Shown: positions 1 through 64,000 of the stretch, piece by piece
How the letters are laid out: the number at the start of each line of letters is the position of its first letter
Numbering within the stretch: the first letter of the stretch is position 1
DNA from: Acidaminococcaceae bacterium
Lineage (GTDB): Bacteria; Bacillota; Negativicutes; Acidaminococcales; Acidaminococcaceae
NCBI GenBank assembly: GCA_944390935.1
Contig: CALXRU010000005.1
Coordinates: 1-64,000, forward strand
Direction of reading: 5' to 3'
Length of the DNA: 64,000 nt
Position numbers and translations under genes: made by a program
Notes under the pieces: generated by a model
Database searches by the model: none
What the model was told of the DNA's origin: nothing
What the model saw: the letters and a program-made list of their open reading frames with translations, nothing else

Positions 1-63
1 TTTTTTGCAAAAGTTTTTTGCTTAACTTCCCTGTGCAAGCCGCTTTAGCCAAACAGCTTTATT

Positions 64-92
64 ATAATAGCATCTACCGGTGGTTATGTCAA
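64..92 (-). promoter_or_regulatory. Strong sigma-A promoter reading out of the left edge
   Basis: On the minus strand a perfect TTGACA (87-92) is followed after 17 bases by TATTAT (64-69), with an overlapping TATAAT further on. It lies downstream of the lysS terminator and points left, so it starts a transcript whose gene is outside the window. In Bacillus subtilis an rRNA operon follows lysS, so an rRNA or tRNA operon is a reasonable guess, but nothing in the 60 transcribed bases proves it. Confidence 0.7.
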
Positions 93-165
93 CTACTTTT
101 TTGAAAAAAGCTGAAAATATTTTAATTTTATTTATCATACACCATCACAAACCATTAAACATGCA

Positions 166-193
166 AAAAGAGAGTGCCGCAGCACTCTCTTTT
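166..193 (-). terminator. Rho-independent terminator of lysS
   Basis: A perfect 12-bp inverted repeat AAAAGAGAGTGC / GCACTCTCTTTT with a four-base loop lies 20 bases after the lysS stop. On the minus strand it is followed by a T-rich stretch. It ends the greA-lysS transcript. Confidence 0.9.
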
Positions 194-213
194 ATATCGT
201 ATTCAGTTCAATA

Positions 214-2181
<1,968 letters not shown>

Positions 2182-2655
2182 TCATTTAACTTTTAAAATT
2201 TTATAAGAAAGCTCGCCGGCAGGGGTATGAACCTGCACAACGGAATTTACTTTCTGTCCCAAAATTGCCGCGCCTACCGGCGATTCATTGGAAATACGGT
2301 TTTTAGACGGGTCGGCTTCGGTAGTGCCAACGATAGTGTAAGTTTCTTCGTCGCCGAATTCCATATCTTTTACAACAACGGTAGAACCAAGCTGTACAAC
2401 GCCTTTTTTATTCCCGGCGCTGTCGATAACGGTAGCAGTGCTGATCATCTGTTCCAGCTCTAAAATACGGCCTTCGATGAAAGCCTGCTCGTTTTTAGCG
2501 TCGTCATATTCGGAGTTTTCGCTTATATCGCCATAGCCGATAGCTACTTTGATACGCTCAGCAACTTCGTGGCGTCTTACGGAACGGAGATTTTCAAGTT
2601 CATCCTCCAGTTTTTTCAAGCCTTCGGCCGTTAAAATTGTTTCTTTACTTGCCAT
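2182..2655 (-). CDS. greA: Transcription elongation factor GreA
   Basis: Rescues backtracked RNA polymerase by stimulating transcript cleavage through the secondary channel. At 157 residues it matches the usual size. It has the N-terminal coiled coil (LTAEGLKKLEDELENLRS) with the acidic tip region (GDISENSEYDDAKNEQ), followed by the globular FKBP-like domain with SPVGAAILGQK. The start at MASKETIL follows AGGAG at 10 bases; 12 further codons upstream are open but lack a ribosome binding site. It is the first gene of greA-lysS and has its own consensus promoter and a structured leader. Confidence 0.96.
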   Translation of the reverse strand: MASKETILTAEGLKKLEDELENLRSVRRHEVAERIKVAIGYGDISENSEYDDAKNEQAFIEGRILELEQMISTATVIDSAGNKKGVVQLGSTVVVKDMEFGDEETYTIVGTTEADPSKNRISNESPVGAAILGQKVNSVVQVHTPAGELSYKILKVK

Positions 2656-2681
2656 AAAAACAATGCTCCTTTTAATAAGCC

Positions 2682-2737
2682 CCGTCAACAAGCAATACTA
2701 AACAGTGCCAAGCAGATGCCTGACACTGCGTTGACGG
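2682..2737 (-). promoter_or_regulatory. Structured 5' leader of greA
   Basis: Between the promoter and the greA ribosome binding site the minus-strand RNA can form a long nested hairpin. An outer stem pairs CCGTCAAC with GTTGACGG (2730-2737 with 2682-2689). Inside it is a nearly continuous stem of about 10-12 bp (2703-2728, CAGTG...CACTG) that uses G-U pairs. There is no T-run, so it is not a simple terminator. Its role is unknown. Confidence 0.55.
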
Positions 2738-2763
2738 AACAAACTTATAGTTTTATAGAATAA

Positions 2764-2792
2764 ATTATAATTTTTTCAAGCCTTTTTGTCAA
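2764..2792 (-). promoter_or_regulatory. Promoter of greA-lysS
   Basis: Minus-strand TTGACA (2787-2792), 17 bases, TATAAT (2764-2769): both boxes are perfect consensus. The -35 box abuts the dusB stop codon. Transcription would start near 2757, leaving a leader of about 100 bases before greA. Confidence 0.9.
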
Positions 2793-2793
2793 C

Positions 2794-3813
2794 TTACTTG
2801 CAAATTTCAGCGTTTGCTTCCAAAAATTGTTTTTTCGCCGCAAGGAATTTGCCCGCTTCTGCGCGGTATTCTTCTGCAAGCAGCTTGAATTCGTCAAAAG
2901 TGTTTAAAGCGTTAATGCGCCTGCGGTATTCTGCCGCCATCGGCATGCCTTTTAAGTATGCCACTGCATGGCGGCGCATTTCCTTAACGGCAATTACTTC
3001 GCCTTTAAAGGCGATTAACATTTTTAAGTGGCGCACAATCATATCCATTCGCTCGTCAAGGCTCGGCTCAAACCTTTGCGCATCGCCGTTCAGGGCACTG
3101 ATAATCTCCTTAAAAATCCACGGATTACCGTCTGCTCCGCGCCCAATCATCAGCCCGTCACAGCCTGTTTCCTCAAACATGCGCAGGCCGTCCTCCGCCG
3201 ATAAAATATCGCCGTTGCCGAACACCGGTATTTTTACTGCGTCTTTTACGGCTTTGATAACACCCCAGTCCGCCTTGCCGTTGTAAAACTGCTCGCGCGT
3301 CCTGCCGTGCACGGCGATAGCGGCAACGCCTGCTTTTTCCGCAAGCTGCGCAATTTCCGGCGCGTTGATGTGGTCTGCGTCCCACCCGGTGCGGATTTTA
3401 ACCGTTACCGGTATTTTCACGGCGTCCGCCATGCGCGCTAAAATTTCATACGCCAGCTGCGGATTTTTCATCAGTGCCGAGCCTTCGCCGTTGTTAACGA
3501 TTTTCGGCACCGGGCAGCCCATGTTAAAATCAACAATGTCCGCGCCGTCCGCTTCCACAATCTTCGCCGCCCGCGCCAGCTCCTGCGGCACGCTGCCGAA
3601 CAGCTGAATCGCGGCCGGGCGTTCCTCCGGCGCAATACGCAGCATATCAAATGTTTTTACGTTTTTATACAGCAAACCCTTAGCGCTGACCATTTCCGAA
3701 ACTACCAGCCCGCAGCCAAGCTCCTTACAAATTACCCTAAACGGCATATCGGTAATCCCGGCCATCGGCGCTAACGCCACCGGCGCACCCAGCCTGATAT
3801 TGCCAATTTGCAT
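2794..3813 (-). CDS. dusB: tRNA-dihydrouridine synthase DusB
   Basis: FMN-dependent reduction of uridines in tRNA. The TIM-barrel synthase domain is visible, with the N-terminal LAPMAGITDMPFR motif, the catalytic cysteine in DFNMGCPVPKI (about residue 100) and the FMN-phosphate motifs VHGRTREQFY and GNGDI. At 339 residues it is of normal family length. The start is placed 5 bases after GAGGTG. It lies downstream of coaX beyond a hairpin terminator and upstream of greA-lysS, matching the dus-lysS order of Bacilli. Confidence 0.95.
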   Translation of the reverse strand: MQIGNIRLGAPVALAPMAGITDMPFRVICKELGCGLVVSEMVSAKGLLYKNVKTFDMLRIAPEERPAAIQLFGSVPQELARAAKIVEADGADIVDFNMGCPVPKIVNNGEGSALMKNPQLAYEILARMADAVKIPVTVKIRTGWDADHINAPEIAQLAEKAGVAAIAVHGRTREQFYNGKADWGVIKAVKDAVKIPVFGNGDILSAEDGLRMFEETGCDGLMIGRGADGNPWIFKEIISALNGDAQRFEPSLDERMDMIVRHLKMLIAFKGEVIAVKEMRRHAVAYLKGMPMAAEYRRRINALNTFDEFKLLAEEYRAEAGKFLAAKKQFLEANAEICK

Positions 3814-3830
3814 TTTTCACCTCATAAAAT

Positions 3831-3854
3831 AAGGCCTGCCGTTAAGCAGGCCTT
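3831..3854 (-). terminator. Terminator between coaX and dusB
   Basis: A 9-bp stem AAGGCCTGC / GCAGGCCTT with a six-base loop lies just after the coaX stop, followed on the minus strand by TTATTTTATG. The T-run is modest and dusB starts only 17 bases on, so partial read-through into dusB is likely. Confidence 0.7.
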
Positions 3855-3865
3855 TTGCGTTAATT

Positions 3866-4642
3866 TTATTTTTCGTTTTTCTCGTGCAGAATACGCAGGC
3901 CTTCCAAAGTAAGGAACGGTTCAACGTAGTCGATAACGTCGGATTCAGCCGCCATCGTGGTTGCAAAACCGCCGGTTGCGATAACGATTGCTTCGCCGCC
4001 AAGTTCTTCCTTCATCTTGCAGACGATTTCGTTCATCTGGCCGACGTAGCCAACCAGAATACCTGCCTGAATGGCGTTAACCGTGTTTTTGCAGATAACC
4101 GTCGCCGGTTTAATCAGCTCAACGCGCGGCAGCTTGGCGGTACGCTGGAACAAAGCCTCCGCGGAAATGCCGATACCCGGGGCAATAGCGCCGCCCAGAT
4201 ATTCGCCGGTAGGCAAAAGCGCACAGAAAGTGGTTGCCGTGCCGAAATCGACGATAATCATCGGTTTGCCTTTGGCTGCATATTTTTCAAAAGCGGCAAC
4301 AGCGTTAACAATACGGTCCGCGCCAACTTCACGCGGGTTATCGTACCGCAGCGAAATGCCGGTTTTAATGCCGGGGCCTACCACCATCGGCACAAGCTCA
4401 AAATAGCGCTCGCACATGTGGCACAAAGGCACAATCAACGGCGGTACAACGCTGGAGATGATGATATCCTTCACTTCGTCCATAGGCATCTTGGTGTAGT
4501 TAAACATGCTTCTCAGCAAAATGCCGTATTCGTCAGCCGTTTTGGAACGGTCGGTAGAAAAGCGCCAGTGCGACGCAATCTTTTTGCCGTCAAAAACGCC
4601 GGCTACAATATTAGTGTTGCCCACATCAATAACTAATAACAT
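3866..4642 (-). CDS. coaX: Type III pantothenate kinase
   Basis: First step of coenzyme A synthesis (pantothenate to 4'-phosphopantothenate). At 258 residues it has the ASKHA fold signatures of CoaX: the N-terminal phosphate-binding [14 protein letters not shown], the [11 protein letters not shown] motif, the DFGTATTF motif, and [11 protein letters not shown]. It starts 8 bases after AGGAGG. It lies downstream of birA, as in many Bacillota where biotin ligase and coaX are neighbours. Confidence 0.95.
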
Positions 4643-4725
4643 AGCTTATCCTCCTGCGGAGTAAAATTACTTTCTAAAGAACCTCGCCTATTATATCAGA
4701 AAAAAACAGGTCTGTACAGCAAAAT

Positions 4726-5721
4726 TTAAGCGTACTTGCCCGTGCCCGCCGCCGGGCGGATAGAAACGTCACCGGCGATAACTTTGTCCGTCGTGCCGTC
4801 TTCTTTTCTCACAATCAAAAGTCCGTCCTCGTCGATGTCCACGGCAAGGCCGCAATAAGTTTCGTCCGGTGCGATAACCTTAACCTGCTGCCCCAGAGTG
4901 CAGGAATACTTACGCCATTCTGCCAGCACCGGCGCAAAACCTTCGCGTAGCACGGCTTCATACAGTTCTTCCAGATTATACAGCACATCCGCTAAAATCT
5001 GCACGCGCGATACCGGTTCTTCCGCCGCATCAGCGACGGAAATGGAGCAGTCCTGAATATCGTCCGGCACAATGCTGCGCGGTACGTCCACGTTCATGCC
5101 GATGCCGATAACGATGTAATTGATTTTACCGAACTCGGCGCTCATTTCCGTTAAAATGCCAACCAGCTTTTTGCCGTTCAGCAAAATATCATTAGGCCAT
5201 TTAATAGCGGCGTTAACACCCTTGTATTTGTTAACGGCTTTAACAACGGCAACTGCTGCCAGCAGCGTGCATTTGGAAGCCTCCTGCGGCAAAAACGGCG
5301 GCTTAAGCACAACCGAAAACCAATTGCCGCACGCGAACGGAGAAAACCAGCCGCGCGACAGGCGACCCTTGCCGCCAAGCTGCTCCTCGCTGACAACAAC
5401 CAGACCGTTTTCGCAGCCTGCTTCCGCCAGGCGTTTAGCCAGATTATTGGTAGAATCGACGCTCTCCACATAATGGATGCTGTGGCCTAACCAATCAGTT
5501 TTTAAATACGTAATAATTTCCGCCGGTTTCAATCTGTCCGGCGCAGCCTTTAAAACATAGCCTTTTTTAGGCACGGATTCGATATCATAACCTTCAGCCT
5601 TTAAAGCCTGAATATGTTTCCATACAGCGGTGCGCGACACTGAAAGCTGACGCGAAAGCTCCTCGCCCGACGTCGGCTCCTGACCGCCTGCCCGTAAAAT
5701 TTCCAAAATGCGTCCGCGCAT
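4726..5721 (-). CDS. birA: Bifunctional biotin-[acetyl-CoA-carboxylase] ligase / biotin repressor
   Basis: Attaches biotin to carboxyl-carrier proteins. An N-terminal winged helix (residues 1-60, LSRQLSVSRTAVWKHIQALKAEGY) marks it as the DNA-binding, group II type. The ligase core has the nucleotide-binding EEQLGGKGRLSRGW loop and KWPNDILLNGKKLVGILTE. At 331 residues it is of normal length. The ATG at 5721 is preferred over an upstream GTG, which almost touches the GAGGAG site. A palindrome over its own promoter fits autoregulation, but that is inference. Confidence 0.95.
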   Translation of the reverse strand: MRGRILEILRAGGQEPTSGEELSRQLSVSRTAVWKHIQALKAEGYDIESVPKKGYVLKAAPDRLKPAEIITYLKTDWLGHSIHYVESVDSTNNLAKRLAEAGCENGLVVVSEEQLGGKGRLSRGWFSPFACGNWFSVVLKPPFLPQEASKCTLLAAVAVVKAVNKYKGVNAAIKWPNDILLNGKKLVGILTEMSAEFGKINYIVIGIGMNVDVPRSIVPDDIQDCSISVADAAEEPVSRVQILADVLYNLEELYEAVLREGFAPVLAEWRKYSCTLGQQVKVIAPDETYCGLAVDIDEDGLLIVRKEDGTTDKVIAGDVSIRPAAGTGKYA

Positions 5722-5745
5722 TACAATCACACTCCTCGTTATCCC

Positions 5746-5776
5746 TTAGGTTATCATTACGTTAACCTAAAGTCAA
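5746..5776 (-). promoter_or_regulatory. birA promoter overlapped by a palindromic operator-like site
   Basis: A perfect 8-bp inverted repeat TTAGGTTA / TAACCTAA (5746-5753 and 5763-5770, nine-base gap) overlaps a minus-strand promoter with TTGACT at 5771-5776 and a weak -10 (TAACCT, 5748-5753) after 17 bases. The half-sites point the opposite way to the classical BirA site (TAACC..GGTTA), so the bound protein is uncertain. Confidence 0.55.
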
Positions 5777-5784
5777 GCAATAAA

Positions 5785-5812
5785 AAAACACCGGCGTTAA
5801 AACCGGTGTTTT
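5785..5812 (-). terminator. Terminator of ftsH
   Basis: A 10-bp stem AAAACACCGG / CCGGTGTTTT with an eight-base loop starts just after the ftsH stop codon. An A-run on the plus strand gives the U-tract on the minus-strand RNA. Confidence 0.9.
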
Positions 5813-5816
5813 AATT

Positions 5817-7778
5817 TTAGTTAAGCGCGTGTTTTTCTTCCGTGCCCACAACGCCCGGCACTTCCTGATACTGAGGTGCCTGCTGCGGCTGCGGTTCTTC
5901 TGCCGGTGCGGTAATTACGTCCGGCGGAATTTCTGCGGGCGTGCCGCTGTTATCGTCAGGCGGCTGCTCGTTTTTATCCAGAATGCGCCCATATTTCATC
6001 AGCTGCTCAATCTCGCTGCCTTCCAGCGTTTCTTTTTCAATCAGCGCCTGCGCGATTAAATGCAGCTTGTCCATATTGTTTTGCAGCAGTTCTTCCGTTT
6101 TCTGGTAAGCCTCGTCAAGGAATTTGCGGATTTCCTTATCGATTTTTGCTGCAATTTCTTCACTGTAATTTTTATCGCGGGCAATGTCGCGTCCAAGGAA
6201 TACCTGGTCCTGACGGTGCCCAAAGGTTACAGGGCCGAGCTCCTGGCTCATGCCGTATTCGCAAATCATCTGACGTGCCAGGGATGTAGCGCGCTGCAAA
6301 TCGTTGCTGGCGCCGCTGGAGATTTCCTTCAGCACCAATGCTTCCGCCACGCGCCCGCCGAGCAATACTTTCAGCTCGTCCAGCATTTCGCTTCTGGTTG
6401 CGTAGTAACGGTCTTCCTTCGGCAGGCTTAAAGTATAGCCGCCTGCCCTGCCGCGCGGAATAATAGTAACCTTATGCACGGGGTCGGCGTTATCCAGCAG
6501 CATGCCAACCAGCGTATGCCCGCCTTCGTGATAAGCGGTCAGGCGTTTTTCCTTGTCGCTGATAACCCTGCTGCGGCGTTCCGGTCCCATAATAACGCGT
6601 TCTGCCGCTTCTTCCATGTCCGGCATGTTAATCTGCTTTTTATTCTTGCGCGCCGCCATCAAAGCCGCCTCGTTGACGAGGTTGCTCAAATCAGCACCGG
6701 TAAAGCCCGGCGTGCGCCTTGCAATAACGTCCAACTCAACATCGCTTGCAACAGGTTTGCCTTTTACATGCACTTTTAAAATCTGCTGGCGACCCTTAAT
6801 ATCCGGGCGGTCAACCACAATCTGACGGTCAAAACGTCCCGGGCGCAAAAGTGCCGGGTCAAGAATATCCGGGCGGTTGGTTGCGGCAATCATGATAATG
6901 CCTTCATTAGCTCCAAAACCGTCCATTTCAACCAGCAGCTGGTTCAGGGTCTGCTCGCGTTCGTCATGCCCGCCGCCAAGCCCTGCGCCGCGCTGACGTC
7001 CCACAGCGTCGATTTCATCGATAAACACAATGCACGGCGCGCTCTTTTTAGCCTGTTCAAACAAATCACGCACGCGCGATGCGCCAACGCCGACAAACAT
7101 TTCCACAAAGTCAGAGCCGGAAATGCTGAAAAACGGTACGCCCGCTTCGCCGGCAACGGCTTTGGCAAGCAGCGTTTTGCCCGTACCCGGAGGCCCGTAC
7201 AAAAGCACGCCTTTAGGTATTTTAGCGCCCAAATCGTTATACTTTTTGGGGTGCTTCAAAAATTCTACAACTTCTTCCAGTTCCTGCTTGGCTTCGTCGG
7301 CACCGGCAACATCCTTAAAGGTTACTTTAATATTGTCCTCGTCATAACGGCGCGCACGGCTCTTGCCGAAATTCATCACGCCGCGGCCGCCACCGCCGCC
7401 CTGCATCTGCTGCATCATAAAGAACCACACAGCAACAATAACAAGTATCGGCAACAGCTCGCTAACCACCGTCATCCACCACGGGGGTTCAGGCGGCAGT
7501 TCGGCTTTAATTTCAATATCGCGCGCCCTTAAAGTCGGTATCAGGCTGTCGTCGTTGGGCACAACGGTAGTAAAATCACTGCCGTCCTTCAGCTTGCCGC
7601 TGATAACATTTTCTACAATCGTTACCTGCTTAACTTCGTCCTGCTGCACATGCTTCATAAACGCGGTGTAGGTAATATCCGTTTTGGGCACGGTGCTGGC
7701 AGAATACGAATCAATCATCCAGATAGCGCAGATGATTATCATCAGGTACACAAAAACGTTCTTCAAAAATTTATTCAA
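5817..7778 (-). CDS. ftsH: ATP-dependent zinc metalloprotease FtsH
   Basis: Membrane-anchored AAA+ protease for quality control of membrane and short-lived proteins. Seen: a transmembrane segment at residues 5-23, an extracytoplasmic domain, a second transmembrane segment at about 104-122, Walker A GPPGTGKT (195-202), Walker [11 protein letters not shown] (about 249-258), the second region of homology near [19 protein letters not shown], and the zinc site HEGGH (417-421). The Pro/Gln-rich tail is variable in the family. The start codon is TTG at 7778, placed by GGAGGG six bases upstream. It follows hpt in the conserved tilS-hpt-ftsH order. Confidence 0.97.
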
Positions 7779-7856
7779 GGATTTCCCTCCCTAACAACAA
7801 AAAGTTTAATGCTATCTTTGTATTATAATATAAATTCCGTGTTTTCACAACTTTTA

Positions 7857-8399
7857 TTATTTTTCATAAACTTCCGGTTTCAGCACGCCGATAAACGGCA
7901 GATTGCGGTAATCACCGGCGTAGTCAAGGCCGTAGCCGACAACAAATTCATCCGGAATTTCAAAGCCGACGTAATCTGCGTTCAGCTTGTTCACGCGGCG
8001 GCTCGGCTTATCGCACAGCGCCACTTTTTTAATAGAGGCAGGTTTGCGGGTCTGCAAAAGCCTGGTAATCGCTTCCATGGTCACGCCGCTGTCGATGATA
8101 TCGTCAACTAAAAGCACATGGCAGCCTTCGATATTTTCCGAGCAGCTCAGACGCACATCGACGCTGCCGCTGGTTTCCGTACTGTTGCCGTAGGAAGACG
8201 CCACCATAAAATCAATGCGCATCGGCAAACCAATCGCCAGCGAAAGGTCGGTAAAAAAGTAAATTGCGCCCTTCAAGAGGCCAATCATCACAATTTTGTC
8301 CTTATCCTTGTAATCCTCGCGAATTTGCTCACCCAGTTCCTTCACGCGCGCCTGAATCTCTTCTTCCGTCAGTAAAACTTTTGCAATATCCTCAGTCAT
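7857..8399 (-). CDS. hpt: Hypoxanthine phosphoribosyltransferase
   Basis: Purine salvage: converts hypoxanthine or guanine plus PRPP to IMP or GMP. The PRPP-binding loop VLLVDDIIDSGVT and the GLLKGAIYFFTDL motif are present. The preferred start is the ATG at 8399, nine bases after GGAAAGG. This makes the first codons overlap the last 8 bases of tilS, so the two are probably translationally coupled; an ATG nine bases earlier sits directly against the ribosome binding site. About 180 residues, normal for the family. Confidence 0.96.
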   Translation of the reverse strand: MTEDIAKVLLTEEEIQARVKELGEQIREDYKDKDKIVMIGLLKGAIYFFTDLSLAIGLPMRIDFMVASSYGNSTETSGSVDVRLSCSENIEGCHVLLVDDIIDSGVTMEAITRLLQTRKPASIKKVALCDKPSRRVNKLNADYVGFEIPDEFVVGYGLDYAGDYRNLPFIGVLKPEVYEK

Positions 8400-9813
8400 T
8401 TTGCCCATCCTTTCCGTTTATCAGCCGCATAACCAGCCATTTGCCTGCCGCTTCGTGCTTCCATCCGGCCTGCCTTTCGCCGGTTATCCACAAAACATTG
8501 CTGCCTGCCGTTACCAACAGTTTGCCGTCGCGTTCTGCCCGCGGCACTTTATTGTCAATAAAATAATCTTTTAATTTTTTGCTGCCCGCACTTCCATACG
8601 GATAAAACCTGTCGCTGTCACGCCTTGTGCGGATGCTGATTGCTTCACCTGCCAGCTCCAACGGCACAACGGCCTGCATTCTGCTTACCGGCTGATGCGT
8701 ATCTGCAATGCTTAACTGCAATTCTCCGCCTTCCGGCAGATTTACAGTTACGCCGTCAGCGATATTTTTCGTCGCAACCGTAATATCGCAAGCACCGCTG
8801 TTGCATTCGCCATTCAGCAATTTTTCTATATCTGCGCGCGCGCCGATATACAATTTACCGTAGCTGTACGCCGCCGCTGTTTTGCCGGGCAGCATTACTG
8901 CTTTGCCGCTGCTGCCGTTTTGCAAAAGCTGCAGCACGGCTTTGATATGTTCAAAGCCAAGTTCGCTGCCGCGCTCTGCCTTTTGTTCCCACATCAGGCG
9001 GATAACGCGCGTGCTGACGGCTTCAAATTCTGCCAGCAGCTTTTCCGCGCCGCACTCCAGCAAATTGCCGTTTTCCGCAACGTGTTCACTGTAAAACTTT
9101 TGCGCATGATGACAGGCAAAAGCGTTATCCATAGCGGCAAGCTGCGCCGTTTTCCCCAGCGCCGTTACCAGCTGCGGGTTAAACTGCTGCTGTAAATACG
9201 GCAGCAGCTCCTTGCGTATACGGTTGCGGGTGTAACGCACATCGTCGTTGGTTGAATCATGGCAGAAACTTAAATTCCGTTCACGGCAATAGGCTTCAAT
9301 TTCACTGCGCTGTACAAAAAGCAGCGGGCGCATAAGCCTGCCCGCCTGCACCTGCATACCACCAAGCCCTGCCGTGCCGCTGCCGCGCAAAAGCTGCATC
9401 AACACAGTTTCCGCCTGGTCACCGGCGTGGTGCGCCGTTAAAAGGTAATCCGCGCCAAGCTCATCAACATACTGCCACAGCTCACGGTAACGCAGCTTGC
9501 GAGCTGCATCCTCCACCGATAAGCCTTCCGCTTTGGCGTAAACGCCTGCTTTTACATGGCGGCAGGCAAAATCAAGCCCGCGTTCTGCACAGAATCTTTC
9601 CACAAACGCAGCGTCGTGCAGAGCTTCATCGCCGCGTAAACCGTGTTCCACGTGCATTACGGCAATTTTATAGCCGCACTCACCGCGCAGCTGCCACACC
9701 GCATCCGTTAAAGCCACGGAATCCGCGCCGCCGCTGCACGCAATAACCATACGCGCCCCGGGCGGAAGATATTTTTTTATTTCTTTAAGCAGTTTGTTCA
9801 CGGCTTTGCCCAT
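8392..9813 (-). CDS. tilS: tRNA(Ile)-lysidine synthase
   Basis: Modifies C34 of tRNA-Ile(CAU) to lysidine so that it reads AUA. The N-type ATP-pyrophosphatase P-loop ACSGGADSVAL is at about residues 25-35, with HHAGDQAETVLMQLLRGSG further on. The C-terminal substrate-binding domain ends with the typical SKKLKDYFIDNKVPRAERD. At 473 residues it is the long form. It starts five bases after GAGGAG and overlaps hpt. Confidence 0.95.
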   Translation of the reverse strand: MGKAVNKLLKEIKKYLPPGARMVIACSGGADSVALTDAVWQLRGECGYKIAVMHVEHGLRGDEALHDAAFVERFCAERGLDFACRHVKAGVYAKAEGLSVEDAARKLRYRELWQYVDELGADYLLTAHHAGDQAETVLMQLLRGSGTAGLGGMQVQAGRLMRPLLFVQRSEIEAYCRERNLSFCHDSTNDDVRYTRNRIRKELLPYLQQQFNPQLVTALGKTAQLAAMDNAFACHHAQKFYSEHVAENGNLLECGAEKLLAEFEAVSTRVIRLMWEQKAERGSELGFEHIKAVLQLLQNGSSGKAVMLPGKTAAAYSYGKLYIGARADIEKLLNGECNSGACDITVATKNIADGVTVNLPEGGELQLSIADTHQPVSRMQAVVPLELAGEAISIRTRRDSDRFYPYGSAGSKKLKDYFIDNKVPRAERDGKLLVTAGSNVLWITGERQAGWKHEAAGKWLVMRLINGKDGQND

Positions 9814-9834
9814 TTCTGCTCCTCAAAACAAAAA

Positions 9835-9853
9835 GGCACTCACACGGAGTGCC
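9835..9853 (-). terminator. Terminator after the S1-domain gene
   Basis: A 7-bp stem GGCACTC / GAGTGCC is followed on the minus strand by TTTTTGTTTTG, right after the S1-domain gene and 22 bases before tilS. It is short, so tilS-hpt-ftsH may still be reached by read-through. Confidence 0.75.
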
Positions 9854-9862
9854 GTAATGTTG

Positions 9863-10288
9863 TTATCTTTCACGGCTGGCGCCGCGGCCGCCGCGTTTGG
9901 ATTCGGTATTACGCTTCAGGTCAAGCAGCCTGTCGTCGCTGTCTTTTAAAAATTTGGACAATTTATCTTCAAAAGAAAGTGCCGGAGCCGGTTTGAAGCT
10001 GCGGCGTTCAGGATTACCTGCCGGACGCTGCGGTTTGGGCTGCGGAGCCGGAGGCGGCGTCAGCTGTTTGATTGACAGGCCGATTTTTCCGCGCTCATCA
10101 ATAGATAAGACTTTAACCTTCACCTTATCCTTTTCCTTTAAGAAATCATGTACGTCCTTCACATATACATTGGAAACTTCGGATATGTGAATAAGTCCTA
10201 CCTTACCTTCAGGCAGCTGTACGAAGGCGCCGAAATTGGTAATGCCTGTTACCTCGCCTTCAACTATTGCACCTACTTCAAGTGACAT
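9863..10288 (-). CDS. S1 RNA-binding domain protein (YabR/GSP13-like)
   Basis: Residues 1-75 form a single S1/OB-fold domain: GAIVEGEVTGITNFGAFVQL, the GLIHISEVS motif, and VKVLSIDERGKIGLSIK. A Pro-rich linker and a basic C-terminal tail (KRGGRGASRER) follow. The position between divIC and tilS equals that of yabR in Bacillus subtilis, a general-stress ribosome-associated protein; the same role here is inference from synteny. The gene has its own promoter. The GGGGG ribosome binding site is about 12 bases from the ATG, rather far. Confidence 0.88.
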   Translation of the reverse strand: MSLEVGAIVEGEVTGITNFGAFVQLPEGKVGLIHISEVSNVYVKDVHDFLKEKDKVKVKVLSIDERGKIGLSIKQLTPPPAPQPKPQRPAGNPERRSFKPAPALSFEDKLSKFLKDSDDRLLDLKRNTESKRGGRGASRER

Positions 10289-10328
10289 AGAGCAGTAGAT
10301 CCCCCTTAAATTAGCTTAATATAAAACC

Positions 10329-10358
10329 ATTATACCTTTATCGTTTAAAAAGTGTCAA
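10329..10358 (-). promoter_or_regulatory. Promoter of the S1-domain gene
   Basis: Minus-strand TTGACA (10353-10358), 18 bases, TATAAT (10329-10334). It lies between the divIC terminator and the S1-domain gene. Confidence 0.85.
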
Positions 10359-10367
10359 CTAAAAAAT

Positions 10368-10407
10368 AAAAACAGACGAATAATCAGCCGATAATTCATC
10401 TGTTTTT
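10368..10407 (-). terminator. Terminator overlapping the divIC stop codon
   Basis: Minus-strand AAAAACAGA pairs with TCTGTTTTT, with further inner pairing (GAAT/ATTC), followed by ATTTTTTAG. The left arm includes the last codons and the TGA of divIC, so the terminator begins inside the gene. Confidence 0.85.
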
Positions 10408-10740
10408 ACTTTCAGCGTCTTTGTTTTTCTGTTCCGCGCCGTTTTCCTTGTCATCAACAATAAACAGCGGCACTTCGTCCTTGCCGACCATGTTATGGTC
10501 CTCGCGCGCCAGTTTTTCAATGTACTTCAAATCATCAAGGCGTTTCTTCTCGGCTTCCAGCTCAGCCTTGTCCTTTTTTAATTCTTCCACGCGCTGGTTA
10601 GTCGCCTCAAGCTCTTTGTTGACCTGGTAAATCTTATATTCCTGGCGGGCAATGATAATGCCGCAAACCACAATGACAAAAAGGCAGAACCACATAAAAT
10701 CACGCCTGCTTCTTTTTTTCCTGACGGTACGCTGCGGCAT
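10396..10740 (-). CDS. divIC: Septum formation initiator (DivIC/FtsL family)
   Basis: Bitopic division protein of 114 residues: a short basic cytoplasmic N-terminus (RKKRSRRD), one transmembrane helix at about residues 15-32 and an outer coiled coil (about 40-78, KELEATNQRVEELKKDKAELEAEKK split over heptads), then the YIEKLAREDHNMVGKDEVPL motif typical of DivIC. It acts with FtsL and DivIB at the septum. AGGAGG precedes the ATG. Position downstream of hup and upstream of the S1 gene follows the Clostridia order, minus yabO, yabP and yabQ. Confidence 0.9.
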   Translation of the reverse strand: MPQRTVRKKRSRRDFMWFCLFVIVVCGIIIARQEYKIYQVNKELEATNQRVEELKKDKAELEAEKKRLDDLKYIEKLAREDHNMVGKDEVPLFIVDDKENGAEQKNKDAESKNR

Positions 10741-10767
10741 AGGATACCTCCTGAACTACACCATAGT

Positions 10768-10798
10768 AAAATACCGGGCTAAAGCAGCCCGGCATTTT
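10768..10798 (-). terminator. Terminator of hup
   Basis: Stem AAAATGCCGGGCT / AGCCCGGTATTTT (one G-U pair on the RNA) with a five-base loop, 16 bases after the hup stop. Confidence 0.85.
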
Positions 10799-10813
10799 AT
10801 CGCTTTTAAATTA

Positions 10814-11092
10814 TTATTTTTTGTTAACCATTTCTTTAAAAGCTTTACCAGCTTTGAAAGCCGGTACGGTAGCAGCAGCAATTTTGATAGCTTTGCCGGT
10901 CTGCGGGTTTTTGCCGGTACGTGCGTTGCGTTTACGAGCTTCAAAAGTGCCAAAGCCGATGAGCTGTACTTTTTCTTTTTTAGCAACTACTTCTTTCACG
11001 GTTTCAACTACTGCAGCCAATGCTTTTTCAGCATCTTTTTTGGTTAAGCCGGTTTTTTCTGCTACTGCAGCAACGAGTTCAGTTTTGTTCAC
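10814..11092 (-). CDS. hup: DNA-binding protein HU
   Basis: Histone-like nucleoid protein, 92 residues. It has the helical dimerisation part ([25 protein letters not shown] split here) and the beta-arm signature [22 protein letters not shown]. The start codon is GTG at 11092, placed seven bases after AAGGGGG. It sits between mazG and divIC, as in many Clostridia. Confidence 0.97.
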
Positions 11093-11124
11093 AAGAAATC
11101 CCCCTTAAAGGTGTTATATTTAGT

Positions 11125-11151
11125 CTACACCGGGTTTAAATCCGGATGTAG
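11125..11151 (-). other. Hairpin in the mazG-hup gap
   Basis: Inverted repeat CTACA.CCGG / CCGG.TGTAG with one bulged base, about 35 bases before the hup start on the minus strand. It has no U-tract. It could be a leader structure of hup or a weak processing site; no clear promoter was found with it. Confidence 0.35.
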
Positions 11152-11212
11152 CTATTTATGTAAGTCCTATTTCGCCGTAAAGCCTGATAATCCTGCTATT
11201 AATATCATAATT

Positions 11213-12676
11213 TTAATTTTTTTCACAACTCTGCTCAATTTCCTTGGCTTCGTTCCAGAAATTATCCAGTTCTTCCAGCGTAAAATCATGCCAGTCCCTG
11301 CCGGATTTTTCCACGCATTCTTCCACATGGCCGAAGCGTTTTACAAAACGGTTGTTAGCCATATTCAGCGCCGTTTCGGGCTCCATCCCGATGTGTTTGG
11401 CATACGCCGCTATTGAAAACAGCAAATCGCCAAGTTCATGTTCCTGTTCTTCCGGCGTGCCGTTTGCCACGGCTTCTTTAAGTTCGGCCAGTTCTTCGGT
11501 GATTTTGTTCCACACGCCTTCATTATCCGGCCAGTCAAACCCTGCCTTGGCGGCTTTGGAATTTAATTTGTACGCTCTCATCAATGCGGGCTGCCCTTTG
11601 GTAACGCCGTCCAGCACATGCTTGCGCTCTGTTTTTTCCGTCTGCTTGATAGCGTCCCAGTTCTGCAAAACCTCGTCGCTGCTGCCGACTTCAATCGTAC
11701 CGTACACATGCGGATGGCGGCGGATAAGTTTTTCAACGATTTCATCGACAACATCCTGCATGGTAAATGCACCAGCTTCTTCCGCCAGACGCGCATGGAA
11801 AACAACCTGCAAAAGCACGTCGCCCAGTTCTTCCTTCATGTTCTCGTAATCCATGTTATCGATGGCTTCCAAAAGCTCGTAAACTTCTTCTATCAGGCTT
11901 TTGCGGATGCTGGCGTGGGTCTGCTCCATATCCCACGGGCAGCCGCCGGGCGAGCGCAGCGTTGCCATAACGTCGGTTAAGGGCTGCACGTCCATCACGG
12001 ATACCTGTTCCTGCGCCGGTACAAACACGCTGGTCAGATGGTCGATGTTTTCCTGCCTGTCCAGTTCATACAACGGCACTGTACGGCATTCTTCATCCGG
12101 CAGGCCGAGATTGCGCAAAAACCACACCGGCGTTTCGTCATCCAGCACATACATCAGCGCCAGCTTAACGTCGGACGCGACAAATTTGCTGTACACCTGC
12201 GTAATCATCAGCGGGTATTTACCGGCATCGGCCAGCGCTTCAAAATCGCTGCTGTCGATAATCCTCAAACCGGCAATCGGGTCAATGCCAAGTTCCACAT
12301 ACGCCAAATCCAAAAAGCTCATGGAAGGCAGAATTTTTAACGCCACATTATTGGCTGCGGCGCGCTCACGCAGAAGCACCACGGTACGCTCCGCCACCAG
12401 CGGGCTGCCCGGAACGGCGTAAACAACGTCCTGCGTCTGGGCTTTTTCCAGAACAAATTTAACTATGCTGTCATACACGTCCTCAAACGACGCGCCTTCT
12501 TCGTAAAAATTATCGCAGGCAATAAAGTTGACGTTTTCCTCCGTCAGCCTTGCCACGCTGGGATGCACCGCCGTGCGCAGAATTACGCACTCGCCGTTTT
12601 TTAAAACCTCCATGGTTTCCACCGAAAGCTGGCCGGCGCTGCCGGGGCCAAGGCCAGCCACTGTAATTTTCTGCAT
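11213..12676 (-). CDS. mazG: Nucleoside triphosphate pyrophosphohydrolase MazG with N-terminal tetrapyrrole-methylase-like domain (YabN type)
   Basis: House-cleaning NTP pyrophosphatase. Residues 1-210 are an SAM-dependent tetrapyrrole methylase-like domain (VAGLGPGSAGQLSVETME, AVPGSPLVAERTV). Residues 230-480 hold two MazG units, with the metal-binding EELGDVLLQVVFHARLAEE in the first and EELAELKEA with HELGDLLFSIAAYAKHIG in the second. At 487 residues it matches Bacillus YabN. GGAGGTGA precedes the ATG. Four bases separate it from the SpoVB-like gene upstream. Confidence 0.95.
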   Translation of the reverse strand: MQKITVAGLGPGSAGQLSVETMEVLKNGECVILRTAVHPSVARLTEENVNFIACDNFYEEGASFEDVYDSIVKFVLEKAQTQDVVYAVPGSPLVAERTVVLLRERAAANNVALKILPSMSFLDLAYVELGIDPIAGLRIIDSSDFEALADAGKYPLMITQVYSKFVASDVKLALMYVLDDETPVWFLRNLGLPDEECRTVPLYELDRQENIDHLTSVFVPAQEQVSVMDVQPLTDVMATLRSPGGCPWDMEQTHASIRKSLIEEVYELLEAIDNMDYENMKEELGDVLLQVVFHARLAEEAGAFTMQDVVDEIVEKLIRRHPHVYGTIEVGSSDEVLQNWDAIKQTEKTERKHVLDGVTKGQPALMRAYKLNSKAAKAGFDWPDNEGVWNKITEELAELKEAVANGTPEEQEHELGDLLFSIAAYAKHIGMEPETALNMANNRFVKRFGHVEECVEKSGRDWHDFTLEELDNFWNEAKEIEQSCEKN

Positions 12677-12680
12677 CTCG

Positions 12681-14240
12681 TCACCTCCGCTTTATTTTAG
12701 AACCGATGAACGGTATTTTTTCCAAATCATCTTTGCTGACTGCTTTAAGCGCAAACAGCAGCGCAGCATACACAACTATCGCCGCTAAAATTGTGGCAAT
12801 GGTTGCTACCGTGTTGCCGAATGCGGCGTTGGCAAAACCGTAAACAAGGCTTGCGCAGCCTGCCATTAACAGCGAAGCCGCTAACAGCTTGCCAAGCACT
12901 TTTACATCAAAAGTAATGCCGTTGCGCAGCAAAAAGAATATATTAAGCGTTGCCGCCAAACCAAAATTGATGTTGGAAGCCCACGCCGCACCGACGATGT
13001 TCAGCGGCGTAACTGTCATCAACATTACAGCGCCGATTTTTACCACAGCGCTCAGCAGCATATTCCACATCGGGATGGCTGTTTTGCCAATGCCCTGTAA
13101 CATACCAGTAGTTACCTGATGAATACCCAGCAGGCATGCGGAAGGCGCCAAATGGCGGATAGCGTCACCAGCCTGCGGCGCGTTATAAATCATCTGCGCT
13201 ATCGGCGTTGCCAGCACCCATAATCCGGCTGCGGCCGGTAAAGTTATCAGGCAGCAAATATTCATCGCCGTGCGCGATTTTTTGGTGATTGTTTGCGTGT
13301 CGCCAAGCGTATGCGCTTCCGATATGGCAGGTACAATGCCCGCCGCCAGCGACAGCGTTACAATGGTCGCCATCATCACAAGCGGCATGCCCATGCCTGT
13401 TAAGTAACCAAACAACGTCGTTGCTTCTTCAATAGCGTAACCGCTGGCATACAGGCAGTTTGGCACCAGCAGCATATCGATACTGCTTGTTACAGGCACC
13501 ATAATGTTTGCGCACGATACCGGCAGTGCTAATAACGCCAGCCTTTTGGCAACGGCGCCGACCGATTCAACCTCCTGCTGAACTAACTGCGGCTGCGCAT
13601 GGAAGTTTTTACGCAAGCGCCGGTAGAAAAAGCTGAGCACAATCAGCCCTGTCACAGCACCTGGCACAGCGCCGAAGGCTGCACCTGCCGCCGCATATTC
13701 CAAACCGTAAGGCAAAAGGAAATACGCCAGCGCAATCATCGTCACCACGCGCGTAAACTGCTCCAAAATCTGCGATACGGCAGGCGGCTCCATCATCTGG
13801 TAGCCCTGAAAATATCCGCGGAAGCTGGCAAGAATAGTTGAGAAAAACACCGCCGGCGTTAAGGCAACCAGCCCGTAATAAGCACGCGGGTCACGCACAA
13901 AGCCGCTTTCTACCAGCCAGCCTGCGCCAAAATATAACAGCGCGGCAAAGCAAATGCCGGTTACTACCATCAGCCCCAGCGAAATTTTAAACACTTTTTC
14001 CGCCGCTTTAAACTGCCCTTTGGCAACCTTTTCGGAGACAATGATGGAAATGGCAATAGGTATGCCAGCCGACGAAACGGAGAGCATCAGCAAAAAGACG
14101 GGATACGCCATCTGGTACAGGCCGATGCCTTCGCCGCCCAAAAAGCGCGATAACAATATACGGTTGACGGAGCCCAGAATTTTAACCATCAAACCCGCCA
14201 TGGTTAAAATCATCGCGCCGCGCAAAAATTTATCCGCCAT
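12681..14240 (-). CDS. SpoVB/MurJ-like polysaccharide flippase (MOP superfamily)
   Basis: Polytopic membrane protein of 519 residues with about 14 predicted hydrophobic segments and the family N-terminus (KFLRGAMILTMAGLMVKILG). It is likely to flip lipid-linked oligosaccharide or lipid II, as its relatives SpoVB and YabM do. It sits between mfd and mazG like yabM in Bacillus subtilis. The exact substrate cannot be read from sequence. Confidence 0.88.
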   Translation of the reverse strand: MADKFLRGAMILTMAGLMVKILGSVNRILLSRFLGGEGIGLYQMAYPVFLLMLSVSSAGIPIAISIIVSEKVAKGQFKAAEKVFKISLGLMVVTGICFAALLYFGAGWLVESGFVRDPRAYYGLVALTPAVFFSTILASFRGYFQGYQMMEPPAVSQILEQFTRVVTMIALAYFLLPYGLEYAAAGAAFGAVPGAVTGLIVLSFFYRRLRKNFHAQPQLVQQEVESVGAVAKRLALLALPVSCANIMVPVTSSIDMLLVPNCLYASGYAIEEATTLFGYLTGMGMPLVMMATIVTLSLAAGIVPAISEAHTLGDTQTITKKSRTAMNICCLITLPAAAGLWVLATPIAQMIYNAPQAGDAIRHLAPSACLLGIHQVTTGMLQGIGKTAIPMWNMLLSAVVKIGAVMLMTVTPLNIVGAAWASNINFGLAATLNIFFLLRNGITFDVKVLGKLLAASLLMAGCASLVYGFANAAFGNTVATIATILAAIVVYAALLFALKAVSKDDLEKIPFIGSKIKRR

Positions 14241-14263
14241 TTACTGATGCCTCCTTTCCAAAA

Positions 14264-17200
14264 TTATTTTTTGCCCGCCAAAAGCGGCAGGTTCTTTTCA
14301 AGCCACGGCAAAGGCTCTGTTTTTAACACGTTAAGCCTTACCAACAGCTGCGGCTGCGCGCCTGTTTTTAATTGCAGGGCGTTGCGGCTGCCGTTTAACA
14401 TTTTAAGCAGCACGTCCGTATCCAGTACGGCGTTTTCCGCAAAGCTCAGGCGCATTTCATTGCCGCGCGTGCTGATGCCCAGAATGCGCATTTTGCGGCA
14501 CAAACCTCGCACCGCCGCCACGCGCCATAAGTTGACGATTTCTTCCGGCGGCTCGCCGAAGCGGTCGGTAATTTCGTCCAGCAAATCGTCCTTATCGTTA
14601 TAATCAAGCTCCGCAAAACGGCGGTACAGCTCCAGTTTATAACGCGGGTCGCTGATATAAGTGTCCGGTATGTAACCGTCCACGTTAATTTCCACAATCG
14701 GGTCGGGTTCGGGCGCGCCTTTTTCCGCGCCGTCCTTCAGGCGTTTAATCGTGCTTTCCAGCATCTCGCAGTAAGCTGCAAAACCAATGCCCGCAATATG
14801 CCCGTGCTGCTGTGCGCCCAGTAAATTACCCGCGCCGCGGATTTCCAAATCGCGCATGGCAATTTTAAAGCCTGCGCCCAGCTCCGTAAAATCGCGGATG
14901 GCCTGCAAGCGCTTTTCGGCAATTTCGCTGAGCTGTTTGTTGCGTCGGTAAACAAAGTAAGCATACGCCAGACGCGCCGAGCGACCTACCCTGCCGCGCA
15001 TCTGGTACAGCTGCGACAGCCCGAAGTTTTCCGCGCCGTCGATAATAATCGTGTTAGCCAGCGGCACGTCAAGCCCGTTTTCTATAATCGTCGTCGAAAG
15101 CAGCAAATCGCAGTTGCCTTCGTAAAAATCAATCATCGCATCTTCCAGCATTTCCTCGCTCATGCGCCCATGCGCCACGCGGATGCTGATACCCGGCACC
15201 AGCTTGCGTATTTCTTCCGCAATGCGTTCCAGCCCGGTAATGCGGTTATGCACATAGTAAATTCTGCCGCCGCGCCGCAGTTCGCGTTCCAGCGCTTCCT
15301 TGATCATGCCGCTGTCGTATTCGGCAACGTAGGTTTCAACCGGCAACCTGTCCTCCGGCGGCGATTCAATTACGCTCATATCACGCCCGTTGACCAGCGC
15401 CAGATGCAGCGTGCGCGGTATCGGTGTTGCGGAAAGGCACAGAACGTCGATGCCGGTTTTCCACTTTTTGATTTTTTCCTTCTGCGCCACGCCGAAGCGT
15501 TGTTCCTCGTCGATAATAAGCAGCCCCAAATCGCGGAACACCACGTCGGACTGCAATAAACGGTGCGTACCGATTAAAACATCGACATTGCCTTCTTCCA
15601 GCGCGGATAAAATACGCTTCTGCTCCTTACCGGAAGTAAAGCGGCTGATACATTCCACCCTGATACCGAAAGGTTCCATCCTGTCGCGGAAGGTCATAAA
15701 ATGCTGCTGCGCCAGTACCGTCGTCGGCACTAACAGCGCCACCTGCTTGCTGTCCATCACGGCTTTAAACGCCGCGCGGATGGCAACTTCCGTTTTGCCG
15801 TAGCCAACGTCGCCGCAAAGCAGCCTGTCCATCGGCACCGGCTTTTCCATATCGGCTTTAATCTCGGCAATCGCCTTTAACTGGTCCGGCGTTTCCTCAT
15901 AAGGGAACTTCTCCTCAAACTCCTTCTGCCATTCGGTATCAGGCGCAAAGGCGTGCCCCGGCACGATTTTACGCTGCGCGTAAAGGCGCAGAAGTTCTTC
16001 TGCCAGAATCGTAATCGCGGCCTGCGCGCGTTTTTGCGTGCGGCTCCAGTCGCTGCCGCCCATTTTGCTTAAACGCGGCGCCTGCCCTTCGTTGCCGATG
16101 TATTTATGCAGCATGCCGACCTGTTCGACCGGCACGTAAAGTTTATCGTCGCCGGCGTACTGCAAAAGCAGATAATCGCGGTGCCTGCCGTCAACCTCCA
16201 CATTTTCCACGCCGATATAGCGGCCAATGCCGTGTACGGAATGAACAACGTAGTCCCCAGCTTTGATTTCAGAAAAATATTGCAGCTGCGCGCCTTTGTT
16301 TTTGCTGTGCAGGCGGCGCTTTTTCTGCATGCCGAAGATATCGCTTTCGGTTAACAGCAGCCAGTTTTCGTTCCAGAAGCGGAAGCCTGCCGTCAGCTCG
16401 CCGCTGATAACGCTGACGCTGCCCGGGCGCAGCATCGGCTCTGTATTGACAAATTCCGCCGCAATGCCCTTGCCTGTCAGCGTATCGGCAATGCCGCGCG
16501 CTTTAATGGCGCTGCTCATCATAATTACCGGCGTTATGCCGTCAGCCAGCCAGCCGCGCAAATCCGTCGCCAGAAGTTCCGTATTGCGGTTATAGGGCGC
16601 GACGGAACGCACAGGCATGTTAATCTGCTCATAGCTGCCCAGATAATTATGCTGCAATGCTGCCAGCGCCACTGCCTTAACGCCTTCGCAGGCCTGCGCC
16701 AGCTCGTCCACCGTCCATAAATCATCGGCGTAAGCCTTGTTTTCGTTATAAATTTTTTCCGCCAAATCCCACAAATGCGAAGGCTCGTCCACAAACAACA
16801 GCGTGTTTGCACCGGCGTAATCAAAAACAGAAGCGTTAAAACCGTCCTGCGCCGGTTCTTCCAGCGGCACAATTTTTACCTGCTCCAGATTTTCCACGCT
16901 GCGCTGATTTTCCAGGCTGAAACTGCGGATCGCGTCAATCGTATCGTCAAACCATTCTATGCGCAGCGGCAGTTTGCTGTTGATGGGGAAAATATCCAGA
17001 ATATCTCCGCGCACGCAAAACTGACCGATAGCGTCAACCTGCTGCGTGCGTTCATAACCAAACTCGGCAAAGCGTGCAATTAGCGACTGCTGGTCAACAA
17101 CCTCGCCGCAGTTAATCTCCACGCTGTCAGTAACGGCTTTTTTATCCGGCAGTTTCTGCAAAAGCGCTTCTGCCGTTACGAAAACAATGCCGCGTTCCTC

Positions 17201-17539
17201 GCCGCGCAAAAAGCGCAGCGCACCAACACGTTCCGCCTGCACCTCGCGGCTTTTGGCATCCGCCTGTACGCGCGGCAAATCAGCCGGGTATAGTTCATAC
17301 ATCGGCAAATTGGGGTAAAACCAGTTCAGGCTGCGGCGGTATTCACGTATTTCATCGCGCCCGCTTACAAGAAACGCCAAAGAGCCCTGTTCAGAAAAAA
17401 TCCTGTCCAGAGCTGCAATGATAACCGTTTTAACCGGGCCGCTGACGCCGTTAAGGCTGACGCCGCCCGTTTTTAATGCTTCTGCCGTGCGCCGCACCTC
17501 GCTGATGGCGGCTGCATTATCAAGCAATAAATTTTTCAT
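14264..17539 (-). CDS. mfd: Transcription-repair coupling factor Mfd
   Basis: Removes RNA polymerase stalled at DNA lesions and recruits UvrA. Order: UvrB-like N-terminal module, RNA-polymerase interaction domain (about residues 440-520, DYVVHSVHGIGRYIGVE), superfamily 2 helicase with Walker A GDVGYGKTEVA and the DEEQ box (LLIIDEEQRFGV), QMRGRVGRS motif VI, and the C-terminal TRCF domain. About 1091 residues. The ATG at 17539 follows a weak CGGGA six bases away; a TTG two codons earlier is possible. MATE-type flippase and mazG follow closely. Confidence 0.97.
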   Translation of the reverse strand: MKNLLLDNAAAISEVRRTAEALKTGGVSLNGVSGPVKTVIIAALDRIFSEQGSLAFLVSGRDEIREYRRSLNWFYPNLPMYELYPADLPRVQADAKSREVQAERVGALRFLRGEERGIVFVTAEALLQKLPDKKAVTDSVEINCGEVVDQQSLIARFAEFGYERTQQVDAIGQFCVRGDILDIFPINSKLPLRIEWFDDTIDAIRSFSLENQRSVENLEQVKIVPLEEPAQDGFNASVFDYAGANTLLFVDEPSHLWDLAEKIYNENKAYADDLWTVDELAQACEGVKAVALAALQHNYLGSYEQINMPVRSVAPYNRNTELLATDLRGWLADGITPVIMMSSAIKARGIADTLTGKGIAAEFVNTEPMLRPGSVSVISGELTAGFRFWNENWLLLTESDIFGMQKKRRLHSKNKGAQLQYFSEIKAGDYVVHSVHGIGRYIGVENVEVDGRHRDYLLLQYAGDDKLYVPVEQVGMLHKYIGNEGQAPRLSKMGGSDWSRTQKRAQAAITILAEELLRLYAQRKIVPGHAFAPDTEWQKEFEEKFPYEETPDQLKAIAEIKADMEKPVPMDRLLCGDVGYGKTEVAIRAAFKAVMDSKQVALLVPTTVLAQQHFMTFRDRMEPFGIRVECISRFTSGKEQKRILSALEEGNVDVLIGTHRLLQSDVVFRDLGLLIIDEEQRFGVAQKEKIKKWKTGIDVLCLSATPIPRTLHLALVNGRDMSVIESPPEDRLPVETYVAEYDSGMIKEALERELRRGGRIYYVHNRITGLERIAEEIRKLVPGISIRVAHGRMSEEMLEDAMIDFYEGNCDLLLSTTIIENGLDVPLANTIIIDGAENFGLSQLYQMRGRVGRSARLAYAYFVYRRNKQLSEIAEKRLQAIRDFTELGAGFKIAMRDLEIRGAGNLLGAQQHGHIAGIGFAAYCEMLESTIKRLKDGAEKGAPEPDPIVEINVDGYIPDTYISDPRYKLELYRRFAELDYNDKDDLLDEITDRFGEPPEEIVNLWRVAAVRGLCRKMRILGISTRGNEMRLSFAENAVLDTDVLLKMLNGSRNALQLKTGAQPQLLVRLNVLKTEPLPWLEKNLPLLAGKK

Positions 17540-17568
17540 AACCAATCCCGTAAATCATTAAAACGAAA

Positions 17569-17597
17569 CAGGGTTTCAGCATTACGCCAAAACCCTG
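17569..17597 (-). terminator. Terminator of glpX
   Basis: An 8-bp stem CAGGGTTT / AAACCCTG, followed on the minus strand by TTTCGTTTTA, lies between glpX and mfd. Confidence 0.75.
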
Positions 17598-17611
17598 CCT
17601 GTTAACTGAAA

Positions 17612-18574
17612 TTAAAGTTTAACTGCAAAATCTTTGCGGTCAAAGCTGTGTACGGCGTCTACAAAACGTACCGTGCCGGTTTTGTAGCGCATGGAAACGG
17701 TATGCGTACGCACGCCGCCGCCAAAGTAACGCAAGCCGTGCAGCAGCTGGCATTCGGTAATAGCCGTGGAAGTAAACATGCAGTCGTCGCCTTTAACCAT
17801 GTCGTCAATGGTCAGCACTTTGTTTACATCGGTAATGCCCATATCGATGCAGCGTTTAACCTGCGCTTCGTCTTCCGGGCACAGGCGTGCCTGCATATCT
17901 CCGCCAAGGCATTTAATTGCTGCGGCTGCCAGTACGCCTTCCGGTGCGCCGCCTTTGCCGATGTACATATGCACGCCGGTACCTTCGATGCCTGCGTTAA
18001 CAATCGGGTTAACGTCGCCGTCGGTGATAAGATGGATGCGTGCGCCTGCGCGGCGGATCTGGTCCATCAAATCATAATGGCGTTCACGGTCTAAAAGTAC
18101 GACAGTCAGGTCGCTTACTTTTCTGTCAAGAGCTTTGGCAACGCGCTCCAGGTTTTCGTTTACCGGTGCGTTGATGTCGATGCAGCCTTTGGCACGCGGG
18201 CCAACGGCAATTTTATCCATATACATATCGGGAGCGTGAAGCAGGCATCCTTTGGGAGCAATAGCAATTACGGCGATAGCGCCCGGCTGGCCTTTGGCAA
18301 CAAGGTTCGTGCCTTCAACAGGGTCAACCGCAATATCAACTTCCGGGCCGCCCGCACCGACATGCTCGCCGATGTACAGCATCGGCGCTTCGTCCATTTC
18401 GCCTTCACCGATTACAACCGTACCGCTGATATTTACCGTATCAAACATTTTTCTCATCGCGTCAACGGCAAGCTGGTCAGCCCCGTTTTTATCACCGCGG
18501 CCAACGCTGCGTCCGCAGGCAATAGCGGCAGCTTCCGTTACACGGACGAACTCCATGGATAATTCTCTGTTCAT
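17612..18574 (-). CDS. glpX: Class II fructose-1,6-bisphosphatase
   Basis: Gluconeogenic phosphatase, 320 residues. It has the metal and substrate motifs VVIGEGEMDEAPMLYIGE, AVDPVEGTNLV and GKGGAPEGVLAAAA, and matches the family length. AAAGGAG stands 11 bases before the ATG. A separate promoter (TTGCAG-17-CATAAT) serves it and the terminator after it isolates it from mfd. Confidence 0.96.
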   Translation of the reverse strand: MNRELSMEFVRVTEAAAIACGRSVGRGDKNGADQLAVDAMRKMFDTVNISGTVVIGEGEMDEAPMLYIGEHVGAGGPEVDIAVDPVEGTNLVAKGQPGAIAVIAIAPKGCLLHAPDMYMDKIAVGPRAKGCIDINAPVNENLERVAKALDRKVSDLTVVLLDRERHYDLMDQIRRAGARIHLITDGDVNPIVNAGIEGTGVHMYIGKGGAPEGVLAAAAIKCLGGDMQARLCPEDEAQVKRCIDMGITDVNKVLTIDDMVKGDDCMFTSTAITECQLLHGLRYFGGGVRTHTVSMRYKTGTVRFVDAVHSFDRKDFAVKL

Positions 18575-18614
18575 TCCTACCCCAACTCCTTTAAAAATTT
18601 TATAATCTATAACA

Positions 18615-18643
18615 ATTATGCCACGTTAATGTGTTTTCTGCAA
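18615..18643 (-). promoter_or_regulatory. Promoter of glpX
   Basis: Minus-strand TTGCAG (18638-18643), 17 bases, CATAAT (18615-18620), about 35 bases before the glpX start. Confidence 0.7.
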
Positions 18644-18663
18644 GAAAAACTATTTTGAGCGCA

Positions 18664-19230
18664 TCAGGAAAATTTAAGCATCAAAAGCTTGAACAAAAAC
18701 TGGAACGGCAGCACCAAAGCGGTGTAAATCAAAAGAAAGCTGAACAAAACCGTCGCCAGCGCGCGCTTAAAATCAATTAAATATACCGATTGCAGCGACC
18801 GCACCAAAAGGTACATCATCCACAGCAAACCTGCAAGTATTGCCGCCCCCAAAAGGAAGATGCCGCTCCATGACATTTTTGTTGCCAACAGCGCCACCGG
18901 CGTCAGCATTAAAAACGGCAGGGTTGTATAGCCCAAAAGGCAGATTAAACCGACCGCGTCGCCAGCCAGCGCACCCATGGTACACAAAATGCCGTGCAGC
19001 AAAAAGCCGTACATGGAAAGGCACACACCGCTGATAACAAGAATAACCGCAATAATGCCAAACCGCACCGTCAGCGGCTGCTCCAGAAACAGCTGGTTGG
19101 TAATAACGCCGCAGAACAGGCCGACGCTCATGGTAAAATACCACAGGCTGCGCCACAGGCACGGCTGTTTAACCAGCATTTCCATACCGTCGCGGGTCGA
19201 AAACAGCACATCAAAAGTTTTGCGCCTCAT
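18664..19230 (-). CDS. Yip1-like small integral membrane protein
   Basis: 188 residues with about five hydrophobic segments after an N-terminal helix (TFDVLFSTRDGMEMLVKQP) that resembles the start of YIP1-family proteins. A recognisable enzyme motif is absent. It follows sppA by six bases, so the two are co-transcribed. Function unknown. Confidence 0.7.
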   Translation of the reverse strand: MRRKTFDVLFSTRDGMEMLVKQPCLWRSLWYFTMSVGLFCGVITNQLFLEQPLTVRFGIIAVILVISGVCLSMYGFLLHGILCTMGALAGDAVGLICLLGYTTLPFLMLTPVALLATKMSWSGIFLLGAAILAGLLWMMYLLVRSLQSVYLIDFKRALATVLFSFLLIYTALVLPFQFLFKLLMLKFS

Positions 19231-19236
19231 AAGGCA

Positions 19237-20178
19237 TCACCTCTCAGCCTGGGGTACGGGCTGCTGCGCTTCAGCCGCAGCGCCGCTTAACGCATTTTCA
19301 AGCTGTCCTAAAATAAATTCCTGCAAGCGTGCTTCAAATAAAAGCTGCCACGGTCTGGCAACAGGCTGCTCTTTAATTTCCGGTATACCGTTTACGCCAA
19401 TAAGTTTACCGGCAGCCTCCAGTGCGTCGTAGTAGTTGCCGATTTCATCAACCAGCCCCAGCTCCTGCGCCTGCTTGCCGGTGTAAACACGCCCGTCGGC
19501 AAGTTCACGCACAACTGCCTGATCCATTTTGCGCCCGTTTGCAACAACGGCAACAAATTCATCATAAAGCTGGTTGACAATGCCTTGCAAAATTTCGCGT
19601 TCCTCCGCCGTCATTTCCCTGTCGGGCGATAAAATATCCTTATGCGGGCCGCTTTTGATTTTACCGGTGTAAACGCCGATTTTTTTATACAAATCCTCCA
19701 CGTTCATATAGGGCATATACACGCCGATACTGCCCGTCAGCGTGGAAGAATTGGCATAGATAACATCGCTGTAAGAAGCAAGCCAGTATGCCGCAGACGA
19801 TGCCTGGTCGCCCATTGAGGTTACAATAGGCTTCTGGGTGGTTTCCTTAAAGCGTTCCAGCTCGCGGCCAACTTCCTCCGCCGCCGTTACGCTGCCACCC
19901 GGCGAATTGATATGCAGCACCAAAGCTTTAACGCTGCTGTCCGCCGCCGCGTCGCGAATCTCCCTCATCAGCTGACCGCTGGTTGCAGCCTGCGTGCCGC
20001 CCAGCAAAGTCTGTTCGACACCCGCGCCGTCCACAATCGCGCCATTAATGTTGATAACGGCAACCCTGTCGCCCACAGCCACCTGCGGTTTGCCGCCGTT
20101 GTTACCGCCCAGCAGCGAAACAACAAAAGATAAAACAGCAATCAGCAAAACTGCGCTGATAAAAATTTTCTTCAGCAT
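19237..20178 (-). CDS. sppA: Signal peptide peptidase SppA
   Basis: Membrane-bound serine protease of family S49 that degrades leftover signal peptides. One N-terminal transmembrane segment (residues 4-23) anchors a ClpP-fold domain. The catalytic serine is probably S128 (GDQASSAAYW, aligned with the usual AASGGYY, the two Gly being Ala here) and the general-base lysine is K180 (KSGPHKD). At 313 residues it is the short, Bacillus-type form. It is downstream of pyrG beyond a terminator. Confidence 0.93.
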   Translation of the reverse strand: MLKKIFISAVLLIAVLSFVVSLLGGNNGGKPQVAVGDRVAVININGAIVDGAGVEQTLLGGTQAATSGQLMREIRDAAADSSVKALVLHINSPGGSVTAAEEVGRELERFKETTQKPIVTSMGDQASSAAYWLASYSDVIYANSSTLTGSIGVYMPYMNVEDLYKKIGVYTGKIKSGPHKDILSPDREMTAEEREILQGIVNQLYDEFVAVVANGRKMDQAVVRELADGRVYTGKQAQELGLVDEIGNYYDALEAAGKLIGVNGIPEIKEQPVARPWQLLFEARLQEFILGQLENALSGAAAEAQQPVPQAER

Positions 20179-20202
20179 CTTTTCATCTCCTTATACGCAA
20201 AA

Positions 20203-20224
20203 AGCAGACCTTTTGCAGTCTGCT
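20203..20224 (-). terminator. Terminator of pyrG
   Basis: Stem AGCAGAC / GTCTGCT with an eight-base loop, followed by TTTTTG on the minus strand, 20 bases after the pyrG stop. Confidence 0.85.
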
Positions 20225-20244
20225 CTTTGGTTATTTTACCGGCT

Positions 20245-21885
<1,641 letters not shown>

Positions 21886-21895
21886 TTAAACTGCA

Positions 21896-23554
21896 TTACA
21901 TTCTTTCCGGTGCGGATACGCCTAAAATATTCAGGGCGTGGCGCAGCACGTGCTGCGTTGCTTTAACAAGTTTAATGCGTGCCTGCTGCAATTCCGGGTC
22001 AACACCCAAAATGCGGCACTGGTTATAGAAGGAATGGAACAGGCCTGCCAGCTCATGCACATAATGTGCAACGCGGTGCACGGCACGTTCCTTCGCCGCC
22101 GAAGCAATCAGCTCCGGATATTCGCCCAGCTTTTTGATAAGCTCGGTTTCGGTCGGGTCGGTCAGCAAAGTATAATCGGCGTCAGCCGCTTCTTCAATGC
22201 CTGCTTCCTTCAGCTGGCGGAAGATACTGCAGATACGCGCATGCGCATACTGGATATAGTAAACCGGGTTCTCGTTGGATTTTTCGGTCGCCAGCGTCAG
22301 GTCAAAGTCAAGCTGACTGTCGATGCTGCGCATTACAAAGAAGAACCTTGCAGCGTCGGTACCTACTTCTTCAATCAGCTCGTTCAGCGTTACGCTCTGG
22401 CCGGTACGCTTGGACATTTTAACCAGCTCACCGTTGCGGTACAGGCTTACCATCTGCAAAATCAAAACTTCCAGCTGGTCGGGGTTGTAGCCCAGCGCGC
22501 CCACAGCCGCCTTCATGCGGGCAATGTAGCCGTGGTGGTCGGCGCCCCACAGGTTGATTACACGGTCAAAGCCGCGTTCAAATTTATTGCGGTGGTAGGC
22601 AATATCGGCTGCAAAGTAGGTCGGCACGCCGTTATCGCGGATAACCACGCGGTCTTTATCGTCGCCGTGCTCGGTAGCTTTCAGCCACAAAGCGCCGTCC
22701 TTTTCATACATATAACCGCGTTCGGTCAGCAAATCGCAGGCTTCTTTAATTTTGTTGCCGTCGTGCAAAGTCTGCTCGCTGAACCAAACGTCGTAAGTTA
22801 CGTTAAACGCTTCCAAATCCTCTTTCAGCGCCGCCAGTTTTTCTTTTAGCGCAATGGTGCGGAATTCTTCAATGCGTTTATCCTCATCCATGTGCAGGAA
22901 TTTATCGCCGTAAATGCGTTTAATGCGTTCTGCCGTTTCAATTATATCATGTCCGTGGTAGCCGTTTTCCGGAAATTCCACATCGATGCCGTAAGCTTCA
23001 AGGTAACGCGCGTTAACGGAGGCGGCAAGGTTGTTAATCTGGTTGCCGGCGTCATTGATGTAATATTCACGGGTTACATCGTAGCCTGCCGCTTTCATAA
23101 GGTTAGCCAGCGAGCTGCCAACCGCTGCGCCGCGTCCATGCCCTACATGCAGCGGGCCGGTCGGGTTGGCGCTTACATATTCAAGCTGGATTTTTTCTTT
23201 GGTCGGCGCGGTCAGGTTGCCGTAATTTTCACCGGCTTTGACAATGTTGGCAAACATATCGCTCAGCCAGTTATCTTTTAAATAAAAATTGATGAAGCCC
23301 GGGCCTGCAATTTCAGCCCTGTCCACGTAAGCGCAGTCAAGGTTGTCAATTACAGCCTGCGCCACGATTCTCGGATTGCATTTTAAGCTTCTGGCAGACT
23401 GCATGGCAAAGTTGCTGGCAAAATCGCCGAATTCCTTTTGCGGCGGTACTTCCAAAAGCACCTCAGGCAATTCGCCCTCCTTAACAGTTCCCTTTTCAAT
23501 AGCGGTAAGGGCAGCCTTTTTAATGGCGCCTGCCAAAATTTCTTTAATATCCAT
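21896..23554 (-). CDS. argS: Arginyl-tRNA synthetase
   Basis: Class I synthetase of 552 residues. The N-terminal Add1 domain (FGDFASNFAM), the HIGH-equivalent HVGHGRGAAVG, the KMSKRTGQSV loop and the DALR anticodon-binding domain at the C-terminus are all present. The ATG at 23554 lies six bases after AGGAGG and overlaps the last 11 bases of the DUF1934 gene, so the pair is coupled. Confidence 0.97.
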   Translation of the reverse strand: MDIKEILAGAIKKAALTAIEKGTVKEGELPEVLLEVPPQKEFGDFASNFAMQSARSLKCNPRIVAQAVIDNLDCAYVDRAEIAGPGFINFYLKDNWLSDMFANIVKAGENYGNLTAPTKEKIQLEYVSANPTGPLHVGHGRGAAVGSSLANLMKAAGYDVTREYYINDAGNQINNLAASVNARYLEAYGIDVEFPENGYHGHDIIETAERIKRIYGDKFLHMDEDKRIEEFRTIALKEKLAALKEDLEAFNVTYDVWFSEQTLHDGNKIKEACDLLTERGYMYEKDGALWLKATEHGDDKDRVVIRDNGVPTYFAADIAYHRNKFERGFDRVINLWGADHHGYIARMKAAVGALGYNPDQLEVLILQMVSLYRNGELVKMSKRTGQSVTLNELIEEVGTDAARFFFVMRSIDSQLDFDLTLATEKSNENPVYYIQYAHARICSIFRQLKEAGIEEAADADYTLLTDPTETELIKKLGEYPELIASAAKERAVHRVAHYVHELAGLFHSFYNQCRILGVDPELQQARIKLVKATQHVLRHALNILGVSAPERM

Positions 23555-23978
23555 GCGCATCCTCCTCGATAACAATCTTTATTTTCATTTCGTTGCGTTC
23601 CTGTCCCGCCAGCTCCAGCATGTATTCCAGTTCAATGTTCCAGATGCCGTTGCGGCAGTAAACATACACATATTCGGTATTTGTCTTTAATCCAAAGGTC
23701 ATATACGGCGTTTTATAAACGCTGATACATTCAAGCCCCTGTGCAAATTCCTGGCGCGATTCTACCGTGCCGCTGCGGATAATAACTACGTTGTCGTAAT
23801 CCCATTTAATGGTAGTTTTGGTGCCCTTCATGCCAACGGCATCCGTTTCATCGTAAAAAACATAAAACTTGCCGTTTTTTTCAGCCATTCTGCCAAACGA
23901 TACCGTTTCGATGGCGGATTGTTCGCCGCCGCTTTTTTCAAAACTTTTAACGTGGATTTTTACATTCTTCATTTCCAT
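23544..23978 (-). CDS. DUF1934 (YwiB-like) beta-barrel protein
   Basis: 144-residue soluble protein of the calycin-like DUF1934 family (FYVFYDE, TTIKWDYDNVVIIRSG, MTFGLKTNTEYVYVY). In Bacillus subtilis ywiB also stands directly before argS. Function unknown. The start at 23978 lies eight bases after GGAG; twelve further open codons upstream reach into a leader hairpin and are not favoured. Confidence 0.85.
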   Translation of the reverse strand: MEMKNVKIHVKSFEKSGGEQSAIETVSFGRMAEKNGKFYVFYDETDAVGMKGTKTTIKWDYDNVVIIRSGTVESRQEFAQGLECISVYKTPYMTFGLKTNTEYVYVYCRNGIWNIELEYMLELAGQERNEMKIKIVIEEDAHGY

Positions 23979-24000
23979 AAAAAGCACTCCAAAAATGGCC

Positions 24001-24053
24001 GGAGCCTGCTTCACTTTCAGGTTTCCTTCAACTATAAAAACGAAGCAAGCTCC
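24001..24053 (-). promoter_or_regulatory. Long stem-loop in the DUF1934-argS leader
   Basis: GGAGCCTGCTTC (24001-24012) and GAAGCAAGCTCC (24042-24053) pair over 12 bp in the minus-strand RNA with one G-U pair, enclosing a 29-base loop. It ends about ten bases before the DUF1934 ribosome binding site. No T-box sequence and no U-tract are visible. Confidence 0.5.
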
Positions 24054-24098
24054 TCAACAATTTTATCACGGTCCAAAAACTGCCAAAACTTCTTAAAT

Positions 24099-24127
24099 AT
24101 TATATCTCACCCTCACGGTACAGTCAA
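24099..24127 (-). promoter_or_regulatory. Promoter of DUF1934-argS
   Basis: Minus-strand TTGACT (24122-24127), 17 bases, TATAAT (24099-24104). Confidence 0.85.
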
Positions 24128-24158
24128 CCGCATATAATTTTTACGGCGACGAATTTGC

Positions 24159-24187
24159 TTGTTTAATGCAATAAAGAAGTGTATAAT
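24159..24187 (+). promoter_or_regulatory. Promoter of putP
   Basis: TTGTTT (24159-24164), 17 bases, TATAAT (24182-24187), about 40 bases before the putP start. It is divergent from the DUF1934 promoter. Confidence 0.7.
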
Positions 24188-24228
24188 TAATATATTATTT
24201 ACATAAACCAAACATGGGAGGAGTTTTT

Positions 24229-25716
24229 ATGGAACAGGATTTAGGCAGTATATTAGCCTATGCGCTGTACTTTATTGTACTGTTCGCAATAGGGCTTTAC
24301 CATATGAAGGACACCGGCGATATGCAGAGCTACATGCTCGGCGGCCGTAAAATCGGCCCGTGGGTTTCGGCAATGAGCGCCGAAGCTTCCGACATGAGCG
24401 GCTGGATGCTGATGGGTTTGCCGGGCTACGCTTATGTGGCAGGTGTCAGCGCTTTCTGGATTGCTATCGGCCTTGCGCTCGGCACCTGGCTGAACTGGCG
24501 TTTTGTGGCGCAGCGTCTGCGTATTTACACCAAAATCGCCAATGACTCCATCACGCTGCCGGACTTTTTTGAAAACCGCTACAACGATAAAAGCAAAATT
24601 CTGCGTATCGTATCGGCCGTATTTATTTTTATTTTCTTTTTAATTTACACCGCGTCCGGTTTTGTTGCCGGCGGCAGATTGTTTACCACCGTTTTTGATA
24701 TTTCTTACGTATCCTCGCTGTTAATTACGGCGGGCATCGTAATTTTCTACACCTTTACCGGCGGTTATCTGGCCGTGTGCCGCACGGACTTTTTCCAGGG
24801 CACGCTGATGTTTTTTGCCATCATTGTCGTACCTGTTACCGGCGTAATGATTGCAGGCGGCCCTACGGAAACAATTGCTTCGCTGCATGCGCTGAACCCG
24901 AACTATTTTAACATGCTTACCGACGCCACCGGCTTAACACTGAGCTTTACAGCGATTGTTTCCCTTATCGGCTGGGGCCTTGGATACTTTGGCCAGCCTC
25001 ACATTCTCGTACGTTTTATGAGCATTACCTCCGCCAAAGAAATTCCGCAGGCAACGCGCATTGCCATGGTATGGGTAATCTTCTCCCTGTTCTTTGCCGT
25101 TGCTTCCGGCCTTGTCGGCCGCGTTGTGCTGGGCGACATTTTAACCGGCGTTAACGCCGAAACCGTTTTCATGGTTATGAACGAACAGTTCTTTAACTCC
25201 TTTATGGCTGCCATCATCATCTCCGCCATTTTGGGCGCGATTATGAGTACCTCCTCCGGTCAGCTGCTTGTTACGGCATCCGCCATTTCCACCGACTTTT
25301 ATCAGGCACTTCTGCGCAAAAACGCCAGCCAGAAGGAACTGGTTTTCGTCAGCAGAATCGCCGTTATTCTGGTATCTGCCTGCTCGCTGGCGCTGGCCTA
25401 CAACCCCAACAACTACATTCTTGATTTGGTTGCTTATGCGTGGGCGGGCTTCGGCGCTTCCTTCGGACCGCTGATGCTGTTCAGCCTGTTCTGGAAACGA
25501 ACCACCTTAAAAGGCGCGGTTGCAGGCGTATTCTTCGGCGGCAGCACCGTACTTTTGTGGAAGGAATGTTTCGCCTACACCGGTCTGTACGAAATCATCC
25601 CGGGCTTCATCGTTTCCTGCCTTGCCATCTTTGTTGTCAGCCTGCTGGATAAAAAACCGTCCGACGCTATCATCAAAGATTTTGAAACTACCGAAAAACA
25701 CCTCAACGATTTATAA
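24229..25716 (+). CDS. putP: Sodium/proline symporter
   Basis: Imports proline with Na+. A 495-residue SSS-family protein with about 13 transmembrane segments and the PutP marks MLGGRKIGPWVSAMSAEASDMSGW (split by family alignment), GYFGQPHILVRFM and AGFGASFGPLML. The start at 24229 lies five bases after GGAGGAG; five codons upstream are also open. Monocistronic between its own promoter and a bidirectional terminator. Confidence 0.94.
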   Translation: MEQDLGSILAYALYFIVLFAIGLYHMKDTGDMQSYMLGGRKIGPWVSAMSAEASDMSGWMLMGLPGYAYVAGVSAFWIAIGLALGTWLNWRFVAQRLRIYTKIANDSITLPDFFENRYNDKSKILRIVSAVFIFIFFLIYTASGFVAGGRLFTTVFDISYVSSLLITAGIVIFYTFTGGYLAVCRTDFFQGTLMFFAIIVVPVTGVMIAGGPTETIASLHALNPNYFNMLTDATGLTLSFTAIVSLIGWGLGYFGQPHILVRFMSITSAKEIPQATRIAMVWVIFSLFFAVASGLVGRVVLGDILTGVNAETVFMVMNEQFFNSFMAAIIISAILGAIMSTSSGQLLVTASAISTDFYQALLRKNASQKELVFVSRIAVILVSACSLALAYNPNNYILDLVAYAWAGFGASFGPLMLFSLFWKRTTLKGAVAGVFFGGSTVLLWKECFAYTGLYEIIPGFIVSCLAIFVVSLLDKKPSDAIIKDFETTEKHLNDL

Positions 25717-25728
25717 TCCGGATAAACA

Positions 25729-25761
25729 AAAATCCTGCACAGAAATGTGCAGGATTTTTTT
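25729..25761. terminator. Bidirectional terminator between putP and the flavoprotein gene
   Basis: A 12-13 bp stem AAATCCTGCACA / TGTGCAGGATTT with a GAAA tetraloop, flanked by A-run and T-run, serves the converging putP and iron-sulfur flavoprotein genes. Confidence 0.92.
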
Positions 25762-25775
25762 ATGCCGTTTTTAAT

Positions 25776-26306
25776 TTACAGGCTCTGCCCAAGTTTAAAG
25801 GCTTCGTCCGGATAATTTGTTTTTGCAATCGCATCGCGTGTCGGGCAGCCCGCCGCCAGCACCATACCGCGGTCCTGCCAGTGCATATAACCCGCAAGCG
25901 TTTGGTAGTGTTTTGTAATACTGCGCATCGTCAGCGGAGTATTGCTGCCCGCAGCGGCCAACAGCACCGATTGCTTGTTATTGATATCGTATGTACGCGA
26001 ATAAAAACGGTCGATAACTGTTTTAAGCTGCGCGCTGAACGCAAAATAATAAACAGGCGTTACCAGCGCAATTACATCGGCTTCCCTTAATTTTTGGATA
26101 GCTTCATTTTCAATATCGTCCTTATGCACGCATGGCCCGCTCATGCCGCAGGCATCGCAGCCAAGGCACGGATGAATATTGCGGAACGCCGCGTCAAAAC
26201 GGTAAATTTCGTGCCCTTTGCTCTCTGCACCTTCAATAAATTTATCAGCCAGTAAATCCGTCGTCCCCTCTTTATGCGGGCTGCCGGTTAAAACTACTAT
26301 TTTCAT
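25776..26306 (-). CDS. Iron-sulfur flavoprotein / NADPH-dependent FMN reductase, cytoplasmic form
   Basis: Flavodoxin-fold redox protein of 176 residues. The FMN phosphate-binding loop is LTGSPHKEGTTDLLADKF near the N-terminus (TGSPHKEGT). A compact cysteine motif C-x2-C-x2-C-x5-C (CLGCDACGMSGPC) follows, the spacing known for the [4Fe-4S] site of methanogen iron-sulfur flavoprotein. TPVYYFAFSAQLKTVIDR is the usual FMN and dimer region. The start at 26306 is six bases beyond an ATG that touches the GAGGG site. It is a close paralogue of the exported gene immediately upstream. The electron partner is unknown. Confidence 0.85.
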   Translation of the reverse strand: MKIVVLTGSPHKEGTTDLLADKFIEGAESKGHEIYRFDAAFRNIHPCLGCDACGMSGPCVHKDDIENEAIQKLREADVIALVTPVYYFAFSAQLKTVIDRFYSRTYDINNKQSVLLAAAGSNTPLTMRSITKHYQTLAGYMHWQDRGMVLAAGCPTRDAIAKTNYPDEAFKLGQSL

Positions 26307-26330
26307 TCTCATCCCTCGCTTCTTCTGCCG

Positions 26331-27008
26331 TTAAATGCTCATGCCAAGGCGCTTTGCCTGCTCTGGAAACTCCGTTGCTTCAATCATGCGACGTGTGCCG
26401 CAGCCGTAACCAAGCACCATGCCCATATCCTGCCAGTGCATAAATTCAACCAGCGATTGATAATGGTCAACCAATGCGTCAAAAGTCCATCCGGAGCTGT
26501 TCCACGCCGTCGCCATCAAAATGCTCTTTTTGCCGTCAAAGCGGCGCAGCCTGCCGTGCATACGGTCGATAACCGTTTTCAGCTGTGCCGACATATCATA
26601 ATAATACAGCGGCGTTACCAGAACAATTAAATCCGCCGCCAAAAGCTGCGGCATCAGCTCGCGTTCAATATCATCCTTAAAAATACACGGCCCGTCCATC
26701 TCGCAGGCGTTGCAGCCGGTGCAGGCGTGAATATTCTTAAACGCAGCGTTAAAGCGGAACACCTCATGCCCTTTTGCTTCCGCGCCTTCAATAAATTTAT
26801 CGGCGAGTAACGCCGATGTGCCCGCTTTATGCGGACTGCCTGTTATAACTGCAATTTTCATTTTACCACTCTCTTTTTCTGCTGCGTTATTGGCAGCGGC
26901 AAAACCTGTGCCGGATGTATCGCCGCCAAGCATATTCAGGCCGCAGCCGCTTAAAAACAGCGTCATTAAGCCCGAACAGCTTACTTTTAAAAATTCCCTG
27001 CGGTTCAT
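26331..27008 (-). CDS. Tat-exported lipoprotein iron-sulfur flavoprotein
   Basis: Same family as the downstream gene, with strong similarity from residue 50 on (GSPHKAGTSALLADKFIEGA, CTGCNACEMDGPC with C-x2-C-x2-C-x5-C). An extra 49-residue N-terminus carries a twin-arginine motif (NRREFLK, residues 2-8), a hydrophobic stretch and a lipobox LSGC with Cys22. A Tat signal fits export of a folded, cofactor-loaded protein to the outer face of the membrane. An internal ATG (residue 50) behind a purine-rich GAGAGTGG could give a second, cytoplasmic form. AGGAGGGG precedes the first ATG. It has its own promoter and 24 bases separate it from the next gene. Confidence 0.82.
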   Translation of the reverse strand: MNRREFLKVSCSGLMTLFLSGCGLNMLGGDTSGTGFAAANNAAEKESGKMKIAVITGSPHKAGTSALLADKFIEGAEAKGHEVFRFNAAFKNIHACTGCNACEMDGPCIFKDDIERELMPQLLAADLIVLVTPLYYYDMSAQLKTVIDRMHGRLRRFDGKKSILMATAWNSSGWTFDALVDHYQSLVEFMHWQDMGMVLGYGCGTRRMIEATEFPEQAKRLGMSI

Positions 27009-27042
27009 AAGCTCCCCTCCTGCTTATTTTATTTCTGTTTTA

Positions 27043-27072
27043 ATTATATTAAGCCGCCGCCAGCCAGTCCAA
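27043..27072 (-). promoter_or_regulatory. Promoter of the flavoprotein pair
   Basis: Minus-strand TTGGAC (27067-27072), 18 bases, TATAAT (27043-27048). Confidence 0.7.
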
Positions 27073-27113
27073 TGCTTATTTTTACTGCCCGGCCATGCCT
27101 TTTGGTAATAAAA

Positions 27114-27140
27114 AATCCCGCAAGGTTGCCCCGCAGGATT
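27114..27140 (-). terminator. Terminator of azlCD
   Basis: A 12-bp stem (AATCCTGCGGGG with CCTTGCGGGATT on the minus strand, three G-U pairs) with a three-base loop, followed by TTTTATTACC. It lies about 85 bases after azlD; that 85-base stretch shows nothing else. Confidence 0.85.
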
Positions 27141-27225
27141 CATGCCTTAAACGCATATAAAATTGGCATTTTAAGCATTGGCAATTTTGCCGCCGTTATT
27201 TTACAATTAAATTGCACAAGCAGAT

Positions 27226-27555
27226 TTAAAATACCTTCTGCACCAGAAACATATACGCCAGCGTGCCGCCCGCAATGCTCAGCAGCATGCTGCGCCGCCA
27301 GAAATGCAGCGCCAGCGTAAGTGCCGTGCAGATAAATTCCGGCGCGCCGTGCCATGCGTTAAAAGGTGCGTCCTTTAAGCTGTAAACCACCAGCATGCCC
27401 GTAACGGCAAAGGGCAGAACCTTGCCAAGATAGTTTACAAACGGCGGTATTTGGCGCCCACCGCTGAAAATTATAAAAGGCAGGCTGCGCGTCAGCACCG
27501 TTGCCAAAATAATGGCGGCAATCATAATGACACTTTGCCACACTGTCATCGTCAT
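27226..27555 (-). CDS. azlD: Branched-chain amino acid transport protein AzlD
   Basis: Small membrane subunit, 109 residues with about four hydrophobic segments (TRSLPFIIF, GKVLPFAVTGMLVVYSL). It works with AzlC as an exporter of branched-chain amino acids or analogues in the two-component LIV-E family. Its ATG overlaps the azlC stop as ATGA. Confidence 0.9.
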   Translation of the reverse strand: MTMTVWQSVIMIAAIILATVLTRSLPFIIFSGGRQIPPFVNYLGKVLPFAVTGMLVVYSLKDAPFNAWHGAPEFICTALTLALHFWRRSMLLSIAGGTLAYMFLVQKVF

Positions 27556-28247
27556 GCGTGTACCCTCCTTTTAAGCAGGGCAAAAATTGCCAGTATCAAA
27601 AGCATCGAAGGTATCATAAAATTTTCCGTACCAAACACGAACAGGCACAATGCCGAAGCTGCAAGCCCCGTCATCGCCGCGCCGTGGGCATCGGCGTTAA
27701 GCCACTGCTCCGCAAAAATTACCACAAACAGCGCAGGCAGCACAAACTCAATGCCTTCGGTCGGTAAATCCAGCGCACTGCCGATAAGCGCACCCAGCGT
27801 TGCGCCTGCTACCCAGTAAAAATGGTTCAGCAGCGTTACAAAAAACATAAACCAGCCGTGGTCAACGCCCTCCGGCACTTTGGTCATGCTGTTGATGGCA
27901 AAGCTCTCGTCGCACATGCCAAAGATAAGGTAAAACTTTTTCCAGCCGGTGTTGCTGTATGGTTTTAACATTGAGATAGCGTAAAACAAATGGCGCGCGT
28001 TCAGCATAAACGCCCCCAAAAATGCTGCCAGCGGTTCAAAAGCGCCCAGCAGCAAATTAACGGACACAAATTCCACCGAGCCCGCAAAAATCAAAAGGCT
28101 CATCAAAAACGGGTACAGCGGCGAAAAGCCCTTGCTGACCATTAAAAATCCGTAGGACGCGCCGAGAAAAATAAAACTCGCGCCAATCGGCACCGTATAT
28201 GGAAAAGCCGCCTTAAAAGCCTTTGCTTTGATATTCAAACTAATCAT
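27552..28247 (-). CDS. azlC: Branched-chain amino acid permease AzlC
   Basis: Large membrane subunit of the LIV-E family, 231 residues. Family motifs are seen: PYTVPIGASFIFLGASYGFLM near the N-terminus (GASYGFLM), AGSVEFVSV, LNARHLFYAISML and GMCDESFA. The ATG at 28247 touches AAGGG directly, so a TTG at 28238 may be the real start. It is divergent from the DUF362 gene. Confidence 0.9.
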   Translation of the reverse strand: MISLNIKAKAFKAAFPYTVPIGASFIFLGASYGFLMVSKGFSPLYPFLMSLLIFAGSVEFVSVNLLLGAFEPLAAFLGAFMLNARHLFYAISMLKPYSNTGWKKFYLIFGMCDESFAINSMTKVPEGVDHGWFMFFVTLLNHFYWVAGATLGALIGSALDLPTEGIEFVLPALFVVIFAEQWLNADAHGAAMTGLAASALCLFVFGTENFMIPSMLLILAIFALLKRRVHA

Positions 28248-28451
28248 CCCTTAAAAGTTTAACGCGGCGGCAGTTTTATTTAGCCGCCAATGTTGCTATA
28301 ATAATATTAGAAGTAAATATGCACCGGCCTTACAGCCGCCATTTACTATTTTAACCAACCTGCCGTAAGCTGTCAAACGCTGGCGGCATGCGTTTTTAAA
28401 TTTTGCAATTTATATAAACTTTGTTACGCAAATTTTAAAGGAGGCTTTAAT
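28248..28451. other. Divergent intergenic region between azlC and the DUF362 gene
   Basis: 204 bases without a gene. GGCGGC or GCCGCC occurs at 28266-28271, 28283-28288 and near 28336, and again near 28383 as GGCGGC. The first two can form a hairpin in the azlC leader. TATAAT-like boxes are present on both strands, but no convincing -35 could be assigned. Confidence 0.4.
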
Positions 28452-29459
28452 ATGACCACACAAAAACCTGTACCCGGCACCGGCGGCGGCCATTACATTC
28501 CCTATGCACAACGCAGCGGCGCAGAATCCGTCGTATATTTTACGCGCGATTTATCTGCCGAAGGGCTGCTGAAAATTTTTAACCGCATTAACGAAAATCT
28601 CACCGGCAAAGTTGGCATTAAGCTGCACACCGGCGAGCCGCACGGTCCGAACATTATCCCACGCCCGTGGGTTAAAAATTTAATTGAAAAAGCGCTGCCC
28701 GGCGCAACGGTTGTTGAAACAAATTCCTACTACGAAGGCGGGCGCTACACCACCGAGAAGCACCGCGAAACGCTGAAGATAAACGGCTGGGACTTTTGCC
28801 CTGTTGATATTATGGACGAGAACGGCACAGTTGCCCTGCCGGTAAAAAATGCCAAATGGTTTATCGAAATGCACATGGGCAAAAATTTGCTGAATTATGA
28901 TTCGCTGTTTGTGCTGACACATTTTAAAGGGCATGTTAAAGGCGGCTTCGGCGGCAGCGATAAAAATATCGGTATCGGCTGTGCGGATGGGCGCATCGGC
29001 AAAAAAGCCATCCATACCACTCCCGGCTCCGACGATATGTGGGATATCTCCGACGAAGAATTTATGGAAAGAATGACGGAATCCGCCAAGGCCGTTGTTG
29101 ACCACTTTGGCAAAAACATTGCTTTTGTTAACGTAATGCGCAACATGTCAGTATCGTGCGACTGCGAAGGCACGGCAGCTGCGCCTGTGGTAACGCCTAA
29201 CGTCGGTATCCTCGCCTCGCTGGATATTTTAGCGGTTGACCAGGCCTGCGTCGACCTTGTTTATGCCATGAAGGAGGAAGACCGCCACGCGCTTGTTGAA
29301 CGCATGGAAACCCGCCACGGCCTGCGCCAGCTGACTTACATGAAAGAGCTGCACATGGGCAACGACAAGTATAAACTCATCGACATCGACAACGGCGATA
29401 AAGAAATCACCCTCGCCGAAGCAGTTAAAGATGTTGTGCCCTTTGTGGCGGAAAAATAA
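28452..29459 (+). CDS. DUF362 domain protein
   Basis: 335 residues, recognised by GKVGIKLHTGEPHGPN, VVETNSYYEGGR, LTHFKGHVKGGFGG and the IGIGCADGRIGKK region, typical of DUF362. Many members carry a C-terminal ferredoxin domain; this one does not, but conserved cysteines remain (GCADG, SCDCEG). The biochemical role of the family is unsettled. AAAGGAGG precedes the ATG. Transcribed alone on the plus strand and ended by its own terminator. Confidence 0.85.
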   Translation: MTTQKPVPGTGGGHYIPYAQRSGAESVVYFTRDLSAEGLLKIFNRINENLTGKVGIKLHTGEPHGPNIIPRPWVKNLIEKALPGATVVETNSYYEGGRYTTEKHRETLKINGWDFCPVDIMDENGTVALPVKNAKWFIEMHMGKNLLNYDSLFVLTHFKGHVKGGFGGSDKNIGIGCADGRIGKKAIHTTPGSDDMWDISDEEFMERMTESAKAVVDHFGKNIAFVNVMRNMSVSCDCEGTAAAPVVTPNVGILASLDILAVDQACVDLVYAMKEEDRHALVERMETRHGLRQLTYMKELHMGNDKYKLIDIDNGDKEITLAEAVKDVVPFVAEK

Positions 29460-29491
29460 AATATACAAATGACTCGAAATCAAACAATCAC

Positions 29492-29519
29492 GCTCCTGCT
29501 TAATGCAGGAGCTTTTTTA
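29492..29519 (+). terminator. Terminator of the DUF362 gene
   Basis: Stem GCTCCTGC / GCAGGAGC with a five-base loop and seven T. Confidence 0.92.
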
Positions 29520-29530
29520 TGCAAACAAAA

Positions 29531-29553
29531 AGCACTGCCGTTTTGACAGTGCT
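29531..29553 (-). terminator. Terminator of tRNA-Ser
   Basis: Stem AGCACTG / CAGTGCT with TTTTTG following on the minus strand, just after the tRNA 3' end. Confidence 0.85.
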
Positions 29554-29558
29554 GAATT

Positions 29559-29648
<90 letters not shown>

Positions 29649-29692
29649 ATATTTTGTTAAGACGCTGCAGCTTGTTTGCAAGCGTCTTTATT

Positions 29693-29721
29693 ATTATACT
29701 ATTTAATTTTGCTTTTGCCAA
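29693..29721 (-). promoter_or_regulatory. Promoter of tRNA-Ser
   Basis: Minus-strand TTGGCA (29716-29721), 17 bases, TATAAT (29693-29698). Between it and the tRNA lies a hairpin with arms AAGACGCT / AGCGTCTT (about 29658-29687) with no U-tract, an unusual 5' leader. Confidence 0.8.
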
Positions 29722-29734
29722 GAGCGGATTTTAA

Positions 29735-30211
29735 TTAAGCCTGTTTTTGCTGTTTGTTTTCCGCACGGCGCTGTTTAAAAAAGTCCTTTATCACGGCTGC
29801 GCACGCTTCTTCGCACACGCCGCTTTTCACTTCCACGCTGTGGTTAAGGTTAGGGTTGCTTACCACGTTAAAAATGGATTCCGCCGCCCCTGCCTTCACG
29901 TCCGGGCAGCCGTACACCAAACGCTTCAGCCTGCTGTTCACAATCGCGCCGGCACACATCGGGCACGGCTCAACCGTCACGTACAGCGTAGCGTCGTTCA
30001 AACGCCAGCGTTCCAGCAAAGCGCAGGCTTCCATAATCGTAATCATCTCGGCGTGGGCCGTTGCATCGTGCCACGTTTCGCGCATATTGTGCGCCGCCGA
30101 TATTACCTTTCCGTCAGCCACCAGCACCGCACCAATGGGTATTTCGCCGCGCGCGGCAGCTTTTTTGGCTTCTTCTATCGCAAGGTTCATATAAAATTCG
30201 TCAGTTTGCAT
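29735..30211 (-). CDS. tadA: tRNA-specific adenosine deaminase TadA
   Basis: Converts A34 to inosine in tRNA-Arg(ACG). 158 residues with the zinc deaminase motif HAE (about residues 53-55) and PCPMCAGAI (Cys83 and Cys86). The ATG at 30211 lies six bases after AGGAGG and overlaps the end of the ABC-F gene by 11 bases. Confidence 0.95.
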   Translation of the reverse strand: MQTDEFYMNLAIEEAKKAAARGEIPIGAVLVADGKVISAAHNMRETWHDATAHAEMITIMEACALLERWRLNDATLYVTVEPCPMCAGAIVNSRLKRLVYGCPDVKAGAAESIFNVVSNPNLNHSVEVKSGVCEEACAAVIKDFFKQRRAENKQQKQA

Positions 30212-32138
30212 CAAGTTCCTCCTGTGCCTGCATCAGTTCTTCCCAGCGTTCCATCAAACGGTCAATCTCCGCCTGCATTGCTTCGTGCTCATCAGCCAGC
30301 TTCTTGCTGTGTTCCAAATCCACATGGTTCGCCGGGTCTGCCATTTGCTTTTCCAGCACGCCCAGCATGGCTTCCTGCTCGCGTATGTTAAGTTCCACCT
30401 TTTGCAGCTGCTTTGCCAAATCTTCCGGACTGTAACGCTTCTGCGCTTTTGCTTTTTTGCCTTGCGGCGATGTTTTAACCTCCGGCGCGGCTTCTTCCTT
30501 AACAGCTTTTTTTACAGGCTCTGCCTTAACCGGCGCAGCCTGTTTTCTTTTTTCCTTTTCGGCAAGATAGTACTCGTAATCGCCCTTGTAATCCTGCAAG
30601 GTGTGGTCTTCAATTTCCCACACGCGGTCGGCAATTTCTCCAATAAAATAACGGTCGTGGCTGACAACCAAAAGCGTGCCGTCAAAGGCTTCCAGCGCCG
30701 CTTCCAAAGTTTCGCGCGCCAAAATATCCAAATGGTTGGTCGGTTCGTCCAGAATCAAAAAGTTAGCGCCGTCCAGCACAAGCTTCAGCAAAACAAGGCG
30801 TGCCTTTTGCCCGCCGCTTAGCGTGCCTATCTCTTTAAAAACATCGTCGCCGTGGAACAGCATGCCGCCCAGCAGTGAACGCGCATGCCCGTCGTCCATA
30901 CCGTATTCCGTCAAAAAGTTATCTAAAATGGTCTGGCTTTCGTCCAAGTGCTCATAGCTTTGCGAAAAATAACCTACCTTAACGCGGTTGCCGGTCTGCG
31001 CTTTGCCTTTTAGCGGCGCAATTTCGCCCAGCACTGTTTTCAGCAGCGTCGATTTGCCGCTGCCGTTCGGCCCGAGCAGCGCAGCTTTTTCTCCGCGGCG
31101 CAGCACTAAATTGATGTCCTTAACCAGCACATTATCTTTATAACCGACAGTCAGATCTTCCAAAATCAGTACGCGTTCGGCAGATTCCGGCGCATGTGGC
31201 AATTTAAGTTCAAACTCCTCGTTATGCACCGGCGCTTCAATGCGTTCCAGCCTGTCAAGCTGCGATTGGCGCCCGCGCGCCATTTTGCTTTTAATGCCGG
31301 CCTTAAAACGGCGGATATAGGCTTCCGTGCGCGCGATATAGTTCTGCTGGGCTTCGTAGGCAGCTTCCAGCGTCGCCGTCTGTATTTCCTTCTGCGCCAG
31401 ATATTTGGTGTAGTTGCCCTTAAAGGACTGCAAATGCCCGCCTTCCATTTCCAAAATGCGGGTGGCGACATTATCTAAAAATTTGCGGTCATGGCTGACG
31501 ATTAACAGCCCGCCCTTAAAATCCTGCAAATATTTTTCCAGCCATTCCGTCATGCGGATATCCAGATGGTTGGTCGGTTCGTCCAAAATTAAAAAGTCCG
31601 GATTTTTGACGAGTGCCGCCGCCAGCAGAATGCGTGTTTTCTGCCCGCCGGAAAAATTCTGTGCCGGTTTCTGCCACACTTCTTCGGTAAAACCGAGCCC
31701 GTTCAGCACAATTTTAATGCGCGTTTCATAATTGTAGCCGTCGATGTATTCATAGCGGCGCGTTACGGAAGCATATTCTTCCAAAACTTTGTCAAGTTCA
31801 TCGCCGCTAATGCCTACGCTTTGTTCTTCCAGCTTCTGCAAACGCGCGCGCAGCTCCGGCACTTCCGGGCAGGAGTTCATCATAAACTGCCACAAGCTGC
31901 CATCACCGATATTGCCAAAGCCCTGCTCAACGTAACCGACGCGCGTACCGGCTTCAAAGCGCACGCTGCCGCCGTCGGCATAGCCGTTTTGCAAAAGGCA
32001 GCGCAGCAGCGTTGATTTACCGCTGCCGTTAACGCCGACCAGCCCGATTTTTTCACCTTTATCTACCATAAAGCTGACGCCCGTAAAAACGGTGTTAACG
32101 CCAAAACTTTTCGTCAGATTATATACAACAAGCTGCAT
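30201..32138 (-). CDS. ABC-F family ATPase (Uup/YdiF-like)
   Basis: Soluble tandem ABC ATPase of 645 residues acting on ribosomes. Two cassettes each have Walker A (GVNGSGKST, GPNGSGKST), signature (FSGGQKTR, LSGGQKAR) and Walker B with LDEPTNHLD. The P-site-interaction linker (AQQNYIARTEAYIRRF) and a charged C-terminal coiled coil (about residues 560-640) are present. It has no membrane segment. The subgroup (Uup, YdiF or resistance-type) cannot be settled from sequence alone; the long coiled coil favours Uup/YdiF. It is co-transcribed with tadA. Confidence 0.92.
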   Translation of the reverse strand: MQLVVYNLTKSFGVNTVFTGVSFMVDKGEKIGLVGVNGSGKSTLLRCLLQNGYADGGSVRFEAGTRVGYVEQGFGNIGDGSLWQFMMNSCPEVPELRARLQKLEEQSVGISGDELDKVLEEYASVTRRYEYIDGYNYETRIKIVLNGLGFTEEVWQKPAQNFSGGQKTRILLAAALVKNPDFLILDEPTNHLDIRMTEWLEKYLQDFKGGLLIVSHDRKFLDNVATRILEMEGGHLQSFKGNYTKYLAQKEIQTATLEAAYEAQQNYIARTEAYIRRFKAGIKSKMARGRQSQLDRLERIEAPVHNEEFELKLPHAPESAERVLILEDLTVGYKDNVLVKDINLVLRRGEKAALLGPNGSGKSTLLKTVLGEIAPLKGKAQTGNRVKVGYFSQSYEHLDESQTILDNFLTEYGMDDGHARSLLGGMLFHGDDVFKEIGTLSGGQKARLVLLKLVLDGANFLILDEPTNHLDILARETLEAALEAFDGTLLVVSHDRYFIGEIADRVWEIEDHTLQDYKGDYEYYLAEKEKRKQAAPVKAEPVKKAVKEEAAPEVKTSPQGKKAKAQKRYSPEDLAKQLQKVELNIREQEAMLGVLEKQMADPANHVDLEHSKKLADEHEAMQAEIDRLMERWEELMQAQEELDAN

Positions 32139-32174
32139 GCTTCATCCTCTGTTTCCTGATGTTCTCGAATTGCT

Positions 32175-32203
32175 ATTATATCAAAAAAAGCCCGCCCTGA
32201 AAA
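32175..32203 (-). promoter_or_regulatory. Promoter of ABC-F-tadA
   Basis: Minus-strand TTTTCA (32198-32203), 17 bases, TATAAT (32175-32180). The -35 box is weak. Confidence 0.6.
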
Positions 32204-32209
32204 GCAAAA

Positions 32210-32243
32210 AATAACACAAGCACCGCAAGATGCCTGTGTTATT
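32210..32243 (-). terminator. Terminator of galE
   Basis: Stem AATAACACA / TGTGTTATT extended by inner GCA/TGC pairs, followed by TTTTTTGC on the minus strand. Confidence 0.88.
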
Positions 32244-32262
32244 GAAAATTTTTATTTTACTT

Positions 32263-33255
32263 TCAGCCATTATAGCCGTTCGGATGTCCCTGATGCCATT
32301 TCCACGCCGTCTTGATAATTTCTTCAACGGTGCTGTGCTGCGGCTGCCAGCCAAGCTCGCTGCGGATTTTTTCGCTGCTTGCCACCAACACTGCCGGGTC
32401 GCCGCTGCGGCGTGCTTCTTCCGCTACCGCAAAATCTACGCCGGTAACGCGTTTGGCTGTTTCAATAATCTCGCGCACGCTGAAACCATTTTCGCTGCCG
32501 AGATTATAAATCCTGCTGTCGCCGCCGTTCACTAGATGTTTCAGTGCCAGCACATGTGCCGTGGCCAAATCTTCAACGTGGATATAATCGCGCAGGCATG
32601 TGCCGTCCGGCGTCGGGTAATCTGTACCGAAGATAGAAACCTTATCGCGTACGCCCTGCGCCGTTTTTAAAATCAGCGGAATCAAATGCGTTTCCGGATG
32701 ATGGTCCTCGCCGATGTCCTCCGTCAGCGATGCACCCGCCGCATTAAAATAGCGCAGTGCCACATAGCGCATGCCGTAAGCCATGGCGTAATCCTTCAAC
32801 ATGCCTTCAATAACCAGCTTGGTGCGCCCGTACACATTGGTCGGCTGCGTGGCAAAATCTTCGCAAATAGGCGTTTTGGCAGGTTCGCCGTACACCGCCG
32901 CCGTGCTGCTGAAAACAATATAATCCACGCCGGATTGCTTCATTGCCTGCAACAAATGCAGCGAGCCTTCCACGTTGTTCACATAGTATTTCGCCGGGTC
33001 GCTCATGCTTTCGCCAACCAGGCTGCTTGCCGCAAAATGTATAACAGCATCAATTTCAAACTGCGCCATTACATGCTTGGTAAATTCAATATCGCGGATA
33101 TCGCCCTCCACCAGCTGCACATCGTCAGCCACAGCTTCCGGGTGTCCGGTGGAAAAATTATCGTACACTATCGGCGTAAAGCCGGCTTCTTTTTTTAAAA
33201 CATTAACAACGTGCGAGCCGATGTAGCCCGCGCCGCCGGTTACTAAAACATTCAT
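32263..33255 (-). CDS. galE: UDP-glucose 4-epimerase
   Basis: Interconverts UDP-glucose and UDP-galactose. Extended SDR of 330 residues with the NAD-binding GGAGYIGSH, the SSTAAVYG strand and the catalytic YGRTK. The start at 33255 lies seven bases after AAGGAG; the open frame extends nine codons upstream into galU. It is the last gene of pgm-galU-galE, a set for making nucleotide sugars for cell envelope glycans. Confidence 0.96.
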   Translation of the reverse strand: MNVLVTGGAGYIGSHVVNVLKKEAGFTPIVYDNFSTGHPEAVADDVQLVEGDIRDIEFTKHVMAQFEIDAVIHFAASSLVGESMSDPAKYYVNNVEGSLHLLQAMKQSGVDYIVFSSTAAVYGEPAKTPICEDFATQPTNVYGRTKLVIEGMLKDYAMAYGMRYVALRYFNAAGASLTEDIGEDHHPETHLIPLILKTAQGVRDKVSIFGTDYPTPDGTCLRDYIHVEDLATAHVLALKHLVNGGDSRIYNLGSENGFSVREIIETAKRVTGVDFAVAEEARRSGDPAVLVASSEKIRSELGWQPQHSTVEEIIKTAWKWHQGHPNGYNG

Positions 33256-33259
33256 GCCG

Positions 33260-34147
33260 TTACTCCTTGTTTGCTTCAACAATATGCGCTAAATATTCCA
33301 GCAGCTTGCCGCGCATTTCCGGACGTTTCAGCGCAAACTCAACAGTTGCTTCAATAAAGCCCTGCTTGTCGCCCACGTCATAGCGGCGGCCTTCAAAATT
33401 GTAAGCATACATCGGCTGCTCTTTGGCCAGCACTCGCAAAGCGTCCGTCAACTGAATTTCGTTGCCGCGTCCCGGAGGCGTGTTTTCCAGAATATCAAAA
33501 ATTTCCGGCGTAATAATGTAGCGTCCCAAAACCGCAAGACGCGAAGGAGCTTCTTCCTGTGCCGGTTTTTCCACCATGTCGCGCACGGTGTAGGTGCGGT
33601 CTTCCTCCGTCGGCACGCTGTCAATAATGCCGTAACTGGAAACCTTCTCCGGCGCAACTTCCTGCACGCCCAAAACGCTGAAACCGCGGCGGTCGTATAC
33701 ATCAATCAGCTGTTTCAATGCCGGTTTTTCGCTGTCCACAACGTCGTCGCCCAGCAAAACCGCAAACGGCTCATCGCCGATAAAGCGGCGGGCGCACAAA
33801 ATTGCATGTCCCAGTCCGCGCGGTTCCTTCTGGCGGATATAGTGCAGATTGATTTCCGAAATGCGGCGCACCATCTCCAGCTGCTCAAACTTACCGCTCG
33901 CTTCAAGGCTCATTTCCAGCTCCATGTTGCGGTCAAAATGGTCCTCAATGGAACGTTTGCCTTTGCCGCTGATGATGATGATATCTTCAATGCCGGAAGC
34001 TAAAGCCTCCTCGATAATATACTGAATGGTCGGCTTGTCCACAATAGGCAGCATTTCCTTCGGCGTTGCCTTGGTGGCAGGCAAAAAGCGCGTGCCCAAA
34101 CCGGCTGCCGGTATTACCGCCTTGCGGACTGGTTTAATCGTTGTCAT
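33260..34147 (-). CDS. galU: UTP-glucose-1-phosphate uridylyltransferase
   Basis: Makes UDP-glucose. 295 residues, with nucleotide-binding [20 protein letters not shown] near the N-terminus (GLGTRFLP), the [10 protein letters not shown] and LLGDDVV motifs. Four bases separate its stop from the galE start. AAGGAGAG precedes the ATG. Confidence 0.96.
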
Positions 34148-34159
34148 TTCAATCTCTCC

Positions 34160-35533
34160 TTATGCTTCTTCTCCGCCGATAACGGTCAAAAGTTCCTGCG
34201 TTTTTTCTTTCAGCAGCGTTTTATCGCCGCGCGTTTCCACATTCAGGCGCATAACAGGCTCAGTGTTGGAAACCCTTACGTTAAAACGCCAGTTGTCGTA
34301 TTCAATGCTCAGGCCGTCCAGCTTGTCAACCTTGCCGCCCTCTGCATATTTTGCTTCAATCGCCGCCAAAACGGCTTTACTGTCTTCAACCTTGCGGTTG
34401 ATTTCACCGCTGCACGGGAATTTTTCCATGCGCTCACCGACAAGCTCCGAAAGTTTTTTGCCTTCACAGCACATCAGTTCCGTTACCAGAAGCCACGGCA
34501 GCATGCCGCTGTCGCAGTACGAAAATTCGCGGAAATAATGGTGCGCGCTCATCTCGCCGCCGTAAACAACGTCGTTCTGGCGCATGCACTCTTTCATAAA
34601 AGCATGGCCGCTCTTGCAGCGCACAGGCATACCGCCCTTTTCGGCGATGATTTCTTCCGTACTCCACGTCAGGCGCGGGTCATACATAATTTTGCTGCCC
34701 GGCAATTTCTTTAAAAATGCCGCTGCCAGGAGGCCGACAATATAATATCCTTCGATAAATTCGCCTTTCTCGTCAAAGAAGAAGCAGCGATCAAAATCGC
34801 CGTCCCAGGCAATGCCAAGGTCTGCCTTTTCAGCCAGCACCTTATCCGCCGTTACGGCGCGATTATGCTCCAAAAGCGGGTTCGGCACACCATTTGGGAA
34901 GCTGCCGTCCGGAGTTTCGTTCATCTTTACAAATTCAAACGGCAGGTGTTTGGCAAGCTCTGCCAGTACCGGGCCTGCGCCGCCGTTGCCGGGGTTTGCC
35001 ACAATTTTCAGCGGCTTAAGATTTTTAACGTCGATATAGCTCAACAGATGCTCAATGTATTCGGGCATAATGTCTTTTTTAATCAGCTCGCCGCGCTGCT
35101 TGCCTGCAACCACAACGTGCGGAAATTCGCCGTCTTCCGTAGCCATTTCGCAAATTTCCATCAGGCCCGTATCGGCAGAAATCGGCCTTGCGCCGCTGCG
35201 TACAAGCTTCATGCCGTTGTAATCCTTCGGGTTGTGGCTGGCGGTTACCATAATGCCGCCGTCGGTTTTTAAATGCGCCGTGGCAAAATAAACCATCTCG
35301 GTGCCGCACTCGCCAATATCATACACAGTGCAGCCGCCGTCGCGCAGCCCTTCAATAGCTGCCGCCGCAATTTCCGGACCCGTCAGGCGGATATCATGGC
35401 CGACAACGACGCTTTCCGCCGCAAACATGGCGGCAAATACACGGCCAACACGGTAAGCAAGCTCCGCGCTAACCTCCTGCGGCACAATACCGCGTATATC
35501 ATAGGCTTTAAAGGCTTTTTTACTCAGTCCCAT
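34160..35533 (-). CDS. Phosphomannomutase/phosphoglucomutase
   Basis: Alpha-D-phosphohexomutase of 457 residues. The phosphoserine loop is VTASHNPKDYNG, the metal loop is DGDFDRC and the sugar-binding loop is GGEMSAHHYF; the phosphate-binding RVSNTEP is near the C-terminus. It supplies glucose-1-phosphate to galU directly downstream. The start at 35533 lies five bases after GGGGAGAG. Confidence 0.93.
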   Translation of the reverse strand: MGLSKKAFKAYDIRGIVPQEVSAELAYRVGRVFAAMFAAESVVVGHDIRLTGPEIAAAAIEGLRDGGCTVYDIGECGTEMVYFATAHLKTDGGIMVTASHNPKDYNGMKLVRSGARPISADTGLMEICEMATEDGEFPHVVVAGKQRGELIKKDIMPEYIEHLLSYIDVKNLKPLKIVANPGNGGAGPVLAELAKHLPFEFVKMNETPDGSFPNGVPNPLLEHNRAVTADKVLAEKADLGIAWDGDFDRCFFFDEKGEFIEGYYIVGLLAAAFLKKLPGSKIMYDPRLTWSTEEIIAEKGGMPVRCKSGHAFMKECMRQNDVVYGGEMSAHHYFREFSYCDSGMLPWLLVTELMCCEGKKLSELVGERMEKFPCSGEINRKVEDSKAVLAAIEAKYAEGGKVDKLDGLSIEYDNWRFNVRVSNTEPVMRLNVETRGDKTLLKEKTQELLTVIGGEEA

Positions 35534-35591
35534 CGTATCTCTCCCCGTCAGCATAAATTTCATGACTTATATATTTTCTATTTTAAAAACA

Positions 35592-35618
35592 AAAATCCTG
35601 CCTGTTAAGCAGGATTTT
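35592..35618 (-). terminator. Terminator of ptuAB
   Basis: A 10-bp stem AAAATCCTGC / GCAGGATTTT with a seven-base loop directly after the ptuB stop, followed by TGTTTTTAAAA on the minus strand. Confidence 0.88.
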
Positions 35619-35619
35619 A

Positions 35620-36399
35620 TTAAATTGCATAACCATGTTCACTTAAAACATTTTCCGCCGCCGGGCCTAAAAACCAGCGGATAAGCGAAAAGAATGCCTG
35701 GCAGTTACCGTTGTCGTCCGGCAGCAAAAAGTTCTCGGCAAGGATGGTTAAAAAATCTTCCATTTCCACACCGGCGGCCAGCGCATTTTCAATTTCGTCC
35801 TGCAACACGGTGATAACCTCGCGCCGCATACGCATCAAGCGCGGGGCGTTAAGGTTCAGCTCGCGTATCGTGTTGCGCGCCTTGCGCTGTAATTCCGGCG
35901 GACATGTATCCTCATCGACAATCATGCGCCCGGTGTGTGCGGCATAACGGTAAATACGCACGTCAGCCGGTATCTCCAGCGGGTTTAAAATACGCTCGTT
36001 TATCGGCTTGCCGCCCTTGGGTACGTCGCAGCTGCGGTCAATCTTGCGTCGCGAAAAACGCACCTCCGCATCCTCCACGTTCGGCTGGCTGCCGCCGTGG
36101 CATACACCCAAAAGGTTCTGCCAGTCCAGATGGTAATTGTGCACGGCAAAATCCGTTTCGCTTTTGGGATAAAAATGCTCCACGCGGAAGTCGTCCACTT
36201 CGCCTTCCTCATCGGCAAATTTAATATTTATTTCGCAGTAGGCGCACAAGCCGTGCTGGTCCTCTAAAAGCTGCCTTTTAACCTCGCGGTAGCCGCGGCG
36301 GTTGGCACGGCGGAAATGCTCCCACGTTTCGTCCGGGTACTGTTCCGCAAATTCGCGCAGCGCTTCCGGAGCTTCCGGATTTTTAAAGATTCTTTTCAT
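35620..36399 (-). CDS. ptuB: PtuB-like HNH endonuclease (TIGR02646 type), Septu defence effector
   Basis: 259 residues. HNH/zinc-finger marks: C52-x2-C55 (LCAYCEINI), VEHFYPKS (E74-H75), WQNLLGVCHGG (N95, C100-H101) and SCDVPKGGKPINERILNPLE near residue 130 (CDVPKGG). These match the family of HNH nucleases found with PtuA in Septu and with retrons of the Ec78 type. The gene overlaps ptuA by 17 bases and has AGGAGG seven bases before its ATG. In Septu the ATPase holds the nuclease until phage infection is sensed; that role here is inferred from the family. No reverse transcriptase or msr/msd-like RNA is adjacent. Confidence 0.85.
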   Translation of the reverse strand: MKRIFKNPEAPEALREFAEQYPDETWEHFRRANRRGYREVKRQLLEDQHGLCAYCEINIKFADEEGEVDDFRVEHFYPKSETDFAVHNYHLDWQNLLGVCHGGSQPNVEDAEVRFSRRKIDRSCDVPKGGKPINERILNPLEIPADVRIYRYAAHTGRMIVDEDTCPPELQRKARNTIRELNLNAPRLMRMRREVITVLQDEIENALAAGVEMEDFLTILAENFLLPDDNGNCQAFFSLIRWFLGPAAENVLSEHGYAI

Positions 36400-37744
36400 G
36401 CTGCTTCCTCCTGAAGGAACGCATTCTGATATCCATATCCGCGCGCAGCAGCGCAGGCTCGCGCCCTGCCGCCCATTTGTCCAGCTTTTTGCGCAGCTCC
36501 AGCGCCTCCGGGCAATCCCACTTGTCCTCGCTGACCAGGTCCAGATAACGCTTCAGTTCTTTTACAACCGGCACGCACTGCGGCCTTGCGTCTACGTTCT
36601 GAATATCCTTCAAAAGCTGGTAGCTTTCCGCGCCGAGCGAAAAATCCGGCTGGTAAATGTCTATTAAATCGTTGTCCCAACGCAGCGCGCGGATACATTC
36701 CGGCGGCACGGTGGTAAGCACCTGCGGGCTGTGTGTGGTAACAATAAACTGCACCAGCGGAAACGCCTTGCGCAAATCGTACAGCACCGTCTGCTGCCAC
36801 GAAGGATGCAGATGCATATCAACCTCATCAATCAGCACAATGCCTGGGGTCTGCAAAACGGCGTTAATGCCAAGGTCAGGGTTTAGGCGCACCATGCGGT
36901 AGCTTAAATCCGCAACCATGCTGATAACGCTGCGTGCGCCGTCGCTGAGCGCTTCTATCGGCAAAATGCCGCGCGTTTTATGTTTTAACACAAGGTTCTG
37001 GCGCATAAAGCTGTAATCAATGTCCGTCCAGCCCATGCTGCCGATACAGGTTACAATCGCCTGTTCCACGGCTTTAAAAACTTCACGGTAAGGGTTCTTT
37101 TCATTCAAATGCCTTTCGGCGATAATGCGCTCAATTTCCATCGCGCTCATTACGGCATATTTTACCCAGTGCCCGAAATTAACGTAGGAGGACGTCGATT
37201 CAAGGCAATCCGTATAGCCGCTGCTGCGTTCAAGGTCGATGTTTTTCAGCGTGTTGCGCAGCTTGCTGTCATTCCACATGCGCCCTGTGCCGTAATAAGC
37301 AATTACCGGCAGCACTACGTTGTTGTCGTCCTTGGCGCGCAGTGCTTCCACCATACGGCGGCCGTAGCCGGACAGCGTTTTGGCGTGCTGCATCGTCGTG
37401 CGCCCTTTGGCGTTGTTCAGCTCGCGCTGCCATTTTATTTTAGCGCCGTCGACATCGCCCTCCGAACCGATAATTACCGGGTACTGGCTTTTCATGCGCA
37501 AAATTTCCAGCTGCGTTTTACCGGCGGTTTCCACCGTCTGGCGCACGTCCGTTTCGTGTATATTACGCGCCTTGCAGTCCGCAAAGCAGGAAAGGTACGG
37601 TCCTAAAGCAATCGCCACCGCGTCGAGGATGGCAGTTTTGCCCTGACCGTTTTCAGCGACGATAACCGTCAGATCCTTATCAAAATCAATTTCAAATTTA
37701 TCATAACAACGGAAGTTTTCGAGATACAGTTTTGAAATATACAT
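36383..37744 (-). CDS. ptuA: PtuA-like AAA/ABC-type ATPase, Septu defence sensor
   Basis: 453-residue SMC/RecF-like ATPase. N-terminal YLENFRCYDKFEIDF leads to Walker A in ENGQGKTAI (residues 31-39). A helical insertion spans about 60-250. The signature LSDGARSV (266-273), Walker B IVLIDEVDMHLHP (302-314) and the switch histidine in TTHSPQVL (336-343) follow. The HLHPSWQQ region is typical of the OLD/RecF-type AAA_15 and AAA_21 group to which PtuA belongs. It is translated first and overlaps ptuB. It has no other defence neighbour; brnQ is upstream behind a terminator. No clear promoter was found in the about 60 bases before it. Confidence 0.85.
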   Translation of the reverse strand: MYISKLYLENFRCYDKFEIDFDKDLTVIVAENGQGKTAILDAVAIALGPYLSCFADCKARNIHETDVRQTVETAGKTQLEILRMKSQYPVIIGSEGDVDGAKIKWQRELNNAKGRTTMQHAKTLSGYGRRMVEALRAKDDNNVVLPVIAYYGTGRMWNDSKLRNTLKNIDLERSSGYTDCLESTSSYVNFGHWVKYAVMSAMEIERIIAERHLNEKNPYREVFKAVEQAIVTCIGSMGWTDIDYSFMRQNLVLKHKTRGILPIEALSDGARSVISMVADLSYRMVRLNPDLGINAVLQTPGIVLIDEVDMHLHPSWQQTVLYDLRKAFPLVQFIVTTHSPQVLTTVPPECIRALRWDNDLIDIYQPDFSLGAESYQLLKDIQNVDARPQCVPVVKELKRYLDLVSEDKWDCPEALELRKKLDKWAAGREPALLRADMDIRMRSFRRKQHEKNL

Positions 37745-37810
37745 ACGCCCACCCCGCTTTTACTATCTGTTTTTATTTTACCACATCTGCCCAAAATTTG
37801 CCCCGCAAAT

Positions 37811-37844
37811 AAAAAATCCGCAGCTGCGTTAAAACAACTGCGGA
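37811..37844 (-). terminator. Terminator of brnQ
   Basis: Stem TCCGCAG / CTGCGGA with further inner pairing, followed by TTTTTTATTT on the minus strand. Confidence 0.88.
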
Positions 37845-37849
37845 AAATT

Positions 37850-39169
37850 TTATGCTTCTTTTTCTTTAACAACCATGCTGTACACAAGGCCAATAGCAAG
37901 CCCGACAACGGAAGGAGCCAGCCAGCCGAAGCCGACGTCGTAAAAAGGAATTACGCCCTTCAAAGTTGCTTCCAAAGCTTTCAGCGGCACACCGGCAGCG
38001 TTAAGCCCGTCGATAATGGCAAACACAATGGTAAACGCCAGAGTGCTGCGGTACACGCAGGCACGCTTAACCGGCATAAACGCCATCAGCACCAGCACGA
38101 TAACGATTGGGTACAACAGGCACAGCACCGGCACCGACATGGAAATAATTTTTGTTAAGCCAATGTTGGAAACGGCAAAGCTGAAAATGCAAATGGCAGC
38201 GGCAATGCGCTGATACTGCATTTTGCCCTTGACAACGCCTTCCAGATAAGCACCGGCGGATACCGTCAGGCCGATACTCGTCGTCAGGCAGGCGAAGAAA
38301 ATCATCAGGCACAGCACCACGTTGCCCGCCGTGCCCATATAATAATTGGCAATAGCCGAAAGCGCAATCGCGCCGTTATCGGATACGCCCAAAATTTCAA
38401 CGCTCGTCGCGCCGGTATAGGTCAGCGAAAAATAAATAGCCGCCAACAGCACCGCCGCAATAATACCCGCCATAATGCAGGTTTTAGTCAGCACGCTGCC
38501 TTCACTGATGCCGCGCACTTTGATGGAATCAATAACAACTGTGCCGAACAGCATCGTTGCCAGAAGGTCCATCGTGTAATAGCCTTCCTGAAAGCCCTTC
38601 AGGTACGGCATAGTGGCGTAATAACCGCCAGCCTGCTGCGGCGCGCCCATCGGGCTCATAAACACCTGCACCACTAAAATGGCAATGCTGATTAACAGCA
38701 GCGGCGTTAAAACCTTGCCTACCCAGTCAACAATTTTGGAAGGGTTAACGGAAAGAAAATACGTTACCACAAAAAAGAACAGTGAATAAAGCACCAATCC
38801 CAAATCGTAGTTCTCCGCCGAAATAAACGGCAAAATGCCAACGTCAAACGACACCGCCGCCGTACGCGGGATAGCGAAAAATGGCCCGATGGTCAGTACC
38901 GTTACCACAATCAAAAGTTTGGCAAATTTAGGGTGCACCGGCAGCGCCAAAGCCTCCGGGTTGGAAGCTCGCAAAAGGCCGATAGCGATAATGCCCAAAA
39001 GCGGTATGCCTACGCCGGTTGTGCAAAATCCGGCTGCGGCCGGTATAAAATTAACGCCGGCCGACTGCCCCAGCGCAGGCGGGAAGATTAAGTTGCCCGC
39101 GCCGAAGAACGAAGCAAACAGCATTAAGCCTATCGGCAAAATTTCCATAAAAGTAAGTTTCTGTTTCAT
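37850..39169 (-). CDS. brnQ: Branched-chain amino acid:cation symporter BrnQ (LIVCS family)
   Basis: Imports Leu, Ile or Val with Na+ or H+. 439 residues with about 12 transmembrane segments and the family start (LPIGLMLFASFFGAGNLIFPP within the first 31 residues; FFGAGNLIFPP). GGAG stands eight bases before the ATG. Single gene between the tyrS and ptuAB units. With azlCD (export) it gives the region two branched-chain amino acid transporters. Confidence 0.94.
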   Translation of the reverse strand: MKQKLTFMEILPIGLMLFASFFGAGNLIFPPALGQSAGVNFIPAAAGFCTTGVGIPLLGIIAIGLLRASNPEALALPVHPKFAKLLIVVTVLTIGPFFAIPRTAAVSFDVGILPFISAENYDLGLVLYSLFFFVVTYFLSVNPSKIVDWVGKVLTPLLLISIAILVVQVFMSPMGAPQQAGGYYATMPYLKGFQEGYYTMDLLATMLFGTVVIDSIKVRGISEGSVLTKTCIMAGIIAAVLLAAIYFSLTYTGATSVEILGVSDNGAIALSAIANYYMGTAGNVVLCLMIFFACLTTSIGLTVSAGAYLEGVVKGKMQYQRIAAAICIFSFAVSNIGLTKIISMSVPVLCLLYPIVIVLVLMAFMPVKRACVYRSTLAFTIVFAIIDGLNAAGVPLKALEATLKGVIPFYDVGFGWLAPSVVGLAIGLVYSMVVKEKEA

Positions 39170-39192
39170 AAGGTCTCCAAAGTTTTTAAAAA

Positions 39193-39220
39193 TTAAGGCT
39201 GCTTGTTAAGGCAGCCTTAA
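39193..39220 (-). terminator. Terminator of tyrS
   Basis: A 10-bp stem TTAAGGCTGC / GCAGCCTTAA with an eight-base loop and a TTTTTAAAAAC tail on the minus strand. Confidence 0.88.
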
Positions 39221-39237
39221 CTTTGTTTTATTCCGTA

Positions 39238-40458
39238 TCAGTCAATCAGTAAACGGTAGTATTTCTTTTTGCCCTTGCGGATAAGCAGGCTCTTTTCAGC
39301 GTCGAACATTTCCGGCGCCAGCTGCATTTCAGCGTCGCTGACAGCGGTATCGCCGATATAAAGGCCGCCCTGCTGCACCATCTGCCTTGCTTCGCGTTTG
39401 CTGCTGAACACTTTGGCAGCAGTCAGAACGTCAATCAGTTTGGCGCTTGCCTGTTCAGCCGTCAGGTTAATGGTCGGCACGTCGGTCATGGCACCGCCGC
39501 CGCCAAAAAGTGCTTCGGCCGCCTGTTTTGCTTTTTCGGCTTCCGCTTCGCCGTGTACAAGTTTGGTAACTTCGTAAGCCAGTACCTTTTTGGCTTCGTT
39601 AATAGCAGAATCCTTCAGGCTGCCAAGACGGCGTACTTCGTCCATCGGCAGGAAGGTTAAGAGCGCTAAGCAGTTTTCAACATCGCTGTCGTCAACATTG
39701 CGCCAGTACTGATAAAAATCATACGGGCTGGTTTTTTCCGGGTCAAGCCACAGCGCGCCTTTTTCCGTTTTGCCCATCTTGCGGCCGTCGCTGGTAGTCA
39801 AAAGCTTGCAGGTCATGCAAAAAGCAGGTTTCTGCTCCTTGCGGCGGATAAGTTCCACGCCTGCCAGCATGTTGGACCACTGGTCGTCGCCGCCCATTTC
39901 CATTACGCAGCCGTATTTTTTATTCAGCGTCCAGAAATCGTACGCCTGCATAATCATATAGTTAAATTCAAAGAAGGATAAGCCGCGTTCCAGACGTTTT
40001 TTAAAGCATTCTGCCGTCAGCATGCGGTTAACGGAAAAATGCACGCCCACTTCGCGCAGCAGTTTAATATAGTTTAAATCAAGCAGCCAGTCGGCGTTAT
40101 TGACCATAATCGCTTTGTCGTCCGTAAAATCAATAAAACGGCTCATCTGCTTTTTAAAGCAAGCAATGTTGTGCGCAATAAATTCCGGCGTCAGCATTTT
40201 GCGCATTTCATCCTTGCCGCTCGGGTCGCCAACCATGCCGGTGCCGCCGCCCAAAAGCACAATCGGGCGGTGCCCCGCTTTTTGCATGTGGCTCATTGCC
40301 ATCAGGGCGATAAAATGGCCGACATGCAGGCTGTCTGCCGTCGGATCAAAACCGATATAAAAAGTGATTTTCTCCTTTTCGAGAAGTTCACGGATTTCTT
40401 CTTCGTGCGACATTTGTTTTAAAAAGCCGCGTTCTTGCAGAACGTCAAAAACTGACAT
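39238..40458 (-). CDS. tyrS: Tyrosyl-tRNA synthetase
   Basis: Class I synthetase, 406 residues. HIGH-equivalent HVGHFIALM, tyrosine pocket around [10 protein letters not shown] ([10 protein letters not shown]), KMSKS-equivalent KMGKT, and a C-terminal S4 RNA-binding domain ([18 protein letters not shown]). The start at 40458 lies seven bases after GGAGG; a 19-codon open extension upstream runs through promoter and terminator sequence and is not coding. No T-box leader is present. Confidence 0.96.
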
Positions 40459-40485
40459 CAATCTTCCTCCAGTCCAAATAAAAAA

Positions 40486-40525
40486 TCGCATTAAGCCATA
40501 ATATATATTATACAACTTAATGCGA
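40486..40525 (-). terminator. Terminator of mscL
   Basis: A perfect 10-bp stem TCGCATTAAG / CTTAATGCGA with an AT-rich 20-base loop and TTTTTTATTTGG after it on the minus strand. The loop contains the -10 box of the tyrS promoter. Confidence 0.85.
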
Positions 40526-40535
40526 CTATTGGCAA
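40507..40535 (-). promoter_or_regulatory. Promoter of tyrS, nested in the mscL terminator
   Basis: Minus-strand TTGCCA (40530-40535), 17 bases, TATAAT (40507-40512). The -35 box lies between the mscL stop and the hairpin. The spacer covers the first hairpin arm, and the -10 box is in the loop. Confidence 0.75.
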
Positions 40536-40538
40536 ATT

Positions 40539-40970
40539 TTACAGTTCGGAAGTGCAGTGTGGGCAGCGGGTTGCGTCATCGGCAATCGGCTGACGGCAGA
40601 ACGGGCACAGTCTCGGTTCCGGTTCCGGAGCCGGTTTCGGGCGGAAACGGTTGATTTGTTTAATTACAATAAATACGGAAAATGCAATGATCAAAAAGTT
40701 AATAACGGTATTGATGAACAAACCGTAGGACAGTACCGGGGCACCTGCATCGGCTGCTGCTTTCAGGGAAGCGTAATCTTTGCCGTCCAGCGCGATGAAC
40801 AGATTGGAAAAGTCAATTTTGCCAATCATCATGCCCAGCGGCGGCATAATTATGTTGTTTACCAACGAAGTGGTAATCTGCCCGAAGGCACCGCCTATTA
40901 CAACACCTATTGCCATGTCCAGTACGTTGCCGCGAACGGCGAAATCCTTAAACTCGTTATAAAAACTCAT
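40539..40970 (-). CDS. mscL: Large-conductance mechanosensitive channel MscL with C-terminal zinc ribbon
   Basis: Osmotic safety valve. Residues 1-110 are a standard Msc[25 protein letters not shown] start ([14 protein letters not shown]), two transmembrane helices and a periplasmic loop. The usual C-terminal helix is followed by a Pro/Glu linker and a zinc-ribbon motif CPFC-x10-CPHC (about residues 122-139). Total 143 residues. AGGAG precedes the ATG. Confidence 0.95.
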
Positions 40971-41003
40971 TTTTTCAACTCCTGTTTAAATTTTTGATGA
41001 TAT

Positions 41004-41033
41004 ATTGTATCTTATATTTATGGTTTTTGTCAA
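41004..41033 (-). promoter_or_regulatory. Promoter of mscL
   Basis: Minus-strand TTGACA (41028-41033), 18 bases, TACAAT (41004-41009). It stands back to back with the next plus-strand promoter, with 11 bases between the two -35 boxes. Confidence 0.8.
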
Positions 41034-41044
41034 GAATGAAACAC

Positions 41045-41073
41045 TTGACGATGTTACGGCAATAAACTATAAT
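41045..41073 (+). promoter_or_regulatory. Promoter of the DnaA_N-like gene
   Basis: TTGACG (41045-41050), 17 bases, TATAAT (41068-41073). Confidence 0.85.
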
Positions 41074-41104
41074 AAAGTTTGTAAAAGCTAAAGGAGGAAG
41101 AACA

Positions 41105-41440
41105 ATGAGAGATGATCTGGTAGTACCGGGCGAACACGAAGAAGACTTTGTCCTGGCAAGGGATGCCAAAGTCGTTACCGTTCCATTTTCGCCTTTGGAA
41201 TTACGTATGTCTAAAGAAAAACCTTATCTGATGGAAGGCCTGGCAAAATTAAAGGAAAAACTCGGCCAGGACGATTTTAAACGCCTCATCAGCAAGGTTC
41301 ACAATATTAACCTCAGCGGCGACAGAATTTTAATCGTTGCCGAAAGCGAACTGCACCGCACCAACATTGAACGCGAATGCCTGCAGCACATTGCCGAAGC
41401 ATTTAACGTCAAATTCATCCGCGTTGTGGTTGAAGGTTAA
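41105..41440 (+). CDS. Small protein of unknown function, possibly DnaA N-terminal-domain-like
   Basis: 111 residues, no signal peptide or membrane segment. AAAGGAGG precedes the ATG and a strong promoter is in front, so it is a real gene. Residues 42-110 ([18 protein letters not shown], then [19 protein letters not shown]) follow the pattern of the DnaA N-terminal domain that binds helicase loaders: a helix, a beta-strand with hydrophobic alternation, then helices. There is no AAA+ or DNA-binding domain. The assignment is weak and rests on pattern only. Confidence 0.6.
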
Positions 41441-41458
41441 AATTTTTTTAAAAAGTTG

Positions 41459-41487
41459 TTGACAAATCGTTAAAAATTCTCTATAAT
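41459..41487 (+). promoter_or_regulatory. Promoter of tRNA-Pro
   Basis: TTGACA (41459-41464), 17 bases, TATAAT (41482-41487); both boxes are consensus. It begins 19 bases after the preceding stop codon. Confidence 0.9.
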
Positions 41488-41516
41488 ACATTTTGTTGCA
41501 GTAAGTAACACCCAGT

Positions 41517-41593
41517 CGGGGCGTGGCGCAGTTTGGTAGCGCGCTTGTTTCGGGTACAAGAGGCCGTGAGTTCGAATCTCGCCGCCCCGACCA
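41517..41593 (+). tRNA. tRNA-Pro(CGG)
   Basis: 77 bases with encoded CCA. The acceptor CGGGGCG pairs with CGCCCCG, anticodon stem CTTGT/ACAAG encloses the loop TTCGGGT with anticodon CGG, and the T-loop is TTCGAAT. It reads CCG codons. Confidence 0.96.
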
Positions 41594-41606
41594 ATTAAAA
41601 CATCAG

Positions 41607-41633
41607 CCGCAGAAATCAATCTGCGGTTTTTTT
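41607..41633 (+). terminator. Terminator of tRNA-Pro
   Basis: Stem CCGCAG / CTGCGG with an eight-base loop and seven T. Confidence 0.9.
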
Positions 41634-41707
41634 ATGCCCATTTTTAAAGCAGCACGCTTTTTACAACAATTTTTCGCGCTTTGGCGCAGATAAAATGCAC
41701 AAAAATA

Positions 41708-41735
41708 TTGCATTAGCCTGCGTTAGTAGTATAAT
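41708..41735 (+). promoter_or_regulatory. Promoter of the DUF2939-like gene
   Basis: TTGCAT (41708-41713), 16 bases, TATAAT (41730-41735). Confidence 0.65.
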
Positions 41736-41775
41736 ATTGACAGTGAAAAAGTTTTTTTATTTGGGAGGGTCTTCT

Positions 41776-42819
41776 TTGAACGATAAATTTAAAAAAATCG
41801 TAGCCGTACTGGCGACGCTTGCGGTTTTGGCAGGCGGCTGGTACTTTTTTTACTGGCTTAAATCTCCGCAGCATTCCGTTACGCTGATTGCCGACGCTGT
41901 TCGCCAGCACGATTTAAAAACCTTTGAAAAGCATGTTGATATGGATACGTTATACAGCCACGCATACGACGATGTGGTTGCCGTAACCTTCGGAGCAGAT
42001 AAGGATGCCAACCCGATTATTGTCGCCATTGTAAAAGGCATTAAAGGGCTTGCAGTGCCTTTGCTGGAAAACGAAACCCGCAGCTACATTATGCACGGCG
42101 ACAAGCCGGAAAACGAAACCGAAGCGCAGCAACAGGTTGCTCCCGGCAGTGAAAGTGGTGCAGAAATTGTCGATAACCTGAAAGACCGTACCGGCTTTGG
42201 CGCTTTAAAATTTGATGGCGTAGAAAGCAGTGACGTTGACGGCGAAACAGCGATTGTCGGTATTAAACTGCACGATGAAAACTTAAACCGCGATTTTGTT
42301 TTAAAAATTAAAATGCAGCAGTTGGATGACGGTTTGTGGCGTTTGCTGCAAATAACCAATTTACAGGATTTTATGCAGCAGCGTGAAGCCGCCGTTAAAG
42401 ACAAACTTGCAGAACTTAACAAACCTATTGCAGAACAGATTGCCCAAAACGTGCAGCTTGATAAAAACCTTTTGCAAATCACTTCCGTACACTACTCCGC
42501 CATTATCCGCATGCTGGAAAGCGAATTAACTTTAACCAATACCTCCGGCAAAAACATCAACTATATTGCCGGTATGCTTGAATTATACGGCGATGACGGC
42601 CGGATTTTTTACAGCGGCAGCTTCGCCAGCAATTCCGTATTGCAAAACGGCGCCAATAAACTTTACAAATTTGATTTTGAACTTAACCCCTACGTCAACG
42701 AAGACGCTCAGGTCATCAACAGCGACCTTACTAAAATCAAATGGAACGCCTACTTAACAAACGTCGCCTTCGACGACGGTACCTCGCTGGATTACCTTAC
42801 GGCTTTGCCGGAGAAATAA
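41776..42819 (+). CDS. Membrane-anchored DUF2939-like protein
   Basis: 347 residues from a TTG start placed by GGGAGGG six bases upstream; the frame is open 27 codons further, but that part overlaps the promoter. One transmembrane helix near the N-terminus (about residues 9-25) is followed by an outer domain starting SPQHSVTLIADAVRQHDLKTFEKHVDMDTL, in pieces typical of DUF2939 (AVRQHDLKTFEKHVD). The remainder resembles no enzyme. Function unknown. Confidence 0.75.
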   Translation: MNDKFKKIVAVLATLAVLAGGWYFFYWLKSPQHSVTLIADAVRQHDLKTFEKHVDMDTLYSHAYDDVVAVTFGADKDANPIIVAIVKGIKGLAVPLLENETRSYIMHGDKPENETEAQQQVAPGSESGAEIVDNLKDRTGFGALKFDGVESSDVDGETAIVGIKLHDENLNRDFVLKIKMQQLDDGLWRLLQITNLQDFMQQREAAVKDKLAELNKPIAEQIAQNVQLDKNLLQITSVHYSAIIRMLESELTLTNTSGKNINYIAGMLELYGDDGRIFYSGSFASNSVLQNGANKLYKFDFELNPYVNEDAQVINSDLTKIKWNAYLTNVAFDDGTSLDYLTALPEK

Positions 42820-42830
42820 ATTAGATAAGC

Positions 42831-42864
42831 AAAAACGGAGCACATGATTGTGCTCCGTTTTTTT
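42831..42864. terminator. Bidirectional terminator
   Basis: A 14-bp stem AAAAACGGAGCACA / TGTGCTCCGTTTTT with a four-base loop between the converging DUF2939-like gene and the dehydrogenase operon. Confidence 0.93.
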
Positions 42865-42879
42865 ATTGCTATTTTTATC

Positions 42880-43848
42880 TTATCCTTTTACTTCCGCAGG
42901 CAAAGGTTCACCTTTTAAACCCGCGATAATGTTTTCCGCCGCCAGTTTTGCCATAGCATCGCGCGTTTCCACGGTTGATGTAGCAATGTGTGGCGTTACG
43001 GTAATGTTCTCAAGCGTCAGCAGCTTGTGGTCGCCGGGCAGTGGTTCCGGGTCGGTAACATCCAGCGCGGCGTAAGCAACTTTTTTGCTTGCCAACGCTT
43101 CGTACAGCGCGTCCGTGTCCACAATTTTGCCGCGGGCAATATTGATAAAACGCACGCCCTGCTTCATGGCGTCAAACTGCTCTTTGCCGAACATTCCTTT
43201 TGTTTCAGGCGTCAGCGGCACGGTTACAAGTATAAAATCCGCCGTCTTTAACAGCTCATCAAAACTTACATAGCTTGCGCCCAAAGCAGCGTCATCCGTG
43301 CGGCGGTGACGGTTGTGGTAAATAGCTCGCATATCGCTTGCCAAAGCGCGTTTAACAACCCTGCTGCCGATATCGCCCATACCGACGATGCCCAGCGTTT
43401 TGCCAGCCAAATCCACGCCAAAGCCCAAGCCTTTGCGCTCGCCCCATCTGCCGCTTTCCACATGCTGCCAGCCGCGTGCAATTTTACGGGCGCTGTCAAT
43501 AATCAACCCGTAGGCTAAATCCGCCACGGCGGGAGAAAGCACGCGCGGTGTATTGCCAACCTTAATGCCGCGCGCATGGCAAGCAGCGATGTCGATATTG
43601 TCGTAACCGACGGAAGCCTGCGCAATGACTTTTAATTTAGGCGCTTTTGCCAGAAGTTCGTCATTAATTTTTATGTTGCCAATGGAATACAAAGCATCCG
43701 CCTGCGCCAGCCAGCCGTCAAAAATATCCGCCGGGGTACGCCCGCCTTCCTTCCATGCCAGCAGATTGGTTTCGGCGTCCAGCAGGTCAAACGCCGTTTG
43801 GCGCAGCTTGCCGCTGGTTACTACCGTCATCTGTTTTAAATCTGCCAT
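42880..43848 (-). CDS. D-isomer-specific 2-hydroxyacid dehydrogenase (glyoxylate/hydroxypyruvate reductase type)
   Basis: NAD(P)H-dependent reduction of a 2-oxoacid. 322 residues: catalytic-domain strand ASVGYDNIDIAACHARGI, Rossmann motif GIVGMGDIGSRV, substrate Arg in NIARGKIVDTDAL, and the catalytic His in TPHIATSTVETRDAM. It is closest to the GyaR/GRHPR branch by pattern; the true substrate is uncertain. It is the last gene of an operon with a glyoxalase and a DUF456 protein. Confidence 0.88.
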   Translation of the reverse strand: MADLKQMTVVTSGKLRQTAFDLLDAETNLLAWKEGGRTPADIFDGWLAQADALYSIGNIKINDELLAKAPKLKVIAQASVGYDNIDIAACHARGIKVGNTPRVLSPAVADLAYGLIIDSARKIARGWQHVESGRWGERKGLGFGVDLAGKTLGIVGMGDIGSRVVKRALASDMRAIYHNRHRRTDDAALGASYVSFDELLKTADFILVTVPLTPETKGMFGKEQFDAMKQGVRFINIARGKIVDTDALYEALASKKVAYAALDVTDPEPLPGDHKLLTLENITVTPHIATSTVETRDAMAKLAAENIIAGLKGEPLPAEVKG

Positions 43849-43860
43849 ATTTTCACATCC

Positions 43861-44250
43861 TTATTTTCTTAAAGGCAGCGGCGGCAAGATTTCGATCCAG
43901 TACCCATCAGGGTCGGCGATGAAATAAATGCCCATTTTTTCGTTTTCGTAAACTACGCAGCCCATTTCTTTGTGTTTGGCGTGCGCTGCTTCATAATCTT
44001 TAGCCATAAATGCCAGATGAAATTCGTTGTCGCCAAGGTTGTAAGGCTCTTTGCGGTCGCGCAGCCAGGTAAGCTCCAGTTCAAAATTGGATTCGCCGTC
44101 ACCGAGATATACTAAAATAAAGCTGCCGTCTTCAGCAGTGATGCGCCTTACTTCCTTCAAGCCCAGCGCTTCTTCGTAAAAATACATGCTTCTTCCCAGT
44201 TCGAGCACGTTAAAATTGTTGTGCACGAATTTAAATTTCAACTTATCCAT
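43861..44250 (-). CDS. gloA: Lactoylglutathione lyase-like VOC protein
   Basis: 129 residues of the vicinal-oxygen-chelate fold. The four metal ligands of glyoxalase I can be placed at H10, E59, H78 and E120, with the closing motif IADPDGYWIEIL. It probably detoxifies methylglyoxal as a thiol adduct, though a thiol other than glutathione may be used. AGGAGG precedes the ATG. Co-transcribed with its neighbours. Confidence 0.88.
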   Translation of the reverse strand: MDKLKFKFVHNNFNVLELGRSMYFYEEALGLKEVRRITAEDGSFILVYLGDGESNFELELTWLRDRKEPYNLGDNEFHLAFMAKDYEAAHAKHKEMGCVVYENEKMGIYFIADPDGYWIEILPPLPLRK

Positions 44251-44260
44251 GCTTTCCTCC

Positions 44261-44773
44261 TTATGTATTCAAAAAGATTTGCTTAACAAGCAGAATCGCC
44301 ATCGCCGCTGCGGCAACAACCTTGCCCACAATGGCAATAAATTGCAGCTTGGCAGCCTTCCACGCCAGCTCAAAAGCGTCGTCGCAGTCCATGGTTTGCG
44401 AATATTCATACACAAACGCCATGACAAACGAGCCCATTGCGCCGCCCAAAACGCTGCCGAACACCGGGAACACGCCCGTGCCGAGCACCGCGCCGATGAA
44501 GGTGCCGATGCCAATCAGGCCAACCACGCTCCACGGCAGTTTATGCCTGCGGATGCCGAAAAACGATACTACAAACTCCCATAATTCACCAAAAACATAA
44601 ATCAGCACCAACGCGGATAAAATGCGCCCGTCAAAATATTTTGCTTCGTCAAAACAGGCAAATCCTACCCCCGCCAAAAGCATCAGCGTGTTGCCAGGCA
44701 ATCCCACCAAAGTCAACAGCGGTCCGACAATTACAATCAGGGCTGCTGCCAATGCTTCCAAGAAATATTCCAT
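44261..44773 (-). CDS. DUF456 family membrane protein
   Basis: 170 residues with about five hydrophobic segments and Gly-rich helices (IGIGTFIGAVLGTGVFPVFG), as in DUF456. The start at 44773 lies six bases after AGGAGG; ten codons upstream are open but lack a site. First gene of the operon DUF456-gloA-dehydrogenase. Function unknown. Confidence 0.8.
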   Translation of the reverse strand: MEYFLEALAAALIVIVGPLLTLVGLPGNTLMLLAGVGFACFDEAKYFDGRILSALVLIYVFGELWEFVVSFFGIRRHKLPWSVVGLIGIGTFIGAVLGTGVFPVFGSVLGGAMGSFVMAFVYEYSQTMDCDDAFELAWKAAKLQFIAIVGKVVAAAAMAILLVKQIFLNT

Positions 44774-44804
44774 AACCTGCCTCCTTATGTTAATCGCTGA
44801 CAAT

Positions 44805-44813
44805 ATTATAACA
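44805..44813 (-). promoter_or_regulatory. Extended -10 promoter of the DUF456 operon
   Basis: Minus-strand TGTTATAAT, an extended -10 element, lies about 30 bases before the DUF456 start. No good -35 box is present. Confidence 0.55.
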
Positions 44814-44909
44814 CAAACCGCGGCGTATTATCTTGTAAGTTTTGTGAATTATTGTTTTTAAGCCGTCAAAATGTTAAAATGTTTATAATAAATCTTTTAA
44901 GGAGCTTGT

Positions 44910-45974
44910 ATGGAACAGATTATTGAAATGTTAACGCCGTGGGTAAAACCGGTTATGGTTTTCTGCGGCTTTATGCTAGTACGCTATATTTACCGCACGG
45001 TGATACTGCGTTTTTTAATGCTTTTAAACAACAAAATGTCGTTTGAATACGGCGGCGATATTTTAGACGCTTTCGCCAAGCCGATTCACATTTATTTGTT
45101 CATCCTCGGCGTTTATGCGGCGCTGAACTGCTCGCCCATCACCTTCGTCACCGACCACCCTTCGATTGACAGGCTTTTGCGCAGCAGCTTTATTATCTGC
45201 ATTTTCTGGGGTATTTTCAACATCAGTGATATTACGCACGGTTTTGCGCTGCGACTTTTAACGCGCGCCGATATCCACATCGAAGAATCGCTGGCCAATA
45301 TTCTTTCCACCATGATGCGCATTTTGCTGGCCGTTATCGCCACGCTGATGGTTGCCAAGGAATGGAACTACGATATGAGCGGCCTGCTCGCCAGCTTGAG
45401 TATCGGTTCTTTGGCGCTGGCCTTTGCCGCCAAGGACGCTTTGGCCAACGTATTTGGCAGCTTCGTCATCATTCTGGATAAGCCTTTTAAAGTCGGCGAC
45501 TGGATATCCGCCAACGGCGTGGAAGGCACGGTAGAAAAAATTTCCTTCCGCAGTACCTGTATCCGTACTTTCCCGCAGGAGCTGGTGTATGTGCCGAACT
45601 CGCTGCTTTCCAACACGCCGATTATTAACTACACCAAGCGCGAAAAACGCCGCCTGGAATTTTTACTGGGCGTTACCTACGACACCACGCACGACCAGAT
45701 GCAGAAGCTTGTGGCTGATATCCGCAGCTACCTGCAAAGCAGCGAGCTGGTATACAACGATAACGTGATGGTTTACTTCCGCGATTATGCAGACAGCAGC
45801 CTGAATATTGTTATTATCTGCTACACCAAAGCCAGCGACACCGACGGCTATCTGGCGGCGCGCGAACAGATTAACCTTGATATTATGAAAATTCTGGAAG
45901 CTGACGGCGCAAGCTGTGCCTTCCCCAGCACCAGCGTTTATTTTGAAACGCCGCTTAAAACCGAAAATAAATAA
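44910..45974 (+). CDS. Small-conductance mechanosensitive channel (MscS family)
   Basis: 354 residues: four N-terminal hydrophobic segments, the pore helix region GLLASLSIGSLALAFAAKDALANVFG, in two parts (SIGSLALAFAAKDALANV), and the beta domain start FKVGDWISANGVEGTVEKI, with R-T-F-P and VPNSLL marks. It is larger than MscS of E. coli by one or two helices. AAGGAG precedes the ATG. Second osmotic valve in the window besides mscL. Confidence 0.92.
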   Translation: MEQIIEMLTPWVKPVMVFCGFMLVRYIYRTVILRFLMLLNNKMSFEYGGDILDAFAKPIHIYLFILGVYAALNCSPITFVTDHPSIDRLLRSSFIICIFWGIFNISDITHGFALRLLTRADIHIEESLANILSTMMRILLAVIATLMVAKEWNYDMSGLLASLSIGSLALAFAAKDALANVFGSFVIILDKPFKVGDWISANGVEGTVEKISFRSTCIRTFPQELVYVPNSLLSNTPIINYTKREKRRLEFLLGVTYDTTHDQMQKLVADIRSYLQSSELVYNDNVMVYFRDYADSSLNIVIICYTKASDTDGYLAAREQINLDIMKILEADGASCAFPSTSVYFETPLKTENK

Positions 45975-45989
45975 TTACACACCAAGTTT

Positions 45990-46024
45990 AAAAGGCAGCC
46001 TGCACATCAGCAAGCTGCCTTTTT
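45990..46024. terminator. Bidirectional terminator between mscS and rmuC
   Basis: Stem AAAAGGCAGC / GCTGCCTTTT with inner TGC/GCA pairing and A/T runs on both sides, between converging genes. Confidence 0.88.
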
Positions 46025-46031
46025 GTTGCGT

Positions 46032-47225
46032 TTAAAGTTTTTCTGTTTCATTATTTTCAATTTGCTCCTGCGGCTCGTCAAAATCATTTTCAAAGCTTTC
46101 TGCCTGATACAATTTTTTGTTAATCACGCGGCTGCGGCGTTCTGCCGCTTCAATATGCCCGCTGGCTTCCTGCAATTTTTTGCGCGTTTTATCAAGCAGC
46201 GCCGCAAAAACGGTAAAGTCCTGCTTGACACCGGCAATAATACGCCACACTTCGCCGGTGCGTTTTTCTATCGCCAAAGTGCGGAAGCCAACCTGCAAGC
46301 TGTTTAAAAGCGCCGCCAGCGTCGTCGGACCGGCCACGCACACGCGGTATTTGCGCTGTAATTCTTCCAACAGTCCGGTAATGTTCACCGCTTCGGCAAA
46401 AAGCCCTTCCGTCGGCAAATACATCACGGCAAAATCAGTGCTGTACGGTGGGCAGATGTATTTGCTGTTAATATCGGCGGCTTCGCTTTTAAAGCGTTTT
46501 TCAAGCTGCTTTAAAGCTGCGTCGGCAGCAGTGGCATCGGCGTTTTCGCGCGCTTCCAAAAGACGCTGGTAATCCTCCTGCGGAAACTTGGCGTCTACCG
46601 GCAGCCACACAGTCTGCTCACTTTTGCCCGGCAGCTTCAGCGCAAACTCCACGCGTTCCGCAGAACCGGGTTTAACAGCGACGTTTTCTGCGTACTGTTC
46701 CGGCGCAAGCATATCCTGCAGCAGCACTTTAAGCTGCATTTCGCCCCAAATGCCGCGGTTTTTAACATTGCTTAAAATGCGTTTTAAATCGCCAATGCCG
46801 CCCGCAAGGCTCTGCATTTCGCCTAATCCTCTATGCACTTCTTCAAGCCTCCGGCTGACAAGGCTGAAGCTTTCACCCAAACGGCGTTCCAAAGTTGCGT
46901 TTAATTTTTCATCGACGATAGCGCGGATTTGTTCTAAGTTTTTCTCGGTTGATGACCCGATTTTATCAAAGCGTTTATCAAGCTGCTCGCTTAACCTATC
47001 CGCCGCCGACTGGTTTTCCAATCGCGCTGCTCTCGCAAGTGTTGCCTGCTCATTGCGCAAATCACGCAAGCCTTCGTACATACGCCGCTCCGTCGCCTCA
47101 AACTGGCGGACAATCTCCAGCAAATCACTTTCATCTACAGCATTGCTGCGATTGCGGTACAGCACAGCCAAAACAACCAACTGCAAAACTATTATTAAAA
47201 TAAGTATTATCATCTTTAAATCCAT
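46032..47225 (-). CDS. rmuC: DNA recombination protein RmuC
   Basis: 397 residues. One N-terminal transmembrane helix (about 3-22) is followed by a long coiled coil (30-160) and the RmuC nuclease-like domain (NRGIWGEMQLKVLLQDML, VDAKFPQEDYQRLLEA, FAVMYLPTEGLFAEAV, RTLAIEKRTGEVW). It limits DNA inversions at short inverted repeats in E. coli. The ATG at 47225 lies seven bases after GAAAGG. The gene starts only 49 bases after the last CRISPR repeat and in the same direction, so array transcripts run into it. No convincing own promoter was found. Confidence 0.92.
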   Translation of the reverse strand: MDLKMIILILIIVLQLVVLAVLYRNRSNAVDESDLLEIVRQFEATERRMYEGLRDLRNEQATLARAARLENQSAADRLSEQLDKRFDKIGSSTEKNLEQIRAIVDEKLNATLERRLGESFSLVSRRLEEVHRGLGEMQSLAGGIGDLKRILSNVKNRGIWGEMQLKVLLQDMLAPEQYAENVAVKPGSAERVEFALKLPGKSEQTVWLPVDAKFPQEDYQRLLEARENADATAADAALKQLEKRFKSEAADINSKYICPPYSTDFAVMYLPTEGLFAEAVNITGLLEELQRKYRVCVAGPTTLAALLNSLQVGFRTLAIEKRTGEVWRIIAGVKQDFTVFAALLDKTRKKLQEASGHIEAAERRSRVINKKLYQAESFENDFDEPQEQIENNETEKL

Positions 47226-47274
47226 AGTTAAACCTTTCGTAAAATAAAAAAGTATCAAAATAAAAATTATCCAT

Positions 47275-47440
47275 ATTTCAACCCACACCGTACTGCGTAC
47301 GGCGACATGCCGCTGTTAGCCTTAAAGACGCGGCAAAAATATTTCAATCCACGCCGTACTGCGTACGGCGACAGTATATCCATTATTTGTGGATTGAAGC
47401 ACTGAAAATTTCAATCCACGCCGTACTGCGTACGGCGACA
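47275..47440 (-). CRISPR. Three-repeat type I-C-like CRISPR array without cas genes in the window
   Basis: Three 33-base repeats at 47275-47307, 47341-47373 and 47408-47440, separated by two different spacers of 33 bases (47308-47340) and 34 bases (47374-47407). On the minus strand the repeat starts GTCGC and ends GTGGATTGAAAT, the known type I-C pattern, with a 7-bp stem GCCGTAC / GTACGGC around TGC. The repeats at 47341 and 47408 are identical; the one at 47275 has two changes (in the ATTGAAAT-proximal part), as expected of a terminal repeat far from the leader. Transcription is therefore minus-strand, toward rmuC. No cas gene is present in the 64 kb. Confidence 0.9.
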
Positions 47441-47622
47441 GCATAGAAACAAAAACTATTAAAAATCACGTTTAATTTTATAAATGTGCGAACAACATAA
47501 CATAAAACATTTAAATCATTAAAATGTATATCACAACAATATGTTCACTTGATCTTCGCACAAAATAACTTTCATCATTTTTACTTATTTATTTTAACAT
47601 TTTACGGTTATTTTGACAAAAT
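47441..47622 (-). promoter_or_regulatory. AT-rich CRISPR leader with candidate promoter
   Basis: About 180 bases, strongly AT-rich, with no gene. A candidate promoter TTATGT (47500-47505), 17 bases, TATAAA (47477-47482) would start about 30 bases before the first repeat. An inverted repeat TGTGCGAA (47485-47492) / TTCGCACA (47555-47562) has one arm in the spacer of that promoter. Confidence 0.6.
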
Positions 47623-47676
47623 AAAATGCTCCCTTTAACAAGCGATTGGTTATCACTGTTTTAAAGAGAGCATTTT
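47623..47676 (-). terminator. Terminator of the glycolytic operon after ggt
   Basis: Arms AAAATGCTC..CTTTAA and TTAAAG..GAGCATTTT around a 22-base loop, followed on the minus strand by TATTTTGTC. It lies 18 bases after the ggt stop and separates the operon from the CRISPR leader. Confidence 0.8.
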
Positions 47677-47694
47677 AATTTTTGTATTATGTTT

Positions 47695-49308
47695 TCACCA
47701 CACAGCAACCATGCCGTCGGCGCGGGGTTCGGTTGCGCCGGCAAGTACGCCGTCGTCGCTGCGCCAAATCATCTGGCCGCGTCCAAAGTCGATGAAATCA
47801 TCGGTTACAATCAGCTCGTGCCCGCGTGCGCGCAGTCCGTCGATAATCTCCTGTCCCACGCTTGCTTCAATCATAACTTTTTTGCCTTCAATCCACTGCC
47901 AGCGCGGGCAGTCCAGCGCTTCCTGCGGATTCATGCCAAAGTCAATAACGTTGTGCATAACCTGCAAATGCCCTTGCGGCTGCATGTAACCGCCCATTAC
48001 GCCAAACGGACCGACAGCTTTGCCGTCCTTTGTCAAAAAGCCCGGAATAATTGTATGGTACGGCTTTTTCAGCGGCACAAGATAATCGTCGTGCTGCGGG
48101 TCCAGCGTAAAGCCGGACGCCCTGTCGTTGAAGGCAATGCCATAGCCCGGCACAACTATGCCGCTGCCGAAGCCCTGAAAATTGCTCTGGATATACGAAA
48201 CCATATTGCCGTCGCCGTCGGCCGTGCACAGGTAAACCGTGCCGCCGCAAAACGGATTGCCCGGCTGCGGCAACAATGCCTGTTCGCCAATCAGCGCGCG
48301 GCGCTGCGCCGTATATTCGTCGCTCAAAAGCTCTTTAACCTGCGCCTTCATATAACGCGGGTCGGCAACGTATTTGCGCCCATCGGCGTAAGCCAGCTTC
48401 ATCGCTTCAATTTCGTGGTGCAGGTTTTCCACGCAGTCCTTTCTGTCGTGCGCAAAACCCTTTAAAATATTCAGCGCCATTAAAGCCACAATGCCGTGCC
48501 CGTTAGGCGGCAGTTCCCACACGCGGTAGCCGTGGTAATCAATACTGATTGGCTCTACCCACTCCGCACGGTAATCCGCCAAATCGCTTTTGCGTATATA
48601 ACCGTCCGTAGCCTGCGAAAACTTGTCGATAGCGTCTGCCACTTCGCCGCGGTAAAATGTTTCACCGTAGCTTTCGGCAATCAACCGCAAGGTTTTGGCA
48701 TGATGCGGCAGTTTGGCAACAGTGCCTGCTACCGGTGTTTTGCCGTCAACGGTAAAGGTATCAAACCACGCCTTAAAGGCTTCATTATTTTTGTAAGGCT
48801 CGAAAACAGCCAAGCCTTGATGCCACAAGCGGCTGATGACCGGCGATACCGGATAGCCGTTTTCGGCATATTCAATGGCAGACGCAAACAAATCGGCAAA
48901 TGGCAGCTTGCCAAAGCGCTTATGCAGCTCTGCCCAGGCAGATACAGCGCCCGGAACGTCAACGGATTCCCAGCCGCGTTCCGGCATTTCCGTTTTGCCT
49001 TTTAAAGCAGGGCAATCCGGCGTAAGCCGTGCCGGTGCATAACCGCTGCCATTCAAGCCGTACAGTTTGCCGTCAACCCACACCTGCGCAAAAGCGTCGC
49101 TGCCCAGACCGTTGCTGGTCGGCTCCACAACCGTCAGCACAATGGCTGTGGCAATGGCTGCGTCAATAGCGTTGCCGCCTTTTTTTATCATTTCCAGCCC
49201 GGCCTGTGCCGCCAGCGGCTGGCTGCTGCAAACCATGCCCTTTGTGCCGTACATTACGCTGCGGCGCGAAGGGTATTTGTATTTTAACGGGTCAAAACCA
49301 AAATCCAT
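47695..49308 (-). CDS. Gamma-glutamyltransferase family protein, without signal peptide
   Basis: Ntn hydrolase of 537 residues. The autoprocessing threonine is in NPFCGGTVYLCTADGDGNMVS, in pieces (CGGTVYLC). The N-terminal GGNAIDAAIATAIVLTVVEP and SNGLGSDAF and the C-terminal GVMGGYMQPQGH fit the family. There is no signal peptide, so it should be cytosolic, unlike classical exported GGT. It stands 14 bases after eno and appears to share the glycolytic transcript; the ribosome binding site (GGGGCG) is poor. The substrate is unknown: gamma-glutamyl peptides or a cephalosporin acylase-like amide. Confidence 0.85.
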   Translation of the reverse strand: MDFGFDPLKYKYPSRRSVMYGTKGMVCSSQPLAAQAGLEMIKKGGNAIDAAIATAIVLTVVEPTSNGLGSDAFAQVWVDGKLYGLNGSGYAPARLTPDCPALKGKTEMPERGWESVDVPGAVSAWAELHKRFGKLPFADLFASAIEYAENGYPVSPVISRLWHQGLAVFEPYKNNEAFKAWFDTFTVDGKTPVAGTVAKLPHHAKTLRLIAESYGETFYRGEVADAIDKFSQATDGYIRKSDLADYRAEWVEPISIDYHGYRVWELPPNGHGIVALMALNILKGFAHDRKDCVENLHHEIEAMKLAYADGRKYVADPRYMKAQVKELLSDEYTAQRRALIGEQALLPQPGNPFCGGTVYLCTADGDGNMVSYIQSNFQGFGSGIVVPGYGIAFNDRASGFTLDPQHDDYLVPLKKPYHTIIPGFLTKDGKAVGPFGVMGGYMQPQGHLQVMHNVIDFGMNPQEALDCPRWQWIEGKKVMIEASVGQEIIDGLRARGHELIVTDDFIDFGRGQMIWRSDDGVLAGATEPRADGMVAVW

Positions 49309-49322
49309 TTTATGCGCCCCAA

Positions 49323-52147
<2,825 letters not shown>

Positions 52148-52154
52148 GTTTTCC

Positions 52155-54080
52155 TCACACACTGCGCACAATAGCGCTGAAGCTTTCCGGCTTCAGGCTG
52201 GCGCCGCCGACCAGTACACCGTCAATTTCGCCCTGTACAAAATCGGCTGCATTCTTTTCGGTTACACTGCCGCCGTACAAAATGCGTACCTTGCGGGCAA
52301 CTTCTTCCGAAAAGATTTTTTCTATCTTGTTGCGGATTAAAACAGCAACCTCCTGCGCATCTGCCGCTGTAGCCGCATTGCCGCTGCCGATTGCCCACAA
52401 AGGTTCGTAAGCGACAACCATGCTTTCAGCTTCTTCGGCAGTAATGCCCTTCAGCGCGCTTTGCAGCTGCATGCTGATTTTGCGCGAGGTTTTGCCTTCC
52501 GCACGTTCTTCTGCGTTTTCGCCCACGCACAAAACAGGTTTTAAACCGTTTCTGTACGCAGCACGCAGTTTTTTGGCAACGGCCACTTCGTTATCGCCGA
52601 ACAGGGTACGGCGTTCGGAATGGCCGACAATTACATATTCAGCGCAGATATCGGCAATCATTTTGCCGCTGACAGCGCCGGTGTACGCGCCTTCATCTTC
52701 CCAGAAAAGATCCTGCGCGCCATAGCCGACATGTTTGCCGTCGATAGCGTCCGCAACGGTTTCCAGTGCCGTAAACGGTGGGAAGATTACAACTTCATTC
52801 AGCGTGCCGTTGGTTTCTTCAACAATGGCTTCTGCCAGTTCCACGGCTTCGCCGACGGTTTTGTGCATTTTCCAGTTGCCTGCCACCATTTTGCGGCGCA
52901 GGTCATCCAGCGCGGCAATGCCCGGCAGCACTTTGCCTTCCAGATATTCAAGGCTTGCGCCGCCGCCGGTGCTGATGTGGCTGATTTTGGAAGCAAGGCC
53001 GGTCTTTTCAATAGCGGCAACACTGTCGCCGCCGCCAACTATGCTGATAGCCTTGCTTTTGGCAACCGCTTCGGCTACTGCCTCGGTGCCATGTGCAAAA
53101 GCGTCCATTTCAAATACGCCCATCGGTCCGTTCCACACAATCATCTTGGCGCCCTGCAAAGCAGCTTCATATTGCAGGCGGCTTTCAGGTCCAATATCCA
53201 GCGCCATATAATCCTGCGTCAGGCTGTCCACGCGTTCAATTTTGGTATCGGCGTCAGCCGCAAAGGCAGAAGCCATTACCAAATCAACCGGCAGCAGCAT
53301 TTTTACGTTATTTTTGGCTGCTTTTTCCAGCAGGCTGCGCGCCAAATCCAGCTTGTCTTCTTCCACGAGGGATTTACCCATTTTATAACCCTGCGCGGCA
53401 AGGAAGGTGTTAGCCATGCCGCCGCCGATGAGCAGCACGTCAACCTTGTCAAGCAGGTTTTCAATTACGCCGATTTTATCGGAAACCTTAGCGCCGCCGA
53501 TAATCGCCGCATACGGATGCAGCGGGTTGGTAACGGCGCGGCCGATAAATTTGATTTCTTTTTCCAGCAAAAAGCCTGCGGCTGCCGGCAAAAAGTGCGT
53601 TACGCCTTCAACGGAGGCATGGGCGCGGTGCGACACGCCGAAACCGTCGTTGACGTAGCAATCGGCTAAAGAAGCCAGTTTTTCCGCAAAACCCAGATCG
53701 TTCTTTTCTTCTTCCTTATGGAAGCGCAGGTTTTCCAGCATCAAAACTTCGCCCGGTTTTAACGCCGCTGCCATTTTTTCGGCTTCAGCGCCGATGCAGT
53801 CATGCGCAAAAGCTACCGGCATGTTAAGCAGCTTGCTTAAATGCGCGGCAACCGGCTTCAGCGAATATTTTTTGTTTACCTCGCCTTTGGGGCGGCCAAG
53901 GTGCGCCATTAAAATAACGGCAGCGCCCTGCTCCAACAGGTAATGCAAAGTATCCAGCGATGCGGTCATGCGGGTATCGTCGGTAATATTGCCTTCGGCG
54001 TCCATCGGCACGTTGTAATCAACGCGCACGAGGACTTTTTTCCCGTTAAGTTCTAAATCGCATAATGTTTTTTTATCCAT
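52155..54080 (-). CDS. pgk-tpi: Fused phosphoglycerate kinase-triosephosphate isomerase
   Basis: Two glycolytic enzymes in one 641-residue chain. Residues 1-393 are a complete [37 protein letters not shown] and the C-terminal [10 protein letters not shown] and [13 protein letters not shown]. Residues 394-641 are a complete TPI: GNWKMH with catalytic Lys404, VIVGHSERR with catalytic His, [11 protein letters not shown] with catalytic Glu, and ILYGGSV. The junction [14 protein letters not shown] has almost no linker; the codon at the usual TPI start position is CTG, one base from ATG, and has no ribosome binding site. A natural PGK-TPI fusion is known in Thermotoga maritima. Confidence 0.95.
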
Positions 54081-54092
54081 TACGCCACCCTC

Positions 54093-55143
<1,051 letters not shown>

Positions 55144-55156
55144 AGTGCGTAATAAC

Positions 55157-56188
55157 TTAATCTTCAAGCATGTCGGCAATATAATGTGCCGCTGCTTCGT
55201 CGGTAACCAAAATATCCTGCCGCGACGCGCGGATAACGGACAAAATCGCCTCCGCTTTGCTGCGCCCGCCGGCAACGCCGATAACAGTGCCGATTTTCGG
55301 CAAATCCTGCAGCATCAGTCCGGCGTTGTTCGTCATGTAAACCTGCCTGCCGTCCAGCGCACAATACTGGCCAAACGCCTCGCCTACCGCACCTTCATCC
55401 AGCAGTTTTTTTATAAATTCCGGCGCCATACGGCGATGCCTTGCCATAACGGAAGCCTGCCCCACGCCGTGGACGAGGATATCCGCCTGCTTGATAATAT
55501 CGACAACGGCTTTAACGCCGGTATCTTCTGCAAGAATGCTGTTTAAAATTTCCTCGCTGACGCTGTCAGGCACATACAGCTGCCGGTATGACGCGCCCAT
55601 GCGCTGCGCCAGCACCGTGGCAATTGTGTTGGCCTGCAACTCCACGTTATCACCCAAACCGCCGCGCGCAGGCACAACCACAGTCTGCGGGTGGCTGCCG
55701 CTGATATTGGCCGCCAGCGCTGCCATAGTAGTACCGCCGCTGACAGCGACAATGTGCTTTTTGCCGTCACTCAGCAGCCTGCTTAAAATACGCGCCGCCG
55801 CACGGCCGATTTCGCGCTTAACGACTTCCTCCTGGTCGGAATCGCCCGGGATGATAACCACGCTGCCGATATTCAGTTTGGAACACAAAAGCTGCTCCAG
55901 TGAATTAAGCCCCTGCAGCTTGCGCACATAATCGGCAAGCTCTTTTAAAATGTCCATGCCTTCTTCCGTCACCGTCATGCCGGACGAAGAAAAAACAAGC
56001 AGCCCGCAGCCTTTCAAAAAATCCACCTGGGCACGCAAAACCCTTTCGCTGAGCCCAAGCCTTGCCGCCAAAGCACGCCTGCCTATCGGATGTTCGTGGC
56101 TGACCTGGCGCAAAATCTGATAGCGCAGCACCAAAAGGTCTGTCAGCTCCGGAACAATCTTCTTTTGTAAATTAATTATGCTGTCCAT
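55157..56188 (-). CDS. cggR: Central glycolytic genes regulator (CggR, SorC/DeoR family)
   Basis: Repressor of the gapA operon that is released by fructose-1,6-bisphosphate in Bacillus. 343 residues: an N-terminal winged helix (RRALAARLGLSERVLRAQVDFLKGCGLL in parts; LAARLGLSERVLRAQVDFL) and a sugar-phosphate-binding domain with AVSGGTTMAALAANI, VVPARGGLGDNVE and GVAGGRSKAEAILS. It heads cggR-gapA-pgk/tpi-gpmI-eno. The ATG at 56188 lies close behind GGTGG; a TTG four codons earlier is possible. Confidence 0.93.
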   Translation of the reverse strand: MDSIINLQKKIVPELTDLLVLRYQILRQVSHEHPIGRRALAARLGLSERVLRAQVDFLKGCGLLVFSSSGMTVTEEGMDILKELADYVRKLQGLNSLEQLLCSKLNIGSVVIIPGDSDQEEVVKREIGRAAARILSRLLSDGKKHIVAVSGGTTMAALAANISGSHPQTVVVPARGGLGDNVELQANTIATVLAQRMGASYRQLYVPDSVSEEILNSILAEDTGVKAVVDIIKQADILVHGVGQASVMARHRRMAPEFIKKLLDEGAVGEAFGQYCALDGRQVYMTNNAGLMLQDLPKIGTVIGVAGGRSKAEAILSVIRASRQDILVTDEAAAHYIADMLED

Positions 56189-56207
56189 AAACTCCACCAA
56201 ACACGTT

Positions 56208-56237
56208 TTGTCCCTCGTGGTCCTTTTTAAGTCCCAC
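56208..56237 (-). promoter_or_regulatory. Putative CggR operator
   Basis: Two direct GGGAC half-sites on the minus strand, at 56231-56235 and 56210-56214, are 21 bases apart. The second is followed after six bases by TGTT. This resembles the known Bacillus CggR operator (tandem CGGGAC-N6-TGTC, 20-base period) and lies between the promoter and the cggR start. Confidence 0.6.
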
Positions 56238-56278
56238 GGTCTCTAAACAAAACAAATAAGAGTACCTTATTTATAAAT

Positions 56279-56287
56279 ATTGTAGCA
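56279..56287 (-). promoter_or_regulatory. Extended -10 promoter of the glycolytic operon
   Basis: Minus-strand TGCTACAAT, an extended -10 element, about 90 bases before cggR. The -35 region is T-rich without a clear box. Confidence 0.55.
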
Positions 56288-56322
56288 CATATCACACAAA
56301 AAAAGAAGTGCAAAACAAAAAA

Positions 56323-56347
56323 GTTGAAGGCAAAAACTGCCTTCAAC
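56323..56347 (-). terminator. Terminator of queC-queT-queF
   Basis: A 10-bp stem GTTGAAGGCA / TGCCTTCAAC with a five-base loop and TTTTTTG on the minus strand, 30 bases after queF. Confidence 0.9.
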
Positions 56348-56377
56348 CTGTAAAATTTAGTTTAAATATTCAGCTGC

Positions 56378-56878
56378 TTACTTTCTGTAATTAACAATTT
56401 CCGGGTTCATGTCGTGGTATTGCAGGCGGTGTTTGGCTACCTGCTCCCATTCGGTGCCGGGCTTGCCGTAGTTGGCGTAAGGGTCAATGGCCAGGCCGCC
56501 GCGCGGAGTGAATTTGCCCCACACTTCAATGTACTTGGGCTCCATTAGTTTAATCAAGTCTTTCATGATAATGTTTACGCAGTCCTCGTGGAAATCGCCG
56601 TGGTTACGGAAGCTGAAAAGATACAGCTTCAGCGATTTGCTTTCCACCAGTTTCATATCCGGCACATAAGAGATATAAATCGTCGCAAAATCCGGCTGGC
56701 CCGTCATCGGGCACAGGCTGGTAAACTCCGGGCAGTTAAATTTAACAAAATAATCGTTGCCGGGATGCTTGTTGACAAACGCCTCCAGAACCTGCGGCGC
56801 GTAATCGGTCGGGTAGTCGGTTTTATGCCCCAAAAGGCCTACGCCTTGTAATTCTTCTTTGCTTCTTCCTGATGTCAT
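56378..56878 (-). CDS. queF: NADPH-dependent 7-cyano-7-deazaguanine reductase QueF
   Basis: Reduces preQ0 to preQ1 in queuosine synthesis. 166 residues of the unimodular (YkvM) type: catalytic Cys in [13 protein letters not shown], the [16 protein letters not shown] substrate motif, and HEDCVN. AAGGAA precedes the ATG, two bases after queT. Confidence 0.96.
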
Positions 56879-56880
56879 GT

Positions 56881-57378
56881 TTATTTCCTTTCTGCCGCAA
56901 CGCTGACGGCGAACGTTTTTTCAAGCGCGGTTACCAGCGCCATGCCGGCAAGCCCGCAAACAAACTGCCCCACCACAACGGTGGACGCCAAAAGCCAGTA
57001 TGGCAATTCCAGAATGATGGAAAGCCACACCGGCACACCCAGCCCGGGGATGAGCGTTATCGCCAGCAAAATGCACCAGTTACCGCAACCGAAGCGTTTG
57101 GCAAGCACGATAACGGATGTTGTTAAAATGCCGACGATGCCGCCGCCAATCATATCCAAAGGCCCAAGCCCGCCCATAAGTGTATTGCTGATAACATTGG
57201 CAACGCCAAACGGCACAATTAAAAACGGAAAGATAGCGCTTAAACCATACATAGCCGTGGCAATACGCACCTGATACTGCCCGAAGGCAAAAGTCTGCGT
57301 GCACATCATTATCACAATGTACAGGGCAATGGCAATGCCCGCGATAGTCACTTTTTGTGTCTGCGTGTAATTTTTCAT
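56881..57378 (-). CDS. queT: QueT family queuosine-precursor transporter
   Basis: 165-residue membrane protein with about five hydrophobic segments, of the QueT (ECF S-component) family: [32 protein letters not shown] in parts ([16 protein letters not shown]), [23 protein letters not shown]. It would bind preQ1 or a related base and use a shared ECF energising module not found here. The second of two adjacent ATGs fits the GAGGAG spacing better. Confidence 0.88.
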
Positions 57379-57381
57379 CAT

Positions 57382-58062
57382 TTACTCCTCATATTCCAGC
57401 GGGTCGCTTGCGCCGTTAGCCGCAAAAGCCGCTTTTCTGTCGATGCAGGTTCCGCATTTGCCGCACGGTTTTTCACCACCGCAGTAGCAGCTCCATGTAA
57501 GTTCATACGGCACACCAAGCTGTAAACCCAGCGCCACAATATCCTTCTTCGTCATTTTTACAAACGGTGCAACAAGCTGCACTTTGCGCCCGCTGCCGAT
57601 GTAAATGCCTTCGTTCATCTTGTTGTTAAAGTCGCTGCTGCAATCGGGGTAAGCGCTGCCCGCAGCGTCATCGGCGTGCGCGCCATAATAAACCACACTG
57701 CAATTTTGCGCCAGCGCGATGCTCGCCGCTACGCTTAAAAATACGCCGTTTCGGAACGGCACATAAGTTGTTACCGCTTCGCCGTGCCTGTTTTCAAGCT
57801 GTTCGGCGTAGGATTTTTGCGGTATTTCTTCCGTTGACTGCTTTAATAGCGAGCAGTTGCTGAACGCAAACACCGGCGTTAAATCCAGCTTTAAAAGCTG
57901 TACGTTGTAATGTGCCACTATCTGTTCTGCCGCCGCCAGCTCTTTACTGTGCTTCTGCCCATAGTACAGCGCCAACGCCACAACGTCTTTATATTTTTCT
58001 TTAGCCAGCGCCAGGCAGGTGCTGCTGTCCACTCCGCCGCTTAAAAGTACCAGTGCTTTCAT
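57382..58062 (-). CDS. queC: 7-cyano-7-deazaguanine (preQ0) synthase QueC
   Basis: ATP-dependent conversion of 7-carboxy-7-deazaguanine to preQ0. 226 residues: PP-loop LLSGGVDSSTCLALA, YYGAHADDAAGSAYPDC and the zinc-binding C-terminal CYCGGEKPCGKCGTC. The start at 58062 lies five bases after GGAGG; the frame is open 23 codons further, through the riboswitch terminator. First gene of queC-queT-queF. Confidence 0.96.
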   Translation of the reverse strand: MKALVLLSGGVDSSTCLALAKEKYKDVVALALYYGQKHSKELAAAEQIVAHYNVQLLKLDLTPVFAFSNCSLLKQSTEEIPQKSYAEQLENRHGEAVTTYVPFRNGVFLSVAASIALAQNCSVVYYGAHADDAAGSAYPDCSSDFNNKMNEGIYIGSGRKVQLVAPFVKMTKKDIVALGLQLGVPYELTWSCYCGGEKPCGKCGTCIDRKAAFAANGASDPLEYEE

Positions 58063-58083
58063 CATAGCCTCCATAAAATAAAA

Positions 58084-58107
58084 AATCCGCCTGGCTACAG
58101 ACGGATT
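58084..58107 (-). terminator. Intrinsic terminator of the preQ1 riboswitch
   Basis: A 10-bp stem (minus-strand AATCCGTCTG with CAGGCGGATT, one G-U pair) with loop TAGC, followed by TTTTTTATTTTA, just before the queC ribosome binding site. Its first arm overlaps GCAATC, which can instead pair with GATTGC right after the aptamer to form an antiterminator. Confidence 0.88.
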
Positions 58108-58141
58108 GCATAACAATATAACTGCCGCCAAGCGGCAATCG

Positions 58142-58183
58142 CCCGTAGTTTTGTTTATAGACTGGATGGTTCCGAACAGTCTG
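58142..58183 (-). promoter_or_regulatory. preQ1-I riboswitch aptamer
   Basis: Minus strand: stem AGACTG / CAGTCT encloses a 12-base loop TTCGGAACCATC, followed by the A-rich tail ATAAACAAAACTACGG. The loop length, its initial TTC, the final C (position of the preQ1-specificity cytosine) and the AACAAAAC tail match known class I preQ1 aptamers. A loop-tail pseudoknot can form with CGG.A against U.CG. It lies about 12 bases after the predicted transcription start and in front of queuosine genes. Confidence 0.8.
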
Positions 58184-58201
58184 TTATTAAGTTACTAATA
58201 T

Positions 58202-58230
58202 AGTATAACCAAATTTTGCCGGTTTGGCAA
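58202..58230 (-). promoter_or_regulatory. Promoter of queC-queT-queF
   Basis: Minus-strand TTGCCA (58225-58230), 17 bases, TATACT (58202-58207). The -35 box lies in a small TTTGCC/GGCAAA inverted repeat just after the stop of the lipoprotein gene. Confidence 0.75.
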
Positions 58231-58237
58231 ATGTTTT

Positions 58238-58873
58238 TTAATCTTCGGTGATTGCTTCGGCAAATTCGTGGGTAATACGTTTCAGCATGCCGCTGGTATC
58301 GGTAGTGTCGTAGTTGTCGCGGCTGTCGTTAATGGTGTACACAACGCGGCTGCCGTCTGCGGTTTTAACAACAAACTCAATTTCAGCGCGGGCAGTGTAG
58401 ATTTTTTTGCGCGGATGGTTAACGGTTTCGGTATCAGGGATAGAAACTTTGGTTACATGGCCTTTGTCGTCAACAACAGAAGTCTGGCGGGTAACGTGGC
58501 GGGTTTCGGTGTAAGGTTCCTGCCATTCCCACTGGCTGCCCAGCGCATAGACGTTAACAATTATTTTTAATGCTTTAGAAGGGTCAACGGTGGTGCTGCT
58601 GACGGTTTCACCTTCGATAGGAGCGGTAAACTGCACTTTTTCTTTGGCAAAAGCTTCCATCAAAGCGATTTCAACCTTGCTTTCAGCGCCGTTTTCGGTA
58701 ACAAAATTATCATAGGTCGGCTGGTGCATGTTGATGCTTTCAACTTCAACGGCGGTTACTGCGCCAAATTTAAAATCGGGCGCCTGCCATTTAACTTTTT
58801 CCGCACCGGCAATCTGCGCGGAGCAGGCAACCAGCATTACCATCATGCTTAAAATAACTAAAATTCTTTTCAC
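58238..58873 (-). CDS. Exported lipoprotein of unknown function
   Basis: 211 residues from a GTG start placed by GGAGG eight bases upstream; the frame is open 36 codons further across the promoter. The N-terminus KRILVILSMMVMLVAC is a signal peptide with lipobox LVAC (Cys about 17), and AGA further on is an alternative signal peptidase I site. The mature part is rich in charged beta-strands (FGAVTAVEVESINMH, IYTARAEIEFVVKTADGSRV). No recognised domain. It follows the phosphate operon but has its own promoter. Confidence 0.7.
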   Translation of the reverse strand: MKRILVILSMMVMLVACSAQIAGAEKVKWQAPDFKFGAVTAVEVESINMHQPTYDNFVTENGAESKVEIALMEAFAKEKVQFTAPIEGETVSSTTVDPSKALKIIVNVYALGSQWEWQEPYTETRHVTRQTSVVDDKGHVTKVSIPDTETVNHPRKKIYTARAEIEFVVKTADGSRVVYTINDSRDNYDTTDTSGMLKRITHEFAEAITED

Positions 58874-58906
58874 AAAAAATACCTCCATTATTTTAACTAC
58901 CACAAA

Positions 58907-58936
58907 ATTATATACAACAATGAGTTTAATTGTCAA
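58907..58936 (-). promoter_or_regulatory. Promoter of the lipoprotein gene
   Basis: Minus-strand TTGACA (58931-58936), 18 bases, TATAAT (58907-58912). Confidence 0.85.
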
Positions 58937-58948
58937 CCAAAAAGAAAA

Positions 58949-58969
58949 GCGCCCGGCAAATGCAGGCGC
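58949..58969 (-). terminator. Terminator of the pst-pho operon
   Basis: Stem GCGCC / GGCGC with inner GC pairs and CTTTTCTTTTT after it on the minus strand, about 40 bases after phoR. Confidence 0.7.
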
Positions 58970-59006
58970 AAATAAAAACAATACTATTTATTGTAAGGGT
59001 ATTGCG

Positions 59007-60671
59007 TTATTGTTTCTTTTTGGGCAGCACAATGGTTATGGTTGTGCCTTTGCCCAGCTCACTCTCCAAATCCACGCGACCCTTGTGGTAAAGCACGCCG
59101 TGTTTAACAATGGAAAGCCCAAGGCCCGTGCCGCCGGTTTCCTTGTTGTGGCTCTTGTCTGCGCGGTAAAAGCGTTCAAAAACACGCTCACGGTCCGCCG
59201 CGCCGATTCCGATACCGGTATCACTTACGCTGACGGTTACTTCGTCCGCGACGTCCGTAACTTTTACGCTGACGCTGCCGTTATCCTTGTTGTACTTAAT
59301 GGCGTTATCAACAAGGTTGTACACCACTTCGCTCAAAACGGACTGCACGCCGCAGACAACGGCATTGCTGCCCGCAACATCAAGCGTAATGCCGCGTTTA
59401 TCAGCCTTGTATTTTAAGCGCGCGGCAATGTTATGCGCCATGGCGTAAAGGTCAACGTCAACAAAGTCACCGACCGATTTATTTTCATCCAGCCTCGAAA
59501 GCTCCATTATCTGCTGAATCAGCTCAATCATATTTTCCGCTTCGGCGTGGATGCGTTCCAGAAAACGCTGCTTGTCCTCGTCCTTAACAAGCCCGTTTTT
59601 CATAATTTCCGCATAGCCAAGGATGGATTGCAACGGTGTTTTCAGTTCGTGCGACACGTTGGCGCTGAACTCGCGGCGCATTTGCTCGGCCGCCATTTTT
59701 TCGGTAACGTCGTAAATTAAAATTACGCTGCCGCTGCCGTTAACACTGCTGCCCGAAAGCTGGTAAAAGCGTTTGTCCCTTTCATAAAGCCCTTCACCCG
59801 AACCTGCGGCAGCGACTTTTTGCAAAAGGTCCTGCACCTCCTGCGCACGGTCAACGGTTAAAATATTTTTGCCGATAACATCTTTAGCGTCAAAGCCAAA
59901 AATTTTAGCGGCACTTTCGTTGATGAAAAGCACGTTCTGATGACCGTTCAGCAAAACCATGCCCTCGTTCATGTTGTTAGTAATTATGGTAAGTTCTTCC
60001 TGCTTGCTGCGCAGCTTGGCAAGGTTTTTGCTCAGCTGGCGCTTCTGCTTAGCAATACGCGTCAAAAACGGAGCCAGTTCGTCATAAGTGTCGTTGTCCA
60101 GCGGCTCGTCAAGGTTTACGTCATCCAGCGGCTGCACAAGGTTTTTGGTCAGCCTGCGGGCGACTATGCTTGCCAGCACCGCAACAAAAATAACAATGCC
60201 CAGCATGAAAGGCGTCATTCCCATTACCGATTTATAAATGCTGTCAATGGTTCGTGCCAGACGCAGAATTTTGCCGTCCTCAAGCCTTACGGCATAGTAA
60301 TAGGTAGTCTGGTCCAGCGTATCGCTGAAGCGTTCCTCCTCGCCGGAACCGTTGGCAATGGCTTCCATTACTTCCTGGCGCATAGCGTGGTTCTCCAGCG
60401 TTTTGGCTTCGGCCTGATTATCAAACAACACCGTGCCGTCGCTGTCAATCAGCGTAACGCGCACGTCACCGGTGTTTTCGGCAGCAATTTTATTTAAATA
60501 ATCATCGCCGCCGCTGGCCAGCCCCATGCTGATATAGCGCGCTTCCTGCGACAGTTCTTTTTTTGTTTCGTTAAAAAAGTCCTGCGAAACGACAAATGTA
60601 ATTAAAAGAGAAGCCAGCAGCACTGCCATTGCGGCAAGTGCTACCAGCGCACGGAAAATTTTATTTTTCAT
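59007..60671 (-). CDS. phoR: PhoR-like sensor histidine kinase
   Basis: Membrane sensor of phosphate status. 554 residues: transmembrane helices near 6-28 and 150-170 enclosing an outer sensor domain, then a linker, a PAS domain (about 230-330, ITNNMNEGMVLLNG), the H-box FSANVSHELKTPLQSILGY with the phospho-accepting His, and the ATPase boxes VYNLVDNAIKYN, SDTGIGI and GGTGLGLSIVKH. The ATG at 60671 overlaps the end of phoB by 11 bases. Confidence 0.93.
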   Translation of the reverse strand: MKNKIFRALVALAAMAVLLASLLITFVVSQDFFNETKKELSQEARYISMGLASGGDDYLNKIAAENTGDVRVTLIDSDGTVLFDNQAEAKTLENHAMRQEVMEAIANGSGEEERFSDTLDQTTYYYAVRLEDGKILRLARTIDSIYKSVMGMTPFMLGIVIFVAVLASIVARRLTKNLVQPLDDVNLDEPLDNDTYDELAPFLTRIAKQKRQLSKNLAKLRSKQEELTIITNNMNEGMVLLNGHQNVLFINESAAKIFGFDAKDVIGKNILTVDRAQEVQDLLQKVAAAGSGEGLYERDKRFYQLSGSSVNGSGSVILIYDVTEKMAAEQMRREFSANVSHELKTPLQSILGYAEIMKNGLVKDEDKQRFLERIHAEAENMIELIQQIMELSRLDENKSVGDFVDVDLYAMAHNIAARLKYKADKRGITLDVAGSNAVVCGVQSVLSEVVYNLVDNAIKYNKDNGSVSVKVTDVADEVTVSVSDTGIGIGAADRERVFERFYRADKSHNKETGGTGLGLSIVKHGVLYHKGRVDLESELGKGTTITIVLPKKKQ

Positions 60672-61341
60672 GTTCAGCACCTATGCGGTAGCCAACGCCG
60701 CGCACGGTTTCAATCACCGTACCGGCAGAACCGAGTTTTTGCCGCAGCGTGCGGATGTGGACATCGACGGTGCGGGTTTCACCGGCAAAATCGTAGCCCC
60801 AGATATCGGTCAGGAGCTGTTCACGGGTAAATACCTGCCCCGGGCGTTCCATCATTTTGTGCAGCACTTCAAACTCCTTGTAGGTCAGCACAATTTCTTC
60901 GCCGTCGACAAAAACCATGTGGCGCGCAATATCCATTTTAATCGCGCCTGTGGTTAATTCGTTGGATTTATCTTCTTTGATATAACGGCGCAGCACCGCT
61001 TTAACGCGCGATACCATTTCCATCATACCGAAGGGTTTAGCAATATAATCATCTGCACCGCTATCAAGCCCCATTACCTTGTCGAACTCCGAACCTTTGG
61101 CCGTAGCCATAATAACAGGGATGTCCGCAGTGCGCTTGTCACGGCGCAGACGTTTAAGCACAGCCATGCCGTCGTCACCCGGCAGCATGATGTCAAGGAT
61201 AATCAGCTGGGGCATAACGGTTTCCAATGCCTTAAAAAGGTCTTCGCTGGTTTCCAGCCCGATGGCTGGGAACCCCGTAGACTTTAACGTATAAACTTCC
61301 AGTTCGCGGATATTAGGATCGTCCTCCACGCAAAATATCAT
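60661..61341 (-). CDS. phoB: PhoB/PhoP-family response regulator
   Basis: 226 residues: receiver domain with acidic EDD near the N-terminus, phospho-accepting Asp in LIILDIMLPGDDG and the KPFGMMEMVSRV lysine, then an OmpR/PhoB winged helix (VFTREQLLTDIWGYDFAGETRTVDVHIRTLRQKLG in parts). GAGGAGG precedes the ATG. The first 29 bases overlap the end of phoU. Confidence 0.93.
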   Translation of the reverse strand: MIFCVEDDPNIRELEVYTLKSTGFPAIGLETSEDLFKALETVMPQLIILDIMLPGDDGMAVLKRLRRDKRTADIPVIMATAKGSEFDKVMGLDSGADDYIAKPFGMMEMVSRVKAVLRRYIKEDKSNELTTGAIKMDIARHMVFVDGEEIVLTYKEFEVLHKMMERPGQVFTREQLLTDIWGYDFAGETRTVDVHIRTLRQKLGSAGTVIETVRGVGYRIGAEHEK

Positions 61342-61993
61342 GTACCTTGTCCTCCTCGAGTGTTCCGGTTATCATAAACAATACCCATTGGGAAATGTTT
61401 ACGGCATGATCGCCAACTTTTTCAAAATATTTGGCAATCATCAGGTAATCTATAGCCTGCTCGCCGCTGTCCTGGCTATTGCGGATAATCTGGATAAGCT
61501 CGCGCTTTGCCTGGGCGAACAACTCGTCAACCTGGTCGTCATCGCGTTCAACTTGCTGCGCCGTGCGGATGTCGTTTTTAACAAAAGCATCCAGCGTGTT
61601 GGACACCATCTTTTTAGTTACGGCAGCCATCTGTTTAAGGATGGAAGTATCGTAATCCATTCTTATGGTATCCTGGCTTAAAATTTCGGCAATATTACCG
61701 GCAACCTCGCCGATGCGGCGCATGTCGGTTACAATTTTTAAAGCTGAGGAAATCTGGCGCAGGTCGGAAGCAACCGGCTGCTGTTTCAGCAAAAGGTTAA
61801 TGCAGATATTCTCCAATTCCCTTTCTTTTTCCTCTGTCTTTTTGCTTAAAATTATAATATCCCTCGATACTTCGTCCGTCGGGTTGTCAAGCGCATTGGC
61901 AACTTTTTCCAGAGCGTTTTCGCACAAGGTGCCCATAACAATAAGCTCGGTGTTGAGCTGCTCCATCTGGGCCATAAATCTGCTTCGTACCAT
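61313..61993 (-). CDS. phoU: Phosphate-specific transport regulator PhoU
   Basis: 226-residue helical-bundle protein with the two PhoU repeats (LEKVANALDNP and the DDQVDELFAQAKRELIQIIRN segment, KYFEKVGDHAVNISQWV). It connects the Pst transporter to PhoR signalling. The ATG shares one base with the pstB stop and its 3' end overlaps phoB by 29 bases. Confidence 0.95.
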   Translation of the reverse strand: MVRSRFMAQMEQLNTELIVMGTLCENALEKVANALDNPTDEVSRDIIILSKKTEEKERELENICINLLLKQQPVASDLRQISSALKIVTDMRRIGEVAGNIAEILSQDTIRMDYDTSILKQMAAVTKKMVSNTLDAFVKNDIRTAQQVERDDDQVDELFAQAKRELIQIIRNSQDSGEQAIDYLMIAKYFEKVGDHAVNISQWVLFMITGTLEEDKVHDILRGGRS

Positions 61994-62745
61994 CAGCCGA
62001 ACCTCCCTGTAATGTAATCTTCGGTTTGTTTTTCTTTAGGATTGCTGAACAATGTTTCGGTATCGTTAAACTCGATAACCTCGCCCAAAAGGAAGAATGC
62101 GGTTTTGTCCGAGATACGTACAGCCTGCTGCATGTTGTGCGTAACTATAACAATAGTATAATTCTGTTTTAATTCTACCGCAAGGTCTTCAATTTTTAAA
62201 GTGGAAATCGGGTCGAGCGCGGAAGTAGGTTCGTCCATCAACAGCACTTCGGGCTGCACCGCCAGCGCACGCGCGATGCAAAGACGCTGCTGCTGGCCGC
62301 CGGAAAAGCCCAGCGCGCTTTTATCAAGGCGGTCCTTAACTTCGTCCCAGATTGCCGCTTTGCGCAGCGAATCTTCAACGATGTCATCCAGCTTGCTTTT
62401 ATTGTGGATGCCGTGAGTCCTCGGCCCGAAAGCGATGTTGTCATAAACACTCATCGGGAAGGGGTTAGGCTTTTGGAACACCATGCCCACGCGTTTGCGC
62501 AGCAGGTTTACATCGTCGTTAAGGTAAATATCATCGCCGTTTAACAGCACCTTGCCGGTAACGCGGCAGCCTTCAACCAAATCGTTCATGCGGTTCAGGC
62601 ATCGCAGAAGCGTTGATTTACCGCAGCCGGAAGGGCCGATGAAGGCAGTGATTTCCTTTTCTTTGATGTGCATGTTAATGTCTTTCAAAGCGTGAAATTC
62701 GCTGTAATACAAATCAAGATTTTCTATCGTAATTTTATCTTCCAT
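61993..62745 (-). CDS. pstB: Phosphate ABC transporter ATP-binding protein
   Basis: 250 residues: Walker [10 protein letters not shown], signature LSGGQQQR-equivalent [16 protein letters not shown], Walker [14 protein letters not shown], and the PstB marks [13 protein letters not shown] ([14 protein letters not shown]) and [13 protein letters not shown]. Cytoplasmic motor of the Pst importer. AAGGGA precedes the ATG. Confidence 0.98.
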
Positions 62746-62747
62746 TA

Positions 62748-63602
62748 TTAGTTCCCTTTCATCAATTTACGTGCCATGTAAGAAGAAACAGCGTTGATTG
62801 CAATAACAATTACAACTAAGATTACCGCCGTCGCGTAAGCCTGCTTCATAAATAAGCCTTCGCTGGCAAGTACATACATATGCACCGCTAAAGTACGTCC
62901 GGACGAAAATACATCATGCGGCAGCGCGGCAACAGTGCCGGAGGTATACATTAAAGCTGCGGTTTCGCCGACGATACGGCCAATGCCGAGGATTACGCCA
63001 GCTAAAATGCCGGGGATTGCCGACGGCAGAACGATGGCAAACACAGTACGCAGCTTACCGGCGCCCAAACCGTAACTGCCTTCGCGGTAGCTGTCAGGAA
63101 TAGCCTTTAACGCTTCTTCCGTAGTACGCATAATCAGCGGCAGAATCATAATCGCCACCGTACAGGAGCCTGCCAGAAGCGAATAGCTCCATTTTAAATA
63201 GGTTACAAAGAACAGCATGCCGAACAGGCCGTAAACGATGGACGGAATACCGGAAAGCGTATCTGCCGTAACCCTTACCACACCGACGATTTTGTTATCG
63301 CGGCTGGCGTATTCAACAAGGTATATCGCTGCAAAAATGCCCAGCGGCGTCGCAATCGCCAGTGCCAGAAGCACCATGATAACCGTATCGACCAGTGCCG
63401 GGAACAGCGAAACGTTTTGCGTGTTATATTCAAAAGCAAACAAATCAAGGTTGATGTTGGGGATGCCCTGCATTAAAATGTAGCCCAACAAAAATGCCAG
63501 CGACATAAAAGTAACCACTGCCGAAACGAATACGCAGACAAGTAAAGCAATGGACACGGGGTCGCGCCCGTACCTGTACAGCGTTTTGCTGAGATTCATC
63601 AT
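62748..63602 (-). CDS. pstA: Phosphate ABC transporter permease PstA
   Basis: 284 residues, about six transmembrane segments with the binding-protein-dependent permease EAA loop ([25 protein letters not shown] in parts; [17 protein letters not shown]). The ATG overlaps the pstC stop as ATGA. Confidence 0.97.
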
Positions 63603-64000
63603 TGCTGTACCACCTTACCCTTCAAATACGAGAACGTTAAATTGATAATAAGAATGAAAACAAACAGCACAACCGCCGTTGCAATCAGCGCGTCGCGGTG
63701 CATATCGGCGGCGTATCCCATTTCGATAACGATATTGGTCGTCATCGTACGCACACCTTCAAGCAAACCCTGCGGCATACGCGCCTGGTTGCCGGCAACC
63801 ATAATTACCGCCATGGTTTCGCCAACAGCACGGCCAAGTCCGAGAATAATGGCCGCCATGATGCCGGATTTTGCCGCCGGCACGATTGTAAAGAACACGC
63901 TGCGCACATGGCCTGCGCCAAGCGCCAGAGCACCTTCGTAATAGCTGTTGGGCACTGCCCTTAAAGCCGCTTCGGCAACGCTGATAAGCGTCGGTAAAAT
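63599..64000 (-). CDS. pstC: Phosphate ABC transporter permease PstC, 5' part outside the window
   Basis: Only the C-terminal part is present: the frame is open to the window edge and continues beyond it, reading ILPTLISVAEAALRAVPNSYYEG into the EAA loop ALALGAGHVRSVFFTIV. Two to three transmembrane helices follow. Together with PstA it forms the membrane channel. The upstream part of the operon, probably with the phosphate-binding protein gene pstS, lies to the right of the window. Confidence 0.95.
   Translation of the reverse strand: MLPTLISVAEAALRAVPNSYYEGALALGAGHVRSVFFTIVPAAKSGIMAAIILGLGRAVGETMAVIMVAGNQARMPQGLLEGVRTMTTNIVIEMGYAADMHRDALIATAVVLFVFILIINLTFSYLKGKVVQQ

Follow-up and report, generated by a model that had tools for sequence, protein, structure and literature searches.

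Anatomy of the CRISPR array upstream of rmuC

The window, i.e., the whole stretch of DNA analyzed here (64,000 nt of genome G000, whose host is an uncultured Phascolarctobacterium), carries on its minus strand the gene rmuC and, upstream of it, a short CRISPR array, an AT-rich leader and a predicted promoter. The locus was compared with its counterparts in five congeners (G001 to G005). G000, G003 and G004 are metagenome bins, with a completeness of 88.8% for G000 and of 93 and 89% for the other two. The features of the locus are as follows, from the promoter toward the gene.

47591 to 47619, (−) strand: predicted promoter of rmuC (TTGTCA-N17-TAAAAT, second hexamer preceded by TG), located upstream of the leader
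47440 to 47584, (−) strand: type I-C leader, ~145 nt, AT-rich, upstream limit approximate
47555 to 47562, (−) strand: leader dyad arm TGTGCGAA, complementary on reading of the sequence to TTCGCACA at 47485-47492
47478 to 47492, (−) strand: leader motif TTCGCACATTTATAA, 53 nt before repeat 1, fitting the pattern TTCGCACWTTTATAA exactly
47408 to 47439, (−) strand: repeat 1 (leader-proximal), exact match
47373 to 47407, (−) strand: spacer 1, 35 nt, contains TTCAATCCAC
47341 to 47372, (−) strand: repeat 2, exact match
47307 to 47340, (−) strand: spacer 2, 34 nt, with partial, probably chance matches only
47275 to 47306, (−) strand: repeat 3 (distal), 2 mismatches, both also in the G003 distal repeat
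47233 to 47237, (−) strand: Shine-Dalgarno sequence AAAGG of rmuC
46032 to 47225, (−) strand: rmuC coding sequence, 397 aa (PF02646, E 2.4e-69)

The array (47275-47439) comprises three 32-nt repeats at spacings of 66 and 67 and two spacers of 35 and 34 nt, and thus shows the near-identical repeats (at least three) and unique spacers of constant length that define a CRISPR. An earlier note, made from the letters of this stretch alone, had described three 33-base repeats, two spacers and a degenerate distal repeat; the numbers of repeats and spacers and the degeneracy (the two mismatches at 47275-47306) agree with our analysis, but the unit kept across species is 32 nt long (GTCGCCGTACGCAGTACGGCGTGGATTGAAAT). 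The gap between the distal repeat and the rmuC ATG (47223-47225) is 49 bases, as the note had stated, and the PF02646 match bears out its gene assignment. Orthologues of rmuC were found in all five congeners. An RT-associated RmuC model also matches the protein weakly (E 1e-7), besides the general family, which we do not take as evidence that RmuC is a known defence protein.

The repeat has the form of type I-C repeats (5′-GTCGC, a palindrome and 3′-GTGGATTGAAAY), with ends equal to those of the G002 and G005 arrays that adjoin I-C cas genes. With up to one mismatch, its 13-mer CGTGGATTGAAAT has two occurrences in the window versus 0.11 expected from shuffles. Elsewhere in the assembled G000 genome, no copy of the whole repeat was found even with three mismatches allowed; since the repeat is confined to the rmuC locus, it is not a dispersed repeat, and the search for a larger array with the same repeat, which the earlier note had proposed, came back empty. 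No CRISPR repeat family was matched by Rfam in the region, the sole sub-threshold hit being a miRNA family on the terminator hairpin, which was judged implausible. The repeat pattern had no match in viral contigs.

Seven of the eight spacers found at this locus in three species (see below) were searched against viral contigs (exact matches of 20-24 nt), phage records or both, and spacer 1 of G000 also against plasmids. These searches returned partial, chance-level matches at most, and spacer 1 matched nothing in the phage, plasmid or viral collections at the search sensitivity applied. Two candidates for spacer 2 were rejected: a 20-nt match to a 310-kb viral contig covers only the first 21 of its 34 nt and has TCA in front of it instead of TTC, and matches to four T1-type phage records (86%, E 0.4) were taken as chance.

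The leader and the locus among congeners

The 15-nt motif TTCGCACWTTTATAA has one copy each in G000, G002, G003, G004 and G005, always within an I-C or orphan leader, and its distance to the repeat is 53 nt in the orphan leaders and in the G002 and G005 I-C leaders alike. No copy was found in G001, and neither were cas5c and cas8c. A dyad of TGCGAAG followed by TTCGCAC is also common to the orphan leader and the I-C leaders of G002 and G005. When the orphan leaders were compared with the G005 I-C leader, 0, 1 and 0 of 300 shuffles scored as high, which strongly supports homology; the comparison with the G002 I-C leader gave 6, 12 and 6 of 300 (moderate support), and the controls (type II array flanks and reversed leaders) scored no better than shuffles. 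The array thus has a leader homologous to the I-C leaders of the genus. Its motif and motif distance, common to the I-C leaders of the congeners, mark it as a genuine I-C-type leader and so substantiate what had been noted as an I-C-like array with an AT-rich leader. The position of this homologous leader on the upstream side of the array supports an orientation toward rmuC, again as the earlier note had it.

The order of leader, array and rmuC is identical in G000, G003 and G004, at nearly the same distance from rmuC, and in a set with one genome per species the repeat pattern matched two uncultured Phascolarctobacterium bins, namely G003 and G004. At this one locus, the repeats are kept in all three species while all eight spacers differ (two in G000, two in G003 and four in G004), a variation of spacer content among relatives that is itself characteristic of CRISPR. 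The leader-proximal repeats are intact and identical in G000 and G003, with intact stems. Both changes in the G000 distal repeat recur in G003, indicating that the distal repeat is old and shared. New spacers enter at the leader via copying of the first repeat, and in G004 the three leader-proximal repeats carry a G-to-A change that the two distal repeats do not; together, these indicate that the G004 lineage gained at least two spacers.

In G001, G002 and G005, the rmuC site is without an array, and I-C loci lie elsewhere in G002 and G005. A tree of seven concatenated genes places G002 outside the array-bearing trio with 100% support; we did not retain this placement, as site counts trace its signal almost wholly to the last 2 kb of the alignment, probably recombined in G002. 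Without this stretch, the four close species (G000, G002, G003 and G004) form an unresolved star, with G005 and G001 more distant, and G002 may represent either an empty ancestral site or a deletion. The stretch in question, near the enolase locus on G002 contig 1 (L091), diverges strongly from the three close species, suggesting recombination or transfer.

Promoter and transcript of rmuC

The best promoter-like match in the region, TTGTCA-17-TAAAAT (10 of 12 positions), lies upstream of the leader, and its −35 and −10 hexamers are unchanged in the three array-bearing species. A promoter of the same form is predicted before rmuC in array-less G002 and one of the form TTGCCA-17-TAAAAT in array-less G005, with a distance from the −10 to the rmuC ATG of 39 nt (G002) and 43 nt (G005) versus 365, 363 and 498 nt in G000, G003 and G004, respectively. 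The I-C leader stretches of G002 and G005 do not contain TTGYCA-17-TAAAAT. Since the same sequence stands ~40 nt before rmuC in these two array-less genomes and none of the I-C leaders tested contains it, we assign this promoter to rmuC and not to the CRISPR leader. At the other end, ACGAAAGGTTTAA at the rmuC ribosome-binding site is identical in G000, G002, G003 and G004. On the simplest reading of these sequences, leader and array were inserted downstream of the rmuC promoter and ahead of the ribosome-binding site.

A scan of 47180-47720 revealed no site resembling an intrinsic terminator, in agreement with the earlier observation that no terminator separates the array from the gene. A single RNA, started at the rmuC promoter, probably carries both the array and the rmuC message. 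The earlier note had proposed such a single transcript and had further suggested that it ties rmuC expression to CRISPR leader activity; the first part appears likely from the sequence, whereas the second should probably be reversed, with the array depending on the rmuC promoter, given that array-less G002 and G005 have the same promoter ~40 nt before the ATG.

Two side observations concern this promoter region. The upstream neighbour of rmuC is a gamma-glutamyltranspeptidase gene in G000 versus an S-layer-like/porin-like gene (identified by eye) in G002, G003 and G004 (examined in 47618-47681 of the window and in L013, L014 and L015). This break falls between the terminator hairpin and the rmuC promoter, implying that promoter, array and rmuC stayed together through the rearrangement. 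In addition, TGTTAAAATAAATAAGTAAAAAT of the promoter region recurs exactly after a hairpin elsewhere in three congeners (L102, L103 and L104, at G003:C1:45720, G002:C1:106487 and G004:C93:2819); these 25-nt matches are an AT-rich stretch with TGTTAAAATAAAT after a hairpin and not another array.

cas genes, alternative explanations and the role of the array

Our cas search across the genomes covered cas5c (TIGR01876), cas8c (TIGR01863) and cas1. Neither cas5c nor cas8c was found in the assembled G000, G003 and G004 genomes, and both are present in G002 and G005, i.e., in two of the three array-less congeners; G002 has a complete I-C operon (cas3-5c-8c-7-4-1-2) with an array alongside. The only two cas1 genes of G000 are both type II and lie beside Cas9 on another contig, and no cas1 was found in G003 and G004. 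As the assembled G000 genome (88.8% complete) yielded neither cas5c nor cas8c nor an I-C-like cas1, the locus is an orphan I-C-type array and not a complete I-C system, consistent with the label 'orphan' in the earlier note; in G000, G003 and G004 alike, it is a conserved locus without adjacent cas genes. Separately, contig 2 of G000 contains two type II systems ~38 kb apart (L060:10758-18640 and L061:10191-15350), both with Cas9 (1068 and 1050 aa), Cas1, Cas2 and an array of ~65-nt period, and one with a Csn2-like protein. The repeats of these arrays are unlike that of the rmuC array.

We consider it likely that the locus is a satellite (orphan) type I-C array with a genuine I-C leader, situated inside the rmuC 5′UTR, with the gene's own promoter on one side and its ribosome-binding site on the other. 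From a start just downstream of the promoter at 47591-47619, RNA polymerase would transcribe the leader, the repeats and the spacers and continue into rmuC, yielding a single mRNA with a 5′UTR of ~360 nt as opposed to ~30-35 nt without the array. The spacers would have been acquired separately in each species, and from this we infer that an I-C adaptation module (Cas1-Cas2-Cas4) was once present in these lineages or acted from a mobile element; the module appears to be gone from the sampled genomes now. As Cas5c is missing, cleavage of the repeats into crRNAs probably does not occur, leaving the array a dormant memory. Should an I-C operon re-enter, each repeat hairpin would presumably be cleaved by Cas5c, freeing crRNAs and trimming the rmuC mRNA. 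On our analysis, a dormant memory, usable once an I-C operon is regained, is the likeliest role of the array, in parallel to E. faecalis CRISPR2 supplied with cas9.

Several other explanations were weighed. The array may be a plain decaying relic that shares a transcript without consequence and is heading for loss, as has perhaps already happened in G002. It is short throughout (2-4 spacers), lacks I-C cas genes and has a degenerate distal repeat, and its leader is only slightly less diverged among the three array-bearing species than the fourfold-degenerate sites of rmuC (~83% versus 74-76% identity, the leader figure being inflated by AT-rich composition). However, decay fits poorly with the intact leader-proximal repeats and stems, the spacer gain in the G004 lineage and the retention of the array at one site in three species, and we regard a relic as possible but doubtful. 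Alternatively, the I-C operon could be present and have been missed in incomplete bins, the array then being a normal second array belonging to a functional system. The bins are indeed incomplete, and the differing spacers imply that adaptation was active after the species separated. Random loss of the locus from all three array-bearing bins would have a chance of ~1 in 1000 if independent; binning often drops defence loci, possibly systematically, which makes this figure a caution and no proof. Against a missed operon stand the contrast between three of three array-bearing genomes without cas5c and cas8c and two of three array-less congeners with them, and the single copy of the leader motif in each array-bearing genome, at rmuC, so that no second I-C leader was seen. 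We hold this explanation to be unlikely.

The remaining alternatives concern the relation of the array to rmuC. CRISPR leaders usually contain promoters, and this one may contain its own, missed by the scan. On reading the sequence, GATAAT directly follows the distal repeat and could start a separate rmuC transcript, in which case leader-driven array and gene would be mere neighbours. Between the array and the rmuC ATG, the scan revealed nothing promoter-like, and in three species the rmuC promoter has been kept upstream of the leader, so we find separate promoters quite unlikely. Less credible again is a Cas-free regulatory RNA or regulatory rmuC 5′UTR, acting through hairpins or housekeeping RNases in the manner of Listeria RliB. 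Its position between promoter and gene would suit the array to such a task, and the 5′UTR folds more stably than shuffles (z −4.25), but three palindromic repeats lead one to expect this and the CRISPR hairpins alone account for it. Likewise, TTCAATCCAC in spacer 1 is exactly complementary to the repeat 3′ end and could form a 10-bp hairpin with repeat 1, an event with a chance of ~0.5% among eight spacers (a rough hand estimate) and a pairing that RliB shows as well; it is confined to the G000 species and not conserved. Length and spacers also vary among species, and three congeners live without the array. Regulation of rmuC by the array independently of Cas is thus possible but unsupported, and we give very little credence to the array being a cis-acting switch on rmuC, in which the hairpins, together with Cas5c cutting when an I-C operon is present, would set mRNA stability or translation.

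The nearest precedents for the satellite array that we favour are CRISPR2 of E. faecalis and RliB of Listeria. CRISPR2 of E. faecalis is an orphan type II array that functions only when cas9 of a related locus is supplied (PMC4894674). It too is a cas-less array at a fixed locus with varying spacers, in genomes often without the matching cas genes; it differs in being type II rather than I-C and in having repeats identical to those of the cas-bearing locus, whereas the stem of the rmuC array differs from the I-C repeats of the congeners. From that report, CRISPR2 is not known to lie inside the 5′UTR of a protein-coding gene. Listeria RliB, a stand-alone RNA processed by PNPase, has a terminator and a promoter in its own leader (PMC3886909); it resembles the rmuC array as a cas-less array at one locus across species, with a leader homologous to that of a cas-bearing system and repeat-spacer pairing; unlike RliB, the rmuC array has no terminator before rmuC, and its promoter appears to be that of the gene. 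The I-C loci of G002 and G005 share with it the repeat ends (GTCGC...GTGGATTGAAAT), the leader motif and the motif distance. Their palindrome is not that of the rmuC array (GCTGCCC/GGGCAGC against GCCGTAC/GTACGGC), and, unlike it, they have long arrays (50 repeat ends counted in G005) and adjacent cas genes and are not located at rmuC.

Orphan CRISPR arrays are common and poorly explained, and the rmuC array is a real and conserved instance of a kind already known, made somewhat unusual by its location. If it did act as a switch, a nuclease-like gene that restricts DNA rearrangement would serve as the readout of CRISPR status. Within a single genus, the locus offers a natural comparison between three species with an array in the rmuC 5′UTR and two in which the same promoter immediately precedes the gene. 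Two questions thereby become testable, namely whether the promoter of a host gene can sustain an array, and whether Cas processing of such an array alters the host mRNA.
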